Below, piece after piece: positions 1 through 64,000 of a stretch of 64,000 nt of DNA. Each line of letters opens with the position of its first letter. Within the stretch, counting starts at the first letter, position 1. Below the pieces are notes generated by a model. It was not told the DNA's origin. It worked only from the letters and a program-made list of their open reading frames with translations, and made no database searches. The stretch comes from Terriglobia bacterium (GTDB lineage: Bacteria; Acidobacteriota; Terriglobia; Terriglobales; Acidobacteriaceae), in contig JAIQGK010000010.1 of the NCBI GenBank assembly GCA_020072645.1, positions 1 through 64,000 of the forward strand, given 5' to 3'. The translations under genes were made by a program, and so were the position numbers.

Positions 1-69
1 CTCGCAACACCGTCACGAACATCTTCTTCCCTGGCTTCACCATTACAACTGGCACCGTCCTCATGGTAG

Positions 70-462
70 CCTCAACCATGTTCCACCTATCAGCCGCTCC
101 GGCCTCGATCGGAACAACCTCTTGAGACTCCACATCTAAACCAGTTCAATCTCGGCTTGTATGCCAAAGGCGAGTCCCGCACTGTGGTATTTGCTCAGAC
201 CGGGATCGTGGACGTGTTTTGCTCTATTCACCACCAGATGCATGCAAGGGTCTTTGTGGTCCCCACAAAATATTTTGCCAATGGCATGCCCGGCCATTCC
301 TTCACCCTGGCTGATGTGCCGCCTGGAAAATACGTGTTGAAGGCATGGCATCAGCGCTCACACATGATGGAAAAAACGATCATCGTTCCTGCCACAGGCA
401 CCGTCACTGCGGACATCAATCTGGAAGCCGGCGCTCAGTCCACCGCGTTGGCCAGGCAGTAA
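70..462 (+). CDS. Cupredoxin / carboxypeptidase-regulatory-like secreted protein, 3' part
   Basis: The readable frame runs to a TAA at 460-462. It contains a copper-protein-like stretch around FCSIHHQMHARVFVV and then a beta-sandwich stretch LADVPPGKYVLKAWH, the arrangement of the small methylamine-utilisation-like or plastocyanin-like proteins often found beside MauG peroxidases. Coding character continues upstream of the first possible start (TTG at 157), for example HLNQFNLGLYAKGES, but the frame is closed by a TAG at 67-69. A different frame is open over 1-121. The 5' part is therefore missing, frameshifted or in another frame. It lies 19 bp upstream of the peroxidase gene, so a shared transcript is likely. 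Function is inferred from context. Confidence 0.6.
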   Translation, partial: PQPCSTYQPLRPRSEQPLETPHLNQFNLGLYAKGESRTVVFAQTGIVDVFCSIHHQMHARVFVVPTKYFANGMPGHSFTLADVPPGKYVLKAWHQRSHMMEKTIIVPATGTVTADINLEAGAQSTALARQ

Positions 463-481
463 GCAAGGAGCATGCAAGATT

Positions 482-1603
482 ATGGCAAGACATGAAATCG
501 TTTACCGGACGACTGTTGGAGTTGCTCTCAGTGCGCTCTTGTTCTTAAGTCTCAGAGGGTTCTCTGCGGAAGAACACAGGCCGCCGCCTCCCGCGATCAC
601 GCCTCAAATGCTGGACACGCTGAAAACGCTGCCCGGTGGTCTGGCTGCATTGCCGGCCGTTCCAATTCCGGCAGATAACCCGCAATCGGTGGCCAAGATT
701 GAGCTGGGAAAGAAGCTTTTCTTTGATACCCGCCTTTCTCTGGATCGGGCCAGCAGTTGCGCTACCCGCCACAGTCCGGAAAAGGCATTTGCGGATGGTC
801 TGCCTCGCGCCAAGGGCTTTAAGGGAGCGTTACTCCCAAGAAATTCTCCGACTGTCCTGAACGCGGCCTACAACTCTGCTCAGTTCTGGGATGGCCGCGC
901 CGCTACTCTCGACGAACAGTGCAAAGGCCCGCTTCTTGCTCCTGCTGAAATGAATATGCTGGATGAGAAGCATCTGGTTGATCGTCTCAGCTCCATTCCT
1001 GGTTACCGTCATGACTTCCAGAATATTTTCGGCGGTTCGCCATCGCTCGATAGCGTTACCAGGGCGGTCGCTGCTTTTGAGCGCACGCTGGTTACGCCAG
1101 ACTCGCGCTTTGATCGGTACGCAATAGGTGATAAGACCGCCCTTTCTGATGCCGAGAAGCGCGGGCTGATCTTGTTTATCGGCAAGGCGGCATGTTCGGA
1201 ATGCCATAACGGCCCAAACTTTACCGATAACAAATACCACAATCTTGGAATAGCGCCCGCACACGGCAGTCCTGACGATGTGGGACGTTTCGCAGTCACC
1301 AGGAACCCGGAAGATCGCAATGCATTCAAAACGCCGACACTGCGCAACATCGCGCTTACGTCGCCTTATATGCATGATGGCTCCAGCGCCACACTCGAGG
1401 AAGTCATCGAACTTTATGACCGCGGCGGCGGCGACGCGCCGAACAAATCAAAGCTGATCTACAAGCTGAATCTAACCGCCCAGGAAAAAGCTGACCTGGT
1501 TGCATTCATGAAATCGCTCAATGGGACCCTGCCACAAATGAAAGCTCCTGCCATGTATCCGGAAGCTGATGTGCATTCCAAGGGAGAACCGGGCCGGCAA
1601 TGA
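482..1603 (+). CDS. MauG / di-haem cytochrome c peroxidase family protein with altered first haem motif
   Basis: 373 aa with an N-terminal signal or anchor segment (residues about 10-28) and the two-domain layout of bacterial di-haem peroxidases: PRNSPTVLNAAYN, FWDGRAATLDEQ and TPTLRNIALTSPYMHDGS are all recognisable. The second haem motif is intact (C238-S-E-C241-H242). The first should be CxxCH but reads C93-A-T-R96-H97, so one of the two thioether cysteines is an arginine (codon CGC at 767-769, one transition from TGC). The protein could still bind haem by a single thioether, have lost that haem, or contain a sequence error. SD AAGGAG lies near 465. The next gene overlaps by 4 bp. Likely periplasmic electron transfer or H2O2 reduction. 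Confidence 0.88.
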   Translation: MARHEIVYRTTVGVALSALLFLSLRGFSAEEHRPPPPAITPQMLDTLKTLPGGLAALPAVPIPADNPQSVAKIELGKKLFFDTRLSLDRASSCATRHSPEKAFADGLPRAKGFKGALLPRNSPTVLNAAYNSAQFWDGRAATLDEQCKGPLLAPAEMNMLDEKHLVDRLSSIPGYRHDFQNIFGGSPSLDSVTRAVAAFERTLVTPDSRFDRYAIGDKTALSDAEKRGLILFIGKAACSECHNGPNFTDNKYHNLGIAPAHGSPDDVGRFAVTRNPEDRNAFKTPTLRNIALTSPYMHDGSSATLEEVIELYDRGGGDAPNKSKLIYKLNLTAQEKADLVAFMKSLNGTLPQMKAPAMYPEADVHSKGEPGRQ

Positions 1604-2097
1604 GCAGAATCAGAGTGGGGATCCTGGTAACGTTGTTCACGTGCATTCTTGCGCTTGCCGGTTACAGGCTGCGTACGGGCCATGTAACCGCTTCAGTGCC
1701 TGCTGGAACGCATCCGGCAGTGCAGAACCGCGAAGATCTGCGGAAGTTTATGCAGGCCCGCATCCATCAGGAATATACCTTCCTGAGCTTTACCGTGTGG
1801 CATGATCGTCCGCTTGATGCGCAAAAGATGGATACTATCGCTACGTCTTCTGCCCATATCGTGGACATGTCCAGGGACCTTTCTGCTTACGAAGCCATCT
1901 ATAAAGACCAGGGTTGGAGCAGTGACGACGTGAAGTTCTTTGAAGAAAGACGCCTGCAACTTTCTCGTGTGGCGGAAGAACTGGGCCGCGCGGCGAAAAA
2001 ACATGATTCTCCTGAAGTGATCAACTTCTTCATGCACCTTGATAGCACCTGTCAAAGCTGCCACAAGCGTTTTCGCCCTGATCTGCAGTGGCTCTAG
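1600..2097 (+). CDS. Cytochrome c' (class II)-like protein
   Basis: 165 aa, starting with a hydrophobic signal segment (residues 5-22). The body is helical and charged, and a single C-terminal haem-binding motif, STCQSCHKRFRPD, lies close to the end, as in class II cytochromes c' where CxxCH is C-terminal. The start overlaps the peroxidase stop by 4 bp (ATGA), so the two are translationally coupled and probably work together in periplasmic electron transfer. The exact partner is unknown. Confidence 0.75.
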   Translation: MSRIRVGILVTLFTCILALAGYRLRTGHVTASVPAGTHPAVQNREDLRKFMQARIHQEYTFLSFTVWHDRPLDAQKMDTIATSSAHIVDMSRDLSAYEAIYKDQGWSSDDVKFFEERRLQLSRVAEELGRAAKKHDSPEVINFFMHLDSTCQSCHKRFRPDLQWL

Positions 2098-2117
2098 TCG
2101 CACCACGTATTTCTGAG

Positions 2118-2161
2118 TGAGGGTCCGGGAGTTTTTTTTGATGAAAGCTCAAGGACCCTCA
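2118..2161. repeat. 9-bp inverted repeat downstream of cytochrome gene
   Basis: TGAGGGTCC (2118-2126) and GGACCCTCA (2153-2161) are perfect inverted arms around a 26-base loop that contains eight consecutive T. It could end the upstream transcript, but the T run is inside the loop rather than after the stem, so this is not a standard terminator. Confidence 0.35.
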
Positions 2162-2259
2162 ATCGGTCTATGCATCGCTAGTTGCACATCCGCAAAGACT
2201 GGAATTAGATTTGATCTTACGATCGCGAGTTGATTCTGGCGCGGCCTTGAGGTCAATGA

Positions 2260-3366
2260 ATGAAAATGATCAGGTTAGCGGTGCTTATGGCGCTGCTTGC
2301 ATCTGCGGGAGTGGCACAGACTAAGCGTCACCAGCAGGACGCATCGGATTGGACTTTTGCCGTTTCCGGTGACTCACGCAATTGTGGCGACGTAGTGGTG
2401 CCCTCTCTTGCCGCCAGTGCGGCAAAGCATAAGGCTGCTTTTTACTGGCATCTGGGCGACCTGCGCGCCATCTATGGCATTGATGAAGATTATCAGGCCA
2501 GCCCGGAGCATCGCGGCAAGACCATTCAGAAGGATGAATACCTGAAAGATGCCTGGGATGACTTCATCCAGCACCAGATCAGCGCGTTTGGTTCCATGCC
2601 GGTGTTTGTGGGCATTGGCAACCATGAAACTACGCCGCCTAAAACCCGTGACCAGTTTGCGGAAAAATTCGCTCAGTGGCTTGATTCTGCTCCACTCAAG
2701 AACCAGCGGCTTGCGGATAATCCGCGTGCCACCACTCCCACCACATACTTTCACTGGATACAGGGCGGTGTCGATTTTATTTATCTGGATAACGCCACTC
2801 TTGATCAGTTTTCTCCGAGGCAGGTGACGTGGCTAGAAGGAGTTCTGGAGCGCGCTTCTTCGAACCCTGAAGTCCGCGCGGTTGTCGCGGGCATGCATGC
2901 CGCGTTGCCGGATAGCGTTGCCATTGGCCACAGCATGAGCGATTGGCTGGTGGGCGTTGAAAGTGGCCGCCGTGTTTATACCGATCTCTTGGATTTCAAG
3001 AAAAAGACCAGCAAAAATGTTTATCTTCTGGCCAGCCACTCGCATTTCTACATGAGCGGCATCTTCAACTCTGAATATTGGGAGCACCACGGCGGCCAAC
3101 TGCCGGGTTGGATCGTTGGCACCGCCGGCGCTGTGCGTTATGCGTTGCCGCCGGACGCGCGGCGCGCACAAGAAGCGCGGACCAAGGTGTACGGTTACCT
3201 GCTGGGCACCGTCCATCAGGACGGAAAGATCGATTTCAAGTTTGAAGAGATCAAGAAGGAGGACACTCCTCCTGCCATAAGCCGGCGCTATACGCCGCAG
3301 TTCGTGAATTTCTGTTTCGATAAAAACACGGCGTTCCCTCAGGTGTCAGAGCCGCCACACAAATAG
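2260..3366 (+). CDS. Secreted calcineurin-like metallophosphoesterase
   Basis: 368 aa with a clear signal peptide (about residues 1-19, ending SAGVAQ). Metallophosphoesterase metal-binding blocks appear in order: FAVSGDSRN, WHLGDLRA (GD), GIGNHETTP (GNHE), then VVAGMHAALPD and LLASHSHFYMSG (GHxH-like). This points to a periplasmic or secreted binuclear-metal phosphoesterase; the substrate cannot be told. The ATG at 2260 is preceded by GAGG near 2250 and is favoured by the signal peptide. Confidence 0.85.
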   Translation: MKMIRLAVLMALLASAGVAQTKRHQQDASDWTFAVSGDSRNCGDVVVPSLAASAAKHKAAFYWHLGDLRAIYGIDEDYQASPEHRGKTIQKDEYLKDAWDDFIQHQISAFGSMPVFVGIGNHETTPPKTRDQFAEKFAQWLDSAPLKNQRLADNPRATTPTTYFHWIQGGVDFIYLDNATLDQFSPRQVTWLEGVLERASSNPEVRAVVAGMHAALPDSVAIGHSMSDWLVGVESGRRVYTDLLDFKKKTSKNVYLLASHSHFYMSGIFNSEYWEHHGGQLPGWIVGTAGAVRYALPPDARRAQEARTKVYGYLLGTVHQDGKIDFKFEEIKKEDTPPAISRRYTPQFVNFCFDKNTAFPQVSEPPHK

Positions 3367-3482
3367 ATTCGCCGCAGCAAAGCTTTTGTCGAAAATCAAA
3401 CTTGAATTGTTTCTCATTGCCCTGTCTGCTGGGCACTTGAAGGCAGAATGCGAGCGTCTCCATTCCGACATGCATTTTTTTG

Positions 3483-3539
3483 TTGACAATGCAACATCAG
3501 TACCTCAATATCTTGTGTGTAAGCATCCAACGGTACAAT
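3483..3539 (+). promoter_or_regulatory. Possible promoter of the lysine-rich microgene
   Basis: A perfect -35 hexamer TTGACA occurs at 3483-3488. The best -10 candidates are CAATAT at 3506-3511 (17-bp spacing, weak) and TACAAT at 3534-3539 (good hexamer, but too far from that -35). It lies in an otherwise gene-free stretch and faces the microgene at 3610, which ends in a strong terminator. Confidence 0.35.
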
Positions 3540-3609
3540 GCGTTGGGCTTCAAAAGAGTGAGATCGGGCTCCAAAGCAACTAAATCTTCTTAAGGAGGGC
3601 ATTCAACTC

Positions 3610-3654
3610 ATGGCAACCAAGAAAAAAGCAGCCAAGAAAAAGAAGAAAAAGTAG
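3610..3654 (+). CDS. 14-aa lysine-rich micropeptide
   Basis: The frame reads MATKKKAAKKKKKK and stops at TAG. A near-perfect Shine-Dalgarno, AAGGAGG, lies at 3592-3598, 11 bases before the ATG, and a strong intrinsic terminator follows 54 bases after the stop. A dedicated SD and terminator around so small a frame argue for real expression. The sequence resembles the Lys/Ala tails of histone H1-like proteins, so nucleic-acid binding is a guess. Alternatively the locus is a small RNA and the frame is incidental. No other gene lies between 3367 and 3820. Confidence 0.55.
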   Translation: MATKKKAAKKKKKK

Positions 3655-3708
3655 CAGATTAGCGGAGCCAAGTCTCCGTGAACTTCAACAAGGGAAAATA
3701 GTTATAAC

Positions 3709-3734
3709 GGGTGTTCATCGGAACACCCTTTTTT
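3709..3734 (+). terminator. Rho-independent terminator
   Basis: Perfect 8-bp stem GGGTGTTC / GAACACCC with an ATCG loop, followed by six T. It ends the microgene transcript. Confidence 0.85.
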
Positions 3735-3820
3735 ATTGCCCTTGAGCTCTCATTGCCAGAGCAGTCAATGCGGGTTTCGGCCGTCATGCAACTGCCGCAG
3801 CCCTCGAATACAATTCCAAT

Positions 3821-5809
3821 ATGCCTATGATGACGCGAGCTAAGGCTCGCACAATCAGAAAATCGGTTTTGATTTTCTCGGCCATCTTTATTCTCGGCGG
3901 AATCCTCAGCCACGCGCAATTCAGCAATGGTGCGTCCCAAAAAGACGCAAATGCCGTCCAGTCCGGCAGCGCTGAAGATATTATTTCTTTTCTCAATCAG
4001 ACCATCGTGTGGTCCCGGCAGCTCACAGCCGAGCAGCAGTTGGTGAGTGAACCCAGTGACGCGCTTTTTCTCAATGACAGCCGGCAGTTGGCAGATCAAG
4101 TGGTAAAGCTTGCATTCGATTATGCCCGCGCACGCGCGCAGGCGCTGGCCAGCCCGACAGAGCACGGAGCAAACACGGCGCAGGCGCCCTCCCAGTATCA
4201 AAGGCTGATTGATTCGGCCAGCAAGGCTGACCAGCAGGTAAAAGGCCTGCAACAGGAACTGGATAACTTTCACCAACAGCTAGAGACTGCAACCGGCAAG
4301 AAACGCACCACGCTGCTTGCCGTGATCTCAGAGACTGAAGGCGAGCTCCAGTTGTTCCAGACACGCCGCGACACTCTGCGTAGCATGCTTCAGTTTGCCA
4401 CTGGAACGGCGTCGAGCGGCTTGGGCTCGGGCAGTCTTCTCTCACAGGTAGAAGAGCTGGCGCGCACTATCCCCATAGCTTCTGCCGAAACCAAGGAACA
4501 GACCGGCTCAAACTCAGCCGCAAACAACTCCACTTCCCCGGCGGTGGTCGCTTCGCGTGAACGCAAGGAAACGCCCACGGGCATTCTGGCCTTGGCTACG
4601 GATTTGTTTTCCCTGCGGCGCAAGCTGCGTGCGCTGGACGACAACCTGGGACAGACGGATGCGCTTTACCAAAGCTCAAAAACTTTGCGCGCGCCGCTCG
4701 TGGCAAAAATCAGAGAGCTTACCCAAAAAGGTGATGATGTGGCGGGCCAGCCGGATTCGCAGGACCCCAAGGTGCTGGCACAGCAGAGAAAAGATCTTGA
4801 TGCACTCACCGCGCAGTTCAAGCAGGTCTCGGCGAGCCTGATGCCCCTGGGCAAGCAGTCAATCCTGCTCGATGTTTACAAGCGTTCGACCACCAATTGG
4901 CGTAACGCCGTTGATAGCCAGTACAAGGCTGAACTCAAGGGATTGCTGTTGCGGCTCGCCGTGCTGGCTCTGGTTTTGGGCGTGGTGCTGGGGGTTTCGG
5001 AAGTCTGGAAACGCGCCACGTTCCGTTACATTCCAGACGTGCGCCGCCGCTACCAGTTCCTGCTGATTCGCCGCATCGTTTTGTGGTGTCTCATGGCCAT
5101 TATTATTGCGACGGCGGTTGTCAGCGAACTCGGCGCCATTACTACATTCGCCGGCCTGATGACCGCGGGCATCGCTGTGGCGCTGCAAAATGTCATTCTT
5201 TCGGTTGCCGGCTATTTTTTCCTGATCGGCAAGTACGGCGTTCGCGTGGGTGATCGCGTGAACATCGCGGGGGTCACCGGTGATGTTGTCGATATCGGAC
5301 TGGTGCGGCTGCAGTTAATGGAAGTTACTGGCGGTCCGGCGCCGCTTCCCACAGGACGTGTCGTAGCGTTTTCCAATTCTGTGGTGTTTCAGGCCAACTC
5401 GGGCATGTTCAAGCAAATTCCCGGAACCAATTTTCTCTGGCATGAGATCACGCTTACACTCGACCCAAAGGGCCATTATCGCCAGGTGGAACAGCGCATG
5501 ATGGAAGCCGTGAACAAAGTTTTTGCTGAGTATCGAGACCGGATGGAAGTGCAGCGACGCAATGTTGAACGTTCCTTAAACTCCACCATCGCGGCTTTTT
5601 GTCCGGAGAGCCGGCTCCATCTCACGCAAACAGCGCTTGAAGTGGTGATTCGCTATCCGGTTGACCTGGAGCATGCTGGCGAGATCGATAATCGTGTAAC
5701 CCGTGAAATCCTTGACGCGCTGGAGCGCGATCCCAGCCTTCGCCTGCAGGTTTCCGCCGGACCTACGATCCGGACGGAAGAAGCGCCAGTCGAACCGGTA
5801 AAGAGCTAA
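3821..5809 (+). CDS. MscS-family mechanosensitive ion channel, large form
   Basis: 662 aa. The N-terminus has a signal or anchor (residues 13-32), then about 330 residues of periplasmic helical, Gln/Ala-rich sequence with coiled-coil character. A membrane block follows (about residues 368-470), with the pore-helix signature AGLMTAGIAVALQNVILSVAGYFFLIG. The MscS beta domain follows it: YGVRVGDRVNIAGVTGDVVDIGLVRLQLME. This is the layout of long MscK/YbdG-like channels with a periplasmic extension, which release solutes on hypo-osmotic shock. It stands alone after a terminator. Any of three nearby ATGs (3821, 3827, 3830) could be used. Confidence 0.85.
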   Translation: MPMMTRAKARTIRKSVLIFSAIFILGGILSHAQFSNGASQKDANAVQSGSAEDIISFLNQTIVWSRQLTAEQQLVSEPSDALFLNDSRQLADQVVKLAFDYARARAQALASPTEHGANTAQAPSQYQRLIDSASKADQQVKGLQQELDNFHQQLETATGKKRTTLLAVISETEGELQLFQTRRDTLRSMLQFATGTASSGLGSGSLLSQVEELARTIPIASAETKEQTGSNSAANNSTSPAVVASRERKETPTGILALATDLFSLRRKLRALDDNLGQTDALYQSSKTLRAPLVAKIRELTQKGDDVAGQPDSQDPKVLAQQRKDLDALTAQFKQVSASLMPLGKQSILLDVYKRSTTNWRNAVDSQYKAELKGLLLRLAVLALVLGVVLGVSEVWKRATFRYIPDVRRRYQFLLIRRIVLWCLMAIIIATAVVSELGAITTFAGLMTAGIAVALQNVILSVAGYFFLIGKYGVRVGDRVNIAGVTGDVVDIGLVRLQLMEVTGGPAPLPTGRVVAFSNSVVFQANSGMFKQIPGTNFLWHEITLTLDPKGHYRQVEQRMMEAVNKVFAEYRDRMEVQRRNVERSLNSTIAAFCPESRLHLTQTALEVVIRYPVDLEHAGEIDNRVTREILDALERDPSLRLQVSAGPTIRTEEAPVEPVKS

Positions 5810-5964
5810 ATTTTTCCGGGCGATGCCGCGCCTCTGATTCATCGCTGAACCGCAATCCCCTCTATTTCAGCGGGTTCCCGCTTGCGTGATCTTCGTCACA
5901 GTCAATCTGCTACTGTTGCACGAGTATAGAAGGTAACAAGCGTCCTTTGACGCAACTGAGAGGA

Positions 5965-6000
5965 ATGGGGTCGTCCGTATGCACCCATCGGCGGCCCCAT
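5965..6000 (+). promoter_or_regulatory. Stem-loop in the leader just before the PFOR start
   Basis: ATGGGG (5965-5970) pairs with CCCCAT (5995-6000), and the inner TCGTCCG / CGGCGG can extend the stem imperfectly. The ten bases between the stem and the ATG at 6011 have no Shine-Dalgarno. The hairpin could shape translation of the downstream gene; this is inference from sequence alone. Confidence 0.3.
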
Positions 6001-6010
6001 ACCACTTCTT

Positions 6011-9000
6011 ATGAACAGACCCAGAGTCACAATCGACGGCAATGAAGCCGCAGCCTACGTGGCCCACCAGACCAATGAGGTAATTGCCATTTATCCCATA
6101 ACGCCTTCATCCACTATGGGCGAACTGGCGGACCAATGGTCGTCAGAGGGCAGGCAGAACATCTGGGGCTCAGTGCCGCGCGTGATTGAAATGCAGAGTG
6201 AAGCTGGCGCTGCCGGCGCTTTGCACGGGGCCCTGCAGGGTGGTTCGCTGGCAACGACGTTTACTTCCGCGCAGGGACTGCTCTTGATGATTCCCAACAT
6301 GTACAAGATTGCCGGAGAGCTTACCCCGGCTGTGATTCATGTTGCGGCGCGTTCGCTGGCCACACACGCCCTCTCCATTTTTGGCGATCACCAGGATGTG
6401 ATGGCTGTTCGCCAAACCGGTTGGGCAATGCTGGCTTCCAATTCCGTTCAGGAAGCCATGGACTTCGCTTTGATCGCGCACGCCGCGTCGCTTGAATCGC
6501 GTATTCCTTTTGTGCATTTCTTTGATGGTTTCAGGACCTCGCATGAGGTCGCCAAGGTAGAACAGCTTTCGGCGGAAGACATACAAGCCATGATCAGTGA
6601 CGATCTGGTGCGCCGCCATCGCGAGGCGGCACTCTCGCCCGATCATCCTTTCATTCGCGGCACGGCGCAGAACCCTGATGTTTACTTTCAGGAGCGCGAA
6701 GCGGCCAATTCCTTCTATCTTGCTGCGCCAACGATCGTGCAGAACGCCATGGACAAATTCGCCGCGCTGACCGGTCGCCAATACAAACTGTTTGATTATG
6801 TTGGCGCTCCCGACGCGGAACAGGTTCTTGTGCTTATGGGCTCCGGCGCAGAGGTCGCGCAAGAGGCGGTTGATCACCTCAACCGCCGCGGGGCCAAATT
6901 TGGAGTGCTCAAGGTGCGGCTCTACCGGCCTTTCTCCATTGAGCACTTTTTGCATGCCTTGCCTCCCACGGTTGAAGCTATCGCCGTGCTGGATCGCAGC
7001 AAGGAGCCGGGCGCGGTGGGAGAGCCGCTCTATATGGACGTTGTCACCGCGCTCAGTGAGGCTGAGTCGCAGTCAACGCACCTGGTGCAGCCGATGCCGA
7101 AGGTGATCGGCGGCCGATATGGCCTCTCATCCAAGGAATTTACGCCGGGCATGGTGAAGGGCGTGTTTGACGAGCTGGCAAAAGAGAAGAGCAAAAACCA
7201 TTTTACGGTTGGAATTGTTGACGATGTCACGCACACCAGCATCGACTATGATCCTGCATTTTCTACCGAGGAACCAGATACAGTGCGAGCTCTGTTTTAT
7301 GGGCTGGGAGCGGATGGGACCGTGGGCGCGAACAAGAATTCCATCAAGATCATTGGTGAAGATACCGATCTTTTCGCGCAGGGATATTTTGTGTATGACT
7401 CGAAGAAGTCAGGTTCGATGACCACATCGCACCTGCGCTTCGGGCCGCGGCCCATTCGCTCCAGCTATCTCATTACGCGCGCTAACTTTATTGCATGCCA
7501 TCAATTTTCATTCTTGGAGCGGCTCAACCTTTTGAAATGCGCCGAGCTGGGTGCAACTTTTCTTTTGAACAGTCCCTTTGGCCCGGACGATGTTTGGGAC
7601 CATCTGCCGCGCACCATCCAGGAAGAAATTATTGCCGGTAAGCTCAAATTCCATGTGATTGATGCCTACAAAGTCGCACGCGAGACAGGCATGGGCGGTC
7701 GAATCAATACCATCATGCAGACCTGCTTCTTCGCCATCAGCAACGTCCTGCCTCGTTTTCAGGCGATTATGGCCATTAAGAGTGCCATCCGCAAGACATA
7801 CGGAAAGCGCGGCCAGGCTGTGGTGGATAAGAATTTTGCCGCCGTCGATCAGACGCTGGAAAACTTGTTCGAAGTCAAAGTTCCCGTGGAGTCCTTAAGC
7901 ACTATCGATCTCCAGCCTCCGGTTCCTGAGCAGGCTCCCGCGTTTGTGCGTGAAGTGCTTGGCCCAATCATTCAGGGTGATGGCGATTTTCTGCCCGTAA
8001 GCAAGATGCCTGTGGATGGCACCTTTCCGTCAGGCACTGCGCAGTGGGAAAAACGAAATATTTCTCTGGAAATTCCTGAGTGGGACAAGGAACTGTGCAT
8101 TCAGTGTGGCAAGTGCGTGCTGGTTTGCCCCCATGCTGTCATTCGCGCCAAGGTCTATGACGATGAAAAGCTTGTCAACGCGCCTGAATCGTTCCTTTCC
8201 GCTCCGGCACGCTGGAAAGATCTGGGGGAAATGAAGTACACGCTCCAGGTTTCACCGGAAGACTGCACCGGTTGCACTCTTTGCGTTGATGTATGCCCGG
8301 CCAAGAGCAAGACGGACCCGAACCACAAAGCGCTGAATATGGTCCCGCAGCCCCCGATTCGCCAGCGCGAAGCAAAAAACTGGGAATTCTTTTTGGGCCT
8401 GCCGGAATTTAATCGTGAGAAGCTTTCCTTTGGTCAGGTAAAGGATGTGCAGCTCCTGCAACCGCTGTTTGAATTTTCCGGTGCCTGCTCTGGCTGTGGT
8501 GAAACCCCATATATCAAGCTGATGACACAGCTTTTTGGCGATCGCACCATCGTTGCCAATGCCACCGGGTGCTCATCGATTTACGGCGGCAATTTGCCGA
8601 CAACGCCTTACACGTTCAACAATGACGGTCGCGGAACCGCCTGGGCCAACTCATTGTTTGAAGACAATGCAGAGTTTGGCCTGGGAATCCGCCTTTCGCA
8701 AGACAATCACGCTGAGTACGCGCGTGAGCTGGTAATGCGGCTCACCGAAACGATTGGGCCTGAATTGGCGACCTCGATCTGCGAGGCTGATCAGTCGAAT
8801 GAAGCGGGCATACGCAAGCAGCGTCAGCGGGTAGAGTTGCTCAAGAACCTCCTGCGGCTCAGCCCGCAAGACCGCGATGCCCGTGAGTTGACGGTATTGG
8901 CTGATTCGCTGGTCAAGCGCAATGTATGGATCGTTGGGGGCGATGGCTGGGCCTATGACATTGGTTACGGCGGCCTGGACCATGTGCTTGCTTCCGGCGA

Positions 9001-9577
9001 AAACGTGAATATTCTAGTCCTTGACAGCGAAGTCTATTCCAACACGGGTGGGCAGACTTCCAAAGCCACACCGCGTGGCGCAGTGGCGCGCTTCTCAGCG
9101 GCTGGCAAAACGACAGCTGAGAAAGACCTGGCTCTGCTTGCCATGACATACGGCAATGTTTATGTAGCGCGCGTTGCCATGGGCGCGGGGGACATGCAAA
9201 CACTCAAGGCCTTTAACGAAGCCGAAGCTTACAACGGGCCGTCATTGATCATCGCCTATGCCACCTGCATTGCTCACGGAATCGACATGAAGCACGGACT
9301 GAGCCAGCAAAAGCTCGCAGTGCAGTCTGGACATTGGCCGCTGTTCCGCTTTGATCCCCGGCGCACCGCGGAAGGCAAGAACCCTATGCAACTCGATTCC
9401 AAAGCGCCTTCAGTGCCGCTGGAAGACTACATTTACAATGAGACGCGCTACAGCATGCTGCGGCAATCGCACCCGGAAGAGGCCAAAAAGCTGCTTGAGG
9501 AAGCACGCGAAGACGTGGCTGCCCGCTGGAAAATGTATGAAACTTGGGCGAGCATGGGCACGAATGGTAAGGGATAA
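6011..9577 (+). CDS. nifJ: Pyruvate:ferredoxin (flavodoxin) oxidoreductase, single-chain
   Basis: 1188 aa, full length for the fused homodimeric enzyme that interconverts pyruvate + CoA with acetyl-CoA + CO2 and reduced ferredoxin. Domains in order: N-terminal pyrimidine-binding domain (NEVIAIYPITPSSTMGELAD), CoA/transketolase C-like domain, gamma domain (GRINTIMQTCFFAISNVLP), two 4Fe-4S clusters (CIQCGKCVLVCPH and CTGCTLCVDVCP), then the TPP-binding domain with ACSGCGETPYIKL and GGDGWAYDIGYGGLDHV. All expected cysteines are visible. The following gene encodes a ferredoxin-NADP reductase-like flavoprotein, so the pair probably moves electrons between pyruvate, ferredoxin and NADP(H). The start lacks an SD; its sequence (NRPRVTIDGNEAAAYVAH) matches family N-termini. 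Confidence 0.95.
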   Translation: MNRPRVTIDGNEAAAYVAHQTNEVIAIYPITPSSTMGELADQWSSEGRQNIWGSVPRVIEMQSEAGAAGALHGALQGGSLATTFTSAQGLLLMIPNMYKIAGELTPAVIHVAARSLATHALSIFGDHQDVMAVRQTGWAMLASNSVQEAMDFALIAHAASLESRIPFVHFFDGFRTSHEVAKVEQLSAEDIQAMISDDLVRRHREAALSPDHPFIRGTAQNPDVYFQEREAANSFYLAAPTIVQNAMDKFAALTGRQYKLFDYVGAPDAEQVLVLMGSGAEVAQEAVDHLNRRGAKFGVLKVRLYRPFSIEHFLHALPPTVEAIAVLDRSKEPGAVGEPLYMDVVTALSEAESQSTHLVQPMPKVIGGRYGLSSKEFTPGMVKGVFDELAKEKSKNHFTVGIVDDVTHTSIDYDPAFSTEEPDTVRALFYGLGADGTVGANKNSIKIIGEDTDLFAQGYFVYDSKKSGSMTTSHLRFGPRPIRSSYLITRANFIACHQFSFLERLNLLKCAELGATFLLNSPFGPDDVWDHLPRTIQEEIIAGKLKFHVIDAYKVARETGMGGRINTIMQTCFFAISNVLPRFQAIMAIKSAIRKTYGKRGQAVVDKNFAAVDQTLENLFEVKVPVESLSTIDLQPPVPEQAPAFVREVLGPIIQGDGDFLPVSKMPVDGTFPSGTAQWEKRNISLEIPEWDKELCIQCGKCVLVCPHAVIRAKVYDDEKLVNAPESFLSAPARWKDLGEMKYTLQVSPEDCTGCTLCVDVCPAKSKTDPNHKALNMVPQPPIRQREAKNWEFFLGLPEFNREKLSFGQVKDVQLLQPLFEFSGACSGCGETPYIKLMTQLFGDRTIVANATGCSSIYGGNLPTTPYTFNNDGRGTAWANSLFEDNAEFGLGIRLSQDNHAEYARELVMRLTETIGPELATSICEADQSNEAGIRKQRQRVELLKNLLRLSPQDRDARELTVLADSLVKRNVWIVGGDGWAYDIGYGGLDHVLASGENVNILVLDSEVYSNTGGQTSKATPRGAVARFSAAGKTTAEKDLALLAMTYGNVYVARVAMGAGDMQTLKAFNEAEAYNGPSLIIAYATCIAHGIDMKHGLSQQKLAVQSGHWPLFRFDPRRTAEGKNPMQLDSKAPSVPLEDYIYNETRYSMLRQSHPEEAKKLLEEAREDVAARWKMYETWASMGTNGKG

Positions 9578-9672
9578 TAAGGAAGCTGCCGCTATTAAAG
9601 CCCGTTTCAAACGCGCATTGGGTAATGCCTGCGTTTGATTTAAGTTGTGCAAAATCGTTGGAGGGAAGACGC

Positions 9673-11022
9673 GTGAAGACTGTCTTTGTGGTTGGTGCAG
9701 GACCAGCAGGAATGTTTGCCGCCCAGAAAATCGCACAGGGCGGACATCAGGTCATCATTCTGAACCGCGACATCAAGCCCGGTGGCCTGGCTGAGTATGG
9801 CATCTATCCCACCAAAGACAAGATGAAGATTGGCCTGCGCAAGCAGTTTGCCAAGGTGCTAAGCCTTCCCAACGTGCATTACTTCGGCCATGTGCCGGTA
9901 TCAACTCAGGCTGAGGTTTCCATTGCTGATTTGCAGCAGTTCGGCCCATCAGCAATCGTCTTTGCCATTGGCGCGCAGGGAACAAAGAAGCTCGGCCTGC
10001 CGGGCGAAGAAGTCACCGGAGTTTACGCAGCCAAGGATTTCGTTTACAGCTACAACCTTCTTCCGCCATTTACCTCGCGCGATTTCTCTACCGGCAAGCG
10101 GGTTGCGATCGTCGGCATGGGTAACGTCATGGTGGATATTGCGCGCTGGCTCCTGATCGATGCTCCCGTAAAGACCACCGAAGAAGTTGTGGTGGTGGCG
10201 CGGCGTGGGCCGTTTGAAGCGAAGTTCGACAAAAAAGAATTTGATTACATTGAGGAGTTTCTGGACCGCAAAGCCTTTGATGAAGAGCTGCGCCGTATCC
10301 AGCCGCAGCTTTCCGCCATCGGGCAAGACATCGGCAAGCTGGCCGAGGAGACTTTTCCTGTTTTGGCTACGCCCGCCGCGGAGCATCCGGCAGGCAAGGC
10401 CCGCCTGCGATTCCGCTTCTTGTGTTCGCCGCAGGCCATCCATGCCGACTCCTGCGGTCGTATTGACCGGCTTACGGTTGCCGAAAATGTTCTTTTCGAG
10501 CGTGACGGCAGCATCGCCTGCAAAGCCACGGAGAAATCCGCCGCCCTTGATGTGGATACAATGATCTTTGCCATCGGTGACGTGGCCGATCCTGCCGTTG
10601 GCCTGCCCTATAGCCGCGATAGCTACGTCATCAACCCAGACCAGACCGATCCAAAACGCGCAGCCTATGAGTTGTTTGATCCGCAAAGCGGCAAGGTGCT
10701 TGAAGGAATGTATGCCGTGGGCTGGGCACGCAAAGCCAGTGATGGCCTTGTGGGCATCGCGCGGCACGACGCTGAAGTCGGAGCGGTGCATGTGCTGAAA
10801 TATCTGGAGACAGCGCGCGAAAGCAATTTTGGTGCTGCCGAGGTGCAAAAATTTCTGGAACGCAAAGGCCTGCAAGTTGTCACCAAGCCTGACCTTGAAG
10901 CGCTGGCCCGGGCTGAAGAAAAACAAGCACAGAAGCTCGGCGCTTTGTGGTTCAAATTTGCTGAGGACAATGCCATGCTCGCGGCCATTGAGTTAGAAAA
11001 AGCGAACGCTGTGACAGCTTAG
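9673..11022 (+). CDS. Ferredoxin-NADP reductase-like FAD oxidoreductase (FprA / GltD-like)
   Basis: 449 aa from a GTG with SD GGAGG just upstream (about 9660), so I chose this start over an upstream ATG-less extension. The Rossmann FAD site VVGAGPAGMFAAQKIAQGG is at the very N-terminus. A second nucleotide-binding site, VAIVGMGNVMVDIARWLL, follows, as in adrenodoxin reductase/FprA and the small subunit of glutamate synthase. AVGWARKASDGLVGIARHDAEVG is the usual C-terminal FAD motif. It sits 95 bp after nifJ. An electron shuttle between ferredoxin and NADP(H) for that enzyme is the likely role. Confidence 0.85.
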   Translation: MKTVFVVGAGPAGMFAAQKIAQGGHQVIILNRDIKPGGLAEYGIYPTKDKMKIGLRKQFAKVLSLPNVHYFGHVPVSTQAEVSIADLQQFGPSAIVFAIGAQGTKKLGLPGEEVTGVYAAKDFVYSYNLLPPFTSRDFSTGKRVAIVGMGNVMVDIARWLLIDAPVKTTEEVVVVARRGPFEAKFDKKEFDYIEEFLDRKAFDEELRRIQPQLSAIGQDIGKLAEETFPVLATPAAEHPAGKARLRFRFLCSPQAIHADSCGRIDRLTVAENVLFERDGSIACKATEKSAALDVDTMIFAIGDVADPAVGLPYSRDSYVINPDQTDPKRAAYELFDPQSGKVLEGMYAVGWARKASDGLVGIARHDAEVGAVHVLKYLETARESNFGAAEVQKFLERKGLQVVTKPDLEALARAEEKQAQKLGALWFKFAEDNAMLAAIELEKANAVTA

Positions 11023-11041
11023 ACGCTAAACATTCCAGCAC

Positions 11042-11449
11042 ATGAGGGCATGCGTGCCTCTTCCCAGGGAAGAAGAACAACTTATCAGAGCTTTTTTCAT
11101 GAGAGAACGGCGTGAGCGCTATCTTGAAGGCCTCGCCAATTCCCGTAAGCGCCGTAAGCTTACAGATGAGTTTTGTCATTTCAAACATTTGGATCCGCGT
11201 TACATTGTTCCTATTCGCAGTTCGGAGCAGAATCCAGCAGACATTTCCATACTGTTGAAGAAATCCGGCGCAGCCGATGAGTGTTGGGTCGTATCCGACG
11301 AATTGGAGTTAGATGCGCGCAGAATGAATCTCAACGAAGTTCTTGGCGAGATTGTCGGTCGAACATTCGCGACATTTCTTTGTTGCATTGATGGCAAGCT
11401 GGCTTATTTTGAAAACGAGGAAGGTCGCTGGATTCTGCGCAGGCCTTGA
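11042..11449 (+). CDS. Conserved-looking hypothetical protein, 135 aa
   Basis: A soluble, charged protein with an N-terminal basic helix (REEEQLIRAFFMRERRERYLEGLANSRKRRK) and a mixed alpha/beta C-terminal half ending DGKLAYFENEEGRWILRRP. No signal peptide, membrane segment or known motif. It follows the flavoprotein by 19 bp on the same strand. Codon use is ordinary and continuous to the stop. The start could also be an internal one near 11099. Function unknown. Confidence 0.6.
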   Translation: MRACVPLPREEEQLIRAFFMRERRERYLEGLANSRKRRKLTDEFCHFKHLDPRYIVPIRSSEQNPADISILLKKSGAADECWVVSDELELDARRMNLNEVLGEIVGRTFATFLCCIDGKLAYFENEEGRWILRRP

Positions 11450-11485
11450 TTCTTCCTGCTGCTCGCAATTAAAGTCTTTGAGCAG

Positions 11486-12262
11486 ATGCCCGTCTGGGAC
11501 CCCAATCTATATTTGAAGTACGCCGACGAACGCGCGCGCCCAGCGGCCGATCTGATTGCGCAAATTCATCTGGAGACTCCTGCCCGCATTGTCGATCTGG
11601 GCTGCGGGCCCGGCAATAGCACGGAACAATTGCGCCAGCGCTGGCCCGATGCCGCCATCACCGGCGTGGACAATTCGCCAGAAATGCTGGCCCAGGCCAA
11701 AGCCAAACATCCTGACTGGCAGTGGGTGCTGGGCGATATAGAAACCTGGAACCCCGAACCTGCAGTCGATCTGATATTTTCCAATGCTGCGTTCCACTGG
11801 GTGGCGGGACATGCGACACTTTTTCGCGGCATGATCAATGGTGTGACGCCCGGTGGAGCTTTGGCCGTGCAGATGCCAAACAATTTCCATTCGCCCGCGC
11901 ATTCTGTCATTCGAGAAGCTGCGCTGAATGGCGATCCTCGCTGGGCCAAAGTGATGGCCGCGGTGCCCGGCACGTTAACGGTGCATCCAGCCGCTTTTTA
12001 TTACGATGTCCTGCGCAAACATGCCAGCCGCGTGGATATCTGGGAAACCGAATATCAACATGTGATGGATGGGCCCAAGGCGGTCTTCGACTGGATTCGA
12101 AGCACCGCCATGCGCCCTTACCTTGACCGCCTGCCCGATGCAGAGCAGCGCCAGCTTTTTGAAGAACTGTGCCTGGAGGGAATTCAGGAAGCCTACAGGC
12201 CCAACGACCAGGGAAAAGTGCTGTTTCCATTCCGGCGGATGTTCATCGTGGCGTACCGCTAA
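11486..12262 (+). CDS. tam: Trans-aconitate 2-methyltransferase
   Basis: 258 aa. The N-terminal WDPNLYLKYADERARPAADL and the SAM-binding motif I VDLGCGPGNSTEQL are diagnostic of Tam, together with GVDNSPEMLAQAK and FSNAAFHWV. The enzyme methylates trans-aconitate (a spontaneous, inhibitory isomer of cis-aconitate) using SAM, in the cytosol. Length matches the family. Confidence 0.92.
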   Translation: MPVWDPNLYLKYADERARPAADLIAQIHLETPARIVDLGCGPGNSTEQLRQRWPDAAITGVDNSPEMLAQAKAKHPDWQWVLGDIETWNPEPAVDLIFSNAAFHWVAGHATLFRGMINGVTPGGALAVQMPNNFHSPAHSVIREAALNGDPRWAKVMAAVPGTLTVHPAAFYYDVLRKHASRVDIWETEYQHVMDGPKAVFDWIRSTAMRPYLDRLPDAEQRQLFEELCLEGIQEAYRPNDQGKVLFPFRRMFIVAYR

Positions 12263-12267
12263 TTTAT

Positions 12268-13134
12268 ATGCTCTTGCATAAGCGACTTCTTTCAACGTTG
12301 CTTCTTTGGGTTGCGTCATGCTTTCCGGCGCTTGGCCACGCCGCTTCGGTCCACAAGATCGGCCCCGACCTCTACGCATACATCTCTGATAACGATGCCA
12401 GTGCCAATTCAACGTTCCTCGTCAGCGAGCAGGGAATTCTTGTCGTCGATACAGGGCTCAACGCGCAGGAAGGCCGCAAGCTGCTGGATGAAATCCGCAA
12501 AATTTCCCCAGCTCCTGTTCGATGGATCGTGAACACGCATTACCATCCCGATCATCGCGGCGGCAATAGCGTGGTGGGCCCGGATGCGATCATCATCAGC
12601 ACGGCATTCACGCGCTCACAAACAGCAAAGCCGGCTCAGGAAAGCTCGGTCAATGAAACGGCAGGACCGCAAGGGGTTGTGCTTTATCTCGATGGACACG
12701 AAGTGCGGATTTACCATCCCGGCCCGGCTCATACTCAAGGCGATCTGATTGTTTACTTTCCTGACGAACACGCAATTGCAACAGGTGATCTCTTTCTCAC
12801 TAACTCCTGTCCCGCCATGGATGACGGCGACATGGAAAACTGGATCACCGCGCTCGATCACATGCTGGCATTGCCGTTAGAGCACGTTGTTCCCGGACAT
12901 TTTGAGCTGGCCACAAAAAGTGAGTTGCAGCGGTTTCGCAATTATCTGGCCGAGCTTCGGGACCAGGTGGCTCGCATGTATCGCCAAGGCATGCCGTTGG
13001 AGCGCATTCAGGCCTCGCTAGCGTTGGACACATATAAGAATTTTCGCCAATACTCAAACTATGAAGCCACGTTCAAGGACAATGCCGCAGCTTATTACCA
13101 GCAATTGACCAAGCGTCAGCCGCGGAACCCCTAG
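12268..13134 (+). CDS. Secreted MBL-fold metallo-hydrolase
   Basis: 288 aa from the ATG at 12268, which gives a clean signal peptide (MLLHKRLLSTLLLWVASC..GHAA); longer frames into tam are not needed. The metallo-beta-lactamase metal motif is WIVNTHYHPDHRGGN, with further ligands in HPGPAHTQGDLIVYFP, ATGDLF and VVPGHFE. It is a periplasmic Zn hydrolase of the quinoprotein relay/beta-lactamase-like group; the substrate is unknown. It starts 5 bp after tam. Confidence 0.85.
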   Translation: MLLHKRLLSTLLLWVASCFPALGHAASVHKIGPDLYAYISDNDASANSTFLVSEQGILVVDTGLNAQEGRKLLDEIRKISPAPVRWIVNTHYHPDHRGGNSVVGPDAIIISTAFTRSQTAKPAQESSVNETAGPQGVVLYLDGHEVRIYHPGPAHTQGDLIVYFPDEHAIATGDLFLTNSCPAMDDGDMENWITALDHMLALPLEHVVPGHFELATKSELQRFRNYLAELRDQVARMYRQGMPLERIQASLALDTYKNFRQYSNYEATFKDNAAAYYQQLTKRQPRNP

Positions 13135-13215
13135 CCAGGATTCTCCCGGTGTCCGGCTCAACCCTTCGGCCTTTCGTCATGTCCCGGTTAACCTGCCGCA
13201 ACTTACAATAGCTCC

Positions 13216-13863
13216 ATGACGGAAACATCAACGAATCCTGCCCTGCGCAGGCCTCGCCCGGCGCTCTTGCCCGGCCTCTTGATAGGCGCAGTTATCGCCC
13301 TGCTGCTTGCCGTTCTTATGGCCCGAGTGCAGTCAGGCCCGCTGGCGGCATTTTGGTCGCTGCTCAGCGGACGTAACGTGCGCATCACGAGTGAGGGCAG
13401 CGTGATTGAGCGTATCCAGCGCTTGCAGAGGATGGAAACCGTGGTCTTCAACATGGACAAGATCGTGACGGGCGAAAAAGACAATCCGATCCTGCCTGAC
13501 TTCATCGCCGGCGATCGATTAATGATGATCGTCCATGGCCAGGTTGTGGCCGGCATTGATTTCAGCCGCCTGAAAAGTAGTGACATCAAGATTCAGGGCA
13601 AAGAGGTGCATATCCACTTGCCCAATCCCCAGATTCTGATTACGCGCCTGGACAACGCGCGTACCAAAGTATATTCCCGCAACACTGGGCTTCTTGTCCG
13701 GGTTGATCCCAACCTTGAGACGCAAGTTCGTCAGGAAGCAGAAGGCGAGTTGCTTCAAGAAGCGGCGCTCGGCGGAATCATTTCTAACGCCCGAGACAAT
13801 GCGCGCGCCACCGTAACGACACTGCTCCTGGGGATGGGCTTTGAGAAAGTTGAAGTGGATTGA
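13216..13863 (+). CDS. DUF4230 domain protein, membrane-anchored
   Basis: 215 aa with one N-terminal transmembrane helix (about residues 17-40) followed by the DUF4230 body: VIERIQRLQRMETVVFNMDKIVTGE, GQVVAGIDFSRL and the C-terminal VRQEAEGELLQEAALGGIISNARDNARATV. The family is of unknown function and found in many phyla. The body most likely faces the periplasm. Confidence 0.8.
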   Translation: MTETSTNPALRRPRPALLPGLLIGAVIALLLAVLMARVQSGPLAAFWSLLSGRNVRITSEGSVIERIQRLQRMETVVFNMDKIVTGEKDNPILPDFIAGDRLMMIVHGQVVAGIDFSRLKSSDIKIQGKEVHIHLPNPQILITRLDNARTKVYSRNTGLLVRVDPNLETQVRQEAEGELLQEAALGGIISNARDNARATVTTLLLGMGFEKVEVD

Positions 13864-13945
13864 CGTTTTGCCTGAAAATCAGGAATATGTCGTTCGCTTT
13901 GCCGCATCCTGAAAGCATGAAGAGCGTTTCTGACGAAAGGCGCAA

Positions 13946-14917
13946 ATGGAATACACGAACCTTGGTTCTACCGGCGTAAAGATTTCCCGGATATGCCTGG
14001 GCTGCATGACCTACGGCACAAAGAAGTGGCGGCAGTGGGTGCTGGAAGAAGAAGAGAGCCGCCCGTTTATCAAACAGGCGCTCGAATCCGGAATCAACTT
14101 TTTTGATACGGCGGACATGTATTCCCTTGGAGCCAGTGAGCAGGTACTGGGTCGGGCGCTGAAGGATTTTGGGCCTTCGCGTGACAAACTGGTGATCGCG
14201 ACTAAAGTCTTCTTTCCGCTGGGCGATGATCCCAACCAGAAAGGCCTCTCGCGCAAGCACATCATGCATGCTATTGACGACAGCCTGCGCCGCCTGGGCA
14301 CAAATTATGTTGATCTCTACCAGATCCACCGCTTCGACTATGAGACGCCGATCGAAGAGACGCTTACCGCGTTGCATGATGTGGTGAAGTCGGGCAAGGT
14401 GCGATACATCGGCGCATCGTCAATGTTTGCCTGGCAGTTTGCGCAAATGCTGCATACCTCGGATCGTCTTGGAATCACGCGCTTTGTCACGATGCAGAAC
14501 CATTACAACCTGCTCTATCGTGAAGAAGAGCGTGAGATGATCCCTTTGTGCCGGGCAGAAGGCGTGGGCCTCCTGCCTTGGAGTCCGCTGGCGCGTGGCG
14601 TGCTTGCTGGGAATCGCAAAACCGGAACCGTGCGCTCCAGGGAAGATGATTACACCAAGAAGCTCTACACGCAGGAAGCCGATGACCGAGTTGTAGAAAG
14701 TGTGGCCCAGGTGGCGAAGATCCGTGGCGTTCCGCCGGCGCAAGTCGCGCTAGCTTGGCTCCTACACAAAGCTGAAGTTTCTGCCCCGATTGTTGGAGCG
14801 TCCAAGCCACACCACCTGCAGGATGCGGTGGCAGCAGTCAGCCTCAAGCTTACGCAGCAGGAAATCGCCGAACTTGAGTCAACGTATGTTCCCCATCCAG
14901 TATTGGGCCACCACTAG
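13946..14917 (+). CDS. Aldo/keto reductase
   Basis: 323 aa TIM-barrel NADPH-dependent oxidoreductase. It starts MEYTNLGSTGVKISRICLGCMTYG and has the catalytic-tetrad regions FFDTADMYSLG (Asp, Tyr), LVIATKVFF (Lys) and YVDLYQIHRFD (His), plus the C-terminal cofactor-binding stretch VSAPIVGASKPHHLQDAV. Closest in style to the YajO / potassium-channel beta-like group. AAAGG lies before the ATG. Confidence 0.92.
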   Translation: MEYTNLGSTGVKISRICLGCMTYGTKKWRQWVLEEEESRPFIKQALESGINFFDTADMYSLGASEQVLGRALKDFGPSRDKLVIATKVFFPLGDDPNQKGLSRKHIMHAIDDSLRRLGTNYVDLYQIHRFDYETPIEETLTALHDVVKSGKVRYIGASSMFAWQFAQMLHTSDRLGITRFVTMQNHYNLLYREEEREMIPLCRAEGVGLLPWSPLARGVLAGNRKTGTVRSREDDYTKKLYTQEADDRVVESVAQVAKIRGVPPAQVALAWLLHKAEVSAPIVGASKPHHLQDAVAAVSLKLTQQEIAELESTYVPHPVLGHH

Positions 14918-14988
14918 GTGCTTTCGCGGGAATAGGCCCCATTTCCTTGATTATCCATACGCTTAGCGGGCGTGTGATAGCCATCACT

Positions 14989-15006
14989 GCCGCCTCGTGA
15001 GGCGGC
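14989..15006. repeat. Small GC-rich hairpin
   Basis: GCCGCC (14989-14994) and GGCGGC (15001-15006) around TCGTGA, between the aldo/keto reductase and transketolase genes. There is no T run, so a terminator role is doubtful. Confidence 0.3.
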
Positions 15007-15069
15007 TCGTCACAATGGTTCTCACGGTATGCGCTCTGCCTTTTGCGCACCCCATTGAGGCAAATTCGA

Positions 15070-17148
15070 ATGGCCATCATCGACTCAGCTGACGGCAAGA
15101 CTCTTACAAAACATTCCATCGACGAGCTGAAGGAACAAGCTGCCCTGATGCGCGGTTATAGCTTAACAGCCCTTTGCGCGGCGGGTTCAGGCCACGCCGG
15201 CGGGACGCTTTCTATCATGGACGTTGCCGCAGCGCTTTATCTCCGCTGCGCTGAGCACGACCCCCGGAATCCAGACTGGAAGATGCGCGACCGCATTATC
15301 TGGTCTGCCGGGCACAAAGCCCCTGCGCTCTATACGGGCCTGGCATTCTCCGCCTACTTCGATAAAGAAGACATGATGTCGCTGCGCAAGCTTGGCTCGG
15401 CGTTTCAGGGGCACCCGCATCGCATGAAACTGCCCGGTGTTGAAGTTTCCACCGGATCGCTGGGGCAGGGACTGAGCATGGCCGTGGGCGTGGCGCTGGC
15501 ACAGAAGATGGACCGCATTCCGGCGAAGACTTTTTGCATCATGGGCGATGGCGAGCAGCAGGAGGGCCAGATCTGGGAAGCGGCCATGGAAGCCGCGCAT
15601 TACAAACTGGACAACCTGATCGGCATTATCGACCAGAACCAGCTCCAGATTGATGGTCCTGTGGCCGACGTAATGAACATTGATCCTCTCGACGAAAAAT
15701 ATCGCAGCTTTGGCTGGCACGTGTTGCGTGTGAATGGGCATGATATGGAGGAGATCGTCGAAGCGCTGGAGTGCGTGAAGCAGGTGCCCGCCGGCCGTCC
15801 GACGGTGTTGATCTGTTACACGATCAAAGGCAAAGGCGTGAGCTTCATGGAAAACCAGCCGGGATGGCATGGCCGCGCACCCAACATCCAGGAGTTGGAG
15901 AAAGCCCTGGCAGAACTCCATCTCGACGGCAAGCTGCCCGTTACGGAATTGCTTGCTTCCGCACGGACCTTTCAAGATAAGGTGGATACCAGACTTGAGA
16001 TAAAAATGCCAACGTTCAGCTCCGGCTACTGGTGGAATTCCGCGCCGACCATGAAGGTTGAAATGCGTCCGACACGCGCTGGTTTTGGAGAAGCCCTGCG
16101 TGCCGCTGGCGACGATCCCCGTGTCTGCTGCCTGGGTCTGGACATCAGCGGTTCCATCACCATTAATGAGTTCTACGCCAACAATCCTGAGCGAAAGAAG
16201 CGCTGGCTGAGCATGGGAATTGCCGAGCAGTCGGCCACCTCCGTTGCTGCGGGTCTGGCGCGCGAAGGCAAGCTGCCCGTCTTTGGCACCTACGCCACTT
16301 TTGCCGCGGCGCGCAACCTTGATCAGATCCGCACTTCTGTCTGTTACGGAAATTTCAACGTGATGATTGCCGGCGCGCATGGCGGCGTAAGCGTTGGGCC
16401 GGACGGCGCAACGCACCAGGCGCTGGAAGATTGTTCAGCAATGATGAGCCTGCCGAACATGACCGTGGTGGCGCCTTGCGATGCCGTTGAGACACGCAAG
16501 GCCACCACCACGCTACTCTTGAATCATGTGGGACCAAAGTACATCCGCTTTGCCCGTGAAGCCACGCCAGTCGTAACGAAAGAAGATGCGCCTTTTGTTG
16601 TGGGCAAGGCCAACGTGCTGCGACTGCGGCGGGAATCAGGCAGGATGATCGATGCCTTTGAGCATGTTCTGGCGGAGGAGTATGTGTCCGAGGATGAAGA
16701 TCTGACCATCCTCGCCTGTGGGCCCATGGTGCCTGAAGCCATGCGCGCTGCTTGGATCTTAAAGAATGAATTTGGCTATGAAACCCGCGTGATCAACATG
16801 CATACGCTCAAGCCTCTGGACGAAGCCGCAGTGGTGCGAGCGGCCCGCGAAACGGGAATCATCGTAACGGCAGAAGAACACCAGATAGGCGCGCTGGCAT
16901 GGCGCGTCAGTGGCGTCATCACCGCCAGCAAAGAGCTTTATGGCAAGCCCGTCCTGACAGGCGCAATTGGCGTGCAAGATCGGTTTGGAGATAGCGGCGC
17001 TCCGTGGGAGCTGATCAAGGAATTTGAGGTCAGCGCGGAGCACATTGCGGCAAAGGGCAAAGAACTAATGGCCGTCAAGCTTAAGGCGATGCGTCCGCAC
17101 CTGCTGGAAGAGTTTGCGCTGGAAGAAGCCCTGGCAACCAGCAATTGA
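15070..17148 (+). CDS. tkt: Transketolase
   Basis: 692 aa. Thiamine-diphosphate enzyme moving two-carbon ketol units in the pentose-phosphate pathway. Visible motifs: AAGSGHAGGTLSIMDVAAALYLR, GSLGQGLSMAVGVALAQKM, the ThDP motif IMGDGEQQEGQIWEAAMEAAHYKLDNLIGIIDQN, the Pyr-domain segment MGIAEQSATSVAAGLAREG and a C-terminal transketolase domain. I chose the ATG at 15070; a TTG 27 bases upstream would add nine residues without support. Full length, standing alone. Confidence 0.93.
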   Translation: MAIIDSADGKTLTKHSIDELKEQAALMRGYSLTALCAAGSGHAGGTLSIMDVAAALYLRCAEHDPRNPDWKMRDRIIWSAGHKAPALYTGLAFSAYFDKEDMMSLRKLGSAFQGHPHRMKLPGVEVSTGSLGQGLSMAVGVALAQKMDRIPAKTFCIMGDGEQQEGQIWEAAMEAAHYKLDNLIGIIDQNQLQIDGPVADVMNIDPLDEKYRSFGWHVLRVNGHDMEEIVEALECVKQVPAGRPTVLICYTIKGKGVSFMENQPGWHGRAPNIQELEKALAELHLDGKLPVTELLASARTFQDKVDTRLEIKMPTFSSGYWWNSAPTMKVEMRPTRAGFGEALRAAGDDPRVCCLGLDISGSITINEFYANNPERKKRWLSMGIAEQSATSVAAGLAREGKLPVFGTYATFAAARNLDQIRTSVCYGNFNVMIAGAHGGVSVGPDGATHQALEDCSAMMSLPNMTVVAPCDAVETRKATTTLLLNHVGPKYIRFAREATPVVTKEDAPFVVGKANVLRLRRESGRMIDAFEHVLAEEYVSEDEDLTILACGPMVPEAMRAAWILKNEFGYETRVINMHTLKPLDEAAVVRAARETGIIVTAEEHQIGALAWRVSGVITASKELYGKPVLTGAIGVQDRFGDSGAPWELIKEFEVSAEHIAAKGKELMAVKLKAMRPHLLEEFALEEALATSN

Positions 17149-17164
17149 ATCAAGGCACAAGTAA

Positions 17165-17199
17165 GCGCTCCGCTACATACTGTGCCATATGCGGAGCGC
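17165..17199. repeat. 9-bp inverted repeat between convergent genes
   Basis: GCGCTCCGC (17165-17173) and GCGGAGCGC (17191-17199) are perfect arms between the ends of the transketolase gene and the DUF883-like gene. The position fits a two-way transcription end, but no T run follows. Confidence 0.35.
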
Positions 17200-17235
17200 C
17201 ACTAACATTCAATGGAAATTATCATGCAGCTTGCA

Positions 17236-17517
17236 CTAAGACCGCGTTTTGCGGCCCAGTAACCATCCCGTCAGGATTCCCACGGCAAAAGCTCCCGCGG
17301 CAACCGCCGCAACCGAGGTAAGAGGACGGTTTTTTACTTGCTGGCGGACATCATCCAATCGATCTTCCGTCGCAGCCTTTGCGCGCCTGACAGTGCGATC
17401 CAAATCATGATACGTGTCATCCAGACGCTCTTTTACTTTGGCCGAAAGGTCTTTCGCCTTCTCCGCGATCTCGGCTACGTTATCGAGAACCTGGTTTGCC
17501 ATGCGTGGTGCATTCAT
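17236..17517 (-). CDS. DUF883/ElaB-like membrane-anchored helical protein
   Basis: 93 aa: a long amphipathic, highly charged helix (DNVAEIAEKAKDLSAKVKERLDD) followed by a C-terminal transmembrane segment with glycine motif (LTSVAAVAAGAFAVGILTGWLLGRK). This is the layout of YqjD/ElaB ribosome-associated inner-membrane proteins and of late-embryogenesis-like stress proteins. SD GAGGAGAAT lies just before the ATG. The stress role is inferred from the family. Confidence 0.75.
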   Translation of the reverse strand: MNAPRMANQVLDNVAEIAEKAKDLSAKVKERLDDTYHDLDRTVRRAKAATEDRLDDVRQQVKNRPLTSVAAVAAGAFAVGILTGWLLGRKTRS

Positions 17518-17647
17518 AAAAATTCTCCTCTAACAAATTTGCGCCTTATACGAGAGTATTCGGTGTGAGGTAAGTCACAACCAAGGGTGACCGCCAGCAC
17601 ATTTCCCGGAAGGCGGTGCCAGCCATACTGAGGTGCTGGAGACCATT

Positions 17648-18118
17648 ATGACAGAGAAAAATCTTGCTGAGCACGCTATCTCCGCCCGTAGCCGTACAAA
17701 CCTGCTGGAAGCCATGCGGGGTGAAGCTTTTGCTTTTGCCAAATACAAACTCTTTGCCAAACATGCACGCGCCAACGGCGGCAACGAATTGGCCGACCTG
17801 TTCGATAAGACCGCAGACCAGGAATACATGGAGCACTTCACCGAGCAGGCAGACCTGCTGCAACTTGTGGGGACCGACGAACAGGATGTGACGGACGCAA
17901 TCGCCGGAGAATCTTTTGAAGTGGATACGCTTTATAAGCGTTTTGCCGAAGAAGCCCGCGAAGACGGCGATGAGCAGGTGGCGCACCGCTTTGAAGAAAT
18001 ACGCCGCGACGAAACTTTCCATCAACTGGCCTTCCAGGAGGCACTCATCAAGATACAGACGCGGCAAAGGGCCATGAAGGGCGCAATGCGCTCCAGTTCA
18101 AAGGCGCACGACTTTTAG
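17648..18118 (+). CDS. Rubrerythrin/ferritin-like diiron domain protein
   Basis: 156 aa four-helix-bundle protein. Diiron ligand patterns recur: EAMRGEAFAFAKYKLFAKHA, DQEYMEHFTEQAD, FAEEAREDGDEQVAHRFEEIRRDETFHQLAF, with ExxH-type pairs in the second and fourth helices. There is no C-terminal rubredoxin domain. Probable role in peroxide or iron handling. The ATG at 17648 is preferred; upstream in-frame codons add only a few residues. It is divergent from the DUF883-like gene, and the 130-bp gap should hold both promoters. Confidence 0.8.
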   Translation: MTEKNLAEHAISARSRTNLLEAMRGEAFAFAKYKLFAKHARANGGNELADLFDKTADQEYMEHFTEQADLLQLVGTDEQDVTDAIAGESFEVDTLYKRFAEEAREDGDEQVAHRFEEIRRDETFHQLAFQEALIKIQTRQRAMKGAMRSSSKAHDF

Positions 18119-18138
18119 AAGAGGCATAGTTCGCCTGA

Positions 18139-19011
18139 ATGGCTGTTGCGGCCAGGATGCGACATAATAGCAATGTGACCGCGCCCCGAGAGAACTCAGA
18201 CTGGAACAGCTTTGGCCGTGCCAACGCAAGCCAGAAATGGCGTCGCCAGTCGGCAGCCATGGGCAATGACATGACCCGCGCTATTGTGGCAGCAGCGCAG
18301 GTTCAACCAGGCATGCGCGTGCTCGATATTGCCTGCGGCACCGGTGAGCCGTCGATATCGTTAGCCAGCGACCTGGCTGGCGGGGGAGAAGTTGTCGGCA
18401 TAGATATTTCCCCGGCGCCGCTCAAAATTGCTGCAGAGCGCGCCACACAGCGCAGCCTGTCCAACGTCACCTTCCAGCAGGCGGATGCTCATCATCTACC
18501 ATTTGCTGACAACACCTTTGATCGCATTACGTCGCGTCTGGGCGTCATGTTTTTTTCTGACCTGCCGCACGCATTAGGCGAAATGCGTCGCGTCCTTCAG
18601 CCCGCGGGCAAGGCCATCCTGCTAGTCTGGGGACCCATGGAGCAGCCTTATTTTCAAACGACCATCGGCACAGTATTGCGTATGCTGCCCGGCGTTGTCG
18701 TGCCGGAATCAGGACGAAAAATGTTTGCCCTGGGGAACAAAGGCGTGCTGTCACAAGCGCTGCGGCAGTCTGGCTTTTCGCAGGCGAAGGAAGAAATGAT
18801 AACGGTACCCTGGACCTGGATGGGCACGCCGGAAGAAGTCTGGGAATATTTTCAGGATGTGGCTGTACCGTTCGCATCTTTGATCCAGTCCATCCCGGCG
18901 GACCGGCGCCCGGAAATCGACGCAGCGGTGCTGAAGGCAATCAGCCAATACTACGATGGCACAAGCATAAAATTTACGGCGACGGTAAACATCGCCGTCG
19001 CCGTGAAGTAA
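18139..19011 (+). CDS. Class I SAM-dependent methyltransferase (UbiE/COQ5-like)
   Basis: 290 aa. Motif I is VLDIACGTGEPSISLASDLAGGGEVVGIDIS, followed by the post-I and motif II/III segments FQQADAHHLPFADNTFDRITSRLGVMFFSDLPHALGEMRRVLQPAGKAILLVWG. The small-molecule acceptor cannot be read. A GTG at 18175 is an alternative start; the N-terminal 12 residues are low in conservation value. Confidence 0.83.
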   Translation: MAVAARMRHNSNVTAPRENSDWNSFGRANASQKWRRQSAAMGNDMTRAIVAAAQVQPGMRVLDIACGTGEPSISLASDLAGGGEVVGIDISPAPLKIAAERATQRSLSNVTFQQADAHHLPFADNTFDRITSRLGVMFFSDLPHALGEMRRVLQPAGKAILLVWGPMEQPYFQTTIGTVLRMLPGVVVPESGRKMFALGNKGVLSQALRQSGFSQAKEEMITVPWTWMGTPEEVWEYFQDVAVPFASLIQSIPADRRPEIDAAVLKAISQYYDGTSIKFTATVNIAVAVK

Positions 19012-19030
19012 ATCTCTTCTGTGCTTTCCA

Positions 19031-20686
19031 CTAAGTCAGGTCGGCAACTTTTAATTTAAGTTCTGTGCTCTTCCAGTTGCTTTGAAATTGCTTGTCGACA
19101 AACTGCGCATCATAGGCGCGGTTTTGCGCTCGCAACGCTTCAGCCAAACCAAAGAGCGACCGTGGATTGCGTGGATTGCGGTCCAGGTCTTCGCGAAACA
19201 CCTTCTCCGCCTCCGCTGCATTCCCATTCAGCAGCAGGACTGCTCCAAGGGACTCGCGCACTGGATAAAACCAGTCTGGCGGTTCGTCATACTTCAGCGT
19301 GTCTTGGATGGCGACCGCGCGGCGTAACAGTGAAATTGCACCCGTTGAATCATGCTTTGCCTGCGCGATCTTTGCTCCCAGAACGTTTGTGGCAATGTTC
19401 AAGACGTCTTTGGCTTTGTTATTTACAGGCATGGCAAACACCTGGTCCGGCGGCGTTTTGTCCGCGGCTTCGCGCACGATGTGATCTTCGGCTTCAGCTT
19501 CGGCCACCTTGCCTTTTGCCGCCAGGGCCATGCCGCGAGCAAAATGCCAGAAGACCGTGGTGGTTTGCATGGCGGCCGGCGGCTGCGGCATCGCCAGTAT
19601 CTGGTCCCACTTCTGGAAGCGGACCTCAACTGCAAGAGGCACTGTCATGAATCCTTCCAGGGGTGGTATGTCTTTTACCATCGGTCCTACGTGCGCCGCC
19701 AGCATTTCTGCGGCCTTGTGGGCTTCAGCGTAATTGCCATTCATGCTGGAGCATGCGGCAATGAAGTGCAGGTTGTGGCTGTAATACATTGCGCCATACA
19801 AGCCTCCGGAACCACTGGCCTGTAAATAAGCGCGGTCGGCGGACGCTGCCAGCTGGTTGGTTTTTACCGCTGATTCAAAATCGCCGGTGCGGATATAAAC
19901 GTGTCCGGGCATGTGAACCAAGTGGCCTGCTGCCGGAGCGAGTGCAGCCAGCCGATTGGCTGCAGCCAGCGCGCGCTCCGGATTCGGAGAAGCTTCTACA
20001 GCGTGAATGTAATAGTGGATTGCGCCCATGTGATTGGGATCGCGCCGCAACACCGATTCCAGCGCGGCAATAATGTCCTCAGTCCCGCCTTCAGGCGTGC
20101 CATCCGGACGCCACAGGCCCCAGGGATGCAGGACCATGCCGGCTTCAGCAAAAAGCGTCGCCGCGTCCAGGTCATCTGGAAATTGCTTAACCACGTCGCT
20201 CATGGCATTGCGGTAACGCTCCGCCGCTAGACGATGGTCAGCGGCTGGATCTGCCGGAAACCGTAGCGCCATTGCAGCGATATAGCCTTTTTCACTAGGC
20301 GATGCATTGACCGCAAGCGCCTCACCTTTGGCGATGGCTTCATGCGCTTTCTTGTAACGGTCTGGATCGGCAGGATCGTTGTAATTTGGTCCCACCGCTT
20401 CTGCCAGACCCCAGTAGGCCATTGCCATATTGGGGTCGAGTTCAGCCGCGCGCTCAAAAGATCCAGCGGCTTCTTCATGGTTAAAGGCATAGATCAGGCG
20501 CATTCCCTGATCAAAAAATTTCTGTGCCTCTGGATTGCTGGTTGAAACAGGATGGTGCAAATCTCCCAGCCCTGTCATCAGCGTGGCTTTCTTGGCGGGA
20601 GGTTGACTGTGCATGGCATGCTGCTGCGCGGAGATCGATCCGCAAAGCACGAGCAGTGCCAGGATATGTATCAGGAGGAGGTTCAT
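19031..20686 (-). CDS. Secreted tetratricopeptide-repeat protein
   Basis: 551 aa with a signal peptide (MNLLLIHILALLVLCGSISAQ). TPR units are visible throughout: FDQGMRLIYAFNHEEAAGSFERAAELDPNMAMAYWGLA, DIIAALESVLRRDPNHMGAIHYYIHAVEASPNPERALAAANRL, and near the C-terminus LLLNGNAAEAEKVFREDLDRNPRNPRSLFGLAEALRA. Histidine-rich patches (HAMH, HLVHMPGHVYIRTG) are typical of this secreted TPR family, whose function is unknown. Confidence 0.8.
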   Translation of the reverse strand: MNLLLIHILALLVLCGSISAQQHAMHSQPPAKKATLMTGLGDLHHPVSTSNPEAQKFFDQGMRLIYAFNHEEAAGSFERAAELDPNMAMAYWGLAEAVGPNYNDPADPDRYKKAHEAIAKGEALAVNASPSEKGYIAAMALRFPADPAADHRLAAERYRNAMSDVVKQFPDDLDAATLFAEAGMVLHPWGLWRPDGTPEGGTEDIIAALESVLRRDPNHMGAIHYYIHAVEASPNPERALAAANRLAALAPAAGHLVHMPGHVYIRTGDFESAVKTNQLAASADRAYLQASGSGGLYGAMYYSHNLHFIAACSSMNGNYAEAHKAAEMLAAHVGPMVKDIPPLEGFMTVPLAVEVRFQKWDQILAMPQPPAAMQTTTVFWHFARGMALAAKGKVAEAEAEDHIVREAADKTPPDQVFAMPVNNKAKDVLNIATNVLGAKIAQAKHDSTGAISLLRRAVAIQDTLKYDEPPDWFYPVRESLGAVLLLNGNAAEAEKVFREDLDRNPRNPRSLFGLAEALRAQNRAYDAQFVDKQFQSNWKSTELKLKVADLT

Positions 20687-20767
20687 CGTCGGCTTCTCCA
20701 GTTAAGTTGTGGGCCCGGGATTTCCTGAAATTCTACACCCAGCGGCGTGACTGGAGAGGTTGGGGGA

Positions 20768-21505
20768 TTATGGATTTTGCTTCTTACCGAAAATTTCACG
20801 CAGCAGGGCCGTTGTTTGCGCTGCGGGATCCTTGCGAATCTTGCGTTCTTCTTCACCCATCACGTAAAAGAGCCCGTCCATGGTTTTGCCGACAACATAT
20901 TGATCGATATTGAAGCCTTCACTGTCCGCCACGCGCGCGGCAATCGGGTTCTGCATCAGTTGATTGTATTGCCTTACAACGCCCACATTTTCCATGGCTT
21001 GGTGCACAATCGGGGAAAAGGCCGCCGTCAATTGTTCCGTGCTGGCGGTCTTGAAATACTCTGTGGCTGCTGTATCGCCGCCGGAAAGGATCTGGCGCGC
21101 GTCTGCGATTGTCATCTTACTTACAGCATCGATAAATATCTGCTTGGCGGCCGGTGCGGCCTGCTCTGCGGCGCGGTTCATACCGATCTCAAGGGCGTCC
21201 ACCTGCCGCCCCATGCCCATGAGGCGCATGCCTTTGCCAACGTTGCGCAGTTTTTCCGGCAGCAGAATCTTAATGGCCGCATTCTTCAGGAACCCGTCAA
21301 CGCGCCCCGTTGAAGCTACCGCCCTCCGCGTGCTCACGCTCAGGGCTTCCTTCAATCCGGCGGCAATGCGTTCGTCGGTGGGCCCGCTCTTCTTACCCAG
21401 CGCTTCTTCAGCCCTTTTGCGGAGATCATCCAGCGGAGACTGGGCCCATGCCCAGGCGGAGAGCAATCCGGCGACCAGCAGGAGAATGGCGGCGCGTTTT
21501 TTCAT
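20768..21505 (-). CDS. DUF4197 domain protein, secreted
   Basis: 245 aa. Signal peptide MKKRAAILLLVAGLLSAWAWAQ, then the DUF4197 body: ISAGLKEAL-like IAAGLKEALSVSTRRAV, GFLKNAAIKILLPEKL, AAPAAKQIFIDAVSKMTIADARQILSGGDTAATEYFK and DGLFYVMGEEERKIRKDP. The last stretch is the family's C-terminal signature. I start at the ATG at 21505; a GTG nine bases earlier would put MPT in front of the signal peptide. Function unknown. Confidence 0.83.
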   Translation of the reverse strand: MKKRAAILLLVAGLLSAWAWAQSPLDDLRKRAEEALGKKSGPTDERIAAGLKEALSVSTRRAVASTGRVDGFLKNAAIKILLPEKLRNVGKGMRLMGMGRQVDALEIGMNRAAEQAAPAAKQIFIDAVSKMTIADARQILSGGDTAATEYFKTASTEQLTAAFSPIVHQAMENVGVVRQYNQLMQNPIAARVADSEGFNIDQYVVGKTMDGLFYVMGEEERKIRKDPAAQTTALLREIFGKKQNP

Positions 21506-21601
21506 GGTTGGCACCTTATATGTATGAAATGAATGAAGCCCTCTTGCGCTAACGGCACGGCGCGAGCCCCGTCCAAACCTGTATATTACCCTCGACCTTG
21601 T

Positions 21602-21614
21602 ATTTGTCCTATAT
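21602..21614 (+). promoter_or_regulatory. 13-mer shared by the leaders of rhodanese genes 1 and 2 (copy 1)
   Basis: ATTTGTCCTATAT lies 43 bases before the first rhodanese ATG and recurs exactly at 22600-22612, 45 bases before the second. The TATATAAC that begins inside it (from 21610) looks like a -10 region. Confidence 0.4.
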
Positions 21615-21657
21615 AACGCAAGTCTCGCGCCAGCAGATTGAATTTTGGAGGCACGTT

Positions 21658-22566
21658 ATGATCCGAAAATTGCTTCAATGTGGAGTCGGGGTTGCTATTG
21701 TCCTTATAGCCCTTTCTTCTTCCGTCCCGGCCAAGCCTGCCGATGGAGCAGTTCATCCGGAAATGATCGTTTCAGCCAAGTGGCTAAGCGAGCACCTGAA
21801 TGATCCAAAAGTTGTTGTGCTGGAAGTGGCCGCATCCATGGGACCACAACGCGCCAGCTACGATGCGGGCCACATTCCCGGCGCACGCTTGCTGCTAGGC
21901 GAGGACTTTGTGCAAGGCCGAGATGCCAAGCTGCCGTCTCCGGAAAAACTCAAAGAGACATTTGAGAAGCTGGGTGTCAGCAACGATTCGCGCGTGGTGG
22001 TTTACGCCACCGATTGGTATCCCATGGCCGCCCGCGCATACTACACGCTGGACTACATGGGGCATGGCGATCACACGGCACTGCTCGACGGCGGCATGGT
22101 TGAGTGGAAAGCGGAAAAGCGTCCGTTGGAAACGACGGAACCCAAGGTCGCGCGCGGCACCTTTACCCCGCATGTTCACCCTGAAGTTCTCGCCATGATG
22201 GATGACGTGAAAAAAATCTCCGCGCAAGATCAAAAATCTGAGTTGCTGGTGGACTCGCGGCCGGAGAAGCGCTATGCCGATGGCCATATTGCAGGCGCTG
22301 TAGACCTTTATTGGGCGGAGACCGTTGTAGATGAGAACAAGAAGCCGGTGTTGTTGCCCCCGGATAAATTGAAAGAGCTCTTTGCTTCGCGCGGCATTAA
22401 GTCTGGGCAAAAGCTGGTGACCTATTGCGAGGTCGGGATGCAGGCATCGCATAACTATTTCATCGCCAGGTATCTGGGCTATGACGCGGCGGTGTATGAC
22501 GGCTCGATTCATCAATGGAAGGATGTAAACAACCAGCCACTGGTGCAGGGTAAGTCGCTGCGCTGA
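21658..22566 (+). CDS. Secreted sulfurtransferase (rhodanese), first of three in tandem
   Basis: 302 aa with a signal peptide (residues 1-24) and two rhodanese domains. The inactive N-terminal domain has GHIPGARLLLGEDFV and DSRVVVYATDWYPMAARAYYTLDYMGH. The active domain ends in TYCEVGMQASHNYF, whose cysteine sits where the persulfide cysteine of thiosulfate/3-mercaptopyruvate sulfurtransferases lies. The loop CEVGMQ differs from both the CRKGVT and CGTGVT types, so the donor is uncertain. SD GGAGG is 6 bases before the ATG. Adjacent paralogues show local duplication. Confidence 0.88.
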   Translation: MIRKLLQCGVGVAIVLIALSSSVPAKPADGAVHPEMIVSAKWLSEHLNDPKVVVLEVAASMGPQRASYDAGHIPGARLLLGEDFVQGRDAKLPSPEKLKETFEKLGVSNDSRVVVYATDWYPMAARAYYTLDYMGHGDHTALLDGGMVEWKAEKRPLETTEPKVARGTFTPHVHPEVLAMMDDVKKISAQDQKSELLVDSRPEKRYADGHIAGAVDLYWAETVVDENKKPVLLPPDKLKELFASRGIKSGQKLVTYCEVGMQASHNYFIARYLGYDAAVYDGSIHQWKDVNNQPLVQGKSLR

Positions 22567-22599
22567 CAAAGCTGAAAGTCGAGAAAGCAGATGTCCTTC

Positions 22600-22612
22600 A
22601 TTTGTCCTATAT
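22600..22612 (+). promoter_or_regulatory. 13-mer shared by the leaders of rhodanese genes 1 and 2 (copy 2)
   Basis: Exact second copy of ATTTGTCCTATAT. The surrounding leader sequences differ, so this element was either kept by selection or happens to be the remnant of duplication. Confidence 0.4.
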
Positions 22613-22657
22613 CCGTGGTGCATCGACCCTTGAATATGGACATGGAGATACCGACCT

Positions 22658-23554
22658 ATGATCAACAAATTGTTTCGCAGCCTCGGCCTATGTGTTGTGG
22701 CCCTTGGAGTATTTTCCCCAACCGCGTATGCAACATCTGGCGATGGAGCAGTCCATCCGGAGATGATCGTTTCAGCAAAGTGGCTGAGCGAGCACCTCAA
22801 TGATCCTAAAGTGATCGTCCTGCATGTCGCTGACAAGCGCTCAGAATATGATAAAGGCCATATTCCCGGCGCTCGCTTGCTGGCGCTGGAAGACTTTATT
22901 GAAGGCGAGGATGCCGAACTTGCTGCGATGGAAAAGCTCAAAGATACTTTTGAAAAGCTGGGCGTAAACAATGACTCGCGTGTGGTGGTCTATACCACGG
23001 CCTGGTATCCGATGGCCGGACGCGCTTACTACACCCTGGATTATCTGGGCCACGGCGAGCATACGGCGCTGCTGGATGGCGGCCTGGATGAATGGCGCAA
23101 GGAAAATCGGCAGCTCTCTAAGGATGCGCCGAAAATTACCAGGGGCGATTTCACTCCACATGTTCACTCTGAAGTTCGCGCCATGATGGAAGAAGTAAAG
23201 AAACTCTCTGAGCAACCAACAAAGACCACTGTTCTGGTGGATTCGAGGCCCGACAAGCGCTATACCGACGGGCATATCGCGGGAGCGGTGCATATTTACT
23301 GGCAGGAAACGCTGGTCGACGCCAAGAACAATCCTGTCTTTTTGCCGCCAGACAAGCTGAAAGCGCTCTTTGTCGCCAGAGGCATTATGCCGGGACAGAA
23401 ACTGGTTACATACTGCGAGATCGGCTTGCAAGCTTCGCATAATTATTTCATCGCCAAATATTTGGGTTATGACGCAGCCATGTTTGACGGATCGATTCAT
23501 GAGTGGAGTCATATGAGCAAGCTGCCGCTGGTGGTGGGCACGTCATTGCGCTAG
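22658..23554 (+). CDS. Secreted sulfurtransferase (rhodanese), second of three
   Basis: 298 aa, closely similar to the gene before it along its whole length (shared DGAVHPEMIVSAKWLSEHL; catalytic loop TYCEIGLQASHNYF). The signal peptide is different in sequence (LGLCVVALGVFSPTAYA). Two rhodanese domains, with the C-terminal one carrying the active cysteine. A separate leader with the shared 13-mer suggests its own promoter. Periplasmic sulfur transfer to thiosulfate, cyanide or thiols is the family role. Confidence 0.88.
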   Translation: MINKLFRSLGLCVVALGVFSPTAYATSGDGAVHPEMIVSAKWLSEHLNDPKVIVLHVADKRSEYDKGHIPGARLLALEDFIEGEDAELAAMEKLKDTFEKLGVNNDSRVVVYTTAWYPMAGRAYYTLDYLGHGEHTALLDGGLDEWRKENRQLSKDAPKITRGDFTPHVHSEVRAMMEEVKKLSEQPTKTTVLVDSRPDKRYTDGHIAGAVHIYWQETLVDAKNNPVFLPPDKLKALFVARGIMPGQKLVTYCEIGLQASHNYFIAKYLGYDAAMFDGSIHEWSHMSKLPLVVGTSLR

Positions 23555-23562
23555 GAGGCTCG

Positions 23563-24480
23563 ATGTTTAGAAGACTTATTCTCGCGGCGCTCACGATGAT
23601 GCACGCGCCATCTGTGACAGCCCAGAACAATGCGGCGCCGAAATTGCGGCCTGAAATGCTGGTCACTACCGCATGGCTGGCAGAAAACTTGAGTGAGCCG
23701 GACGTAGTCGTACTTTGCGTCAATTCCACACCGGAGTTTTATTCCAAAGGACACATCCCCGGCGCAAGACAGATTAAGCTGGAGGACATTGCGGTAACAC
23801 GCGACGGCATCCCCACCGAACTGCCACCAGTGGAGACGTTGAAACACGTTTTTGAAGCAGCCGGGGTCAGCAACTCGTCGCGGGTAGTTTTATACGGGGA
23901 ACGCTCCAATCTGTTCGCGGCGCGAGCGTACTTTACTCTCGACTATCTGGGTATCGCGGCGCGCGTTGCGCTTCTGGATGGCGGCTTGGAGAAGTGGACT
24001 GCGGAACGACGGCCACTATCAACGGAAATGCCGCAGTCGAAAACCGGAACGCTTGTGATTTCACCGCGGCCGGAAATTCTGGTGGATACAAAAACCGTGC
24101 GCGACCTTTCACAAAAGAAGCCGGGAAGCGTGACCCTGCTGGACGCTCGGCCAACAAAAGAGTTTACCGGGGAGCAACTCTCAGAGGATGTTGCCAAAGC
24201 CGGACACATTCCCGGAGCAAAAGGCCTGTTTTGGATGGACATGCTCGTAAGCCGCCAGAATCCTGTGCTGAAGCCGGAAGCAGAATTGCGGCGTATGTAT
24301 GAACAAGCCCACGCCGCAGCAGGCCAGCCTCTGGTTACCTATTGCCGAACAGGCATGCAATCTTCCTTCGATTACTTTGTGGCGAAATATCTTGGTTACG
24401 ATCCCAGCATGTATGACGCTTCATTTTTTGAATGGAGCAAAAACGGTTTGCCGGTAGAAACCTCTGCTAAGCATCCATAG
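23563..24480 (+). CDS. Secreted sulfurtransferase (rhodanese), third of three
   Basis: 305 aa, more diverged from the first two. Signal segment MFRRLILAALTMMHAPSVTAQ, two rhodanese domains, catalytic loop TYCRTGMQSSFDYF. The RTG loop is closer to ordinary CRxG rhodaneses than those of its neighbours. It starts 8 bp after gene two with SD AGGAGG overlapping that gene's stop, so genes two and three are one operon. Its end overlaps a small opposing gene. Confidence 0.87.
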   Translation: MFRRLILAALTMMHAPSVTAQNNAAPKLRPEMLVTTAWLAENLSEPDVVVLCVNSTPEFYSKGHIPGARQIKLEDIAVTRDGIPTELPPVETLKHVFEAAGVSNSSRVVLYGERSNLFAARAYFTLDYLGIAARVALLDGGLEKWTAERRPLSTEMPQSKTGTLVISPRPEILVDTKTVRDLSQKKPGSVTLLDARPTKEFTGEQLSEDVAKAGHIPGAKGLFWMDMLVSRQNPVLKPEAELRRMYEQAHAAAGQPLVTYCRTGMQSSFDYFVAKYLGYDPSMYDASFFEWSKNGLPVETSAKHP

Positions 24481-24715
24481 AGAAAGTGCGTTTATGGGCG
24501 AGACGATCTGCTCTGAACAGGCCGCCACCGCTTGAGTGGTCTATATTCGCAGGTTTCCAGTCCGCCAATACAGGCTTAATTACAACGCACGGCTCGACAA
24601 TGAGGCTGAGCGAAGTCTTGTCCTGAAAGCCTATGTCGATGATGCAGTCGCCATCGGGAGAAACGAAGAGTTCTATGGCTTGAATTGTCTTGCCTTTGAT
24701 TTCATGGAATTTCAT
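24467..24715 (-). CDS. Small hypothetical protein, 82 aa
   Basis: Reads MKFHEIKGKTIQAIELFVSPDG... then DIGFQDKTSLSLIVEPCVVIKPVLADWK, a regular alternating beta-strand pattern that looks coding rather than random. The last 14 bases overlap the end of the third rhodanese gene on the other strand. It is divergent from the HTH gene, separated by 78 bp that holds operator-like repeats. Unknown function; possibly the partner of that regulator. Confidence 0.55.
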   Translation of the reverse strand: MKFHEIKGKTIQAIELFVSPDGDCIIDIGFQDKTSLSLIVEPCVVIKPVLADWKPANIDHSSGGGLFRADRLAHKRTFSMDA

Positions 24716-24739
24716 TTTTGCATGGTGTTCACTTCGATA

Positions 24740-24780
24740 ACCTGTCGGAGGTAACCGATAGGTCGGAGGAATCCTACAGG
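24740..24780. promoter_or_regulatory. Operator-like repeats between small gene and HTH gene
   Basis: ACCTGTCGG (24740-24748) and CCGATAGGT (24755-24763) form an imperfect palindrome (8 of 9 positions) around a 6-base centre. GTCGGAGG is repeated at 24744-24751 and 24763-24770, 19 bp apart (two helical turns). A site in front of an XRE-type regulator fits autoregulation. Confidence 0.5.
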
Positions 24781-24793
24781 CGACAATCTAAAT

Positions 24794-25012
24794 GTGTCAA
24801 GGGAAAATATCACGGTTCGGGTTGGCAAGCGGCTCCGCTATTTGCGAGAGCAAGCCGGACTGAGCCAGGGCGAGATGGCGCACCAGTTTGGAATTGACAG
24901 GGGAAACATATCAGAGTGGGAAAATGCCAAGGTCTGCCCGTCTCTTCCGATGCTTGAGACGTTGGCCCGAGGATTCAAAATAACAATATCGAAGCTGCTA
25001 CAGGGCGTGTAA
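24794..25012 (+). CDS. XRE-family HTH regulator
   Basis: 72 aa, essentially one Cro/CI-type DNA-binding domain: VGKRLRYLREQAGLSQGEMAHQFGIDRGNISEWENAKVCPSLPMLETLARGF. The helix-turn-helix lies around residues 20-45. It starts at a GTG (24794); an ATG two bases upstream is in another frame. Likely represses its own divergent promoter region through the repeats just upstream. Confidence 0.85.
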   Translation: MSRENITVRVGKRLRYLREQAGLSQGEMAHQFGIDRGNISEWENAKVCPSLPMLETLARGFKITISKLLQGV

Positions 25013-25070
25013 AACCCGTGGAAAGGGAACTCGATAGGGTTCCCTCCCTCCGGTCGGGACAAGGCAAAAT

Positions 25071-26504
25071 CTAGAACATGTTCCACAAAAACTGGTTGTA
25101 AACGTCGTGGTGGTACTGCACTTCCGGAGATTTCACAAACGTTCCTAACAGTCGCGGGCAACGGTCGGCTGAAGCCTGCTTCAGGTCTGCGTAGCGCGTC
25201 TTCACGTCTTCACCGCCCATCAGTTTGCTGGTCCAATTGGACGAGCGAAAGTTTTCCATGGCCGTATAAATGTTGTCCGGCAGGTAACGCTCGGCCTGGC
25301 GCAGGTTTTTGATCTTGGACGTTTCGCCCGCGATTCCGGTCTTGAAAACGGCCATCATCACCATGTAAGGATTGGCGTCCGGCGCGACGGAACGTACTTC
25401 AACGCGCATGCTCTTCTCGTTTCCGATCGGGATGCGCACCATGGAGCCGCGATCGACCGCCGAAGCCTTGATTTGGTTCGGCGCTTCAAAGTGCGGATCA
25501 AGCCGGCGATAGGCGTTCACGCTGGCATTGAGCATCAGGCAAATGTCATTGCCGTGCGTAAGAATGCGGTCTACGAAAGCCCAACCGAGCTTGCTTAACT
25601 TCTCTTCGCCCTTGGGGTCCCAGAAAAGATTTTTCCCGTCTTTGCTGATGGAAACGTTGGTGTGCATGCCGTTTCCATTGACGCCGACGACCGGTTTGGG
25701 CAGGAATGAAGCCGTGAGGCCCATGCGGGTGGCGACCTGGCGGCAGATCAGCTTATAAAGCTGTATCTGATCGGCAGCGGCCACAACTTCACCATAGCTG
25801 TAGTTGATTTCAAATTGCGAGGGGGCCACCTCAGGATGGTCTTTCTCATTCTGGAAGCCCATGGCGCGCTGCACTTCAGCCGTGGTGTCAATGAACGTGC
25901 GCAGCGGATCGCCGGGCAGAGAATGATAGTAGCCGCCGGTGTTCACGTACTCGAACTTGTTGGTCTCATGGTAGCGACGCTCGGCGTCAGAGCCCTGAAA
26001 GAGGAAGCCTTCAATTTCATTGGCGGCGTTGAGCGTGTAGCCCTCTTTCTGGTGCATTTCGGCGGCAAAGACTTTAAGATTGCCGCGAATGTCGGCGCTG
26101 TACGGCGTGCCGCCTTTATCGATGACATCGCCAAAGACCAGGACTTTGCCGGAACCAAAAACGTCTGACGGCGCCCAGTAAAACGAGCTCCAGTCCAGAC
26201 CAAGGCGAAGATCGCTTTCACGCTGTGCTGTAAAACCGCGAATGGACGACCCGTCAAAAGTCAGGTTGTCCCAGCTTTTAAGAAGGAATTTCTTGTCATA
26301 ATCCAGCATGTGCAGGCGGCCTTCAAGATCGCTGAAAAGCACGGTGACGGCCTTAATGCGCTTCTCATCGGTCAGGTATTTCAGCCGGCCTTCCTGGATT
26401 TTGTGCATGGCAACGCGGTTTTTGCGCTGCTCCTTCGCCTGCAGATTCATGTCTTCCAGTTCGTCATAGGAGAGAGCGAGAAAATTGCGCAGTTCGTTTG
26501 CCAT
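25071..26504 (-). CDS. glnA: Glutamine synthetase family protein
   Basis: 477 aa. ATP-dependent condensation of glutamate and ammonia. Family blocks: LTFDGSSIRGFTAQRESDLRL (the D50 region), NEIEGFLF, PEVAPSQFEINYSYGEVVAAADQI, PKPVVGVNGNGMHTNVSI (ATP/glutamate site), NAYRRLDPHFEAPNQI and RVEVRSVAPDANPYM. The adenylylation segment NLY-x-LPPEE of GSI-beta enzymes is absent: the matching place reads RYLPDNIYTAMENF, so control by adenylylation is unlikely. The C-terminus (YHHDVYNQFLWNMF) is also unusual. SD AAGGAG is 5 bases before the ATG. Confidence 0.88.
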   Translation of the reverse strand: MANELRNFLALSYDELEDMNLQAKEQRKNRVAMHKIQEGRLKYLTDEKRIKAVTVLFSDLEGRLHMLDYDKKFLLKSWDNLTFDGSSIRGFTAQRESDLRLGLDWSSFYWAPSDVFGSGKVLVFGDVIDKGGTPYSADIRGNLKVFAAEMHQKEGYTLNAANEIEGFLFQGSDAERRYHETNKFEYVNTGGYYHSLPGDPLRTFIDTTAEVQRAMGFQNEKDHPEVAPSQFEINYSYGEVVAAADQIQLYKLICRQVATRMGLTASFLPKPVVGVNGNGMHTNVSISKDGKNLFWDPKGEEKLSKLGWAFVDRILTHGNDICLMLNASVNAYRRLDPHFEAPNQIKASAVDRGSMVRIPIGNEKSMRVEVRSVAPDANPYMVMMAVFKTGIAGETSKIKNLRQAERYLPDNIYTAMENFRSSNWTSKLMGGEDVKTRYADLKQASADRCPRLLGTFVKSPEVQYHHDVYNQFLWNMF

Positions 26505-26942
26505 GAAGCTCCTTCAAGCTTGAATTTGATTATTGGGCCAATGCGGATCCGTGCGAGCAGTTGTTAACTTTTTAGCATATTCCATCAGCACAGTCACGGG
26601 CCAATTAAAAGACCTGATAGCTGCCATCAAATCGTTTTATGGCTTGGCGGCCTAAGGCAACGGATCACAATGTGTCGCTTATTCGTTGCTTTTTACGCGG
26701 AGCCAGAATCTCTCATAGTCCATAACCAAAGGCTTTGCAACCACTGCCAAAAAGCCCGGTACACACAAGTTGTGATTTCGAAGTCATGAGCCTGCGTGAT
26801 AATGGTACCGTCTTGCAGCCCATCCCTGCCACAGCTTTAGACTCTGTTTACAAGAGTCCTTAAAATCTTTACCTTGGACGTGTTGAATTTGCATCTGCAA
26901 TCTAAGCGTGCTTCCATCTCGTCTGTCTAAGGAGGGAGTTCG
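26505..26942. other. Gene-free divergent spacer, 438 bp
   Basis: It must hold the promoters of glnA (leftward) and the molybdopterin enzyme (rightward). I see no hairpin with a T run and no convincing -35/-10 pair. A TTGG...TTTGC arrangement near 26875-26892 has the wrong spacing for sigma-54. The only clear element is the SD AAGGAGGG just before the rightward gene. Confidence 0.4.
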
Positions 26943-29195
26943 ATGACCAATGAAAACCACGAAACCGTCCACCATCGGATCTGCCCTTTTTGTGAAGCTT
27001 GCTGCGGCCTTGAAATTACCGTGGCTGAAGGCCGCGTGAAGCGCATTCGGGGGCACGCTGCCGATGTCTTTAGCCATGGCTATCTCTGTCCTAAAGGCGT
27101 GGCGCTTAAGGACCTGCATGAAGATCCTGACCGCCTGCGCAAACCGTTGATCAAACGCAACGGACGCTTTGAGGAAGCCACATGGGATGAGGCTTTCGAG
27201 GAGATTGAGCGCCGCTTGCCGCCGATCATCGCCAAACACGGAGCGGATTCGGTCGCTTTGACGCTGGGAAATCCCATTGTCCACAAACTTGCGCTGCTGC
27301 TTTATGCGCCGCGTCTCGGTAGAGCCCTGGGATCGAAGAATGTTTTTTCCGCATCCACGCTGGACCAGATGCCCAAGCATCTTTCCTGCGGCCTGATGTT
27401 TGGTGACTTCCTTTCTATTCCTGTGCCGGACATCGAGCGTACTGACTTTCTGCTGATGCTGGGCGCCAATCCCATGGTCTCCAATGGAAGTCTCTGGACT
27501 GTGCCGAATTTCCGCGATAAGGCCAAGGCCCTGCGTGCGCGTGGCGGGCGGCTGGTTGTCGTCGATCCCAGGCGCACCGAGACGGCCGACGTAGCCGATG
27601 AGCATATCTTTATTCGTCCTGGCGGCGACGCATTTCTGCTGCTTGGCATGGTGCATACTCTCTTCGCGGAAAAGTTGGTAAGGCTTGGCCGGTTGGCGGA
27701 GCATATTGCCGGCGTTGAAGTGCTCGAAAGCGCTGTTGCCGGCTTTGCTGCGGAAAAAGTTTCTGCCCGTTGCGGAATTTCTGCCGAAACAATCCGCGCT
27801 TTGGCCCGCTCGCTGGCGGTTGCGAAACATGCGGTGGTATATGGACGCGTGGGCACGTGCACACAAGAGTATGGAACGCTGTGCAGCTGGCTGATCGACG
27901 TGCTGAACATTCTTACCGGACACTTTGACGAGCCGGGCGGCGCCATGTTTCCCAAAGCGGCTGCGTTGCAATCGAACAGCATGGGCAAGCCGGGAATGGG
28001 CAAAGGGGGGGGCACGGGCAGACGCAAGAGCCGCGTCTCTGGAGCGCCGGAAGTATTGGGCGAATTTCCCATGAATTGCCTGGCGGAGGAAATCCAGACT
28101 CCGGGCGAGGGCCAGGTAAAAGCGCTGATAACGGTAGCGAGCAACCCAGCTCTGTCATCGCCCAACGGCGAGCGTCTTGCGGCGGCAATGGACCAGTTGG
28201 AATTCATGGTGAGTCTGGACATTTATCTGAACGAGACCTCACGCCATGCTGACGTGATTTTGCCGGGAACGTCACCGCTGGAAGATTCGCATTATGACGT
28301 GGCGTTCTCGCAGCTTTCTTATCGTAATCACGCTCGTTACAGCCATCCTGTGTTCCCTCGCACATCTGACCGTCCTGAAGAGTGGCAAGTGCTCTTGCGG
28401 CTGATTGGGATTATTCAAGGAAAAGGCGCTACGGCAGACATCAACCAGATTGACGATGAATTGCTGATGGACGATCTGCGACGCACAGCCGGACCCTTTG
28501 CCGAACAGGTTTTCCAAGCAGGTTCGCAGCGGCGCGGCGCAGAGCGGTTGCTGGATCTCGGTCTGCGCGCCGGGCCTTACGGCGATCAGTTTGGCATGAA
28601 GCCGGATGGACTTAACCTGGATAAAGTTGAAGCGGCGGAAGGCGGAATCCATCTTGGCGCGCTCGAACCGCGCGTACCGGAGATGCTGCGAACGCCCTCA
28701 GGAAAAATTGAACTCGCACCTGCCATGCTGATTGATGACCTCAAGCGGCCAGCGGCTGATTTCGGACGGTCGATTCCGGATCTTGTGATCGTTGGACGAC
28801 GCCAGCTTCACGGCAACAATAGCTGGATGCACAATCTCCCCGTCCTGGCCAAAGGCGCGGCGCGATGCATTGCCCTGGTGAATCCCAAGGATGCTGCGCG
28901 GCTCGGTCTGGAAGACGGCGGGAGAGCGCGCATCGCGCATGACGGCCGCTCCGTTGAAGCGGACGTGGAAATTACCGACGAGATGATGCCGGGAGTTATC
29001 AGCCTTCCGCACGGATGGGGCCACGATCAACCCGGCACACAACTTGAAGTGGCTGCTGCAAATCCCGGCGCCAACCTGAACGCGCTGATGGATGAGAACC
29101 GCCGCGATCCGCTTTCCGGCAATGCCGTGCTCAGCGGCATGGAAGTTGAGATGAGGCCTGTGGCAGCCCGCGTCTTAACGGGGCAGGCGCGGTAA
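26943..29195 (+). CDS. Molybdopterin-dependent oxidoreductase (formate dehydrogenase/nitrate reductase superfamily)
   Basis: 750 aa, cytosolic (no Tat signal). N-terminal 4Fe-4S site C14-x2-C17-x3-C21...C49. Molybdopterin-domain blocks: FLLMLGANPMVSNGSLW, GGRLVVVDPRRTETADVADEHIFIRPGGDAFLLLGM, and a C-terminal dinucleotide-binding domain (LVNPKDAARLGLEDGGRARIAHDG). Where formate dehydrogenases and periplasmic nitrate reductase carry the Mo-ligating Sec/Cys, this protein reads NVFSASTLD141QMP, so Asp may be the ligand. The substrate cannot be assigned. SD AAGGAGGG is optimal. It is followed 4 bp later by the glycosylase gene, so the two share a transcript. Confidence 0.85.
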   Translation: MTNENHETVHHRICPFCEACCGLEITVAEGRVKRIRGHAADVFSHGYLCPKGVALKDLHEDPDRLRKPLIKRNGRFEEATWDEAFEEIERRLPPIIAKHGADSVALTLGNPIVHKLALLLYAPRLGRALGSKNVFSASTLDQMPKHLSCGLMFGDFLSIPVPDIERTDFLLMLGANPMVSNGSLWTVPNFRDKAKALRARGGRLVVVDPRRTETADVADEHIFIRPGGDAFLLLGMVHTLFAEKLVRLGRLAEHIAGVEVLESAVAGFAAEKVSARCGISAETIRALARSLAVAKHAVVYGRVGTCTQEYGTLCSWLIDVLNILTGHFDEPGGAMFPKAAALQSNSMGKPGMGKGGGTGRRKSRVSGAPEVLGEFPMNCLAEEIQTPGEGQVKALITVASNPALSSPNGERLAAAMDQLEFMVSLDIYLNETSRHADVILPGTSPLEDSHYDVAFSQLSYRNHARYSHPVFPRTSDRPEEWQVLLRLIGIIQGKGATADINQIDDELLMDDLRRTAGPFAEQVFQAGSQRRGAERLLDLGLRAGPYGDQFGMKPDGLNLDKVEAAEGGIHLGALEPRVPEMLRTPSGKIELAPAMLIDDLKRPAADFGRSIPDLVIVGRRQLHGNNSWMHNLPVLAKGAARCIALVNPKDAARLGLEDGGRARIAHDGRSVEADVEITDEMMPGVISLPHGWGHDQPGTQLEVAAANPGANLNALMDENRRDPLSGNAVLSGMEVEMRPVAARVLTGQAR

Positions 29196-29199
29196 GACG

Positions 29200-29817
29200 A
29201 TGCCTGCAAAAAATACGCCGCAGGAGCCGTTGGATGCAAGACTACGCTGTTCCTGGGCGACCACGCCGCAAATGATGGCCTACCACGATGCTGAGTGGGG
29301 CGTGCCACAGCACGACGACCGCGTGTTGTTTGAATTCCTGATACTTGAGGGCGCGCAAGCGGGTCTGAGCTGGTCCACCATTCTAGCCAAGCGCGATGCC
29401 TATCGGCGGGCCTTCAGCAACTTCAATCCTAAAAGCATCGCACGCTACGATGCGAACAAAACGAAGCAGCTAATGTCGAACCCTGGCATTGTCCGCAACC
29501 GGCTGAAGATTTCGGCGACGGTTCAGAATGCGCGAGCTTTTCTGGCCGTGCAAAAAGAATTCGGTAGCTTTGATGCGTACATCTGGCAATTTGTCGGTGG
29601 GAAGCCAATCGTCAATGCGCTCAGCGCATCATCCCAGATACAGGCGCGGACAGAAGAATCCGACAAAATGAGCCGTGACCTGCTGAAACGCGGATTTAAG
29701 TTTGTTGGCCCGACCATTTGTTACGCATTCATGCAGGCGGTCGGAATGGTGAATGATCATCTAGTGACCTGCTTTCGCTATGCAGAAATCAAAAATGCAG
29801 CAGAGCGCAAACGCTAG
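29200..29817 (+). CDS. tag: DNA-3-methyladenine glycosylase I
   Basis: 205 aa. Base-excision repair enzyme removing 3-methyladenine. The Tag zinc snap is complete: RC17SW, YH29DAEWG, and NDHLVTCFRY near the C-terminus. The lesion-pocket segment is DDRVLFEFLILEGAQAGLSWSTILAKRDAYRRAF. Follows the Mo enzyme by 4 bp. Its stop overlaps the stop of the opposing kinase gene (shared CTAG at 29814-29817). Confidence 0.93.
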   Translation: MPAKNTPQEPLDARLRCSWATTPQMMAYHDAEWGVPQHDDRVLFEFLILEGAQAGLSWSTILAKRDAYRRAFSNFNPKSIARYDANKTKQLMSNPGIVRNRLKISATVQNARAFLAVQKEFGSFDAYIWQFVGGKPIVNALSASSQIQARTEESDKMSRDLLKRGFKFVGPTICYAFMQAVGMVNDHLVTCFRYAEIKNAAERKR

Positions 29818-31202
29818 TTAGATGGTGCTTCCGCCAGCGGAAGCCATATCTGAAAGCGCGTTTCTCCCGGCTTTGAGTTCACCTGAATCTGCCCGCGATG
29901 CTTGCGTACAATGCGCGAAGCGGTGTCCAATCCCAGTCCTGTGCTCTGGCCAACCCCTTTGGTCGTGAAAAATGGCTCAAAGATGTGCGGCAAAACTTTA
30001 TCTGGAATTCCTGGACCATTGTCTGCAATCTCTACGACCACGCACGCGTCCTCGCGATAGGTGCGTACGCGAAGCTCGCCCTGGCCGCCCATCGCATCAA
30101 TCGCATTGTCAATAACGTTGGTCCAGACCTGATTCAACTCGCTGCCAAAGGAATTCACCAGAAAGGGAACGCGCTGGTAGTCGCGCTGGACTGTGACTCC
30201 GCGCTTGAGCTTGTGGTTCAAAATTGTAAGCGTGGTTTCCAGACTTTTGACAATGTCCACGTTCTGGATGGGAGACTGGTCCATGTAGGTGTATTCCTTG
30301 ATTGCACGGACCAAATCGGAAATTCGCGAGGTGCTGTTTTCAATCTCGTTCAGCAGGTTTGCGATCTCCATGGAAGCTGCAATCCTCATCAGGGCGGCAC
30401 GCGCAGTGTCAGCATCGAGCGTAGCGAATAAACGATCCAAAGCCGCGGGCTGAATGTTTTTATGTGCCAGATCTGACGCAAGCTGCCACAAATCCTCTTG
30501 TTCGTGAGCGCGCAGCCAGGACTCGATTTCTTCCTCCAGCGCGCTGATGGTGAGCGTATCCGGCGGCGGCCCGTCCTGCTGGACAAGTGAAGCCTCCAGC
30601 TTTTCGATCTCGGCTCTCTGTGCGGCGGTGAGATCGTGCGCACCCAGCGCGTGGCTCGCGTCCTTAATGCGCTTCATGGTGGCGCGGAGCTGGCTGGTGG
30701 CGCGCTTAGCGGCCGATGCAGGATTGTTTAGCTCGTGGGCCAGCCCGGCGGAAAGCTTGCCCAGCCCAGCCAGCCGATCCCGTTGTTGCTCAACGCGTGT
30801 GGTTTCGCGGATGCGGTCAGACATGAGACCCACAAGCCGTTGCGTAAGCTCAGGCATTTTCTGTATGAGCTGCGGGAAAGCTGCCACTGGAAAACGCAGC
30901 ACGCGAGCATCAGTAATCGCACGTCCAGTCACCGGGTAGGATTTCATTCTGGAAAAAGGCAGCACGCCCCCGATGTCGCCGGCCTTGCTGTTAAAGAAAA
31001 CTGTCTCGCCGCCAAATTCCCCCCGGCTTTGCAACTGTCCATCAAGGAATACAAACATCGAGTCCGCGGGGTCGCCCTGATGAATGTACGTTTCCCCTGC
31101 CTTCGCTGTGAGTTCCTGTGACTGGCTGATGAACCAGTCAATCTGATCATCCGGCAAATCAGCGAATACCGGCACCTGAAGCAGCTCTGATTTTTGAACC
31201 AT
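29814..31202 (-). CDS. Sensor histidine kinase with N-terminal cyclic-nucleotide-binding-like domain
   Basis: 462 aa, no membrane segment. Residues 1-125 are a cNMP/CAP-like effector domain (FADLPDDQIDWFISQSQELTAKAGETYIHQGDPADSMFVFLDG). The dimerisation/phosphoacceptor helix carries H156 in LSAGLAHELNNPASAAKRA. The ATPase domain shows the N box region NVIDNAIDAMGGQGELRV, G1 IADNGPGIPDKV, F box FEPFFTTK and G2 GQSTGLGLDTASRIV. It lies one base after the receiver/flavoprotein gene, which supplies a receiver domain, so the two form a cytosolic two-component pair. Confidence 0.9.
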   Translation of the reverse strand: MVQKSELLQVPVFADLPDDQIDWFISQSQELTAKAGETYIHQGDPADSMFVFLDGQLQSRGEFGGETVFFNSKAGDIGGVLPFSRMKSYPVTGRAITDARVLRFPVAAFPQLIQKMPELTQRLVGLMSDRIRETTRVEQQRDRLAGLGKLSAGLAHELNNPASAAKRATSQLRATMKRIKDASHALGAHDLTAAQRAEIEKLEASLVQQDGPPPDTLTISALEEEIESWLRAHEQEDLWQLASDLAHKNIQPAALDRLFATLDADTARAALMRIAASMEIANLLNEIENSTSRISDLVRAIKEYTYMDQSPIQNVDIVKSLETTLTILNHKLKRGVTVQRDYQRVPFLVNSFGSELNQVWTNVIDNAIDAMGGQGELRVRTYREDACVVVEIADNGPGIPDKVLPHIFEPFFTTKGVGQSTGLGLDTASRIVRKHRGQIQVNSKPGETRFQIWLPLAEAPSN

Positions 31203-31203
31203 G

Positions 31204-32874
31204 CTATACCTTGCTCAAGTACTGATGAATGAATTGCACCGCCACAGAGCCTTCGCCGACTCCAGAAGCGACGCGCTTGACTGAACCGTGCCGGACATCA
31301 CCCACGGCGAACAGCCCAGGAATATTCGTTTCTAAAAGGAACGGATCGCGTTCCAAAGCCCAACTCTTTGGGCGTTTGCCATTCCACATAAGATCAGGGC
31401 CGGTCAGGATAAAGCCACGCTCGTCTCGTTCCACCAGGTCGCCCAGCCAGTCTGTCCGCGGCAGAGCGCCAATAAAGATGAACATTGAAGTGGCGGGCAC
31501 ACGCTCAACTTTGTTTGTATCTGAACAGAGCACAGAAATTTCTTCCAGGTGAGTTTCACCATGCGCTTCTGCGACGTTGGCGTGGGTCCAAAGCTCGATA
31601 TTGGGTGTTTGCTCTATCTGCTCAATCAAATACTGTGACATGGTGCTGCCAAGAGAAGCGCCGCGCACCAGAATCACCACACGCTCAGCATACTTGGAAA
31701 AATTCATTGCGGCCTGGCCGGCTGAGTTTGCGCCGCCAACCACGTAAACTATTTCACCCTTGCAGGAGAGAGCTTCAGTAGAACCGCCGCCGTAATAAAC
31801 TCCAGCGCCCTGAAGGCGATCAATGCCGGGAGCATCCAACCTGCGCCACTGGACTCCTGTGGCCACCATCAAGGCGTGGCAGGAGATTTCACTCTCGTCT
31901 TTTAGCTTGATGATGCGATAAGAGCCTTCCGTCCGAACGCCGATGGCTTCCTGCGGCGAAAGAATTTCCACGCCAAAGCGTTTGGCCTGCACCACGGCCC
32001 GACGCGCAAGGTCGCCGCCGCTCAAGCCGTTCGGAAAGCCGAGATAGTTTTCAATTCGCGAACTCATACCTGCCTGGCCGCCGGGAGCGTCGCATTCCAC
32101 GATTACCGTATGCAGGCCTTCAGACGCGCCGTAAACCGCAGCAGCCAGGCCAGCAGGCCCGCCGCCGATGATTGCAAGGTCATAAAAATCAGTCTGCGCG
32201 CGAGTACGCAAGCCTACTTTCTGCGCGACTTCAGCCGGAACACTCTCAAGAAGTTTTGTGCCATCAGGGAACAGCACAACCGGAAGGCTTGCGGATTCGG
32301 AGCCAAGCGCCTCGAGCAACCGCTTGGTTTCAGGATCATTGGCGGAAATTTCCACGTCAATCCATTGATAGGGAACTCGATTGCGCGCCAGAAAATCGCG
32401 CAGCTCATAAGAACGCGGCGACCATCGGGTGCCCAGCACACGGATTCCCTCAAACGTGGGACGGTAAGAAGCCTGCCAATCATCGAGCAGATCATCCAAT
32501 TGCGGATAGAGGTGCTCTTCCGGCGGGTCCCAGGGCTTCAGGAAAAAATAATTGATGTTGACCTGGTTGATGGCGCTGATGGCGGCATTCGTATCGGCGT
32601 ATGCAGTAAGCAAGGCGCGCTTGGCGTCGGGAAAGAGATGCATTGCTTCCTGAAGAAAAGCGACGCCATCCATTTTGGGCATGCGCTGATCGGCCAGGAG
32701 CAGGGCCACGTTGTCATTCCGCACTTTCAATTGCTTCAAGAGTTCCAAAGCTTTTTCAGGAGCATCACTCGCCAGCACACGATAAGTGGCGCCGTAATGC
32801 GAACGCAGGTCGCGTTCAATGGCTCGCAAAACATCAGAATCGTCGTCAATACAAAGCAAAATCGGTTTCGCCAT
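31204..32874 (-). CDS. Response-regulator receiver fused to thioredoxin-reductase-like flavoprotein
   Basis: 556 aa, three parts. Residues 1-125: receiver domain with acidic pocket D10/D11/D12, phosphoacceptor D62 (ADQRMPKMDG), T90 and K113. Residues about 140-225: glutaredoxin/thioredoxin-fold spacer (IRVLGTRWSPRSYELRDFLARNRVPYQWIDVE) with the usual CxxC replaced by TRWSP. Residues 230-556: FAD/NAD(P)H reductase (IIGGGPAGLAAAVYGASEG, YVVGGANSAGQAAMNFSKYA, GLFAVGDVRHGSVKRVASGVGEGSVA). The catalytic CATCDG of thioredoxin reductase is missing (AGVYYGGGSTEAL instead). Phosphorylation by the adjacent kinase may gate a flavin redox output. Confidence 0.88.
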   Translation of the reverse strand: MAKPILLCIDDDSDVLRAIERDLRSHYGATYRVLASDAPEKALELLKQLKVRNDNVALLLADQRMPKMDGVAFLQEAMHLFPDAKRALLTAYADTNAAISAINQVNINYFFLKPWDPPEEHLYPQLDDLLDDWQASYRPTFEGIRVLGTRWSPRSYELRDFLARNRVPYQWIDVEISANDPETKRLLEALGSESASLPVVLFPDGTKLLESVPAEVAQKVGLRTRAQTDFYDLAIIGGGPAGLAAAVYGASEGLHTVIVECDAPGGQAGMSSRIENYLGFPNGLSGGDLARRAVVQAKRFGVEILSPQEAIGVRTEGSYRIIKLKDESEISCHALMVATGVQWRRLDAPGIDRLQGAGVYYGGGSTEALSCKGEIVYVVGGANSAGQAAMNFSKYAERVVILVRGASLGSTMSQYLIEQIEQTPNIELWTHANVAEAHGETHLEEISVLCSDTNKVERVPATSMFIFIGALPRTDWLGDLVERDERGFILTGPDLMWNGKRPKSWALERDPFLLETNIPGLFAVGDVRHGSVKRVASGVGEGSVAVQFIHQYLSKV

Positions 32875-33009
32875 AACAACCTACGTTCAGTTATTCAGAA
32901 CTGCTTTCGCTAATCGCCAGTGAAGAGACAATTTAGATGCCGGCGTGGGAATTTGGTCGCTTTATTCACAAGTAGCCGACTGAATAGCGATTCCGGCGGG
33001 TCGAGCAAC

Positions 33010-33408
33010 TCAATGAGATTCAGGCAGTGTGTACTCGAACTCGTACGAGTGTTTGCCGTCGGCTATGATGACCTTAAAATCTCCGGTTATTCCTGCCAGT
33101 TGGCCCGTTCCGGAATCAGGCACCACGGTGATCGTCAGTTGCGGCAAGCCCCGGTTCATGGTTCCCGTATGCTGCAAGATGAAAGTGCCGGTGCGGCCTT
33201 TCAATGTTCCGCTTACCTTCTCAATTGCCACGTAACCGGCTGACCCTTTCACGTCGGTCATGCCCGTGAGCATCTGGCCTTTGCTGGTTCCTTCCAGATC
33301 GCCGTGAAATTGCTTGTCAATTGTCATCCGGCCAAGTGTGGCGTCGCCATTCTTGTCATCTGTTTGAGGCACAAGTTTTACTTCGAACGTTCCACTGGCA
33401 TGACTCAT
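33010..33408 (-). CDS. DUF3224 domain protein
   Basis: 132 aa from the ATG at 33408, which has SD AAAGGA seven bases upstream. The frame is open for another 46 residues with a hydrophobic segment, but the short form matches family length. Body: ASGTFEVKLVPQTDDKNGDATLGRMTIDKQFHGDLEGTSKG, LKGRTGTFILQHTGTMNRG and SGTGQLAGITGDFKVIIADGKHSYEFEYTLP, the DUF3224 beta-barrel (avidin-like fold in the family). Function unknown. Confidence 0.85.
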   Translation of the reverse strand: MSHASGTFEVKLVPQTDDKNGDATLGRMTIDKQFHGDLEGTSKGQMLTGMTDVKGSAGYVAIEKVSGTLKGRTGTFILQHTGTMNRGLPQLTITVVPDSGTGQLAGITGDFKVIIADGKHSYEFEYTLPESH

Positions 33409-33575
33409 GGCTGGTCCTTTCTGAAATGCACTTGCGATCAATGGATGTGTGCACGTCCATGAGACGACCCCAATCGACAGGCACATAACGATGATGGGTT
33501 TGAAGCGGCGATGGACTTTTGCGACAACGCGAACACTGTTTTTCACCCAAGCATTCTAGCGCAGCGCCAGGATCA

Positions 33576-34052
33576 TCACTCAGGCGACTGCGGGCGTTTG
33601 AATACCAGGCACTTTGAAGTGAATGAATGTACCGCTTCGCCATTCTGGTTCGACGTGATGCTTCTCACTTTAACGATGGCCTGGTTTGGCTTGGAACGTG
33701 AAGGCACTATTTCCAGGATCTCGCTTTCCACGTGCAGCGTGTCACCGGGACGCGTTGGTTTGGGCCACGCCAGATCGCCGCCCAGGCCGATAATGCCGTT
33801 GCCCAGCGGCAGACCGCCATCCACGAGCAGGCGCATCGCGACGGCGGCAGTGTGCCATCCGCTGGCGGCCAGTCCGCCAAATATGCTGGCTTTCGCAGCT
33901 CCTTCATCAAGGTGGAAAGGCTGCGGGTCAAACTGTCGCGCGAACTCCTTGATTTGAGATTCATCCATGTAGTGGCTGCCAGAGACAAATCGCTGGCCCA
34001 CGTGAAGGTCTTCCAGATACAGTCTCTGGAGGCTTTCATTTGTTTGGCTCAT
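33576..34052 (-). CDS. MaoC-like hotdog-fold dehydratase
   Basis: 158 aa. The hydratase-2 signature region is present: YLEDLHVGQRFVSGSHYMDESQIKEFARQFDPQPFHLDEGAAKASIFGGLAASGWHTAA, with the catalytic D-x(4)-H pair in FDPQPFHLD. WPKPTRPGDTLHVESEI is the usual central motif. Probably R-specific enoyl-CoA hydration or a related acyl-CoA reaction in the cytosol; the pathway partner is not nearby. Confidence 0.88.
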   Translation of the reverse strand: MSQTNESLQRLYLEDLHVGQRFVSGSHYMDESQIKEFARQFDPQPFHLDEGAAKASIFGGLAASGWHTAAVAMRLLVDGGLPLGNGIIGLGGDLAWPKPTRPGDTLHVESEILEIVPSRSKPNQAIVKVRSITSNQNGEAVHSFTSKCLVFKRPQSPE

Positions 34053-34134
34053 GGCAGTTGTCTCCGGAAAAAATTCTTATCGATTGGCGATAACGATGAA
34101 AGCAATCATCTCAATCCACTAGGGGTTGAAAAGT

Positions 34135-35292
34135 CTATACTTCCACCAGCTCACCCCGATCATTGACTTCAATACGCTTGGAAGCATGGAGCGGGATGCC
34201 GAGTTGATAGCGAGTATGTCGCAATTCTCCCATGCGGACCAATGCGCCTTTTTCGACAAGATCTGCAAGATCGCGCGTCGTAGTAGCCGGGGACGTACCG
34301 GTGATGCTGGCGTACTTGCCCGCTGAAAGTCCGCCCTTGAATCCATCCGGGCCTTCCTTGAACATACGGAGCAATGCCTTTTGCTGTCTTTCGTTCATCT
34401 GTCCCCGCAGGCGCTCAAATAGTTTGGCTTTGTCGATCAGGAATTCGATCATGGCAAGCGTTCGCCTCTGGGCTTCTATCGTTATGCCTGCAAACCAGGC
34501 CAGCCATCCGGTGATTTCGGTTTGTCTGTTTGCGGCTTCCAACGCATCGTAGTAGCTTCTGCGCCGTGCAAGGATCGTCGCCGCCAGAGCGGTAAGCGTA
34601 GGCTGGCCCAGACTTTGTGCCAGCGCTTTCTCCGCCAGCGCGCGCCCAATTCGTCCATTTCCGTCCTCAAACGGATGGATGCATTCAAAGTAAAGATGAG
34701 CGGTTCCTGCCCTGGTGAGCCCAGGCAAGGGTTCTGGTCCTCCCGCGGCAGTCCGGTTAAACCAGGCAATAAATCGCTTCATCTCGCCGGGCACCTGGTC
34801 CGCCGGTGGAGCCTGGAAATGCACTTTTGTCTTTCCCAGAGGCCCGGAAACTATTTCCATCGGCTCCCTGCCGGTGCGATAGCGGCCGACATCTGTGAGG
34901 TCACGGCGGCCGCTCATCAGCATGCGGTGCCAGCCAGAAAGCATTTCTTTGGAAATGGGCTCGCCAAACGAACGAAATAGATCGACCGTCATTTCGGCAA
35001 CGCCCCGCTCGGCGGGCCGCACGTTCCGTTTGTCGGCGGCCAAGCCAAGCTGCTTGCGTATGGAAAATTGGACGCTTGCCCGGTCCAGCAGTTCGCCCTC
35101 GATTTCCGAGGTCGTTATCGCCTCCGTGCTCATCGAGTCCACGGTAATGTGTTCGCGCTCTTCCTTGTCCAGGTGCTTGACCGTGCCCGCGAGTTTGCCG
35201 CCGGCTATCAAGAACTCTTTTTCCGCCAGTGCCAGCCGAGCCGCTTCCCAGCTGAACTCCGGCCAATCCGATTTTTGCCAATTCCAGGTCAT
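34135..35292 (-). CDS. Fic family protein (DUF4172-Fic-winged helix)
   Basis: 385 aa. N-terminal DUF4172-like helices contain the autoinhibitory motif T61-S-E-I-E65-G66 ((S/T)xxxE(G/N)), so this is a class II, self-inhibited Fic protein. The active site is complete: H206PFEDGNGRIGR. The C-terminal quarter is a winged-helix domain (SAGKYASITGTSPATTTRDLADLVEKGALVRMG), which can bind DNA. Fic proteins usually transfer AMP from ATP to a target hydroxyl. A perfect palindrome touches its start codon and more half-sites follow upstream, suggesting autoregulation. Confidence 0.92.
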   Translation of the reverse strand: MTWNWQKSDWPEFSWEAARLALAEKEFLIAGGKLAGTVKHLDKEEREHITVDSMSTEAITTSEIEGELLDRASVQFSIRKQLGLAADKRNVRPAERGVAEMTVDLFRSFGEPISKEMLSGWHRMLMSGRRDLTDVGRYRTGREPMEIVSGPLGKTKVHFQAPPADQVPGEMKRFIAWFNRTAAGGPEPLPGLTRAGTAHLYFECIHPFEDGNGRIGRALAEKALAQSLGQPTLTALAATILARRRSYYDALEAANRQTEITGWLAWFAGITIEAQRRTLAMIEFLIDKAKLFERLRGQMNERQQKALLRMFKEGPDGFKGGLSAGKYASITGTSPATTTRDLADLVEKGALVRMGELRHTRYQLGIPLHASKRIEVNDRGELVEV

Positions 35293-35387
35293 GAGCGATA
35301 GAAGGCCCGTCTATCGCTCACAAAATCGATGTATACGAGCGACAGAGGACTCAATCGCTCATATTAAATCGAAACATGAGTGATAGC
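35292..35387. promoter_or_regulatory. Operator array upstream of fic
   Basis: TGAGCGATAGA (35292-35302) and TCTATCGCTCA (35310-35320) are perfect 11-bp inverted arms with a 7-base spacer. Further related half-sites are GAGCGACAGA (35337-35346), TCGCTCAT (35355-35362) and ATGAGTGATAGC (35376-35387). Together they form five copies of a TGAGCGATAG-like word over 96 bp directly before the fic start. The winged-helix part of the Fic protein is the obvious candidate binder. Confidence 0.6.
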
Positions 35388-35498
35388 AAGAAGCGTCACG
35401 AATCGCCTCTCTAAGGCCGCAATCATGAGACGCCCCCGAAAATTGACGGTTTCGGTGACGAGTTTTTGCAGAGTGCGGTAGAGATCAAAACAGGAGGT

Positions 35499-35828
35499 TC
35501 ATATATTCGCCCGTATAAATTTCTTAAATGCCCTTGCTCTTTTGGCGGCTTCGGCCTTGGCTATGAAGGTTTTTACCTTTCCAAATTTCTCGAGCATTTC
35601 AATTTCCTCATCACTTATAAGCTTCTTGGGGCGCTTAAAATTATGACGTAATACAAAGAAGACCAGCTCATACCGTTTGCGAAAATCCATGAGAACAGCA
35701 ATGAGTTTTGTCCGTTGTCGTTTATTCGTAAAAGTGGGACACAGCGTTATCAACAAGTGAGCGTGATCTTCAGGCTTAAGGCGCTTCAATAACGAAAAGA
35801 AGCTATGCCGAACATCGTCATTGGACAT
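35499..35828 (-). CDS. Hypothetical basic helical protein, 109 aa
   Basis: MSNDDVRHSFFSLLKRLKPEDHAHLL... ends in a lysine/arginine-rich helix (FIAKAEAAKRARAFKKFIRANI). No signal peptide or membrane segment, no known motif. Composition is more A+T-rich than core genes. Sits in the accessory region upstream of fic on the same strand. Function unknown. Confidence 0.55.
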   Translation of the reverse strand: MSNDDVRHSFFSLLKRLKPEDHAHLLITLCPTFTNKRQRTKLIAVLMDFRKRYELVFFVLRHNFKRPKKLISDEEIEMLEKFGKVKTFIAKAEAAKRARAFKKFIRANI

Positions 35829-35903
35829 CCGCCTTACAAAGAATTCGATTCCCTGATTTCAAAATATCGCTTTCGTTTGCCGCTAGTGAGGAACGCGAGT
35901 GTT

Positions 35904-36536
35904 CTAGATTTTCCCAAATGCTTGTGGCCGACCGCAAAAAATGCTTTCCCTTTCAAGATGGACATAGAGCATTTTTCCTCTAGCTGCCTTTTGATCTCCA
36001 CACTGTTTTAGCACTTCTGCGAGGCGGTGTTTGTGATTTTTGGAAATTCGACGTCGTAGTGCACGATATTCGATGATTGTTTCTGGTGAACCTTCCCAAA
36101 CCAGTTCGTCGCCAATAACGCGGGATATGCGCCCATGTATTACATCCACACCAGCCCAAGAATAGAGAATATCTGGGTTATAAATCAGCCACACGAATAA
36201 CCCCTCGCAGTATGTTCTTTCAGTGGAAGAGAGGTCATCCCAGGTACGGTCAATCAAATCGTGAGCATCCGAAGCCATCATTTCCTCAGCGGCCTCTGGT
36301 CCCGCGCGCTCTCTTAATTTTTGAATCTCGGTGTGTCGCCACATCGGGAACTGGTTTTCAAAATCCCAACTGCTGCCGAAACATTGATACCATTCATGGC
36401 CCTTTTCACGATGGCGCAAGCCAGGAACATGCTGCGCGTGCCGATCCTTCGCCTGATGAATATAGCGATACACTCTTCCCCAAACAATTAAATCGAACGC
36501 CTCATGGAGAAAGCCACTCGCCATGTATCTACCCAT
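35904..36536 (-). CDS. Hypothetical protein, about 210 aa
   Basis: Tryptophan- and histidine-rich protein (GFLHEAFDLIVWGRVYRYIHQ, GSSWDFENQFPMWRHTEIQKLRERAGPEAAEEMM, LFVWLIYNPDILYSWAGVDVIHG). It looks globular and cytosolic, with no recognised domain. I start at the ATG at 36536; a TTG at 36557 would nearly abut the upstream gene, with which it clearly forms a two-gene operon. Possible partner of the PLD-like protein. Confidence 0.6.
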   Translation of the reverse strand: MGRYMASGFLHEAFDLIVWGRVYRYIHQAKDRHAQHVPGLRHREKGHEWYQCFGSSWDFENQFPMWRHTEIQKLRERAGPEAAEEMMASDAHDLIDRTWDDLSSTERTYCEGLFVWLIYNPDILYSWAGVDVIHGRISRVIGDELVWEGSPETIIEYRALRRRISKNHKHRLAEVLKQCGDQKAARGKMLYVHLERESIFCGRPQAFGKI

Positions 36537-36558
36537 CCCAATATTTCCATATTGCAAA

Positions 36559-37605
36559 TTATGTAATTAATGAAGCAGCCGCCCATATCTTTTCAAGCGT
36601 ATTCCGAAGGGTTTGAATGGCATTGACATCTTCAAGTTTATTTATCAGCGACAGTTTTCCACCAAATCCATTGAGAGAATGCCCCAATGCGTACCATTGT
36701 GCATTGTCAACCGAAATTGTTCGATCGTGAATTTCCGCAGAATGCTTGCGTACTTCTATTTGGTGCTGCGGATATTGCCTTCTAAAACGGCTGACAGAAA
36801 CTTTAAAATCAGGATTGGCCTTTCCTGTGAGCAAGCGAATTTTGATTTTGTGAGGCAATGCCGCAACCATATCAAGAACATCACCATTCATATAATTATC
36901 GACAATAAAAATCTCCCGCTTCGCGGATTGCAGAATTTGTTTAATTGCTTTGTATGCGTCCCACTGTGTTCCCTTGGGAAATACATATTCACTGGCGAGC
37001 TTTGTCCCATGACTGGACTCATAGAGGCTCACCAATTTCTCAGTAACATGTGGGGTATCGCGCTCCTGTCCTTTCCCACCCAGCAAGCGCCGTTGCGTAA
37101 GAAGCCAAATGACGCGCCTTATATCACTATATTCAATTCCTAAATAATCGTAATCAGTATGATTTTCATACTCCGCAGTGTATAAGCCCACACGAGGATT
37201 CAGCTTATAACCGAGCCAATACGCCTTGTGCATTATGTATTGCATGAGTTCGGCATCCGTCACTTTGGCATGAGGCTCGAAATCAGAGTTTTTAATTTTC
37301 AGTTCTTTATACTGGACCTCATCGAAGGGAGCATCGAAATCCAGCTCTCTTGAATCCAGCGCACGACGAATTACATTGATGCCTATTTTGTATTCAATAT
37401 CAGAAGCAATCCCCTGCTTAACGGGTCGCCCTGCATGATATAGCTGCACAAGTCTCTGACCGCGATTGTGGGCTGCATCCTTAATTTCGAATAAATACGA
37501 AGAACCTGTTCGGTGCGGATCATCTTCGACCCGATCATAGGCAATAGAGACGCACTCTCCTCCGAGCGTTACCCAATCCGAAAAATGCATTTGGTCTAAA
37601 GTCAT
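36559..37605 (-). CDS. Uncharacterised protein with PLD-like C-terminal domain
   Basis: 348 aa from the ATG at 37605. The N-terminal two thirds are unrecognised (possible winged-helix stretch DAELMQYIMHKAYWLGYKLNPRVGLYTAEY). The C-terminus reads AIKQILQSAKREIFIVDNYMNGDVLDMV ... IRLLTGK ... IHDRTISVDNAQWYALGHSLNGFGGKLSLINKL, the strand order and HD(R/K)/GxS(L)NxxG pattern of phospholipase D-like domains, with HDR in place of HxK. Such domains occur in nucleases and defence effectors. It ends 25 bp left of the attL repeat, so it was the chromosomal neighbour of the tRNA site before the element arrived. Confidence 0.6.
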   Translation of the reverse strand: MTLDQMHFSDWVTLGGECVSIAYDRVEDDPHRTGSSYLFEIKDAAHNRGQRLVQLYHAGRPVKQGIASDIEYKIGINVIRRALDSRELDFDAPFDEVQYKELKIKNSDFEPHAKVTDAELMQYIMHKAYWLGYKLNPRVGLYTAEYENHTDYDYLGIEYSDIRRVIWLLTQRRLLGGKGQERDTPHVTEKLVSLYESSHGTKLASEYVFPKGTQWDAYKAIKQILQSAKREIFIVDNYMNGDVLDMVAALPHKIKIRLLTGKANPDFKVSVSRFRRQYPQHQIEVRKHSAEIHDRTISVDNAQWYALGHSLNGFGGKLSLINKLEDVNAIQTLRNTLEKIWAAASLIT

Positions 37606-37629
37606 CTGATATTGCGGACGGACTGCCAA

Positions 37630-37703
37630 TGCCTACCCAGCAGATTCAATGATTTAAGTGGTAGGCCCGAATGGACTCGAACCATCGACCTCTTCCGTGT
37701 CAA
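37630..37703 (-). repeat. attL: 74-bp direct repeat with 3' half of tRNA-Val
   Basis: Matches 43384-43457 at 73 of 74 positions (single difference at 37653/43407). On the minus strand it holds the tRNA-Val 3' half from the anticodon loop to the encoded CCA (37659-37703) plus 29 bp of downstream flank. The 5' half is absent here, so this is a displaced tRNA remnant left by integration. Confidence 0.9.
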
Positions 37704-37779
37704 AAACGAGGTCACTAACCTAAAACCCTTTGGTTGCCGTTGTTTTCCGCATTGCAGTACCCCTCAAAACACCGCTTTT

Positions 37780-37811
37780 TTGACGAGTTTTGTTGACGAA
37801 TTGTTGACGAG
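37780..37811 (+). repeat. Direct repeats TTGACGA(G/A), possible integrase arm sites (left)
   Basis: TTGACGAG at 37780-37787, TTGACGAA at 37793-37800 and TTGACGAG at 37804-37811, spaced 13 and 11 bp. Similar words occur near the right end (43338-43355). Close, in-phase repeats beside att are typical of integrase arm-binding sites; the role is inferred. The rest of 37704-37952 shows nothing else. Confidence 0.45.
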
Positions 37812-37952
37812 TTTTTCTGTTGAGTTCGTCGCCAATTTCTGCAACATTGAAACTGTCTTTAGGAAGGTCTTTCCTGAGATGAAAAACAGCGGGACGCGCT
37901 TGGTGGTGAGACCGAAACGCGCCCCTGACCAAAGCACCTACGTGGAGGCACC

Positions 37953-38303
37953 TTGGCTGATCTTGACGTTACCAAAAAAGTAGAAATTTATCACACCCTA
38001 TACCAGCTTAACTCCTCATTTGCAGCAATCGTAGGACACTGCGACACGTTGCAGCGAACCGGAGTTTTCAGGTCCAAATCTACCCGATTGTTTCAAGGAT
38101 TCACCCAAGAATTACAAGCAGAATGTAATCAGGAATTCTTGGAGACCTTGCACCAAATCGAACTTGACGACTGGGGCCGTTTCGGCAAAGTGCGTCAAGC
38201 GGAAGAAAAACGTCTCAGAGACCCTGACGACGTTTTCATTCAGGCCGCAGAGCGAAAAAAGGAACTCGCCAAACAGCGCAAGAAATCTAGCCGCAAGAGA
38301 TAG
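37953..38303 (+). CDS. Element-encoded hypothetical protein, 116 aa
   Basis: Starts at a TTG with SD GGAGG at 37944-37948. Reads MADLDVTKKVEIYHTLYQLNSSFAAIVGHCDTLQRTG..., a helical protein whose end is very basic (KKELAKQRKKSSRKR), suggesting nucleic-acid contact. No homologue recognised. A strong terminator follows 30 bases after the stop, so it forms its own transcription unit at the left end of the element. Confidence 0.6.
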   Translation: MADLDVTKKVEIYHTLYQLNSSFAAIVGHCDTLQRTGVFRSKSTRLFQGFTQELQAECNQEFLETLHQIELDDWGRFGKVRQAEEKRLRDPDDVFIQAAERKKELAKQRKKSSRKR

Positions 38304-38332
38304 CAAGAACAAAAAAGCCGAAGGAAAGAATC

Positions 38333-38359
38333 AACCCGCCCCACTCAGGCGGGTTTTTT
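38333..38359 (+). terminator. Rho-independent terminator
   Basis: Stem AACCCGCC / GGCGGGTT with a 7-base loop, running into six T (38354-38359). Confidence 0.88.
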
Positions 38360-38464
38360 CTTCAAGCAACAAATCTGGAATAAAAGTCATCTAGGCGCGA
38401 TTGCCCTTGCTGAGTAACTTGGGGGCAGCATAAAATTGCGGCCAACAAGAAAGGCTGCAAATCT

Positions 38465-38827
38465 ATGGCACATCACATGAGCGACAGAGCCGTGAAGCTA
38501 GCGAATGCACTGCTTCAGCACCAAAGGAGATTTCGACGCGAGCCTAAAAACGTAAATCAGAAATCTGTAGAAAAAGCGATTATCGCCTATCAGGCAATTG
38601 GTACAAATGCGCATATCGGCTGGAGAGACATTGGCCAACCTCTGCGTGACATCGCGGAATGGTGCGATGAACAAGGGTGGCCGCCTCTTAATTCCTTAGC
38701 AGTAAACAACAAGACCCATGAACCCAGCAAGGAATATGACGGTGCAGGAAATTTCCAGCTAGCTCAATGGTGTTATGACGTCAGAAAATGTATTGGTTTT
38801 AGTGGCTACCCAAAGAAGGTTACCTAA
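38465..38827 (+). CDS. Element-encoded hypothetical protein, 120 aa
   Basis: MAHHMSDRAVKLANALLQHQRRF... then IGWRDIGQPLRDIAEWCDEQGWPPLNSLAVNNKTHEPSKEYDGAGNFQLAQWCYDVRKCIGFSGYP. The run of PLNSLAVN, a glycine-rich turn and W..DV..CI.F..YP is a pattern I have seen in uncharacterised bacterial proteins, but I cannot name it. Soluble, no signal peptide. Preceded by the terminator of the gene before it. Confidence 0.6.
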   Translation: MAHHMSDRAVKLANALLQHQRRFRREPKNVNQKSVEKAIIAYQAIGTNAHIGWRDIGQPLRDIAEWCDEQGWPPLNSLAVNNKTHEPSKEYDGAGNFQLAQWCYDVRKCIGFSGYPKKVT

Positions 38828-38908
38828 TCCCGCGAATCTCCCCGCCGTCTCGGGCATACAGCACACAAAAGAGCATAGCCGAAGACAAACCGTGGTATAT
38901 TGCGCGGC

Positions 38909-39382
38909 ATGGACTCGCTGATTAAATGGCCCTCGAATCATCCCATCGTCTTTACGTTGATTCTGTTTGTTTTTAGCTCGCTCGTTTCCATATATGCATC
39001 TGAAATCAAGCGATTCCTTCGTGAGCGCCCGCTCAAATTCAAGGAATACAATCAGCAGCAGTTCGCAAGAGACCTTGCCCTTTTGCAGCGTCTTCACAAT
39101 GACAGCTATCAGCTCATTCTCTTTTTCCTGTGGAATATTGTCTCGATTATTTATGCCGCGGTTTTGTGGACTGGGATCTTCTTTTTATTGTCTTTCATGA
39201 CGCATAACAAGATTGCTGCGGTACCGTTGTCTAGCGCCATTATTGGGGTCGCTTTTGGAAAGGCGTTATTGATTCGGCAGCTTCTTACACGACTTGTTAA
39301 CTATGAGCATAGTGTCATTCACCTGAAAAAACTAGCTGGAATTCCTGAATCAAATGTAACGTCGGCTTCAAGTGGCAACTGA
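38909..39382 (+). CDS. Element-encoded membrane protein, 157 aa
   Basis: Starts at the ATG at 38909. Three hydrophobic helices: residues about 10-30 (HPIVFTLILFVFSSLVSIYA), 75-103 (YQLILFFLWNIVSIIYAAVLWTGIFFLLSF) and 109-130. The cytosolic loop is basic (KRFLRERPLKFKEYNQQQFARDLALLQRLH). No family recognised. Small multi-helix membrane proteins on mobile elements may act in exclusion or immunity, but nothing here shows that. Confidence 0.55.
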   Translation: MDSLIKWPSNHPIVFTLILFVFSSLVSIYASEIKRFLRERPLKFKEYNQQQFARDLALLQRLHNDSYQLILFFLWNIVSIIYAAVLWTGIFFLLSFMTHNKIAAVPLSSAIIGVAFGKALLIRQLLTRLVNYEHSVIHLKKLAGIPESNVTSASSGN

Positions 39383-39599
39383 TTGGTTCCCGCTCGCCAA
39401 AAAAACACGCTTCACGTTCCCTTCAATTTTTTACAGACAAACTCAAAGCCGTTCCACCTTTTTGAAGGGACTAAAACTTGAGTTTTTCTCGGAGCCATGC
39501 GACAAAATGCCATTCTAATGAGTTTCCACTCGCGTATAATCCCGCTGCTATGACACAGTTGTTGGTTCTTTACCGGATCAGAGGTTAGCATACGGTCTC

Positions 39600-40343
39600 G
39601 TGCCCGACCACTCTGAACAATCTGCTCAGGCTGTAAACCTGCTCACCGAAGCGGAAGCTGAGGATGTCATAGACCGATTTGTAGAAAGATTTTTCAGTTC
39701 AGAGAGCACAACTCTCCGCTGGCTGCTGAACAAGGGGTGGTCTCATCCCGAATACATGTCACTTGTGGCGCGTTCCTGGGGTATGCCTGAGATTCCAGAA
39801 CAGGCAAGAATCGACCTCTTACGGTGTATCGAAACAAACGATAAAGTGAGCTTGAAATCGTGGCTTGTAAAGCTTGAGTCCCGCGACGGCATGACACGCG
39901 AGCAAGCTAAGGCTCTTTTTTCGTTATTCGATCTTTCTCCTTTACGGAAGATTCTTCTGGACTTGGCAGAAACATTCAAGGGTACGCAAGGTCGCCAGCC
40001 GAAGTTGAAACTTGCTGATTATCCCAGGCTCATCCAGGTCGCCGACTCTCTATCTCCTCTGATAGGAAAAATCCTCTCTCAACTGGAACAGTCAACGAAG
40101 AAGACCGCGCTCGAAACTGTGATGTTTTGGCAAGCGGATCACCCGGAAGCTGCTGGCTTTTTGCTCAGTTACTACAAGCAATTTGAACTCGCACTTCATG
40201 ACGCTACCCTAAAGAGACGGAGCAAACGCCCCGCCACTCGTGCGAAGTTGCTCGCGGAGGCCATGGCAGGAATGGAATATGGGCTGACTTTCAGTACCTC
40301 CATCGAACGGGTACGGCAGGCGCGGCGAATGCAACAATCCTAA
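39600..40343 (+). CDS. Element-encoded hypothetical protein, 247 aa
   Basis: GTG start. Acidic N-terminus (LTEAEAEDVIDRFVERFF), helical body and a basic C-terminal tail (LKRRSKRPATRAKLLAEAMAG). No motif recognised. The 217 bp before it shows no gene. It ends 112 bp before the first arm of the inverted-repeat region. It could be an accessory or regulatory protein of replication, on position only. Confidence 0.5.
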   Translation: MPDHSEQSAQAVNLLTEAEAEDVIDRFVERFFSSESTTLRWLLNKGWSHPEYMSLVARSWGMPEIPEQARIDLLRCIETNDKVSLKSWLVKLESRDGMTREQAKALFSLFDLSPLRKILLDLAETFKGTQGRQPKLKLADYPRLIQVADSLSPLIGKILSQLEQSTKKTALETVMFWQADHPEAAGFLLSYYKQFELALHDATLKRRSKRPATRAKLLAEAMAGMEYGLTFSTSIERVRQARRMQQS

Positions 40344-40455
40344 TCACCCTTCAAACAAAAGAATCTTTTCTTTGTGATATTGGGTCGCCTTCCGCTACTT
40401 TTCTTTCTTTTTGGTAGCGCAAGCCTCCGTTTTGATAACCCTAGGGCTGGGGCAT

Positions 40456-40656
40456 CATTCACGGCCCCTGCTCAACCTTAGAACCCGCAACGAAGGACTG
40501 ACAGACCATTCGACGGGTGACAACGTACGGCAGCAGGGGCCATGAATGCTGGTCGGGGTTCTACGAAAGTAAAGCACTGCCGGGGTTGGAGGCAAAGAGT
40601 CTGTCTGGGGGTCCAGGGGGCGAAGCCCCTTGGTGGGGTTCGGGGCGAAGCCCCGA
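40456..40656 (+). other. Nest of inverted repeats upstream of rep: candidate replication origin
   Basis: Outer pair: CATTCACGGCCCCTGCT (40456-40472) and AGCAGGGGCCATGAATG (40532-40548), 16 of 17 positions, 59-base spacer. Then two tight hairpins with GAA loops: 40615-40631 and 40640-40656, both built on GGGGCGAAGCCCC. A TTCTTGATT word follows at 40669-40677, similar to the nick site of pC194-type rolling-circle origins. Clustered stems directly in front of an HUH initiator suggest its origin; the nick site is speculative. Confidence 0.5.
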
Positions 40657-40686
40657 CAGTTGTTCCCATTCTTGATTCCCCCAGGT

Positions 40687-41310
40687 GTGTCCAAAGGTGG
40701 GCCGAATTTGAGGAATTCACATCAGGACGGGTGTACTTGCAAGAGCTGCTTTGCGCAATCAATGGGGAAATGGATTGATGAGCTAGGAACAAGAACAGTA
40801 TCAGGAGAATGGCAGATTTTTGGAACGATCACTTACGCCACTCGCAACTATCCCTGGCGGAGAGGTTTTCCGACTAGTGGCAATGGCCGCCCGCATCCCG
40901 ACTTCGCGCACAATTTTTTTACGCGTTTTGTGAACCATCTCGAATCCGACCTCAGAACAAGAGTGGACTATGTGGTCGCCGATCAGTTTGGGGAAATCGG
41001 GGGCCGATTTCATCAACACGCAATATTGGCAGCTTGCGGGCTTGACCGTTACTCACGTACTGAGCTTTGGAAGTGGGTGCAGGAAAAAGCCGGATGGAAT
41101 CGAATTCTCCCATTTGAACGCGGAGCAGCGTTTTACATTTCGCGTTACATCGGCCGAGATGCACACAAGTGCGACTGGAATTTCCGTGTCGGCGAAATGG
41201 ATTCCTCTCTGACCACTCCTAAGCCCGCTCCCGGAAAAACTGTCCTTGTGCAAAGTGCTCCTGTCGAGAAGGCGTTTTATCACGCGGGCTTCCACAGAAG
41301 AAAGAGGTAA
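40687..41310 (+). CDS. rep: HUH-type rolling-circle replication initiator
   Basis: About 207 aa from a GTG at 40687; the true start is uncertain (TTG 40630 or ATG 40762 are alternatives). Three Rep motifs in order: motif I FGTITY (45-50), motif II GGRFHQHAIL with the metal-binding HxH at 109-111, and motif III AAFYISRYIGRDA with candidate nucleophile tyrosines Y150/Y154. A CTCKSC cluster lies near the N-terminus. The protein should nick one strand at the origin and stay attached to the 5' end. No helicase domain, so host helicase would be needed. RNase HI follows 4 bp later. Confidence 0.78.
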   Translation: MSKGGPNLRNSHQDGCTCKSCFAQSMGKWIDELGTRTVSGEWQIFGTITYATRNYPWRRGFPTSGNGRPHPDFAHNFFTRFVNHLESDLRTRVDYVVADQFGEIGGRFHQHAILAACGLDRYSRTELWKWVQEKAGWNRILPFERGAAFYISRYIGRDAHKCDWNFRVGEMDSSLTTPKPAPGKTVLVQSAPVEKAFYHAGFHRRKR

Positions 41311-41314
41311 TCAG

Positions 41315-41728
41315 ATGAAAAATGCAGTTCCCATTGAAATTCACATTGACGGTAGCGGAGCAAGGCCAGACGGCAAGGGTTCTGGTTTTGCGTGGATACA
41401 GCCGCAGAGCGGAAAGAGCGAAATTATTCAAAAAGACCATCTGACAAATAATCAAGCAGAATACAACGGCTTGTTAGCGGCCCTCAGCTCATTACCCCCA
41501 AAGAGCGCAGCCCTTGTATTTACAGATTCTCAAATTGTCTCCGAACAATTTAATGGACGTTATCAGGTGCATGATTCCGCTTTGCGCGAATTGCTGACTG
41601 AGATCAAAGGACTGATTCGAAGAAATTCTCTGAAGGTTTCTGTTAAGTGGATTCCGCGCAGAGCGAACCTAGCCGATGGACTGCTCAAGAGAGGTCTGCA
41701 ACGTAACGTTGGGGAGATTTCCCTTTGA
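41315..41728 (+). CDS. rnhA: Ribonuclease HI
   Basis: 137 aa from the ATG at 41315 with SD AAAGAGG. All four catalytic acids are visible: D12 (HIDGSG), E49 (NNQAEYNGLLAAL), D71 (VFTDSQIV) and D121 (PRRANLADGLLKRG). It cleaves the RNA strand of RNA-DNA hybrids. It belongs to the archaeal/bacterial short RNase HI type rather than the E. coli type with a basic protrusion. Lying between rep and the zinc-ribbon gene in one operon, it probably removes primers or R-loops during element replication. Confidence 0.87.
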   Translation: MKNAVPIEIHIDGSGARPDGKGSGFAWIQPQSGKSEIIQKDHLTNNQAEYNGLLAALSSLPPKSAALVFTDSQIVSEQFNGRYQVHDSALRELLTEIKGLIRRNSLKVSVKWIPRRANLADGLLKRGLQRNVGEISL

Positions 41729-42132
41729 CTGCTCATCTTCCATGTTTCTTGTGCAGAGCCGACCTCGAAATAAGGAAGGACAAAAACGGGAAGCGATACT
41801 TCATTTGTGACGAGTGCGGAGTCCAGGCGTTTGTCAGGCGCAAAACAGGAATTTCCCGCCTTGCAAAACTCGTGCGTCAATTGAAAAAGGGAAATTCAAA
41901 AGGAATTCGGGAAAATAAATCCCCGTTTGAAATCGGCGCAATACTCACCGAAATTGACGAACTCAAAAAGCAAATCAAAAAACTGAAAGCAAAGAGCGGA
42001 TTGTTCTCTGCGGATCGCAACTCAAGGCGAATCGCGGCAGCATTACAAGAGCGAGTAAATGCTTTGTTATCAATGCTGGAAAAGCACGCAAAAAACGTGC
42101 GGCCAATTGCAAAAACAAAAAACATTTCTTAA
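41725..42132 (+). CDS. Zinc-ribbon coiled-coil protein, 135 aa
   Basis: TTG start overlapping the RNase HI stop by 4 bp. A C4 zinc ribbon (C7-x2-C10 ... C28-x2-C31; LPCFLCRADLEI and YFICDECGVQ) is followed by a basic linker and a coiled coil (ILTEIDELKKQIKKLKAKSG). Likely a small DNA- or protein-binding accessory factor of the element. No named family. Confidence 0.7.
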   Translation: MTAHLPCFLCRADLEIRKDKNGKRYFICDECGVQAFVRRKTGISRLAKLVRQLKKGNSKGIRENKSPFEIGAILTEIDELKKQIKKLKAKSGLFSADRNSRRIAAALQERVNALLSMLEKHAKNVRPIAKTKNIS

Positions 42133-42215
42133 TTCTTTTTGGAATAAGCGTGAATATACTTCCAATCGCGGAAAAGCAACGGCAGCCAGACCAGTTAGGA
42201 GGCTGGCAAAAAGAG

Positions 42216-43406
42216 ATGGCACGCCGTCGCTATCAAAAAGGAAGTTTGCGAATACGCGGCAAAATAAATCAGGTTTGGGAGTTGCTTTGGCGGGAGGATT
42301 ACATAAAGGAAAACGGAACGATTGGCCGGCGATTGGCTTCCAAGGTCATCGGCCCGGTTCGCCAGTTTACACGCCGACAAGCGTGGAAACTTGCAGAGGA
42401 ATTCCTGCGCCCGCTGAATCAAGGGAAGATCACGCCCCATTCGACAATACTCTTTCGGGAATTTGTCGAACGGTATTTTATTCCGAATGTGTTTCCGACC
42501 TTGAAACTGCCAACCCAGACGCGTTATCGCCGCACACTCAAAAACCATCTATTACCTGCTTTTGGGGAATATCGCCTTTGCGAACTTGGCACTCTGGACA
42601 TTCAATCGTTTGCGCTCAAGAAATTGGAGAGCGGATTAGGTTCGGCTTCCGCCGACCTTTTCAAAAACCTGATGTCCAAAATTTTTGCCACAGCAAAAAA
42701 GTGGAACTATTTCGCGGGCGAAAATCCTGCAAGCGGAGTGGAATTACCGGAATACAAACCAGTGAAACAGAGGCACATTCTCACTGCGGAACAAATCCCG
42801 GTGCTGCTGGACGCACTAAGAGAGCCTTATCGCACAATGGTTCTTTTGGCGCTTCTCACAGGCTTACGAGTCGCAGAGATTCTAGGTCTCAGGTGGGAGG
42901 ATGTGGATTTTTCCTCTTCCGTCCTATCGGTAAGCCAGAGGTGCTATCGCGGTCAGATGGACACTCCAAAAACCAAAAACAGCAAACGATCACTTCCTTT
43001 GCCCCTGCCGTGTGTGGAAGCACTGAAACGGCATCGGGCAAAGCAACAAACCCCGGACGGCCCCGGACTGGTTTTTCAGACAAGCAACGGGACTCCGTAC
43101 GGAGATACAAACATCCTTCACAGAGAGCTAAAACCCGCCGGAAAGAAGATCGGCGCTCCCTGGCTGAGCTGGCACACCTTCAGACGGACTCACGCAACGT
43201 TATTGCAGTTCGTGGGCGGGAGTCTGAAAGACGCGCAAGCGCAGTTAGGGCATTCCAAACTCTCTACCACGCTCGACTTCTACACATTCGAGATTCCCGC
43301 GCATCAGCGCGAGGCAGTTCAGAGATTAGGGGAATTGTTGACTAATGTTGACGAATCTCGCCAATCCGTCCAAAAACTGCCGCTGCCTACCCAGCAGATT
43401 CAATGA
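42216..43406 (+). CDS. int: Tyrosine recombinase / phage-type integrase
   Basis: 396 aa from the ATG at 42216 (AGGAGG 13 bases upstream; a GTG at 42150 adds 22 residues). N-terminal MARRRYQKGSLRIRGK and SAM-like core-binding domain, then the catalytic domain: R218 (LLTGLRVAEILGLRW), H320-x-x-R323 (WHTFRRTHATLL), H346 (QLGHSKLSTT) and Y356 nucleophile (DFYTF). Its last seven codons and stop lie inside the attR repeat, so integration or excision keeps the reading frame. It should catalyse integration into the tRNA-Val 3' half. Confidence 0.93.
   Translation: MARRRYQKGSLRIRGKINQVWELLWREDYIKENGTIGRRLASKVIGPVRQFTRRQAWKLAEEFLRPLNQGKITPHSTILFREFVERYFIPNVFPTLKLPTQTRYRRTLKNHLLPAFGEYRLCELGTLDIQSFALKKLESGLGSASADLFKNLMSKIFATAKKWNYFAGENPASGVELPEYKPVKQRHILTAEQIPVLLDALREPYRTMVLLALLTGLRVAEILGLRWEDVDFSSSVLSVSQRCYRGQMDTPKTKNSKRSLPLPLPCVEALKRHRAKQQTPDGPGLVFQTSNGTPYGDTNILHRELKPAGKKIGAPWLSWHTFRRTHATLLQFVGGSLKDAQAQLGHSKLSTTLDFYTFEIPAHQREAVQRLGELLTNVDESRQSVQKLPLPTQQIQ
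43338..43355 (+). repeat. Repeats TTGAC(T/G)AA, possible integrase arm sites (right)
   Basis: TTGACTAA (43338-43345) and TTGACGAA (43348-43355), 10 bp apart within the 3' end of int, matching the triple repeat near attL. Confidence 0.4.
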
Positions 43407-43457
43407 GTTAAGTGGTAGGCCCGAATGGACTCGAACCATCGACCTCTTCCGTGTCAA
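43384..43457 (-). repeat. attR: 74-bp direct repeat
   Basis: Right copy of the repeat at 37630-37703. Here the tRNA 5' half follows directly, so the tRNA gene is whole; its 3' half was supplied by the element. Confidence 0.9.
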
Positions 43458-43489
43458 GGAAGCGCTCTAACCAACTGAGCTACGGGCCT
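43413..43489 (-). tRNA. tRNA-Val (anticodon GAC), CCA encoded
   Basis: Full cloverleaf on the minus strand: acceptor AGGCCCG/CGGGCCT, D arm with AGTTGGTTA loop, anticodon stem CTTCC/GGAAG around TTGACAC (anticodon GAC), T arm GATGG-TTCGAGT-CCATT, discriminator A and encoded CCA. It is the integration site of the element on its left. Confidence 0.95.
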
Positions 43490-43606
43490 AGAGATACAGG
43501 ATGGCGTCTTTTATTCTAACATCTCTTGCTGAGAGTTCGCCCAAATGCCCCTCGAAAAAGCTGGCGTCCCATCTCGCAGAAACCTTGATAGACTGACCCC
43601 ATCGGC

Positions 43607-44509
43607 ATGAAAAATCTTCTGGTTATTGGTGATTCGGTTCTCTGGGGCCAGGGTCTGGCGCATGAGCACAAGACCGCCAGCATCCTGGCGGAGCATTTAG
43701 GTGTGGAGATGGAGATGCTGGCCCATTCCGGGGCCAAAATTGGTTTTCGTGATTCATATACGGTCACGATGCCCTCCGCCGAAGTCCCATGTTTTTTCCC
43801 AACGATCCTGCAACAGCTCCAGGAATTCAATGGCGATCCCGCGAGCGTGCAATGGATGCTGATGAATGGCGGCATCAATGACGTGGAGATCCAGCGCGTC
43901 TTCAATCCCATGATCCCTCAATACGAGCTTGAGTTGCACATACGCAACCATTGCGGACGCGATCTGCTGGAAATCCTGCAACTGGCAGCGCAGAAATTCC
44001 CAAATGCCCGGATTCTGCTTCTTGGATACTATCCCGCGTTGAGCCATCTGAGCCGCGCTGAAGGCGTGGAAAGCCTGTATTCACTGGTCCATGGGGTGAA
44101 ATTTGGCCCACTTTTTCATGCTGACCTGTTCCGCAATCAAGTGGTGGAGCATTGCGTGCGCTTCTGGAAGCTCTCTACCGGCCTTTTTCGGAGCGCTGTG
44201 GAGCATGTGAACCGCGAGGCAGGCTCGCAACGTGCCATCTTCGTCGATTCCGGCATGGAAGAAGCCAACGCGGCATATGCGCCGGAGTCGTTATTGTGGG
44301 AATGCGAATCGAACGATCCAGACAAGGCTCCGGACCACGCCTTGGCGGAACGCCGCGTGGCGTACGAACTGGTGGGGGCCGGCGATCTACAGAAGAACCA
44401 GGTGTTGCTATCAGCGGTGGGGCACCCAAATATCGCCGGCGCGGCAAGAATGGCCGAGCAATGTATCAGGGCTGCGGCTGCAGCGCGCTTCGTACCGGCA
44501 GCAGGTTAG
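43607..44509 (+). CDS. SGNH/GDSL-type hydrolase
   Basis: 300 aa. SGNH blocks are visible: LLVIGDSVLWGQG (Ser block), HSGAKIG (Gly block), MNGGINDVEI (Asn block) and SAVGHPNIAGAARMAEQ near the C-terminus (DxxH-like block with the catalytic His). No signal peptide, so probably cytosolic esterase/lipase-like. Longer than minimal family members, with an insert around residues 180-250 (SGMEEANAAYAPESLLWECE). It is the first core gene right of the tRNA. Confidence 0.78.
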   Translation: MKNLLVIGDSVLWGQGLAHEHKTASILAEHLGVEMEMLAHSGAKIGFRDSYTVTMPSAEVPCFFPTILQQLQEFNGDPASVQWMLMNGGINDVEIQRVFNPMIPQYELELHIRNHCGRDLLEILQLAAQKFPNARILLLGYYPALSHLSRAEGVESLYSLVHGVKFGPLFHADLFRNQVVEHCVRFWKLSTGLFRSAVEHVNREAGSQRAIFVDSGMEEANAAYAPESLLWECESNDPDKAPDHALAERRVAYELVGAGDLQKNQVLLSAVGHPNIAGAARMAEQCIRAAAAARFVPAAG

Positions 44510-44537
44510 CCGTGTAGCTGCGCAGTCTCATCTGACT

Positions 44538-44705
44538 TTAGCGGCGGTCGAAATCTCCCTCCACGCCCATAAAGAGCGTTCCATCCCCTTTTTGAACTTC
44601 GTACTGCACGATTGTTCCGCAGGCCCACCCGTCGAGGACGACTCCTTCACCCCGGCTGTGCCGTACTTTGTCTCCGATTGCGAACTTGAAGGCCTGACGG
44701 TCATT
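44538..44705 (-). pseudogene. Small broken gene downstream of the cupin
   Basis: A coding-looking frame, KFAIGDKVRHSRGEGVVLDGWACGTIVQYEVQKGDGTLFMGVEGDFDRR, ends at TAA but has no start codon. An ATG overlaps the cupin stop (ATGA at 44701-44704) in a different frame; one missing base shortly after it would join ATG-ACC-GTC to this frame. Either one base is lost (mutation or assembly error) or a non-standard start is used. The beta-strand pattern suggests a small SH3/KOW-like barrel; unnamed. Confidence 0.45.
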
Positions 44706-45084
44706 CGGACTTGCTGAGGATCTTTTCTCCGCCCAGAAAAGTCTGTTTGAACGGTCCCACGCCAAAAACCTGCAGGATCGCGCCGTCTTCAGAATAGGCG
44801 AAATGCGGCATTTGCCTGGGCATGAAGCTGTACGCACCCACCGTGAAGGGCCGAAGCTTGGAGCGGTCAAAGGTTTCTCCATGGGCCGGCTCCCATTTGC
44901 CCTGGACAATAGTTACGTGCTCGTCTTCAGGGTGGAAATGGGGTGGAACAATCATCCCGGGCAGCTCGCGGATATGGATCACATAAATGCCGCCGGGTTT
45001 GTGTGGATCGCCCGAAACCACTTCACCGTCAATCCCCATTGGCCCAAAGATCCACGATGAAGGGGCGCGTCTGGTTCCTGTCAT
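44701..45084 (-). CDS. Cupin-domain protein
   Basis: From the ATG at 45084, 127 aa, a single cupin barrel: motif 1 PPHFHPEDEHVTIVQGKWEPAHG (metal-binding H-x-H...E...), motif 2 around GAYSFMPRQMPHFAYSEDG. Upstream, an ATG at 45158 with a perfectly spaced AGGAGG opens a 25-codon frame (MRPHLAHLVLVALVLLANTF...) that looks like a signal peptide and ends in a TGA overlapping the cupin ATG (ATGA). The cupin frame itself extends to a TTG at 45165, but that codon abuts the SD. A lost base between signal and cupin is the simplest reading. Confidence 0.7.
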   Translation of the reverse strand: MTGTRRAPSSWIFGPMGIDGEVVSGDPHKPGGIYVIHIRELPGMIVPPHFHPEDEHVTIVQGKWEPAHGETFDRSKLRPFTVGAYSFMPRQMPHFAYSEDGAILQVFGVGPFKQTFLGGEKILSKSE

Positions 45085-45316
45085 CGCGTTCGCGGCCGGA
45101 AAGTGTTTGCCAGCAACACAAGTGCAACCAATACAAGGTGCGCCAGATGAGGTCTCATGCGTCAACCTCCTGCGTAGAGAAACCGTTCCCCTTGTGCGGA
45201 AGCACTCTAATACAACTCCAGACCGGTTAACGCTTAGGTCCGCCCCGTGATAACCTTAAGTGCGTTTCCCATGCAATCTGCTTAAGCCGCTGGCGCACCC
45301 AAGGACCCGAGAAACA

Positions 45317-45619
45317 ATGAACTCCGGACAGCTCGTCCTGGTTACACTGCAAAATCCGCGAGAAAAATTCTGGGGCATGCTATTGGCGTTGACGCCAGCA
45401 GGGGCCAGCTTGCGCGGAGTGGACTTGCAGTCGTTTGACGATTTTATGCAGATGGTAAAAGCAGGCGAAGCCACGGCGGCCAACACCGTTTTCTTCCCTA
45501 TGCATCGCGTGCAGCGAATGGAAGTGGATGCCCGCAATGGGGGATTGCCGTCTCTGGCGGATCAGTTTGCGGCGAAGACCGGATTTGATGTGACTAAATT
45601 TTTTCAGGACCCGCAGTGA
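45317..45619 (+). CDS. Conserved hypothetical protein, 100 aa
   Basis: MNSGQLVLVTLQNPREKFWGMLLALTPAGASLRGVDLQSFDDFMQMV..., then TVFFPMHRVQRMEVDARNGGLPSLADQFAAKTG. The strand pattern around 'GMLLALTPAGASLRGVDL' and 'FFPMHRVQRMEVD' resembles small Sm-like barrels, but this is only a fold guess. No signal peptide. Stop and the next start share an A (TGATG), so it is coupled to the phospholipid synthase gene. Confidence 0.7.
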   Translation: MNSGQLVLVTLQNPREKFWGMLLALTPAGASLRGVDLQSFDDFMQMVKAGEATAANTVFFPMHRVQRMEVDARNGGLPSLADQFAAKTGFDVTKFFQDPQ

Positions 45620-46209
45620 TGCTTCGCCAACTGAAGTCCGCGCCCAATTTGCTCACGCTGTTGCGTCTGATCTTTGTTCCATTCGTGGTGGTGGCCATCC
45701 AGCAGCAGAAATATGCCTGGGCGCTGGGAATATTTGTGGTTGCGGGGATCACTGACCTCCTGGACGGTTTGCTGGCGCGCGTGCTGAAACAGAAAACCAC
45801 GTTGGGCCAATATCTTGACCCTATTGCCGACAAGCTGTTGCTGAGCACGATGTTCCTGATGCTCTCAATAGCGCATATTATTCGCTGGCCGGTCACCATC
45901 CTTGTGTTCAGCCGTGACATTATCATCCTGATTGTCTGCACATTGCTCTACGCCACTGGAACGATGAGGATCTTCCGTCCGACTTGGTTCGGAAAAGCAA
46001 ACACAGCGGTGCAGATTTTGAGTGTGCCGCTGGCGCTCATCTACCAGATCAATTTTTCAAACTGGGCCCGCCTTGGGAAGCGCTGGAGCATTTACGCCAC
46101 GGTGGCCCTGACTACGATATCCGGTGTTCATTATGTGTTGCGCCTGGCGCTTGACCTGCGCTCCGCTGGGAACAAGCAGGACAGCCACGACACGGCCAGC
46201 AGCACATAA
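45619..46209 (+). CDS. pgsA: CDP-alcohol phosphatidyltransferase (PgsA-like)
   Basis: 196 aa inner-membrane enzyme. The CDP-alcohol transferase motif is complete, DGLLARVLKQKTTLGQYLDPIAD (D-G-x2-A-R-x8-G-x3-D-x3-D). Several hydrophobic helices (LLTLLRLIFVPFVVVAI, KLLLSTMFLMLSIAHII, ILVFSRDIIILIVCTLLYA). Most likely makes phosphatidylglycerol phosphate from CDP-diacylglycerol and glycerol-3-phosphate; other alcohols cannot be excluded. Coupled to the upstream small gene. Confidence 0.85.
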   Translation: MLRQLKSAPNLLTLLRLIFVPFVVVAIQQQKYAWALGIFVVAGITDLLDGLLARVLKQKTTLGQYLDPIADKLLLSTMFLMLSIAHIIRWPVTILVFSRDIIILIVCTLLYATGTMRIFRPTWFGKANTAVQILSVPLALIYQINFSNWARLGKRWSIYATVALTTISGVHYVLRLALDLRSAGNKQDSHDTASST

Positions 46210-46357
46210 AATCCTTTCTTTGCGCTAACGGACAATACACCAACGGTTTAGCCCAAGTTGCAGATAGCGCTGATGTCCCGTGCTATGATCGGCGCAATCC
46301 CCGTTTAGGGCCTATTCCGAGCCATATTCCGGTGTCCCCCCAAAGGCAATTTGCGCG

Positions 46358-47749
46358 ATGGAAACGATGCACCAACTAGGCCGTTATGAGATCGTCGCTG
46401 AGCTTGGACGCGGCGCGATGGGCGCAGTGTTTCGCGCGCGCGACCCAAAAATCGACCGCACAGTGGCCATCAAGACGATCGCGGTTCCGGCTTCATCCAA
46501 GCATGATGCCGAACATTACCGTCAACGATTCTTCCGGGAAGCGCAGGCTGCGGGGCGCTTGTCACATCCGGGAATTGTGACCATCTATGATGTGGGTGAG
46601 GACGAGGCAACGCACACGCCATTCATTGTGATGGAGTGCGTTGAAGGCGATTCGCTGGACCGTGTGGTTGCCGCGACAGCGGCAACGAAGTTGCCACGCG
46701 AGATCGCGCTAAAACTGCTGCGGCAGATTGCTGAAGCCCTGGATTACGCGCACAGGCAGGCAATTGTTCATCGTGACATCAAGCCCGCGAACATCATGGT
46801 TACGGCTGAAGGCCAGCCGAAGATAGCAGACTTTGGCATTGCCAAGGTGGCAATGGCAGAAACAACTCTGCCCGGCCATGTTGTGGGGACACCAGCATAT
46901 ATGTCTCCGGAGCAACTCAACGGCAAGGCAGTGGATGGGCGCTCAGATCTTTTTTCTTTGGGCGTGATTGCTTACTGGCTACTGACCGGCGTGAAGCCGT
47001 TTGATGGCGATACGCTCACTGAAATCTGCGTTCAGGTGGTAACAAAGGAGCCTGCGCCGCCCAGCGAGATCGAGCCGGGGCTTAATATCGATGTTGATTA
47101 TGTGTTAAGCCGCGCGCTGGCCAAAGATCCTGCCATGCGCTACCAAAGCGGCAGCGAAATGGCGGCAGACCTGGACGATCTGAGCGCAGGAAAGAAACCG
47201 AGCTCGGTAGTTCAGTCGGCGAAGACGCAAGTCGTTCCGCACATTGGTGTGATCTCATCATCGCAAGGGAATGCGGCAACGGGCGTGGCCACTGCGCGGG
47301 CCCCTCAGGCCGCGGCAGAGAAAAGCGGACGGAGCCGGAGAACGTTGCTGATCTATCTAACGGCGGCAGTACTTCTCTTGATCGCCGGCGCCGGTCTTTT
47401 GGCTTTGAGCTTTAACCATTCAAAGCCGGCAACGCTGCAGATTATGGGACAGTATCCATTCCAGAGCGGCGAGATTTATATATGGGTGGATGGCGACCTG
47501 CGTTATCACGATGAACTGCACGGTATTGCAAGTCCCCGGCTGAGGTCTTCACATAATCCCACGGCGAATGAGAGCCTGGGTATCACGCTGCCGGTAACGG
47601 CGGGGCGGCATACTGTACGCATACAGGTGGACGCTGAAGGACAAATCTACGACCATGACACTGCCATTCCGGGCTACTTCCGGGCGTATAGCCAGAAGAC
47701 CCTGATGGTGGACTTTTCCAGCCGAAATCTTGCCCTGCGATGGGACTGA
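46358..47749 (+). CDS. Serine/threonine protein kinase with single transmembrane segment
   Basis: 463 aa. Hanks-type kinase domain, residues about 8-275: glycine loop LGRGAMGAVFRARD, VAIK lysine, HRDIKPANIM catalytic loop, DFGIAK, GTPAYMSPEQL. Then a juxtamembrane linker, one helix (LLIYLTAAVLLLIAGAGLLALSF, about 330-350) and an extracytoplasmic beta domain (GEIYIWVDGDLRYHDE... GRHTVRIQVDAEGQIYDHD) with PEGA-like character. PknB-style membrane signalling, common in this phylum. Substrate unknown. Confidence 0.92.
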   Translation: METMHQLGRYEIVAELGRGAMGAVFRARDPKIDRTVAIKTIAVPASSKHDAEHYRQRFFREAQAAGRLSHPGIVTIYDVGEDEATHTPFIVMECVEGDSLDRVVAATAATKLPREIALKLLRQIAEALDYAHRQAIVHRDIKPANIMVTAEGQPKIADFGIAKVAMAETTLPGHVVGTPAYMSPEQLNGKAVDGRSDLFSLGVIAYWLLTGVKPFDGDTLTEICVQVVTKEPAPPSEIEPGLNIDVDYVLSRALAKDPAMRYQSGSEMAADLDDLSAGKKPSSVVQSAKTQVVPHIGVISSSQGNAATGVATARAPQAAAEKSGRSRRTLLIYLTAAVLLLIAGAGLLALSFNHSKPATLQIMGQYPFQSGEIYIWVDGDLRYHDELHGIASPRLRSSHNPTANESLGITLPVTAGRHTVRIQVDAEGQIYDHDTAIPGYFRAYSQKTLMVDFSSRNLALRWD

Positions 47750-47783
47750 AATCTAATGACCCGTTGGTGAAGGCAAGGCGGGC

Positions 47784-48233
47784 TTAGCCAATCACAAAAG
47801 CGTTTCTGAATAACTCAATATCCGCCTCGAGACCTGGTTCGAAATAAACGCTCACAATGTCAAAACGGAATGGCGCGTCTTTCTTGATCTTGCGCAGGAA
47901 TTCACGGGCCACGTGGGAGAGATCGCGCTGTTTGTCCGCATCCACGGCGGCTTCTGCGGGCATTATGTTGCGCGTGGTGCGGGTCTTAACTTCAATAAAG
48001 CACAAGGTTGAGCCGTCCCAGCCAACCAGGTCGAGCTCACTGCGGCTGCGCGGGCTTCGGTAGTTGCGCGCGATAATCACGTAGCCATGCTTGCGTAGAT
48101 GGAAGTATGCGGCTTCCTCGCCGCGGCGTCCGGTGTGGAGATGCTGCGGGCCAGAATCTTTGCGCGGCAAGAGCCGGGCGAAGGAATCAAGAGCGCGAAG
48201 CGTGAGCCGGGTAAGCGTGCCTGAAGAAGACAT
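47784..48233 (-). CDS. yraN: YraN/UPF0102 family protein (nuclease-like fold)
   Basis: 149 aa. HTGRRGEEAAYFHLRKHGYVIIARNYRSPRSRSELDLVGWDGSTLCFIEVKTRTT is the family signature, with the restriction-endonuclease-like ELD...EVK residues in place. Role in the cell is unsettled, probably DNA metabolism. The end runs into a short repeat spacer before the aminotransferase on the same strand. Confidence 0.88.
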   Translation of the reverse strand: MSSSGTLTRLTLRALDSFARLLPRKDSGPQHLHTGRRGEEAAYFHLRKHGYVIIARNYRSPRSRSELDLVGWDGSTLCFIEVKTRTTRNIMPAEAAVDADKQRDLSHVAREFLRKIKKDAPFRFDIVSVYFEPGLEADIELFRNAFVIG

Positions 48234-48239
48234 AAAGAT

Positions 48240-48317
48240 AGCCGCGAATCAACGCAAATGAACACGAATCATATCAAATCTTGTTTTTGATTCGCGTTTT
48301 CGCGCTAATTCGCGGCT
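48240..48317. repeat. Inverted repeat spacer (AGCCGCGAAT family)
   Basis: AGCCGCGAAT (48240-48249) and ATTCGCGGCT (48308-48317) are perfect 10-bp arms. The interior repeats related words (CGCAAATGAACACGAAT, GATTCGCG). It belongs with the degenerate spacer repeats seen near serS. Confidence 0.5.
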
Positions 48318-48323
48318 GGGTCC

Positions 48324-49679
48324 TTATTTGTTTTCTTTCTCGACGATGCCAATGCACTCTTCCAGCACGTCCATGGCTATGTCCGCTTGTTCCTGTGTTA
48401 CAACGAGCGGCGGCGCAATGCGGATGGAATTTTCACCGGCGCCCAGAAACAGCAGGCCGCGCTCAAATGCCAGTTCAACAATGCGGTCACGCTCGTCATG
48501 GGCGATAGCCTTGGTCTTTTTGTTTTTTACGATTTCCACGCCGATCATCAGGCCGCGGCCGCGCACGTCTCCGACCATGGGATGAGTCTTTACCCAGCCG
48601 CTCAGGCGCTTCATCATGTGCTCGCCGACAACTTCCACGTTCTTGATGGCTTCGCTTTCCAGAACGTCCATGGTCGCCATGGCAGCTTCAATGCACACAG
48701 GATTCCCACCGAATGTCGATGCATGCGATCCGGGGACCCAGTCCATAAGTTCCGCGCGGGCCAGCATCACGCCCAGCGGCATACCGGAGGCAATTCCCTT
48801 AGCGATGGTAATGATGTCCGGCTCAACGCCGGTGTGCTGGATGGCCCACCATTTTCCGCTGCGTCCCGCGCCGCTCTGGACTTCATCGGCAACGAGCAGG
48901 ATGCCGTGCTGATCGCAAATGCGGCGCAATTCGCGCATGAATTTCGTAGGAGCAGGCAGATATCCGCCTTCGCCCTGGATCGGTTCAATAAAGATCGCAG
49001 CGCATTCTTCCGGGGGCATGATGGTCTTGAAGACGCGGTCTTCAATAAAGCTTACGCACTCAGCAATGTGTTCTTCCGCCGTCATACCTTCCGGTTTGCG
49101 ATAGACATTTGGATATGGCACGTGCGCCACGCCCGGGACCACGGGGAAAAAGCGGCGGCGCTGCTGCGCCTTGGACGCGGTGAGTGAGAGCGCGCCCATG
49201 GTGCGTCCGTGGAACGCGCCGTAAAAGGCGATGATGCCCTGGCGCTTGGTGTGATAGCGGGCCAGCTTCATTGCAGCTTCCACGGCTTCTGTGCCGGAGT
49301 TGCCGTAATAAGCGCGGATCGGGCCGCTCATGGGGGCAACTTTGCTTAGGCGCTGCGCCAGCGTGATCATACTTTCGTAGTAGAAGTCGGTGCCGGACAT
49401 GTGAATCAATTCGGCGGCCTGCTTCTGGATTGCCGCCACGACCTTGGGGTGGCAGTGTCCGGTGGAAACTACGGCGATCCCGGCGGAGAAATCCAGGAAT
49501 TCATTGCCATCAACGTCCTCAACAATCACGCCGCGGCCGCGCTTGGCCACCAGCGGATAGGAGCGTGTGTACGAAGGGGAAATATACTGCGCGTCGCCCT
49601 GCAGGACGGCCTGCGCCTTGGGGCCGGGCAGTTTGGTGCGAATCTTGGGACCGGCGGCGGAAATAGTCTGCGTTGCCAT
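48324..49679 (-). CDS. Class III aminotransferase (4-aminobutyrate / acetylornithine type)
   Basis: 451 aa PLP enzyme. Motifs: GVIVEDVDGNEFLDFSAGIAVVSTGHCHPKVV, YYGNSGTEAVEAAMKLARYHTKR, FYGAFHGRTMGALSLT, IFIEPIQGEGGYLPAP, LLVADEVQSGAGRSGKWWA, and the PLP lysine in IITIAKGIASGMPLG. The length and IEPIQGEGG fit a 4-aminobutyrate (GabT-like) aminotransferase, but acetylornithine or other omega-amino acids are possible. I use the ATG at 49679, which has GAGG six bases upstream; an ATG at 49685 directly abuts that SD. Confidence 0.88.
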   Translation of the reverse strand: MATQTISAAGPKIRTKLPGPKAQAVLQGDAQYISPSYTRSYPLVAKRGRGVIVEDVDGNEFLDFSAGIAVVSTGHCHPKVVAAIQKQAAELIHMSGTDFYYESMITLAQRLSKVAPMSGPIRAYYGNSGTEAVEAAMKLARYHTKRQGIIAFYGAFHGRTMGALSLTASKAQQRRRFFPVVPGVAHVPYPNVYRKPEGMTAEEHIAECVSFIEDRVFKTIMPPEECAAIFIEPIQGEGGYLPAPTKFMRELRRICDQHGILLVADEVQSGAGRSGKWWAIQHTGVEPDIITIAKGIASGMPLGVMLARAELMDWVPGSHASTFGGNPVCIEAAMATMDVLESEAIKNVEVVGEHMMKRLSGWVKTHPMVGDVRGRGLMIGVEIVKNKKTKAIAHDERDRIVELAFERGLLFLGAGENSIRIAPPLVVTQEQADIAMDVLEECIGIVEKENK

Positions 49680-50065
49680 GTTCATCCTCTTTTCAGTGGT
49701 TGCGTGTGGATGCCTTCGGTCCTGAGCGGTTTAACAGCATTCAGGCCGATGAAAGAGTGAGGACGTAGGGGAAGATTAGTCGCCGGCGAAAAGGTTGGCG
49801 CGGGCGTGCGATGGCAGCACAGCCAGGTAGCGGCGAGGGCAGACAAGAAAATCCACCCAACACGCGAGAGACCGCTTGGGCGTGCGCGTTGCGAACCACA
49901 ATGTGCTGCGTGAAGCCATGTGCATCTCTATTATAGCCTGAAAACAACCGCGAAATGGCACGCGGTTGACGGTTACCAGAGTGCATTTCCATGCTTGATT
50001 CGTGCCTTCCAGTTATTTCGCATCGACAGGACTGGCAGAAGCGTCACATGATGAATAGATAACTC
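49680..50065. other. Divergent promoter spacer, 386 bp
   Basis: It separates the leftward aminotransferase from the rightward exporter. A consensus TATAAT lies on the minus strand at 49930-49935, about 250 bases before the aminotransferase ATG, with no good -35. No other structure seen. Confidence 0.35.
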
Positions 50066-51034
50066 ATGATTGCAGCCCCACAAAATCGGTCACGAATCAT
50101 TGTGGCGTTTGCCCTGCTCTATGTCCTTTGGGGCTCCACCTATCTGGCCATGCGGGTGATTGTGCGGGACATGCCGCCCTATGTGGCGGGGACTGTCCGC
50201 TATCTGATTGCGGGGCCGATCATGCTGGTGGCCTGCGCGCTGATGGGAAGAAAAATCAGCCTCACGCGCCGCGACCTGAAGCAACTGCTGGTGATCTCGA
50301 TTCTGCTGCTCTCCACGGGCAACATTGGAGTGCTTTGGGGGGAAGTGTATGTTTCCAGTGGGCTGGCATCACTGATCGTGGCTCTGGTGCCGATTTGGGT
50401 CGTAATGATTGAGGCATGGGTCTTCCGCGCGGGCCGCATGACCGCCAAAGGGTTGATCGGGCTGGCGGTAGGGATTGTCGGCTTGCTGGTGCTGCTGTGG
50501 CCGCGGATTACCGCTGGCACGCACCTGGGTCACCTTGAGCTCATTGGATCAGGGATTCTGGCTGGGGCATCGTTTTTCTGGGCATTGGGATCAGTGTTTT
50601 CCCATCGTTTCAACCTGACGGTAGATGTATTTGCTTCCGCTGCCTGGCAGATGACGCTGGCGGGTTCCATAAACGGCGTTATCGCGCTGCTGACTGGACA
50701 GTTCCAGAAAACTCACTGGAGCACACCGGCGCTGAGCGGCATTGCATATCTTGTGGTGTTCGGATCGTGGATTGGTTACTCGTCCTACATTTATCTGCTG
50801 GAGCATGTTCCTACGCCAAAGGTGGCGACCTATGCGTACGTGAATCCCATTGTGGCAGTCTTTCTGGGCTGGATTATTTTGCGCGAGCATGTAGATCTTT
50901 ACATGCTTTTGGGGACGGCGATTATTATCGCCTCGGTAGCGCTCGTTAACACGTCACGACTAAAGCATGAACCCATTGATATCCCAGTGAGCGAAGAGAC
51001 TTGCCCGAAGACTGTGAATGTGGCGGGAGACTGA
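50066..51034 (+). CDS. EamA/DMT-family transporter
   Basis: 322 aa, ten predicted transmembrane helices in two EamA repeats: FALLYVLWGSTYLAMRVIVRDMPPYVAGTVRYLIAG in the first and the second starting near residue 155. YVNPIVAVFLGWIILRE is the usual end of the second repeat. YedA-like metabolite exporter; the substrate is unknown. Confidence 0.87.
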   Translation: MIAAPQNRSRIIVAFALLYVLWGSTYLAMRVIVRDMPPYVAGTVRYLIAGPIMLVACALMGRKISLTRRDLKQLLVISILLLSTGNIGVLWGEVYVSSGLASLIVALVPIWVVMIEAWVFRAGRMTAKGLIGLAVGIVGLLVLLWPRITAGTHLGHLELIGSGILAGASFFWALGSVFSHRFNLTVDVFASAAWQMTLAGSINGVIALLTGQFQKTHWSTPALSGIAYLVVFGSWIGYSSYIYLLEHVPTPKVATYAYVNPIVAVFLGWIILREHVDLYMLLGTAIIIASVALVNTSRLKHEPIDIPVSEETCPKTVNVAGD

Positions 51035-51147
51035 GGGGAATTGGTAATTGAGTGATTTGGTAATTGGGTAATTGAAAAGCTGGATTGTCGATGTTTTTTT
51101 CGGTGTTCATTTACCAAATTACGAATTTACCCATTTACCAAATTTCA

Positions 51148-52614
51148 TTATTTCCTCTTCCATCTTGTTCCATCCTTGGTGTCCTCTACCAGGATCCCAG
51201 CGTCGGCAAGCTGCTTGCGGATGGCATCGGAACGAGCGAAGTCGCGGGCTTTTTTGGCGGCATTGCGTTCTTCGATCAGGAGATTAACGTCGGCATCTGA
51301 GATAGCATCTGGGATATCGGAGTCTTTAAGGATGCCGTGGGACCGGGCCCATTCCATGGCGGCCTTCATCTTTTCCGCGTCATCATCTTTCAGTACCGCA
51401 AAGATTTCATCGAATTGGTGCAAGGCTTCCAGCAGGGGCGTCTTGTCGCCTTCGCGAAGTTCGCCGCGATCAGCGAGGATGTTGGCTTCGCGCACCATGT
51501 CAAAGATCGCCGCCGAGGCATACGCGGTGTTCAGGTCGTCTTCCATGCCGGCGCGCATTTCCCTTTTAGCTTGGGCTGCCGCTTCCTGCGCAACTGGATT
51601 GCTCCCCGCAGGAAGCTGAGACATTCGAATACGGGCATCAAAAGTGCGCAGCCGCTCCACGGATTTTGCGCCTTGCTCCAGGCCGGCAAACGTGAAGTTC
51701 AGCTGCTTGCGGTATGGAACTGAAGTGAGCAGGAAACGAATAGCGGATGGCTTATGGCCTTTTACCAGCAGATCGCGCAGAGTATAGAAATTGCCCAGAC
51801 TCTTTGACATCTTCTCGCCTTCCACCAGAAGAAAGCGCACGTGCATCCAGTGGCGTGCAAAAATCTTGCCGGTCAGCGATTCTGATTGCGCGATTTCATT
51901 TTCATGATGCGGGAAGGTCAGGTCTTCGCCGCCGGCATGCAGATCAAAACTATCGCCCAGATATTTCATTGACATCACGGAGCACTCGATGTGCCAGCCT
52001 GGACGCCCCGGCCCGATAGGACTCTCCCAGAAGGCCTCGCCTTCCTTAGGGGCTTTCCACAGGGCAAAATCACGGGCACTGTCTTTCTCGTACTCATCCA
52101 CATCCACGCGCGCGCCATCTTCCATGCCGGCGAAATCTTTCTTTGAGAGCTTGCCGTACTCAGGGAATTTGGCGATGCGAAAATAATAGGAACCATCTTC
52201 AGTGCGGTAAGCAATACCTTTCTTTTCAAGCTTGGCGATGAATTCCGCCATTTCCTTAATATGTTCGGTGGCCCGCACCAATTTTTCCGGACGCTCGATG
52301 TTCAGAGAACCCATATCTTCCAGAAATGCCTCTTCGTATTTGCGCGTGTACTCCTGGACTGTCTTCTTGTCGCGCGCCGCATTGCGGATGATCTTGTCAT
52401 CCACGTCAGTAATGTTCATGACGTGCTGTAGCTTGAAGCCGCTCTGGCGGAGGAAGCGACGCAGGATATCGACTGCAATAAACGTGCGGAAGTTGCCAAT
52501 ATGGCCGTAGTCATACACGGTGGGGCCGCAGGCATACATGCGAACGGTATTGTCCGCGGCTGGAGCAAACTCCTCCACCTTGCCGGAGAGCGTATTGTAG
52601 AGTCGAAGAGGCAA
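51148..52614 (-). CDS. cysS: Cysteine--tRNA ligase
   Basis: 488 aa. MPLRLYNTLSGKVEEF, ACGPTVYDYGHIGNFRTF (HIGH and zinc-cysteine), GWHIECSVMSMKYLG (zinc ligands), GGEDLTFPHHENEIAQSE and GEKMSKSLGNF (KMSKS) are all present. It charges tRNA-Cys. It starts at TTG, since no ATG precedes MPLRLYN in frame and the N-terminus matches family sequence. The 3' end is at 51148. Confidence 0.95.
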   Translation of the reverse strand: MPLRLYNTLSGKVEEFAPAADNTVRMYACGPTVYDYGHIGNFRTFIAVDILRRFLRQSGFKLQHVMNITDVDDKIIRNAARDKKTVQEYTRKYEEAFLEDMGSLNIERPEKLVRATEHIKEMAEFIAKLEKKGIAYRTEDGSYYFRIAKFPEYGKLSKKDFAGMEDGARVDVDEYEKDSARDFALWKAPKEGEAFWESPIGPGRPGWHIECSVMSMKYLGDSFDLHAGGEDLTFPHHENEIAQSESLTGKIFARHWMHVRFLLVEGEKMSKSLGNFYTLRDLLVKGHKPSAIRFLLTSVPYRKQLNFTFAGLEQGAKSVERLRTFDARIRMSQLPAGSNPVAQEAAAQAKREMRAGMEDDLNTAYASAAIFDMVREANILADRGELREGDKTPLLEALHQFDEIFAVLKDDDAEKMKAAMEWARSHGILKDSDIPDAISDADVNLLIEERNAAKKARDFARSDAIRKQLADAGILVEDTKDGTRWKRK

Positions 52615-52700
52615 ACCGAAATTGTAGCAAAGACGACGCGACGCTGGCCCGGCAGGTCTATTCCTTCGCCATAAACGGTGAGAGTTGTAAGATAGTAGCC

Positions 52701-53726
52701 GTGCCTGAGCTGAGAAAAGACCCTGTTACCGGACGCTGGGTGATTATTTCCACTGACCGTTCCAAGCGTCCCGGAGATTTTTCCCGCGAGCGTGTGGTTC
52801 TAAAGGGCGGATTCTGCCCGTTCTGCCCTGGAAATGAAAGCACAACGCCGCCAGAAATATTGGCTTATCGCCCCGGCGAGAACACGCGACCGGACACCAC
52901 CGGGTGGAACTTGCGCGTGGTGCCCAATAAATTTCCCGCATTGGGAATTGAGGGCGATCTGGACCGGCAAGCGGATGGAATGTTTGACAAGATGAACGGC
53001 GTAGGCGCGCATGAAGTTGTGATCGAAACGCCCGATCATGGCGAAACCCTGGCAACCATGCCACTAAAACGCGTGGAAGACATGCTGTGGGCGTTTCGCG
53101 ACCGCATCCTGGACCTGAAGCAGGACCGAAGGTTCAAATACATCCTGGTTTTTAAAAACCATGGGGAAGCCGCCGGCGCGTCCCTGGAGCACCCGCATTC
53201 GCAGATAATCGCGCTGCCGATCCTGCCCAAGCAGGTAGTGGAAGAGCTTGAGGGCGCCCGGCGTTATTTTGCCAACAAAGAGCGATGTATCTTCTGCGAC
53301 ATCATCCGGCAGGAAACAGAGGCGCAGGTGCGTGTTGCGGCGGAAAACCAAGATTTTGTGACGCTATGCCCGTACGCGCCGCGGTTTCCGTTTGAGACGT
53401 GGATCCTGCCCAAGAGGCATGAGTCTGCGTTTGAGAACTCGCCTTCCACGATGTATGAGAACCTGGCCCGCATGCTGCGCACGGTACTGAGCAAGGCAGT
53501 GCGCGTGCTGGATAATCCAGCCTACAACCTGGTGGTGCACAGCTCACCCATGCAGGAAAATACCAATGACTTCTATCATTGGCACCTGGAAATTATCCCC
53601 AAACTAACGAAGACGGCAGGATTTGAGTGGGGCACCGGTTTCTATATCAACCCGACACCTCCGGAGGAAGCAGCCAAGTTTTTGCGAGAGGCGAAAGTAA
53701 CGGAGCCGCAGCCGGTGGGAGTGTAA
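52701..53726 (+). CDS. galT: Galactose-1-phosphate uridylyltransferase
   Basis: 341 aa from GTG. Zn site C39-P-F-C42, and the catalytic HPHSQ at H164-P-H166-S-Q168 (H166 is the nucleophile that forms the uridylyl intermediate). FKNHGEAAGASLEHPHSQIIALP and HWHLEIIPKLTKTAGFEWGTGF are family signatures. Leloir pathway: UDP-glucose + Gal-1-P to UDP-galactose + Glc-1-P; ADP-sugar phosphorylase activity is the main alternative. Divergent from cysS with an 86-bp gap. Confidence 0.9.
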   Translation: MPELRKDPVTGRWVIISTDRSKRPGDFSRERVVLKGGFCPFCPGNESTTPPEILAYRPGENTRPDTTGWNLRVVPNKFPALGIEGDLDRQADGMFDKMNGVGAHEVVIETPDHGETLATMPLKRVEDMLWAFRDRILDLKQDRRFKYILVFKNHGEAAGASLEHPHSQIIALPILPKQVVEELEGARRYFANKERCIFCDIIRQETEAQVRVAAENQDFVTLCPYAPRFPFETWILPKRHESAFENSPSTMYENLARMLRTVLSKAVRVLDNPAYNLVVHSSPMQENTNDFYHWHLEIIPKLTKTAGFEWGTGFYINPTPPEEAAKFLREAKVTEPQPVGV

Positions 53727-53857
53727 TCTCAAGCCGGAGCGAGAGAACCCTTTGGCTAATGGAGATTTCAAGGACCACGCATCCCGACAAATGAACGCAA
53801 ATGCAAAGGACTGTTGGGCATCGTGGAGGACCGGGAGATCCTGGAAGGCCATAGTGA

Positions 53858-53876
53858 TCCCTCGCTCCGCTCGGGA
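53858..53876 (+). repeat. Dispersed palindromic element, copy 1
   Basis: TCCCTCGCTCCGCTCGGGA. The reverse complement of the copy at 62870-62888 differs by one base. It lies in the 200-bp gene-free spacer between galT and the desulfurase gene. Confidence 0.5.
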
Positions 53877-53928
53877 CTGCGGAAAAAGCTCCGCTCGAGA
53901 CTTCAAAAAAAAGTGCGCTCCGGAGATC

Positions 53929-55119
53929 CTACTTCAAGGAAGAAACTTCCCTAAGGTTCTTTACCAGCTCAATTATCCGGCCGGCAACGTAATCAATCTC
54001 TGCTTCAGTGTTGAAACGTCCAATGCCGAAGCGTATCGCGCTTCCGGCAGCTTCGTCGCTCAGGCCGAGTGCCTTGAGAACATAGGAAGCGTGGGTCTTG
54101 CCGGAGGAGCACGCTGATCCGCTGGAAAGCGCAACGTCGTTCAAACCGGTCAACAGTGTTTCACCGTCAACCTCCAAAAAACTCATATTTAAATTACCAG
54201 GTAGCCTGTGCTCCATGGATCCGTTAATGGTTACTTGATCCAGTCCTGCGACAAGGCGATCGCGAAGACGGTTACGCAGGCCAGCGATGCGGCAACTCTC
54301 TTCCGGCATTTCTGCATGGGCGATTTCACAAGTTCTGCCAAAGCCAACAATGCCGGGAACATTGAGGGTGCCGGAACGCAACCCGTTTTCATGGCCGCCG
54401 CCGTCGATTAAAGGAACAAGCTGCCCGGCTACGTTCTGGCGGACGTAAAGTGCGCCACAACCTTTGGGCCCATAAAGCTTGTGCGCTGTCAGGGAGGCCA
54501 GATCAAGATTGGCTCGGTTGACATCCAGCGGGACCTTGCCCAGAGCCTGCACGGCGTCTGAGTGGAAAAGCACACCGCGCTCACGGCAGAGGCGGCCGAT
54601 TTCTTCAATAGGCTGGATTACGCCTGTTTCGTTGTTGGCGGCCATGATGCTGACAAGGATCGTGCGATCCGTGAACGCATCTCTGAGTTGGTCGAGATCA
54701 ATGAGGCCGTCACGGCCAACGGGCAGGTACGTAACACGACAGCCGCTTTTTTCCAGATGCTTGCAACTATCAAGGACCGCCTTGTGCTCCGTAACGGCGG
54801 TGATAATGTGGTCGCCTTTTTCGCGGCAACCTTCCGCCACGCCTTTCAGGGCCAGGTTATCGCTTTCAGTGGCTCCTGAAGTGAAAACAATTTCCTGGGG
54901 CAATGCGCCTATTGAGGCGGCAATCTGTCGGCGGGCTTTTTCCACGGCGGCAGCGGCTTCCCATCCGAAGGAGTGACTGTTGCTGGCAGCGTTGCCAAAG
55001 CGCGAGGTGAAAAAAGGCATCATGGCTTCCAGCACGCGCGGATCGAGCGGCGTGGTGGCGTGATTATCCAGGTAGATCGGAAACTTGATTGTGCCGGAAG
55101 AAAGACCGTTGCTGCTCAT
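53929..55119 (-). CDS. Cysteine desulfurase (NifS/IscS family)
   Basis: 396 aa PLP enzyme that moves sulfur from cysteine to a protein acceptor. NFS motifs: IYLDNHATTPLDPRVLEAMMPFF, FTSGATESDNLALKGVA, HSDAVQALGKVPLDV, SLTAHKLYGPKGCGALYV (PLP lysine) and LSSGSACSSGKTHASYVLKALG (mobile cysteine loop). IscS-like rather than SufS. No iscU or regulator is adjacent. Confidence 0.93.
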   Translation of the reverse strand: MSSNGLSSGTIKFPIYLDNHATTPLDPRVLEAMMPFFTSRFGNAASNSHSFGWEAAAAVEKARRQIAASIGALPQEIVFTSGATESDNLALKGVAEGCREKGDHIITAVTEHKAVLDSCKHLEKSGCRVTYLPVGRDGLIDLDQLRDAFTDRTILVSIMAANNETGVIQPIEEIGRLCRERGVLFHSDAVQALGKVPLDVNRANLDLASLTAHKLYGPKGCGALYVRQNVAGQLVPLIDGGGHENGLRSGTLNVPGIVGFGRTCEIAHAEMPEESCRIAGLRNRLRDRLVAGLDQVTINGSMEHRLPGNLNMSFLEVDGETLLTGLNDVALSSGSACSSGKTHASYVLKALGLSDEAAGSAIRFGIGRFNTEAEIDYVAGRIIELVKNLREVSSLK

Positions 55120-55169
55120 CAGAGATGATTTTACTAAAAGCGGCAGGATTTGATTGGCAGAGAAACAAT

Positions 55170-55198
55170 AAAAAAGCCCGCCAGCGAACTGGCGGGCT
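55170..55198 (-). terminator. Rho-independent terminator of the TonB-receptor gene
   Basis: Read on the minus strand: 10-bp stem AGCCCGCCAG / CTGGCGGGCT with a 4-base loop, followed by six T. It lies 27 bases after the receptor stop. Confidence 0.88.
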
Positions 55199-55224
55199 GA
55201 AAGGTTCGTTACATCAACTGAAAG

Positions 55225-58200
55225 TTAGAACCGGTAGGTCAAACCAAAGTTGATGCGGCGAGTACCGCCATTGAATCCCGGATAGGCCGTAGCTGTGGTC
55301 CTGGGATCACCGAAACCATTGAACGAGCCAAACTGTCCTGCGTCATCCAGGAACGGATCAACGCTGGAGAAGTTCTGGTGGTTAAATACGTTCTGGAAAT
55401 CGGCGCGGAATTCAAACGAGTTGTGTTCGCTTATTCTAAAGCGCTTCAACACCGATGCATTGGCGACGTTGGAAATCGCGTCCTGCACCACGTTGCGCGG
55501 AGTATTGCCAAACGGCGTGCCAAACACACCCTGCGCCGTGGCAGCATTGATGATAAACCGCACCTGGTTATTCGTGACGTTCACGAAGTTGCAGGGTGTG
55601 GTCGGGGTGGCAGGGTTGTTGGAGTTATTAAAGCAAGTCTGGCCAATAGCCGTCATACTGATCAATGAAGTATCAGTAAAGCCGGCCGGGCAAGAAATGC
55701 CAGTCACCGTGGGCAGATCACCGCAGAACACGCCGACGCTGGTTTGCGGAGCGCTCAGGTTGCCCAGGAATGGCCGTGCCTGATCGACGCCGCCGCCGTT
55801 GAAGGCGATGAGGAAGTTCGCGTCAAAATAGTCGCCATTCGAGCCAAACGCGGCATCACCCAGTTGTGCAGGCGTGTAGCGCTGTCCGGAGGCGAGAACA
55901 TAATTAGCATTCACTACCCATCCTCCCAGCACGTGTCCAATAAACCCGTGCTGCTCTTTGAAGAAGGGAATCTCTTCCGTAGCGGTGATTGTCCACTGGT
56001 GAGGAATATCCAGACCTGAGAACGAACGTTCCCCGGAATTGGTGTTGAACGGATTCTGTGCAAACGGAACAGTCGTGGCGCCGCCAAACGTCGCAAAGAT
56101 TTCGGACACATTGTCCAACGTCTTGGCGAACGTGTAACCGGTGCGGATTGTCAGCTGTTTGAACAGATTGTTGGCGCGGAATTCGGTTTGCAATGCATTG
56201 TAATCCGAGCTGCCGCCGTTAATGCGGTTGCGCTGGATGCCCTGGTTGCAGTTAACTCGTCCGACAGCAGAGGCTACAACCGCCTGACTGGCCGGGCAAG
56301 GAGTTATGCCAGCCGGCACCAGGTTCGGGAAATCCGTCAGCAGATCGGCAACGAACGGATTTGCGTTGACGCTCTGGAACAGATCGAGTGCGTGGTTGCC
56401 GGCGTAACGAACTTCGACGGCGGAATTCTTACTGAGCTCGCGCTCAAAACCCAACGACCAGGAGTGAACACGATCAGGTCCGAAGTCCGGAGACAAGCTG
56501 GTGTCCGCAAACTGGCGCGGATCGAAGACGCCTTTCGCCAGGAAGCTGCTATAGAGTGACCGTACGTTCGTGCCGTTCGGGACCGCAGGCAGCGGCTTGC
56601 TGGCGGCCGCGGCTCCGCTAAATGACTGCAGGAACACTTCCGGCGCTGAAGACGACATGTTGATGTAAATGTTGTAGAACGGCGGGTCATAGAGCAGACG
56701 ATATCCGCCGCGGATGGTTGTCTTTCCATTGCCGGTCAGGAAGCCGCCCCACTGGGGAGAATAGGCGAAGCCTACGCTCGGACCAAAGCTGTTCTTGGGC
56801 GCCGGGAAGGTTGGAAATGTGCGGGCGGAAAGAGGAATCGCCTGGCCATTGATAGGGCTAGCCGGGTCACCTGTGGTGGTCGGTGAACTGGTACTGGCCC
56901 ACAGGGCGGTTGCCGGGTTGGACTCACGCGGAACTGTAATCTGGTTAAACAGGTTCGCGGGCTGGCCGTAATAAGACCAAGTGAGCCCCAGGTTCACGGT
57001 GAGGTGCTGGCCGATTTTCCAGTCATCTCCGGCATAAATAAAGGTGTCATGCTCACGGAAGTCCAGCGTCGGATCACCCGCTGCCAGAGCAAGGGTCCTG
57101 GGGGTGTTGGTCAGCAGGGAGCCCCAGTTCTGGAACTGAAATACACCATTGAGGTTGGGCAAGAAGACATTGGGTGAACGCTGGAAGGTATAGTTCACGC
57201 CTGCTTTAAAGGTGTGCTTGCCCATCACAAAGTTCCAGTTGTCCTGCGCCTGCCACGTGTTGACGATGCGGCTCTGGGGCAGGTTATTTGCGGTTCCCAC
57301 AGCAAGGAAGCCGGGGGTGCGGAACGTGATCCTTGAAACCGCCGTGCCTACCGCGTCAGCAGTGGGAACGGAGCCCAGGGTATTGCCGCCGAAGTCAACA
57401 TTGAGGCGGTTGAAGCCTACACGCATCTCATTGACCATTCTGCTGGAGAGGTTATGCGTCCAACCTACCAGGATGGCCTGGCTCAACGCCGGAACGCTTA
57501 CCGGATAGCCGGCAGCTCCATCACCGAAATCAATGTTGAAGTTGTTTCCGCGATTAAACAGGTAACGGGCCATGAAGTTGTCATTGCCGCGCTGATAGTC
57601 GACGCGGTTGGTGAAGTTGAAGCCGTGGAACGGGGTCTGCACAATGCGCTGGACCTGAGCAAAATCAATGCCCAGACAGGCCGGACTCACGTCAACCGGA
57701 GTATTGCCGACCGGGGTCGGATTGCCGGCAGAGATGCTGTATGGCCCCACTTTGTTGTAGGCAGCCAGCCCGGTGCTTCCAGGAGCGCATGCCGCCAGTT
57801 GTGCCAGTCCCGCAGGAGTGGGCGCAAAGCCGGAACTCTGGAAAATGGATTTGGTAGAGATAAGTTCCTGGTCAAAGCCGCCGAAGAAGAACACCTTGTT
57901 CTTCACGATGGGTCCGCCCACTGTGAATCCACCAAATTCATCATTCAATCGTGGTTGCTCGGTCAGGTTATTGCCTGCCGCATCGGTGATAAAACCCTGC
58001 CTCTGACTATTGTTCAGCGAGTTGAGAATCGAGTTATTCTCACTCTCATAAACGCTTCCATGCCAGGCATTGCCGCCGGACTTGGTGATGATGTTAACAA
58101 CGGAACCAGCATTGCGGCCATATTCCGGGCCGAAATTGTTGGTAACGAGCACGTATTGCTGCACAAATTCCGTGTCGCTGACAAACAGCCCGGGGCCGCC

Positions 58201-58824
58201 GACGCTGTTGTCGTTGTTATTTTGGCCGTCAATCTGCTGGTCATTGTTGCGACCGCGCAGACCATTGGAGGAGAATCCCTGACCACCGTTTGTGTTAGAG
58301 AACCCGTTGTCGCGAACCGAGACAACGCCGGGCACAAACAATGCCAGGTTATCCAATCCCTGGTTCTCCTGGATGCCGGCGAAGGTTGTCAGTGTGGTGC
58401 CGGAAAAGGTGTTGGTGACTTGCGCCTGAGTGGTTTCAATCAGAGGAGCCGTGGCGGCAACCTCAATCGTGGTGCTGGCCTCACCGACTGAGAGCTTAAG
58501 CGCGCCCAAGCCACGGTCCTGGCCGGCTACAACGAGAATGTCATTTTGCTGTACTGTTTTGAACCCCTGGGCTGAGACCTCGATCTTGTAAGTGCCGGCA
58601 GGGATAAGATTAAACCGGAACGAGCCGGAATTATCAGTTGTAGTTGCCAATGCAGTGCCAGTGGCCACGTTCGTGGCTTTTACTTGCGCACCCGAGACTA
58701 CCGCGCCCTGCTGGTCAACCGCTGTGCCGGAGATAGAACCCTTCAGCACCTGACCAAAAGACGGGATGCACAACGCCAAGCATGTGGCGACCAGTATTAA
58801 TTTGTCGCGCAGTTTACGATTCAT
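55225..58824 (-). CDS. TonB-dependent receptor-like outer-membrane protein (Oar-like) with carboxypeptidase-regulatory domain
   Basis: 1199 aa from the ATG at 58824 (GGAG nine bases upstream); several in-frame ATGs extend it up to 15 residues. Signal peptide about residues 3-25 (LILVATCLALCIPSFGQ). Then a CarboxypepD_reg-like beta sandwich (GSISGTAVDQQGAVVSGAQVKATNVATG...SFRFNLIPAGTYKIEVSAQGFKTV), a plug (LRGRNNDQQIDGQNNNDNSVGG, NFGPEYGRNAGSVVNIITKSGGNAWHG) and a long barrel ending in YRF, the terminal aromatic recognised by the BAM machinery. The class is greatly expanded in Acidobacteriota and probably takes up glycans or other large ligands. Confidence 0.9.
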   Translation of the reverse strand: MNRKLRDKLILVATCLALCIPSFGQVLKGSISGTAVDQQGAVVSGAQVKATNVATGTALATTTDNSGSFRFNLIPAGTYKIEVSAQGFKTVQQNDILVVAGQDRGLGALKLSVGEASTTIEVAATAPLIETTQAQVTNTFSGTTLTTFAGIQENQGLDNLALFVPGVVSVRDNGFSNTNGGQGFSSNGLRGRNNDQQIDGQNNNDNSVGGPGLFVSDTEFVQQYVLVTNNFGPEYGRNAGSVVNIITKSGGNAWHGSVYESENNSILNSLNNSQRQGFITDAAGNNLTEQPRLNDEFGGFTVGGPIVKNKVFFFGGFDQELISTKSIFQSSGFAPTPAGLAQLAACAPGSTGLAAYNKVGPYSISAGNPTPVGNTPVDVSPACLGIDFAQVQRIVQTPFHGFNFTNRVDYQRGNDNFMARYLFNRGNNFNIDFGDGAAGYPVSVPALSQAILVGWTHNLSSRMVNEMRVGFNRLNVDFGGNTLGSVPTADAVGTAVSRITFRTPGFLAVGTANNLPQSRIVNTWQAQDNWNFVMGKHTFKAGVNYTFQRSPNVFLPNLNGVFQFQNWGSLLTNTPRTLALAAGDPTLDFREHDTFIYAGDDWKIGQHLTVNLGLTWSYYGQPANLFNQITVPRESNPATALWASTSSPTTTGDPASPINGQAIPLSARTFPTFPAPKNSFGPSVGFAYSPQWGGFLTGNGKTTIRGGYRLLYDPPFYNIYINMSSSAPEVFLQSFSGAAAASKPLPAVPNGTNVRSLYSSFLAKGVFDPRQFADTSLSPDFGPDRVHSWSLGFERELSKNSAVEVRYAGNHALDLFQSVNANPFVADLLTDFPNLVPAGITPCPASQAVVASAVGRVNCNQGIQRNRINGGSSDYNALQTEFRANNLFKQLTIRTGYTFAKTLDNVSEIFATFGGATTVPFAQNPFNTNSGERSFSGLDIPHQWTITATEEIPFFKEQHGFIGHVLGGWVVNANYVLASGQRYTPAQLGDAAFGSNGDYFDANFLIAFNGGGVDQARPFLGNLSAPQTSVGVFCGDLPTVTGISCPAGFTDTSLISMTAIGQTCFNNSNNPATPTTPCNFVNVTNNQVRFIINAATAQGVFGTPFGNTPRNVVQDAISNVANASVLKRFRISEHNSFEFRADFQNVFNHQNFSSVDPFLDDAGQFGSFNGFGDPRTTATAYPGFNGGTRRINFGLTYRF

Positions 58825-59039
58825 CCTTTGCATCTCCATAGTTTTCAGTTTTGAGAGCATTACAAACACATGATCCCGTCACGCACGGGAACACATGTTA
58901 TCTCTGGAATGTATTGCAACTGGCGTTCCTCAATGATCTGTCTTTGTTATCAATGGTTTAAGAGGAAAAAGGCGCACCCAAATCCACAATAGTGGATTTT
59001 AAAGGGATGAATATTCAAAATTTGGAAGAAATTGGATTT

Positions 59040-59294
59040 TTATCTTGGTTCAGGTGGAAAACTTGGGAGATCCACAGGCCTGTCTGACATCCGAAAACGT
59101 GTCCGGAAGTGCTCTGAAATCAACGAGACAGCGTCTTTGTTCCGCTGCGGGTCCTGCTGGATCAAATACTTCATGGCTTCCACCAACAGGCGCTGTCCTT
59201 CCACATAGCGTGGGTCCGGTTTCCTCGGCTTCGCCTTGCGACGTGCTGGATCCGGCATTTCAGGCTTAATTGGAAGGGTTAAAACTTTGGCCAC
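59040..59294 (-). CDS. Small hypothetical protein, 84 aa
   Basis: GTG start with GAGG seven bases upstream. Proline-rich, basic N-terminus (PEMPDPARRKAKPRKPDPRYVEGQ) followed by a helical part (RLLVEAMKYLIQQDPQRNKDAVSLISEHFRTRF). No known domain. Stands alone upstream of the TonB receptor. Confidence 0.5.
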   Translation of the reverse strand: MAKVLTLPIKPEMPDPARRKAKPRKPDPRYVEGQRLLVEAMKYLIQQDPQRNKDAVSLISEHFRTRFRMSDRPVDLPSFPPEPR

Positions 59295-59472
59295 AAATAC
59301 ACCTCAGTCCCGCTTATTCAGATGCTGCCACCGGCCCATATGTGGCGAAAAATCGGCCTAACGATGCGAAAATCGACGGGAACCGATGCCTTTAATCCTC
59401 AGATCCTGCGCCTTAGCCTCGTTCCCTCTGATTTTAAACCCGCAGGACGCGCCCACGCTATGAATGTTTTTA

Positions 59473-60258
59473 TTATTGGGGCTTGATTGTCTTGGTGTTT
59501 CCGTTTGTTTTCAGACGGAAAACGTCCTCTGGCACCTTTTCGTTCAGCTTCATATTGGTGTAATGGGCCACCCGATAGTCACCTGAAAGCTCAAAGAATT
59601 GCTGCTTTAGCAAAATGTCCCGGTCCGGATCAATCCACAAAATGATCCTGTTATACGTTTGCCGGACTTTTTCTTTTTTGGGCGTCAGATCAAGCTTGGC
59701 TGTCTTTACGCCGTCCACCATTTCCCAGTCATCCATTTTCACGGCGTAGTCGCGTTGCAATTCGTCGCCGCTGGCGCCAAACCCCAGGCTCAAAAAAGCT
59801 TCCACGTCAGACTTGTTTTTGCCCACGTTCCGCTCAGTCACCTGATTGATTTTCTTTTCGTAGATCCGCAGTACCCCATCTTTGTAAACCACCTGCTTGG
59901 GCGCCGATCCGCCAATGTCAAACGCGGCATCCACGCCGCCTTTTGTCCGGCGAAAGTAAATGCGGCCTTTCTGTGTGTCTGTGTCGTCCGTCAGCTTCTG
60001 GTATGACTGAAACTCAAAATCTCCCTCCGCCGACTTAAACTTGGTCGACGACTGGTTCATCTTTGCCAGCACCGTGGCCAGATCGCCGGACGCGGCAGCG
60101 GGCTGCCCTGCGCTGGTTTGCTGTTCAGAAGACGCCAAGGCTTTCGCTGGCTTTTTCGATTTACTGCCGTATGCGCTTGCCATCAGTATCAGGCAGCACA
60201 AGGCCGCAAGCGCGGGCCTCAAGTATGTCCATCGTGAACACCGGCGGTCAGATTTCAT
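59473..60258 (-). CDS. LolA-like outer-membrane lipoprotein carrier/sorting protein
   Basis: 261 aa. Signal peptide (about 1-31) with a low-complexity linker, then a LolA-like half barrel: DLATVLAKMNQSSTKFKSAEGDFEFQSYQK, QKGRIYFRRTKGGVDAAFDIGGSAPKQVVYKDGVLRIYEKK, IILWIDPDRDILLKQQFFELSGDYRVAHYTNMKLNEKVPEDVFRL. The last stretch is the family's closing motif. Likely a periplasmic lipoprotein chaperone, though LolA paralogues with other cargo exist. Confidence 0.8.
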   Translation of the reverse strand: MKSDRRCSRWTYLRPALAALCCLILMASAYGSKSKKPAKALASSEQQTSAGQPAAASGDLATVLAKMNQSSTKFKSAEGDFEFQSYQKLTDDTDTQKGRIYFRRTKGGVDAAFDIGGSAPKQVVYKDGVLRIYEKKINQVTERNVGKNKSDVEAFLSLGFGASGDELQRDYAVKMDDWEMVDGVKTAKLDLTPKKEKVRQTYNRIILWIDPDRDILLKQQFFELSGDYRVAHYTNMKLNEKVPEDVFRLKTNGNTKTIKPQ

Positions 60259-60454
60259 GGCTAATAGTTTTCCACTTTCTGTGCGCAGATAAGTTCAAGA
60301 AAGATTCAGGCGATTTCTTAAAGCCGTTTCGCTTTTCTCCGCATGTCGTCAATGCGGCCCAATTCGATCCAAAGTTTCTCTGCGAAACGTCCACCCGCGA
60401 ACACTGATTACTTCTTTGAACGCCTTGGGCTGTGAAGATTTGTCTTGTGGACGC

Positions 60455-60820
60455 CTACCGTCTGTGCACCCAGCCGCGATACGCCACCACGTGCCCGTTT
60501 CCATCACGCACTTGCTCCACGCGTTCCACGGTCACCGGGCCGGTAATCGGCCTCAGGACACGCTGGAAATTCGCGCGCACCATGCCTTCGTCCTGGGCAT
60601 CCACGGCGGCGGCATCCACCTCAAACATCTTTCCATCTGCGCTTGCAACAATGCCAGTAGGATGCTGTTCTTGGATACGCGGTTTGTCTTTGAAATCAAT
60701 GTAACGCGGCGCAATAAAGATAAACGCCAGTATCAGCGTGACCATTACGTCGTAATGGAAGCTTCCCCGCGCGTAGGTCCAGAACAGATAGCCCTTTAAC
60801 GTGCGCCCAATGCGAGACAT
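60455..60820 (-). CDS. Small membrane-anchored hypothetical protein, 121 aa
   Basis: One N-terminal transmembrane helix (YDVMVTLILAFIFIAPRYI) with a preceding basic and aromatic segment, then a hydrophilic domain with a conserved look (GIVASADGKMFEVDAAAVD, RVLRPITGPVTVERVEQVRDGNGHVVAYRGWVHRR). Family unknown. Same strand as the LolA-like gene 196 bp downstream. Confidence 0.6.
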   Translation of the reverse strand: MSRIGRTLKGYLFWTYARGSFHYDVMVTLILAFIFIAPRYIDFKDKPRIQEQHPTGIVASADGKMFEVDAAAVDAQDEGMVRANFQRVLRPITGPVTVERVEQVRDGNGHVVAYRGWVHRR

Positions 60821-61014
60821 GTGAATAGTTTATTCAGTTACCGGGGCTAAACGCAAAGAATAACCAGGAGAAAGCTGAGTAATCTCCCGAAATCGGGTGA
60901 TCCCTTGATCGCGCGTGACCAGGTGATCAAAAGGCATAGCTCTCAATGGAACGCAGAGTTAAACGGACGTAAACGTTGGCACCCGCTTCTTCTGTTCCTC
61001 CGTGTTTCAAGGAT

Positions 61015-61325
61015 TTTGCTTTTGGTCCTGGTCCGATCAGTGGTATCAGTGTTGATCAGTGGTAAGCATCTTCCCGGTTTTAATCCGTGTGATCCGTGTT
61101 CATCCGTGGTGAGGTTTTACTTTTGATCCGAGGCCAATCAGCGTTCATCAGCGGTAAGGTTTTGGTTTTCCGATTCCGCGCGATGTCGGCGATGACGTGC
61201 TATCACGGCGATCCCTGATCAGTGTCATCCGTGCTAATCAGTTGTAAGTTTTGATTTGGATCCGCGATCATCCGCGTTAAACCCTGTTCTGGTTTTCTCC
61301 GTGCCTCTGTGTCTCCGTGGTAGGT
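61015..61325. repeat. Degenerate interspersed repeats (GATCAGTG/ATCCGTG family)
   Basis: The spacer 60821-61329 holds no gene. From about 61015 it is a run of related units such as GATCAGTGGTA, ATCCGTGTTCATCCGTGG and GGTAAGGTTTTGGTTTT, repeated five or more times with drift. The same family reappears at 62955-63072. They look like the intergenic mosaic repeats common in Acidobacteriota; the biological role is unknown. Confidence 0.7.
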
Positions 61326-61329
61326 TTTG

Positions 61330-62841
61330 CTAGAACTTTTTCGCCGTGATCCGTTCCGCCCCCACATACTTTCTCAACGCTTCAGGGATTACCACGCTGC
61401 CGTCGGCCTGTTGATAGTTTTCCATGATCGCTAGCCACGTCCGCCCAATCGCCAACCCGCTGCCGTTAAGCGTGTGCACATACTCGCTCTTCTTGCTGCC
61501 CTCCAGACGAAATCTGATGTTCGCCCGCCGAGCCTGATAAGCCTCAAAATTTGAGCAGGAAGAAATCTCGCGATATAGGTTTTGCCCTGGCAGCCAGACT
61601 TCAAGATCGTAAGTTTTTGCTGAAGCCGCGCTCATATCTCCTGTGCATAGCAGCATCACGCGATACGGCAGGCCCAGAGCCTGAAGCACGCTTTCGGCAT
61701 CGCGCGTGAGCTGCTCATGCTGCTCGTAAGATTGCTCTGGCCGCGTGAACTTTACCAGCTCAACTTTCTGGAACTGGTGCTGCCGGATGATTCCGCGCAC
61801 GTCTTTTCCATACGACCCAGCCTCGCTGCGGAAGCACGGCGTATATCCCGTGACGGAAAGCGGCAGCCGCGCCGCGTCAATCGTCTCGTCGCGATAAAGA
61901 TTGGTCAGCGGCACTTCCGCCGTGGGAATCAGCCACAGGTCTCTTTCATATTGTAGCGTTGTCAAAGGTACGTTGTTTTTGAGAGCTGCTTCCCCACCCA
62001 TATTATCGAGGAGTGCAAGGTCCACCGTCCCTGTACCAACTTTGACAATTTTATAAAGTTCTCCAGGCTGCCCACCCATGGTGAGAGTCACTACTTCGTC
62101 GATTTTGGGAACATGATACGGATTTGCCTCAAATCGGTCTGTTGGCACCTTGAATAAATCCTGGGCGAATTTCGGCAACTGGCCGGTGCCATACATCGAA
62201 TCGGAATTCGCCAAGTAAGGGGGCAGCACTTCGGTATAGCCGTGCTCGCTGGTGTGCAGGTCGAGCATAAAGTTGGCCAGAGCCCGCTCCAGCTTGGCGC
62301 CCAGGTCCCAATAGACGGCGAACCTCGCGCCAGTGAGCTTGACGGCGCGTTTCATGTCCAGCACTCCCAACTGCTCGCCCAGCTCCCAGTGTGGCTTGGG
62401 CTTAAAGCTGAACTTCGGCAACTCTGTAAGCTCGTTTCCTGCCGCGTCGATACCGAACCATTTCCGAACTTCCTTGTTGTCCTCAGCCGATGTGCCCTTC
62501 GGCACCAACTCATGCGGCACGTTGGGAATCCCAGCCAGCAGCATGCGCAATTCTTTGTCGATTGCCGCTGCTTGCCGCTCCAGTTCATCGCCCTGTATTC
62601 GCAACGCTCGTGTCTGCTCCATCTCCGCGCTGGCATCCTGCCCGGCCTTTTTCAGCCGCGCGATCTCTTCTGATGCGCGATTGCGTTGCGCCTTCAATGT
62701 CTCGGACTGGGTAATCAGGGCTCGACGCGATTCATCGATTTCGCGGAAGCCGCCCAACACCTGTTGCGGGTCCATCCCACGCCGCCGCAGCATTTTTTCA
62801 ACCTGTGTGAGGTTCTCTCGGAGGTAAGCAAGATCAAGCAT
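61330..62841 (-). CDS. serS: Serine--tRNA ligase, long form with insertion
   Basis: 503 aa against about 425 for most bacterial SerRS. Standard parts: N-terminal coiled-coil tRNA-binding arm (residues 1-110), motif 1 region, [13 protein letters not shown], motif 2 [27 protein letters not shown] and motif 3 [20 protein letters not shown]. Residues about 232-300 (from PTDRF to LQYER), between DLFKV and [11 protein letters not shown], are an extra segment containing [35 protein letters not shown]. It is not disruptive to the frame, so it is a real domain insertion. Confidence 0.93.
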
Positions 62842-62869
62842 GAATCAATTACTTTACCAAAGGATAATA

Positions 62870-62888
62870 TCCCGAGCGTAGCGAGGGA
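62870..62888 (-). repeat. Dispersed palindromic element, copy 2
   Basis: Reverse complement of this site reads TCCCTCGCTACGCTCGGGA, one base from the copy at 53858-53876. Confidence 0.5.
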
Positions 62889-62954
62889 CCCATTTTCCCT
62901 GAAAAGCACCCCACGTCACCAGCAGACTACGCAACGACCACTCCGTCTTCCTCC

Positions 62955-63072
62955 GATCAGCGTCGATCCGCAGTAAGGTTTTGCTTGGTTTGCCGATGAC
63001 GCGCGATGACGGCGATGTCGGCGATCCCGGCGATTCCAATCAGTGTTATCAGTGTCGATCAGTGGTAAAGTT
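62955..63072. repeat. Degenerate interspersed repeats, second block
   Basis: Units such as GATCAGCGTCGATCCGCAGTAAGGTTT and GTGTTATCAGTGTCGATCAGTGGTAAAG, plus runs of GATG/GGCGAT words, match the block at 61015-61325. They lie between serS and a small membrane-protein gene. Confidence 0.65.
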
Positions 63073-63080
63073 TGGGTTTC

Positions 63081-63227
63081 ATGGAAAAAAAGATTTTTTG
63101 GCTGCTCTTTACCGTGCTGGGCGCGCTGATGGGAGTTCTTCTCCCGCTGTGGTGGAACCTGGCGCTTACCTTGCCACTGCTCGTCTTTTGCTGGTGGGTT
63201 GTCTATCGCAGCGGATGGTTTAATTGA
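63081..63227 (+). CDS. 48-aa two-helix membrane protein
   Basis: Starts MEKKIFWLLFTVLGALMG, continues VLLPLWWNLALTLPLLVFCWW and ends YRSGWFN. It consists of two hydrophobic helices separated by a short polar-free turn, with a positively charged N-terminus. The frame starts 9 bases after the repeat block, with no obvious SD, and stops at TGA 63225-63227. The even hydrophobic pattern and Trp-rich second helix look like a real small membrane protein of unknown function. Confidence 0.55.
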   Translation: MEKKIFWLLFTVLGALMGVLLPLWWNLALTLPLLVFCWWVVYRSGWFN

Positions 63228-63339
63228 GATGGTTTAGCTGAAATGCTCCGCACTCTAAGTCCTTTCATCCATTGCAACCGCAGCAAAAATCGAGGTACTC
63301 TCATAGCCATCTTTCCTTTGTTCCTGCATGAGAGTGCCT

Positions 63340-64000
63340 ATGATTCGCCGAACTTTTCTCTTCGTTTCTGTTCTCATCTGTAGTATTGCCGCGCAAGCTG
63401 ACCAGCAATGGGTCGAGGTTGACTCATCGCACTTTTCCGTTGCCACCGATGGCGGAGAAAAACGTGCCCGTGACGTCGCGCAACGTTTTGAACAGATGCG
63501 CATGGCATTTGGTGTGATCTTCAAAAAAGTCAGTGTCAACACGGCGCCTTTGCAGATCATTGCATTTCGTAACGGTAAAGAGTTGCGGCAGTTCGCGCCG
63601 CTCTACGGAGGCAAACCAATCGAGGTGGCCGGATTTTTCCTGGGCAACGCAGGCCGTGGCGGCCCCGGATCCAATGAAGAGCGCCAGTATATTGCCCTGG
63701 ATCTTTCGCAGGAGGATAGCTGGGGAACGGTTTTTCACGAATACGCGCATCTGCTGATCAACAGCAACTTTCCTCCATCGCCGGTCTGGTTCGATGAAGG
63801 TTTTGCGGAATACTGTTCCTCTCTGAAGGTGGACAAAAAGGAAATTGACATCGGCCTGGTCAAGCCTGAATTGCCTGAGTTGCTAAGCCAAAGCCGCTGG
63901 TTGAAGATTGTTGACCTGTTCAGCGTGAGCCACGACTCGCAGATCTACAACCGCGATGACCGCCGCTCAGTCTTCTACGCGCAATCCTGGCTGACAGTGC
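63340..64000 (+). CDS. Secreted zinc metallopeptidase-like protein, 5' part
   Basis: Runs off the window end. Signal peptide (MIRRTFLFVSVLICSIAAQA). The frame then reads WVEVDSSHFSVATDGGEKRARDVAQRFEQ, with the zinc-binding HEYAH at residues 133-137 (HExxH) and the downstream glutamate in WFDEGFAEY about 20 residues later, a gluzincin arrangement. The family is the DUF1570-like/peptidase MA group found with TPR domains in Acidobacteriota. Substrate unknown; the C-terminal part is missing. Confidence 0.82.
   Translation, partial: MIRRTFLFVSVLICSIAAQADQQWVEVDSSHFSVATDGGEKRARDVAQRFEQMRMAFGVIFKKVSVNTAPLQIIAFRNGKELRQFAPLYGGKPIEVAGFFLGNAGRGGPGSNEERQYIALDLSQEDSWGTVFHEYAHLLINSNFPPSPVWFDEGFAEYCSSLKVDKKEIDIGLVKPELPELLSQSRWLKIVDLFSVSHDSQIYNRDDRRSVFYAQSWLTV

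What the first reader, a model, noticed from the sequence alone, without database searches (positions are those of the whole stretch)
37630..43457. Integrated element with HUH Rep, RNase HI and tyrosine integrase at tRNA-Val
A 5.8-kb A+T-rich segment is flanked by 74-bp direct repeats carrying the tRNA-Val 3' half. It holds rep (FGTITY, HxH, YISRY motifs), RNase HI with all four catalytic acids, a zinc-ribbon coiled-coil gene and an integrase, tightly packed in that order, plus four unknown genes. No capsid, secretion or relaxase gene is seen. An integrative rolling-circle element that brings its own RNase HI is not one I know as a described class. The gene content is direct observation; 'integrated plasmid or satellite' is inference.
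Basis: partly seen in the sequence, partly recalled or inferred. Interest (0 to 1): 0.85.

Follow-up and report, generated by a model that had tools for sequence, protein, structure and literature searches.

The report
Integrating rolling-circle element with own RNase H
A small mobile DNA element sits in a tRNA gene of an Acidobacteriaceae-type bacterium and carries a rolling-circle replication starter next to its own RNA-removing enzyme, a pairing found again in related bacteria alongside a different integration enzyme, which suggests that the two work together to copy the element.

Summary
Observation confirmed. Window 37,704-43,375 is an integrated element: 82-bp (96%) repeats ending in the tRNA-Val(GAC) anticodon loop, an intact tRNA on the right, and an element-free tRNA in a congener. 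It encodes four small unknown genes, then rep-rnhA-ZnR-int in operon-like packing. The full block was found once more, decayed, at a tRNA-Val half-gene in an Acidobacteriaceae MAG. The recurrent unit is smaller: rep-rnhA. Of 398 family genomes sampled, 4 (this one included) carry this Rep at E<1e-60, and all 4 have rnhA directly downstream; two of them use a different integrase lineage. The element RNase HI branches apart from presumed host copies. Two tandem hairpins precede rep; two blocks are 51/53 identical between elements whose Reps are about 30% identical, so this is probably the origin. In three related Rep-int loci an SSB-like gene sits where rnhA sits here. Best reading: an integrative rolling-circle replicon whose RNase HI serves its replication (primer or R-loop removal). 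Weaker Rep relatives lack rnhA, so it is not general. No relaxase, FtsK-type Tra or capsid family was matched. New variant of a known kind; transfer route and RNase HI function are untested.

The parts
37622..37703 (.). left att repeat (attL): tRNA-Val 3' half 37659-37703 plus a 37-bp int-tail relic 37622-37658
37953..38303 (+). orf1, 116 aa, unknown; followed by a terminator-like hairpin 38333-38355 (the scan finds no more such sites than shuffles do)
38465..38827 (+). orf2, 120 aa, unknown
38900..39382 (+). orf3, about 160 aa, long hydrophobic segments (read by eye), unknown
39600..40343 (+). orf4, 247 aa, helical by AF2 (mean pLDDT 67); homologues upstream of related integrases
40494..40665 (+). 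putative double-strand origin: conserved blocks 40494-40509 and 40593-40629, and two tandem hairpins before rep
40630..41310 (+). rep, HUH rolling-circle initiator (start uncertain: TTG 40630, TTG 40672 or GTG 40687)
41315..41728 (+). rnhA, RNase HI, 137 aa, element-type branch
41725..42132 (+). ZnR: CxxC...CxxC zinc ribbon plus a charged, probably coiled-coil part, 135 aa; overlaps the rnhA end by 4 bp
42150..43406 (+). int, tyrosine integrase, 418 aa; its 3' end lies inside the right repeat
43376..43457 (.). right att repeat (attR)
43413..43489 (-). tRNA-Val(GAC), intact, target gene

Best explanation
It is a 5.75-kb integrative rolling-circle replicon. SHOWN from sequence: insertion in the 3' half of tRNA-Val(GAC), with a tyrosine integrase at the tRNA end; a HUH-type Rep preceded by a conserved tandem-hairpin region; an RNase HI, on a branch apart from presumed host copies, directly downstream of rep. 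INFERRED: Int excises the element as a circle. Rep nicks the hairpin origin and drives rolling-circle synthesis. The RNase HI acts in that replication, by removing the RNA primer(s) of complementary-strand synthesis and/or R-loops formed when the G-rich origin just upstream of rep is transcribed. ZnR is an accessory of replication or excision. Orf1-3 are cargo or regulators, orf4 a conserved accessory. Spread between cells would need a helper route (conjugation, transduction or transformation), since no transfer or packaging gene is recognisable.
For: Att repeats and intact tRNA. Congener G609 has the same tRNA without the element, with 87-90% identical flanking blocks. Related integrases (>=50% identity) end beside a complete tRNA-Val in 12 of 16 fetched loci L048-L063, a tRNA-Asp in one, no called tRNA in three. 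Rep profile: 4 of 398 family genomes at E<1e-60, window genome included, all 4 with rnhA adjacent. Two of these carry an integrase 27-30% identical to the window's and 66% to each other. Six element-type RNase HIs split from 27 other copies at 100/99 support. The host has two further RNase_H-family genes and an RNase HII. Origin: 35/37 + 16/16 identical bases between window and L099; hairpins in all three elements, z -2.5, -3.3, -2.4; motif once in the 6.4-Mb genome, reversed control 0. SSB-like gene ending EDDVPF / DEDFPF / DADIPF between rep and int in L052, L198, L038, none of which shows rnhA.
Against: No excised circle or replication was observed. Only four Rep-rnhA pairs are known and may share one origin; L096 and L099 are on contigs of 3.6 and 5.0 kb, L002 is decayed. 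Nine weaker Rep relatives (E 2e-14 to 0.007) exist: the six fetched (L195-L200) show no rnhA, so such Reps do not generally need it (L200 ends 0.6 kb past its Rep). The fourth catalytic Asp is Gly in L096, L002 and L115. L096 does not share the origin sequence blocks, only the hairpin layout and the rep start. The SSB call rests on a recalled tail motif, with no supporting Pfam or PDB hit. The RNase HI tree carries a long-branch warning and is midpoint-rooted. The Rep AF2 model is useless (pLDDT 43). L098 has the RNase HI without this Rep.
Confidence: 0.68

Rival explanations
1. Same integrative element, but RNase HI serves integration or excision: it clears R-loops from the transcribed tRNA gene or att site so that Int can act.
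For: In window, L002, L096, L099 and L115 rnhA lies just 5' of the recombination module (HTH or ZnR, then int); in L115 no rep is seen because the contig starts there.
Against: rnhA stays with this Rep while the integrase lineage changes; 0 of the 16 loci with the closest integrases (L048-L063) show rnhA, though several are cut short upstream.
Confidence: 0.15
2. Phage satellite or degenerate provirus: a Rep of microvirus ancestry with packaging supplied by a helper phage.
For: Closest annotated phage proteins are microviral replication initiators: 24-27% identical to the window Rep over part of its length, 34% to the L099 Rep; no own transfer genes.
Against: No capsid, terminase or portal family among the eight proteins; orf4 fold search without match (model of middling confidence); IMG/VR scans for Rep (two), ZnR and Int gave no relative and the exact ori motif no match.
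Confidence: 0.1
3. Integrative mobilizable element: the HUH protein is a relaxase and the hairpin region an oriT, moved by a conjugative helper.
For: The origin block has short 84-96% matches (28-50 bp, E 3e-4 to 0.05) in four plasmids, one of them just upstream of mobC in a MOBP plasmid.
Against: Rep aligns with replication families (PF23343; weak PHROG replication-initiator hits) and not significantly with relaxases (NCBIfam RlxS E 0.18); another of the short matches lies in a plasmid typed non-mobilizable, upstream of its rep gene.
Confidence: 0.12
4. RNase HI is passenger cargo or a counter-defence gene without replication role.
For: The host has other RNase_H-family genes and RNase HII already; L098 carries the gene without this Rep; the weaker Rep relatives lack it.
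Against: Rep-rnhA adjacency in 4 of 4 with overlapping or closely spaced genes, own branch, alternation with an SSB-like gene; no significant PADLOC match (best E 0.03).
Confidence: 0.15

Closest known systems
Actinomycete integrative and conjugative elements (AICEs: pSAM2, pMR2)
   Same: tyrosine (or serine) integrase, att-bounded, rolling-circle HUH initiator (RepSA) in a rep-xis-int order (PMC3218068, passages seen; tRNA att sites of pSAM2 recalled)
   Different: no FtsK/SpoIIIE-type Tra matched; Rep is PF23343-type, not RepSA; carries RNase HI; host is Acidobacteriota
Integrative and mobilizable elements (IMEs)
   Same: int, att sites, small size, helper needed for any transfer (definition recalled)
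   Different: no relaxase family matched; oriT not tested
Phage satellites (PICI, P4-like)
   Same: small, integrated, no structural genes (definition recalled)
   Different: no packaging gene or helper link found
Microviruses (gokushovirus-type Rep/VP4)
   Same: distant HUH Rep similarity, 24-27% (window) and 34% (L099) identity
   Different: no capsid family matched; has integrase and RNase HI
Temperate archaeal virus SNJ2 (PMC13107129, abstract and passages seen)
   Same: integrated element, rolling-circle initiator, hairpin origin, integrase gene part of the replication operon after circularisation
   Different: archaeal virus; initiator of Rep-Arvir/Rep_trans type, not HUH; 'RNase H' occurs 0 times in its main text

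Membership tests
HUH rolling-circle initiators (REP_ORF2-G2P, PF23343) | motifs I, II (HxH) and III (Tyr) in one domain | tested here: met
   FGTITY, HQH, YISRY; Pfam E 8.4e-5 (23.2 bits, cut-off 27.8) for the window Rep; Reps of L196, L198, L098 and L054 pass the cut-off; profile comparison with those and three other Reps 99.2%. Motif names recalled.
HUH rolling-circle initiators (REP_ORF2-G2P, PF23343) | predicted HUH fold | tested here: inconclusive
   AF2 model mean pLDDT 43, not searched; no PDB sequence relative
RNase HI | DEDD catalytic acids and RNase H domain | tested here: met
   all four acids in window and L099; fourth is Gly in L096, L002, L115. Residue roles recalled.
tRNA-integrating tyrosine-recombinase element | integrase plus att repeats that restore the tRNA, and an element-free site elsewhere | tested here: met
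   in G609 the DNA between the tRNA and the syntenic left flank differs from the window's, so the left border is not a base-by-base empty site
AICE | FtsK/SpoIIIE-type Tra | tested here: not met
   no such Pfam or NCBIfam match in the eight proteins
AICE | RepSA or RepAM initiator | tested here: not met
   window Rep matches PF23343 only
IME | relaxase | tested here: not met
   (RlxS E 0.18, not significant)
IME | functional oriT | not testable with these tools
   needs a mating assay; short matches do not decide
Phage satellite | packaging or helper-interference genes | tested here: not met
   no family match; no relatives in IMG/VR scans
Microviridae provirus | major capsid protein | tested here: not met
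   no match in Pfam or PHROGs
Autonomous replicon | excised circle that replicates | not testable with these tools
   no reads or culture

The most novel reading that the evidence does not exclude
A previously unnamed class of integrating rolling-circle replicons in Acidobacteriota has an ori-rep-rnhA core in which RNase HI is a dedicated replication factor, acting at a G-rich hairpin origin where an R-loop forms and is removed; sister lineages fill the same slot with an SSB. Integrases and cargo (restriction-modification and others) are swapped around this core.
Probability: 0.4. Interest if true: 0.72.

Novelty: new variant of a known kind. Interest (0 to 1): 0.58.

Why it matters
Complementary-strand priming in rolling-circle replicons is normally left to the host machinery (PMC5714925, passages). 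An element lineage that keeps its own RNase HI beside Rep, although the host has other RNase H genes, points to a step of rolling-circle replication that the host enzymes may not serve well, and gives a small system (ori, rep, rnhA) in which to test R-loop control of a rolling-circle origin. It also opens part of the mobilome of Acidobacteriota, including tRNA-Val insertion sites that were entered repeatedly.

Tried and rejected
Window Rep alone against 396 phylum genomes: only itself; the 4-row profile on 396 phylum genomes gave the same, the relatives being in the denser family sample. Plasmid collection: no Rep relative and no orf2 relative. Phage collection: no ZnR relative, no ori match, Int at most about 28% in the rows listed (8 of 121). 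IMG/VR: no relative of Rep (two scans), ZnR or Int, no exact ori motif. The RNase HI profile returned 80 loci of 297; only L115 has element-type RNase HI by score, with rnhA-HTH-int at tRNA-Ser and the contig cut before any rep. In one search none of the loci L115-L194 gave a Rep hit at E<=0.01. Orf4 as nuclease or capsid: Pfam TnsA E 0.051 (not significant), no PDB fold match at E<=0.001 with a model of pLDDT 67. Missing host RNase H as reason for the gene: rejected. Host RNase HI as source: not supported by the tree (a first tree used wrongly oriented host rows and was discarded). Rep structure: confidence too low to search. Promoter-like sites were fewer than in shuffles (1 against 5.2) and terminator-like sites as many (9 against 8.6), so nothing rests on them. 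Short plasmid matches to the origin do not decide between dso and oriT. A phylum-wide RNase HI search was not run (one search failed; one search covered the family instead). Papers: searches returned none; the listed rows of 58 (20 of 66), (20 of 75; 15 of 61; 4 of 4; 10 of 13; 10 of 3,711) show no title or abstract start describing a Rep-RNase HI integrative element. This covers only the open-licence library, these terms and the rows listed. Seen: PMC12324425 abstract and section list; PMC5714925, PMC3218068 and PMC13107129 passages; nothing else was opened.
Full report
OBSERVATION. A direct repeat of 82 bp (96%) lies at 37622-37703 and 43376-43457, 5,754 bp apart. ARAGORN finds an intact tRNA-Val(GAC) at 43413-43489 on the minus strand; it also calls a tRNA-Val on the left half-copy, which I take as false. 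The repeat ends at 43457, in the anticodon loop, and the left copy holds only the 3' half of the tRNA (45 bp identical). A core motif occurs at just these two places, against none in shuffles. Element GC is 0.488 against 0.549 in the window outside 33.9-43.49 kb. Genes on the plus strand: orf1-orf4, then rep (stop 41310), rnhA (41315-41728), ZnR (41725-42132) and int (42150-43406).

THE LEFT BORDER. The repeat runs 37 bp past the tRNA into the end of int, so the left copy looks like the tail of an older, related int. Congeners show the history of the site. G609 matches window 30,687-33,934 and blocks from the tRNA rightwards at 87-90% identity, and its tRNA has no element and no int tail; but the 5.5 kb between its tRNA and that left flank differ from the window's DNA. 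G520 keeps what looks like a decayed int tail beside the same tRNA. I infer that window DNA from about 34 to 37.6 kb is an older insert. Repeats that run into the int tail also occur in L051 (154 bp, 91%) and L057 (163 bp, 96%).

PROTEINS. Rep: PF23343 REP_ORF2-G2P, E 8.4e-5, 23.2 bits against a cut-off of 27.8. The nearest annotated phage proteins are microviral replication initiators, 24-27% identical to the window Rep and 34% to the L099 Rep, over part of the protein. Profile comparison with seven other Reps from Acidobacteriota loci, four of which have a tyrosine integrase nearby (L054, L196, L198, L199), gives 99.2% probability. RNase HI: both Pfam families over cut-off; best solved relative by sequence 3hst (E 8.8e-18). 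Int: Phage_integrase 3.9e-22. ZnR: four conserved cysteines, 41-43% identical to proteins in L060, L065 and L197, and related to a broken one in L002. Orf1-3: no family found. Orf4: homologues in L051, L052, L054, L055 and twice in L057, upstream of the integrases; AF2 helical, pLDDT 67, no PDB match.

RECURRENCE. RNase HI against 398 family genomes: 102 match at E<=1e-8, but only five stand out (E<=2.1e-21): G000, G579, G603, G735, G608; the next match is at 2.1e-12. In the tree, six element-type copies (these five and L115) split from 25 of those other matches plus the two further RNase_H genes of the host at 100/99, with a long-branch warning. The Rep profile against 398 family genomes: 13 match at E<=0.01, four at E<1e-60 (G000, G579, G608, G603), and those four all have rnhA directly downstream. 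The fifth RNase HI genome, G735 (L098), lacks this Rep but has another PF23343 protein about 4.2 kb upstream, a second RNase H-like frame and a protein that I read as a serine recombinase. In L096 (G579) and L099 (G608) the pair is followed by one and two HTH_17 genes and an integrase 66% identical between the two but 27-30% identical to the window's, next to sequences that I read as 3' halves of tRNA-Ser and tRNA-Lys; ARAGORN calls no tRNA there. So rep-rnhA is the stable unit and the integration module changes. Against this: of the nine weaker Rep matches I fetched six (L195-L200), none with rnhA.

THE INTEGRASE SIDE. 29 of 397 order genomes match Int at E<=1e-60, the window's own included. 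Of the 16 loci fetched with >=50% identity (L048-L063), 12 have a complete tRNA-Val at the int end, one a tRNA-Asp followed by a tRNA-Val, three no called tRNA. None of the 16 shows rnhA, though several are cut short upstream. Some carry other cargo and other Reps: L052 has genes that I read as type III restriction-modification, plus an orf4 homologue, a Rep_1-type Rep (E 2.2e-16) and an SSB-like gene, between 47-bp att repeats 11,253 bp apart. L065, with a more distant Int (39%) at tRNA-Pro, has an HsdM-type methylase and a ZnR.

ORIGIN. Between the end of orf4 and rep the window shares 35/37 and 16/16 identical bases with L099, although the Reps are about 30% identical. In the window, L096 and L099 hairpins precede rep; single-strand folds are better than shuffles (z -2.5, -3.3, -2.4). 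Two tandem hairpins are clear in the folds of window and L096; in L099 the first is, the second I see in the sequence but the minimum-energy fold pairs it otherwise. The motif is found once in the 6.4-Mb genome with up to two mismatches, reversed control none. The hairpin block is G-rich on the rep-coding strand in all three (skew +0.27, +0.23, +0.16), though one other place in the element, near the start of int, is as skewed. L096 does not share the sequence blocks, and short partial matches exist in four plasmids, one beside mobC. The assignment as double-strand origin is likely, not proven.

THE SLOT. Three related Rep-int loci (L052, L198, L038) have a 121-148-residue frame between rep and int that ends in EDDVPF, DEDFPF or DADIPF, the tail typical of SSB proteins (recalled motif). 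No Pfam or PDB hit supports it. Among 32 loci examined together, none has both this gene and the RNase HI. RNase HI and SSB both handle single-stranded intermediates, which favours a replication role. RNA primers on the displaced strand are described for rolling-circle replicons (PMC5714925, passages; 'RNase H' occurs 0 times there); their removal by this RNase HI is my inference.

WHAT IT IS NOT. No relaxase, FtsK-type Tra, capsid, terminase or portal family was matched by the eight proteins. IMG/VR scans gave no relative of Rep, ZnR or Int. One IMG/VR contig (L115) has the RNase HI with an HTH-like gene and an integrase at tRNA-Ser, beside genes that I read as phage-type, and begins just before rnhA.

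VERDICT. An integrative rolling-circle element, new variant of the AICE/integrative-plasmid kind, with a conserved rep-rnhA pair as its surprising feature. The identity as an integrated element is nearly certain; the replication role of RNase HI is the best inference and is directly testable.

Noticed in passing
window 36559-37629 (-): PLD-like protein matching PADLOC candidate defence family PDC-S05 (E 7.9e-29), left of the element.
   Followed up: partly
window 34135-35292 (-): Fic/DOC protein with DUF4172 N-terminus, left of the element; this stretch has no blastn match in the G609 or G520 loci.
   Followed up: partly
L098 8552-9537 and 3901-4383: RNase HI followed by a second RNase H-like frame; a different PF23343 Rep upstream and a protein read as a serine recombinase downstream.
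   Followed up: partly
L057 6102-8467 and 13999-16694: Two very similar orf4-like / small protein / int units on one contig, the first int shorter (315 against 427 aa): repeated insertion or duplication.
   Followed up: no
L053, reverse-complement coordinates 64-918: Open frame made of a repeated 12-residue unit alternating with variable segments; by eye it looks like a translated CRISPR array near the element integrase.
   Followed up: no
L052 and L065: Related integrase loci carry restriction-modification genes as cargo: type III-like by eye in L052, HsdM by Pfam in L065.
   Followed up: partly
L115 80-1911: IMG/VR contig with element-type RNase HI, HTH-like gene, integrase and tRNA-Ser; the tRNA points the opposite way from the window's layout, and genes read as phage-type lie beyond.
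   Followed up: partly
L096, L002, L115: Fourth catalytic Asp of RNase HI is Gly (AGK) in three of the six element-type copies.
   Followed up: partly
L210 (G520), beside the tRNA-Val: Decayed integrase tail next to the same tRNA gene in a congener without a detected Int of this clade.
   Followed up: partly
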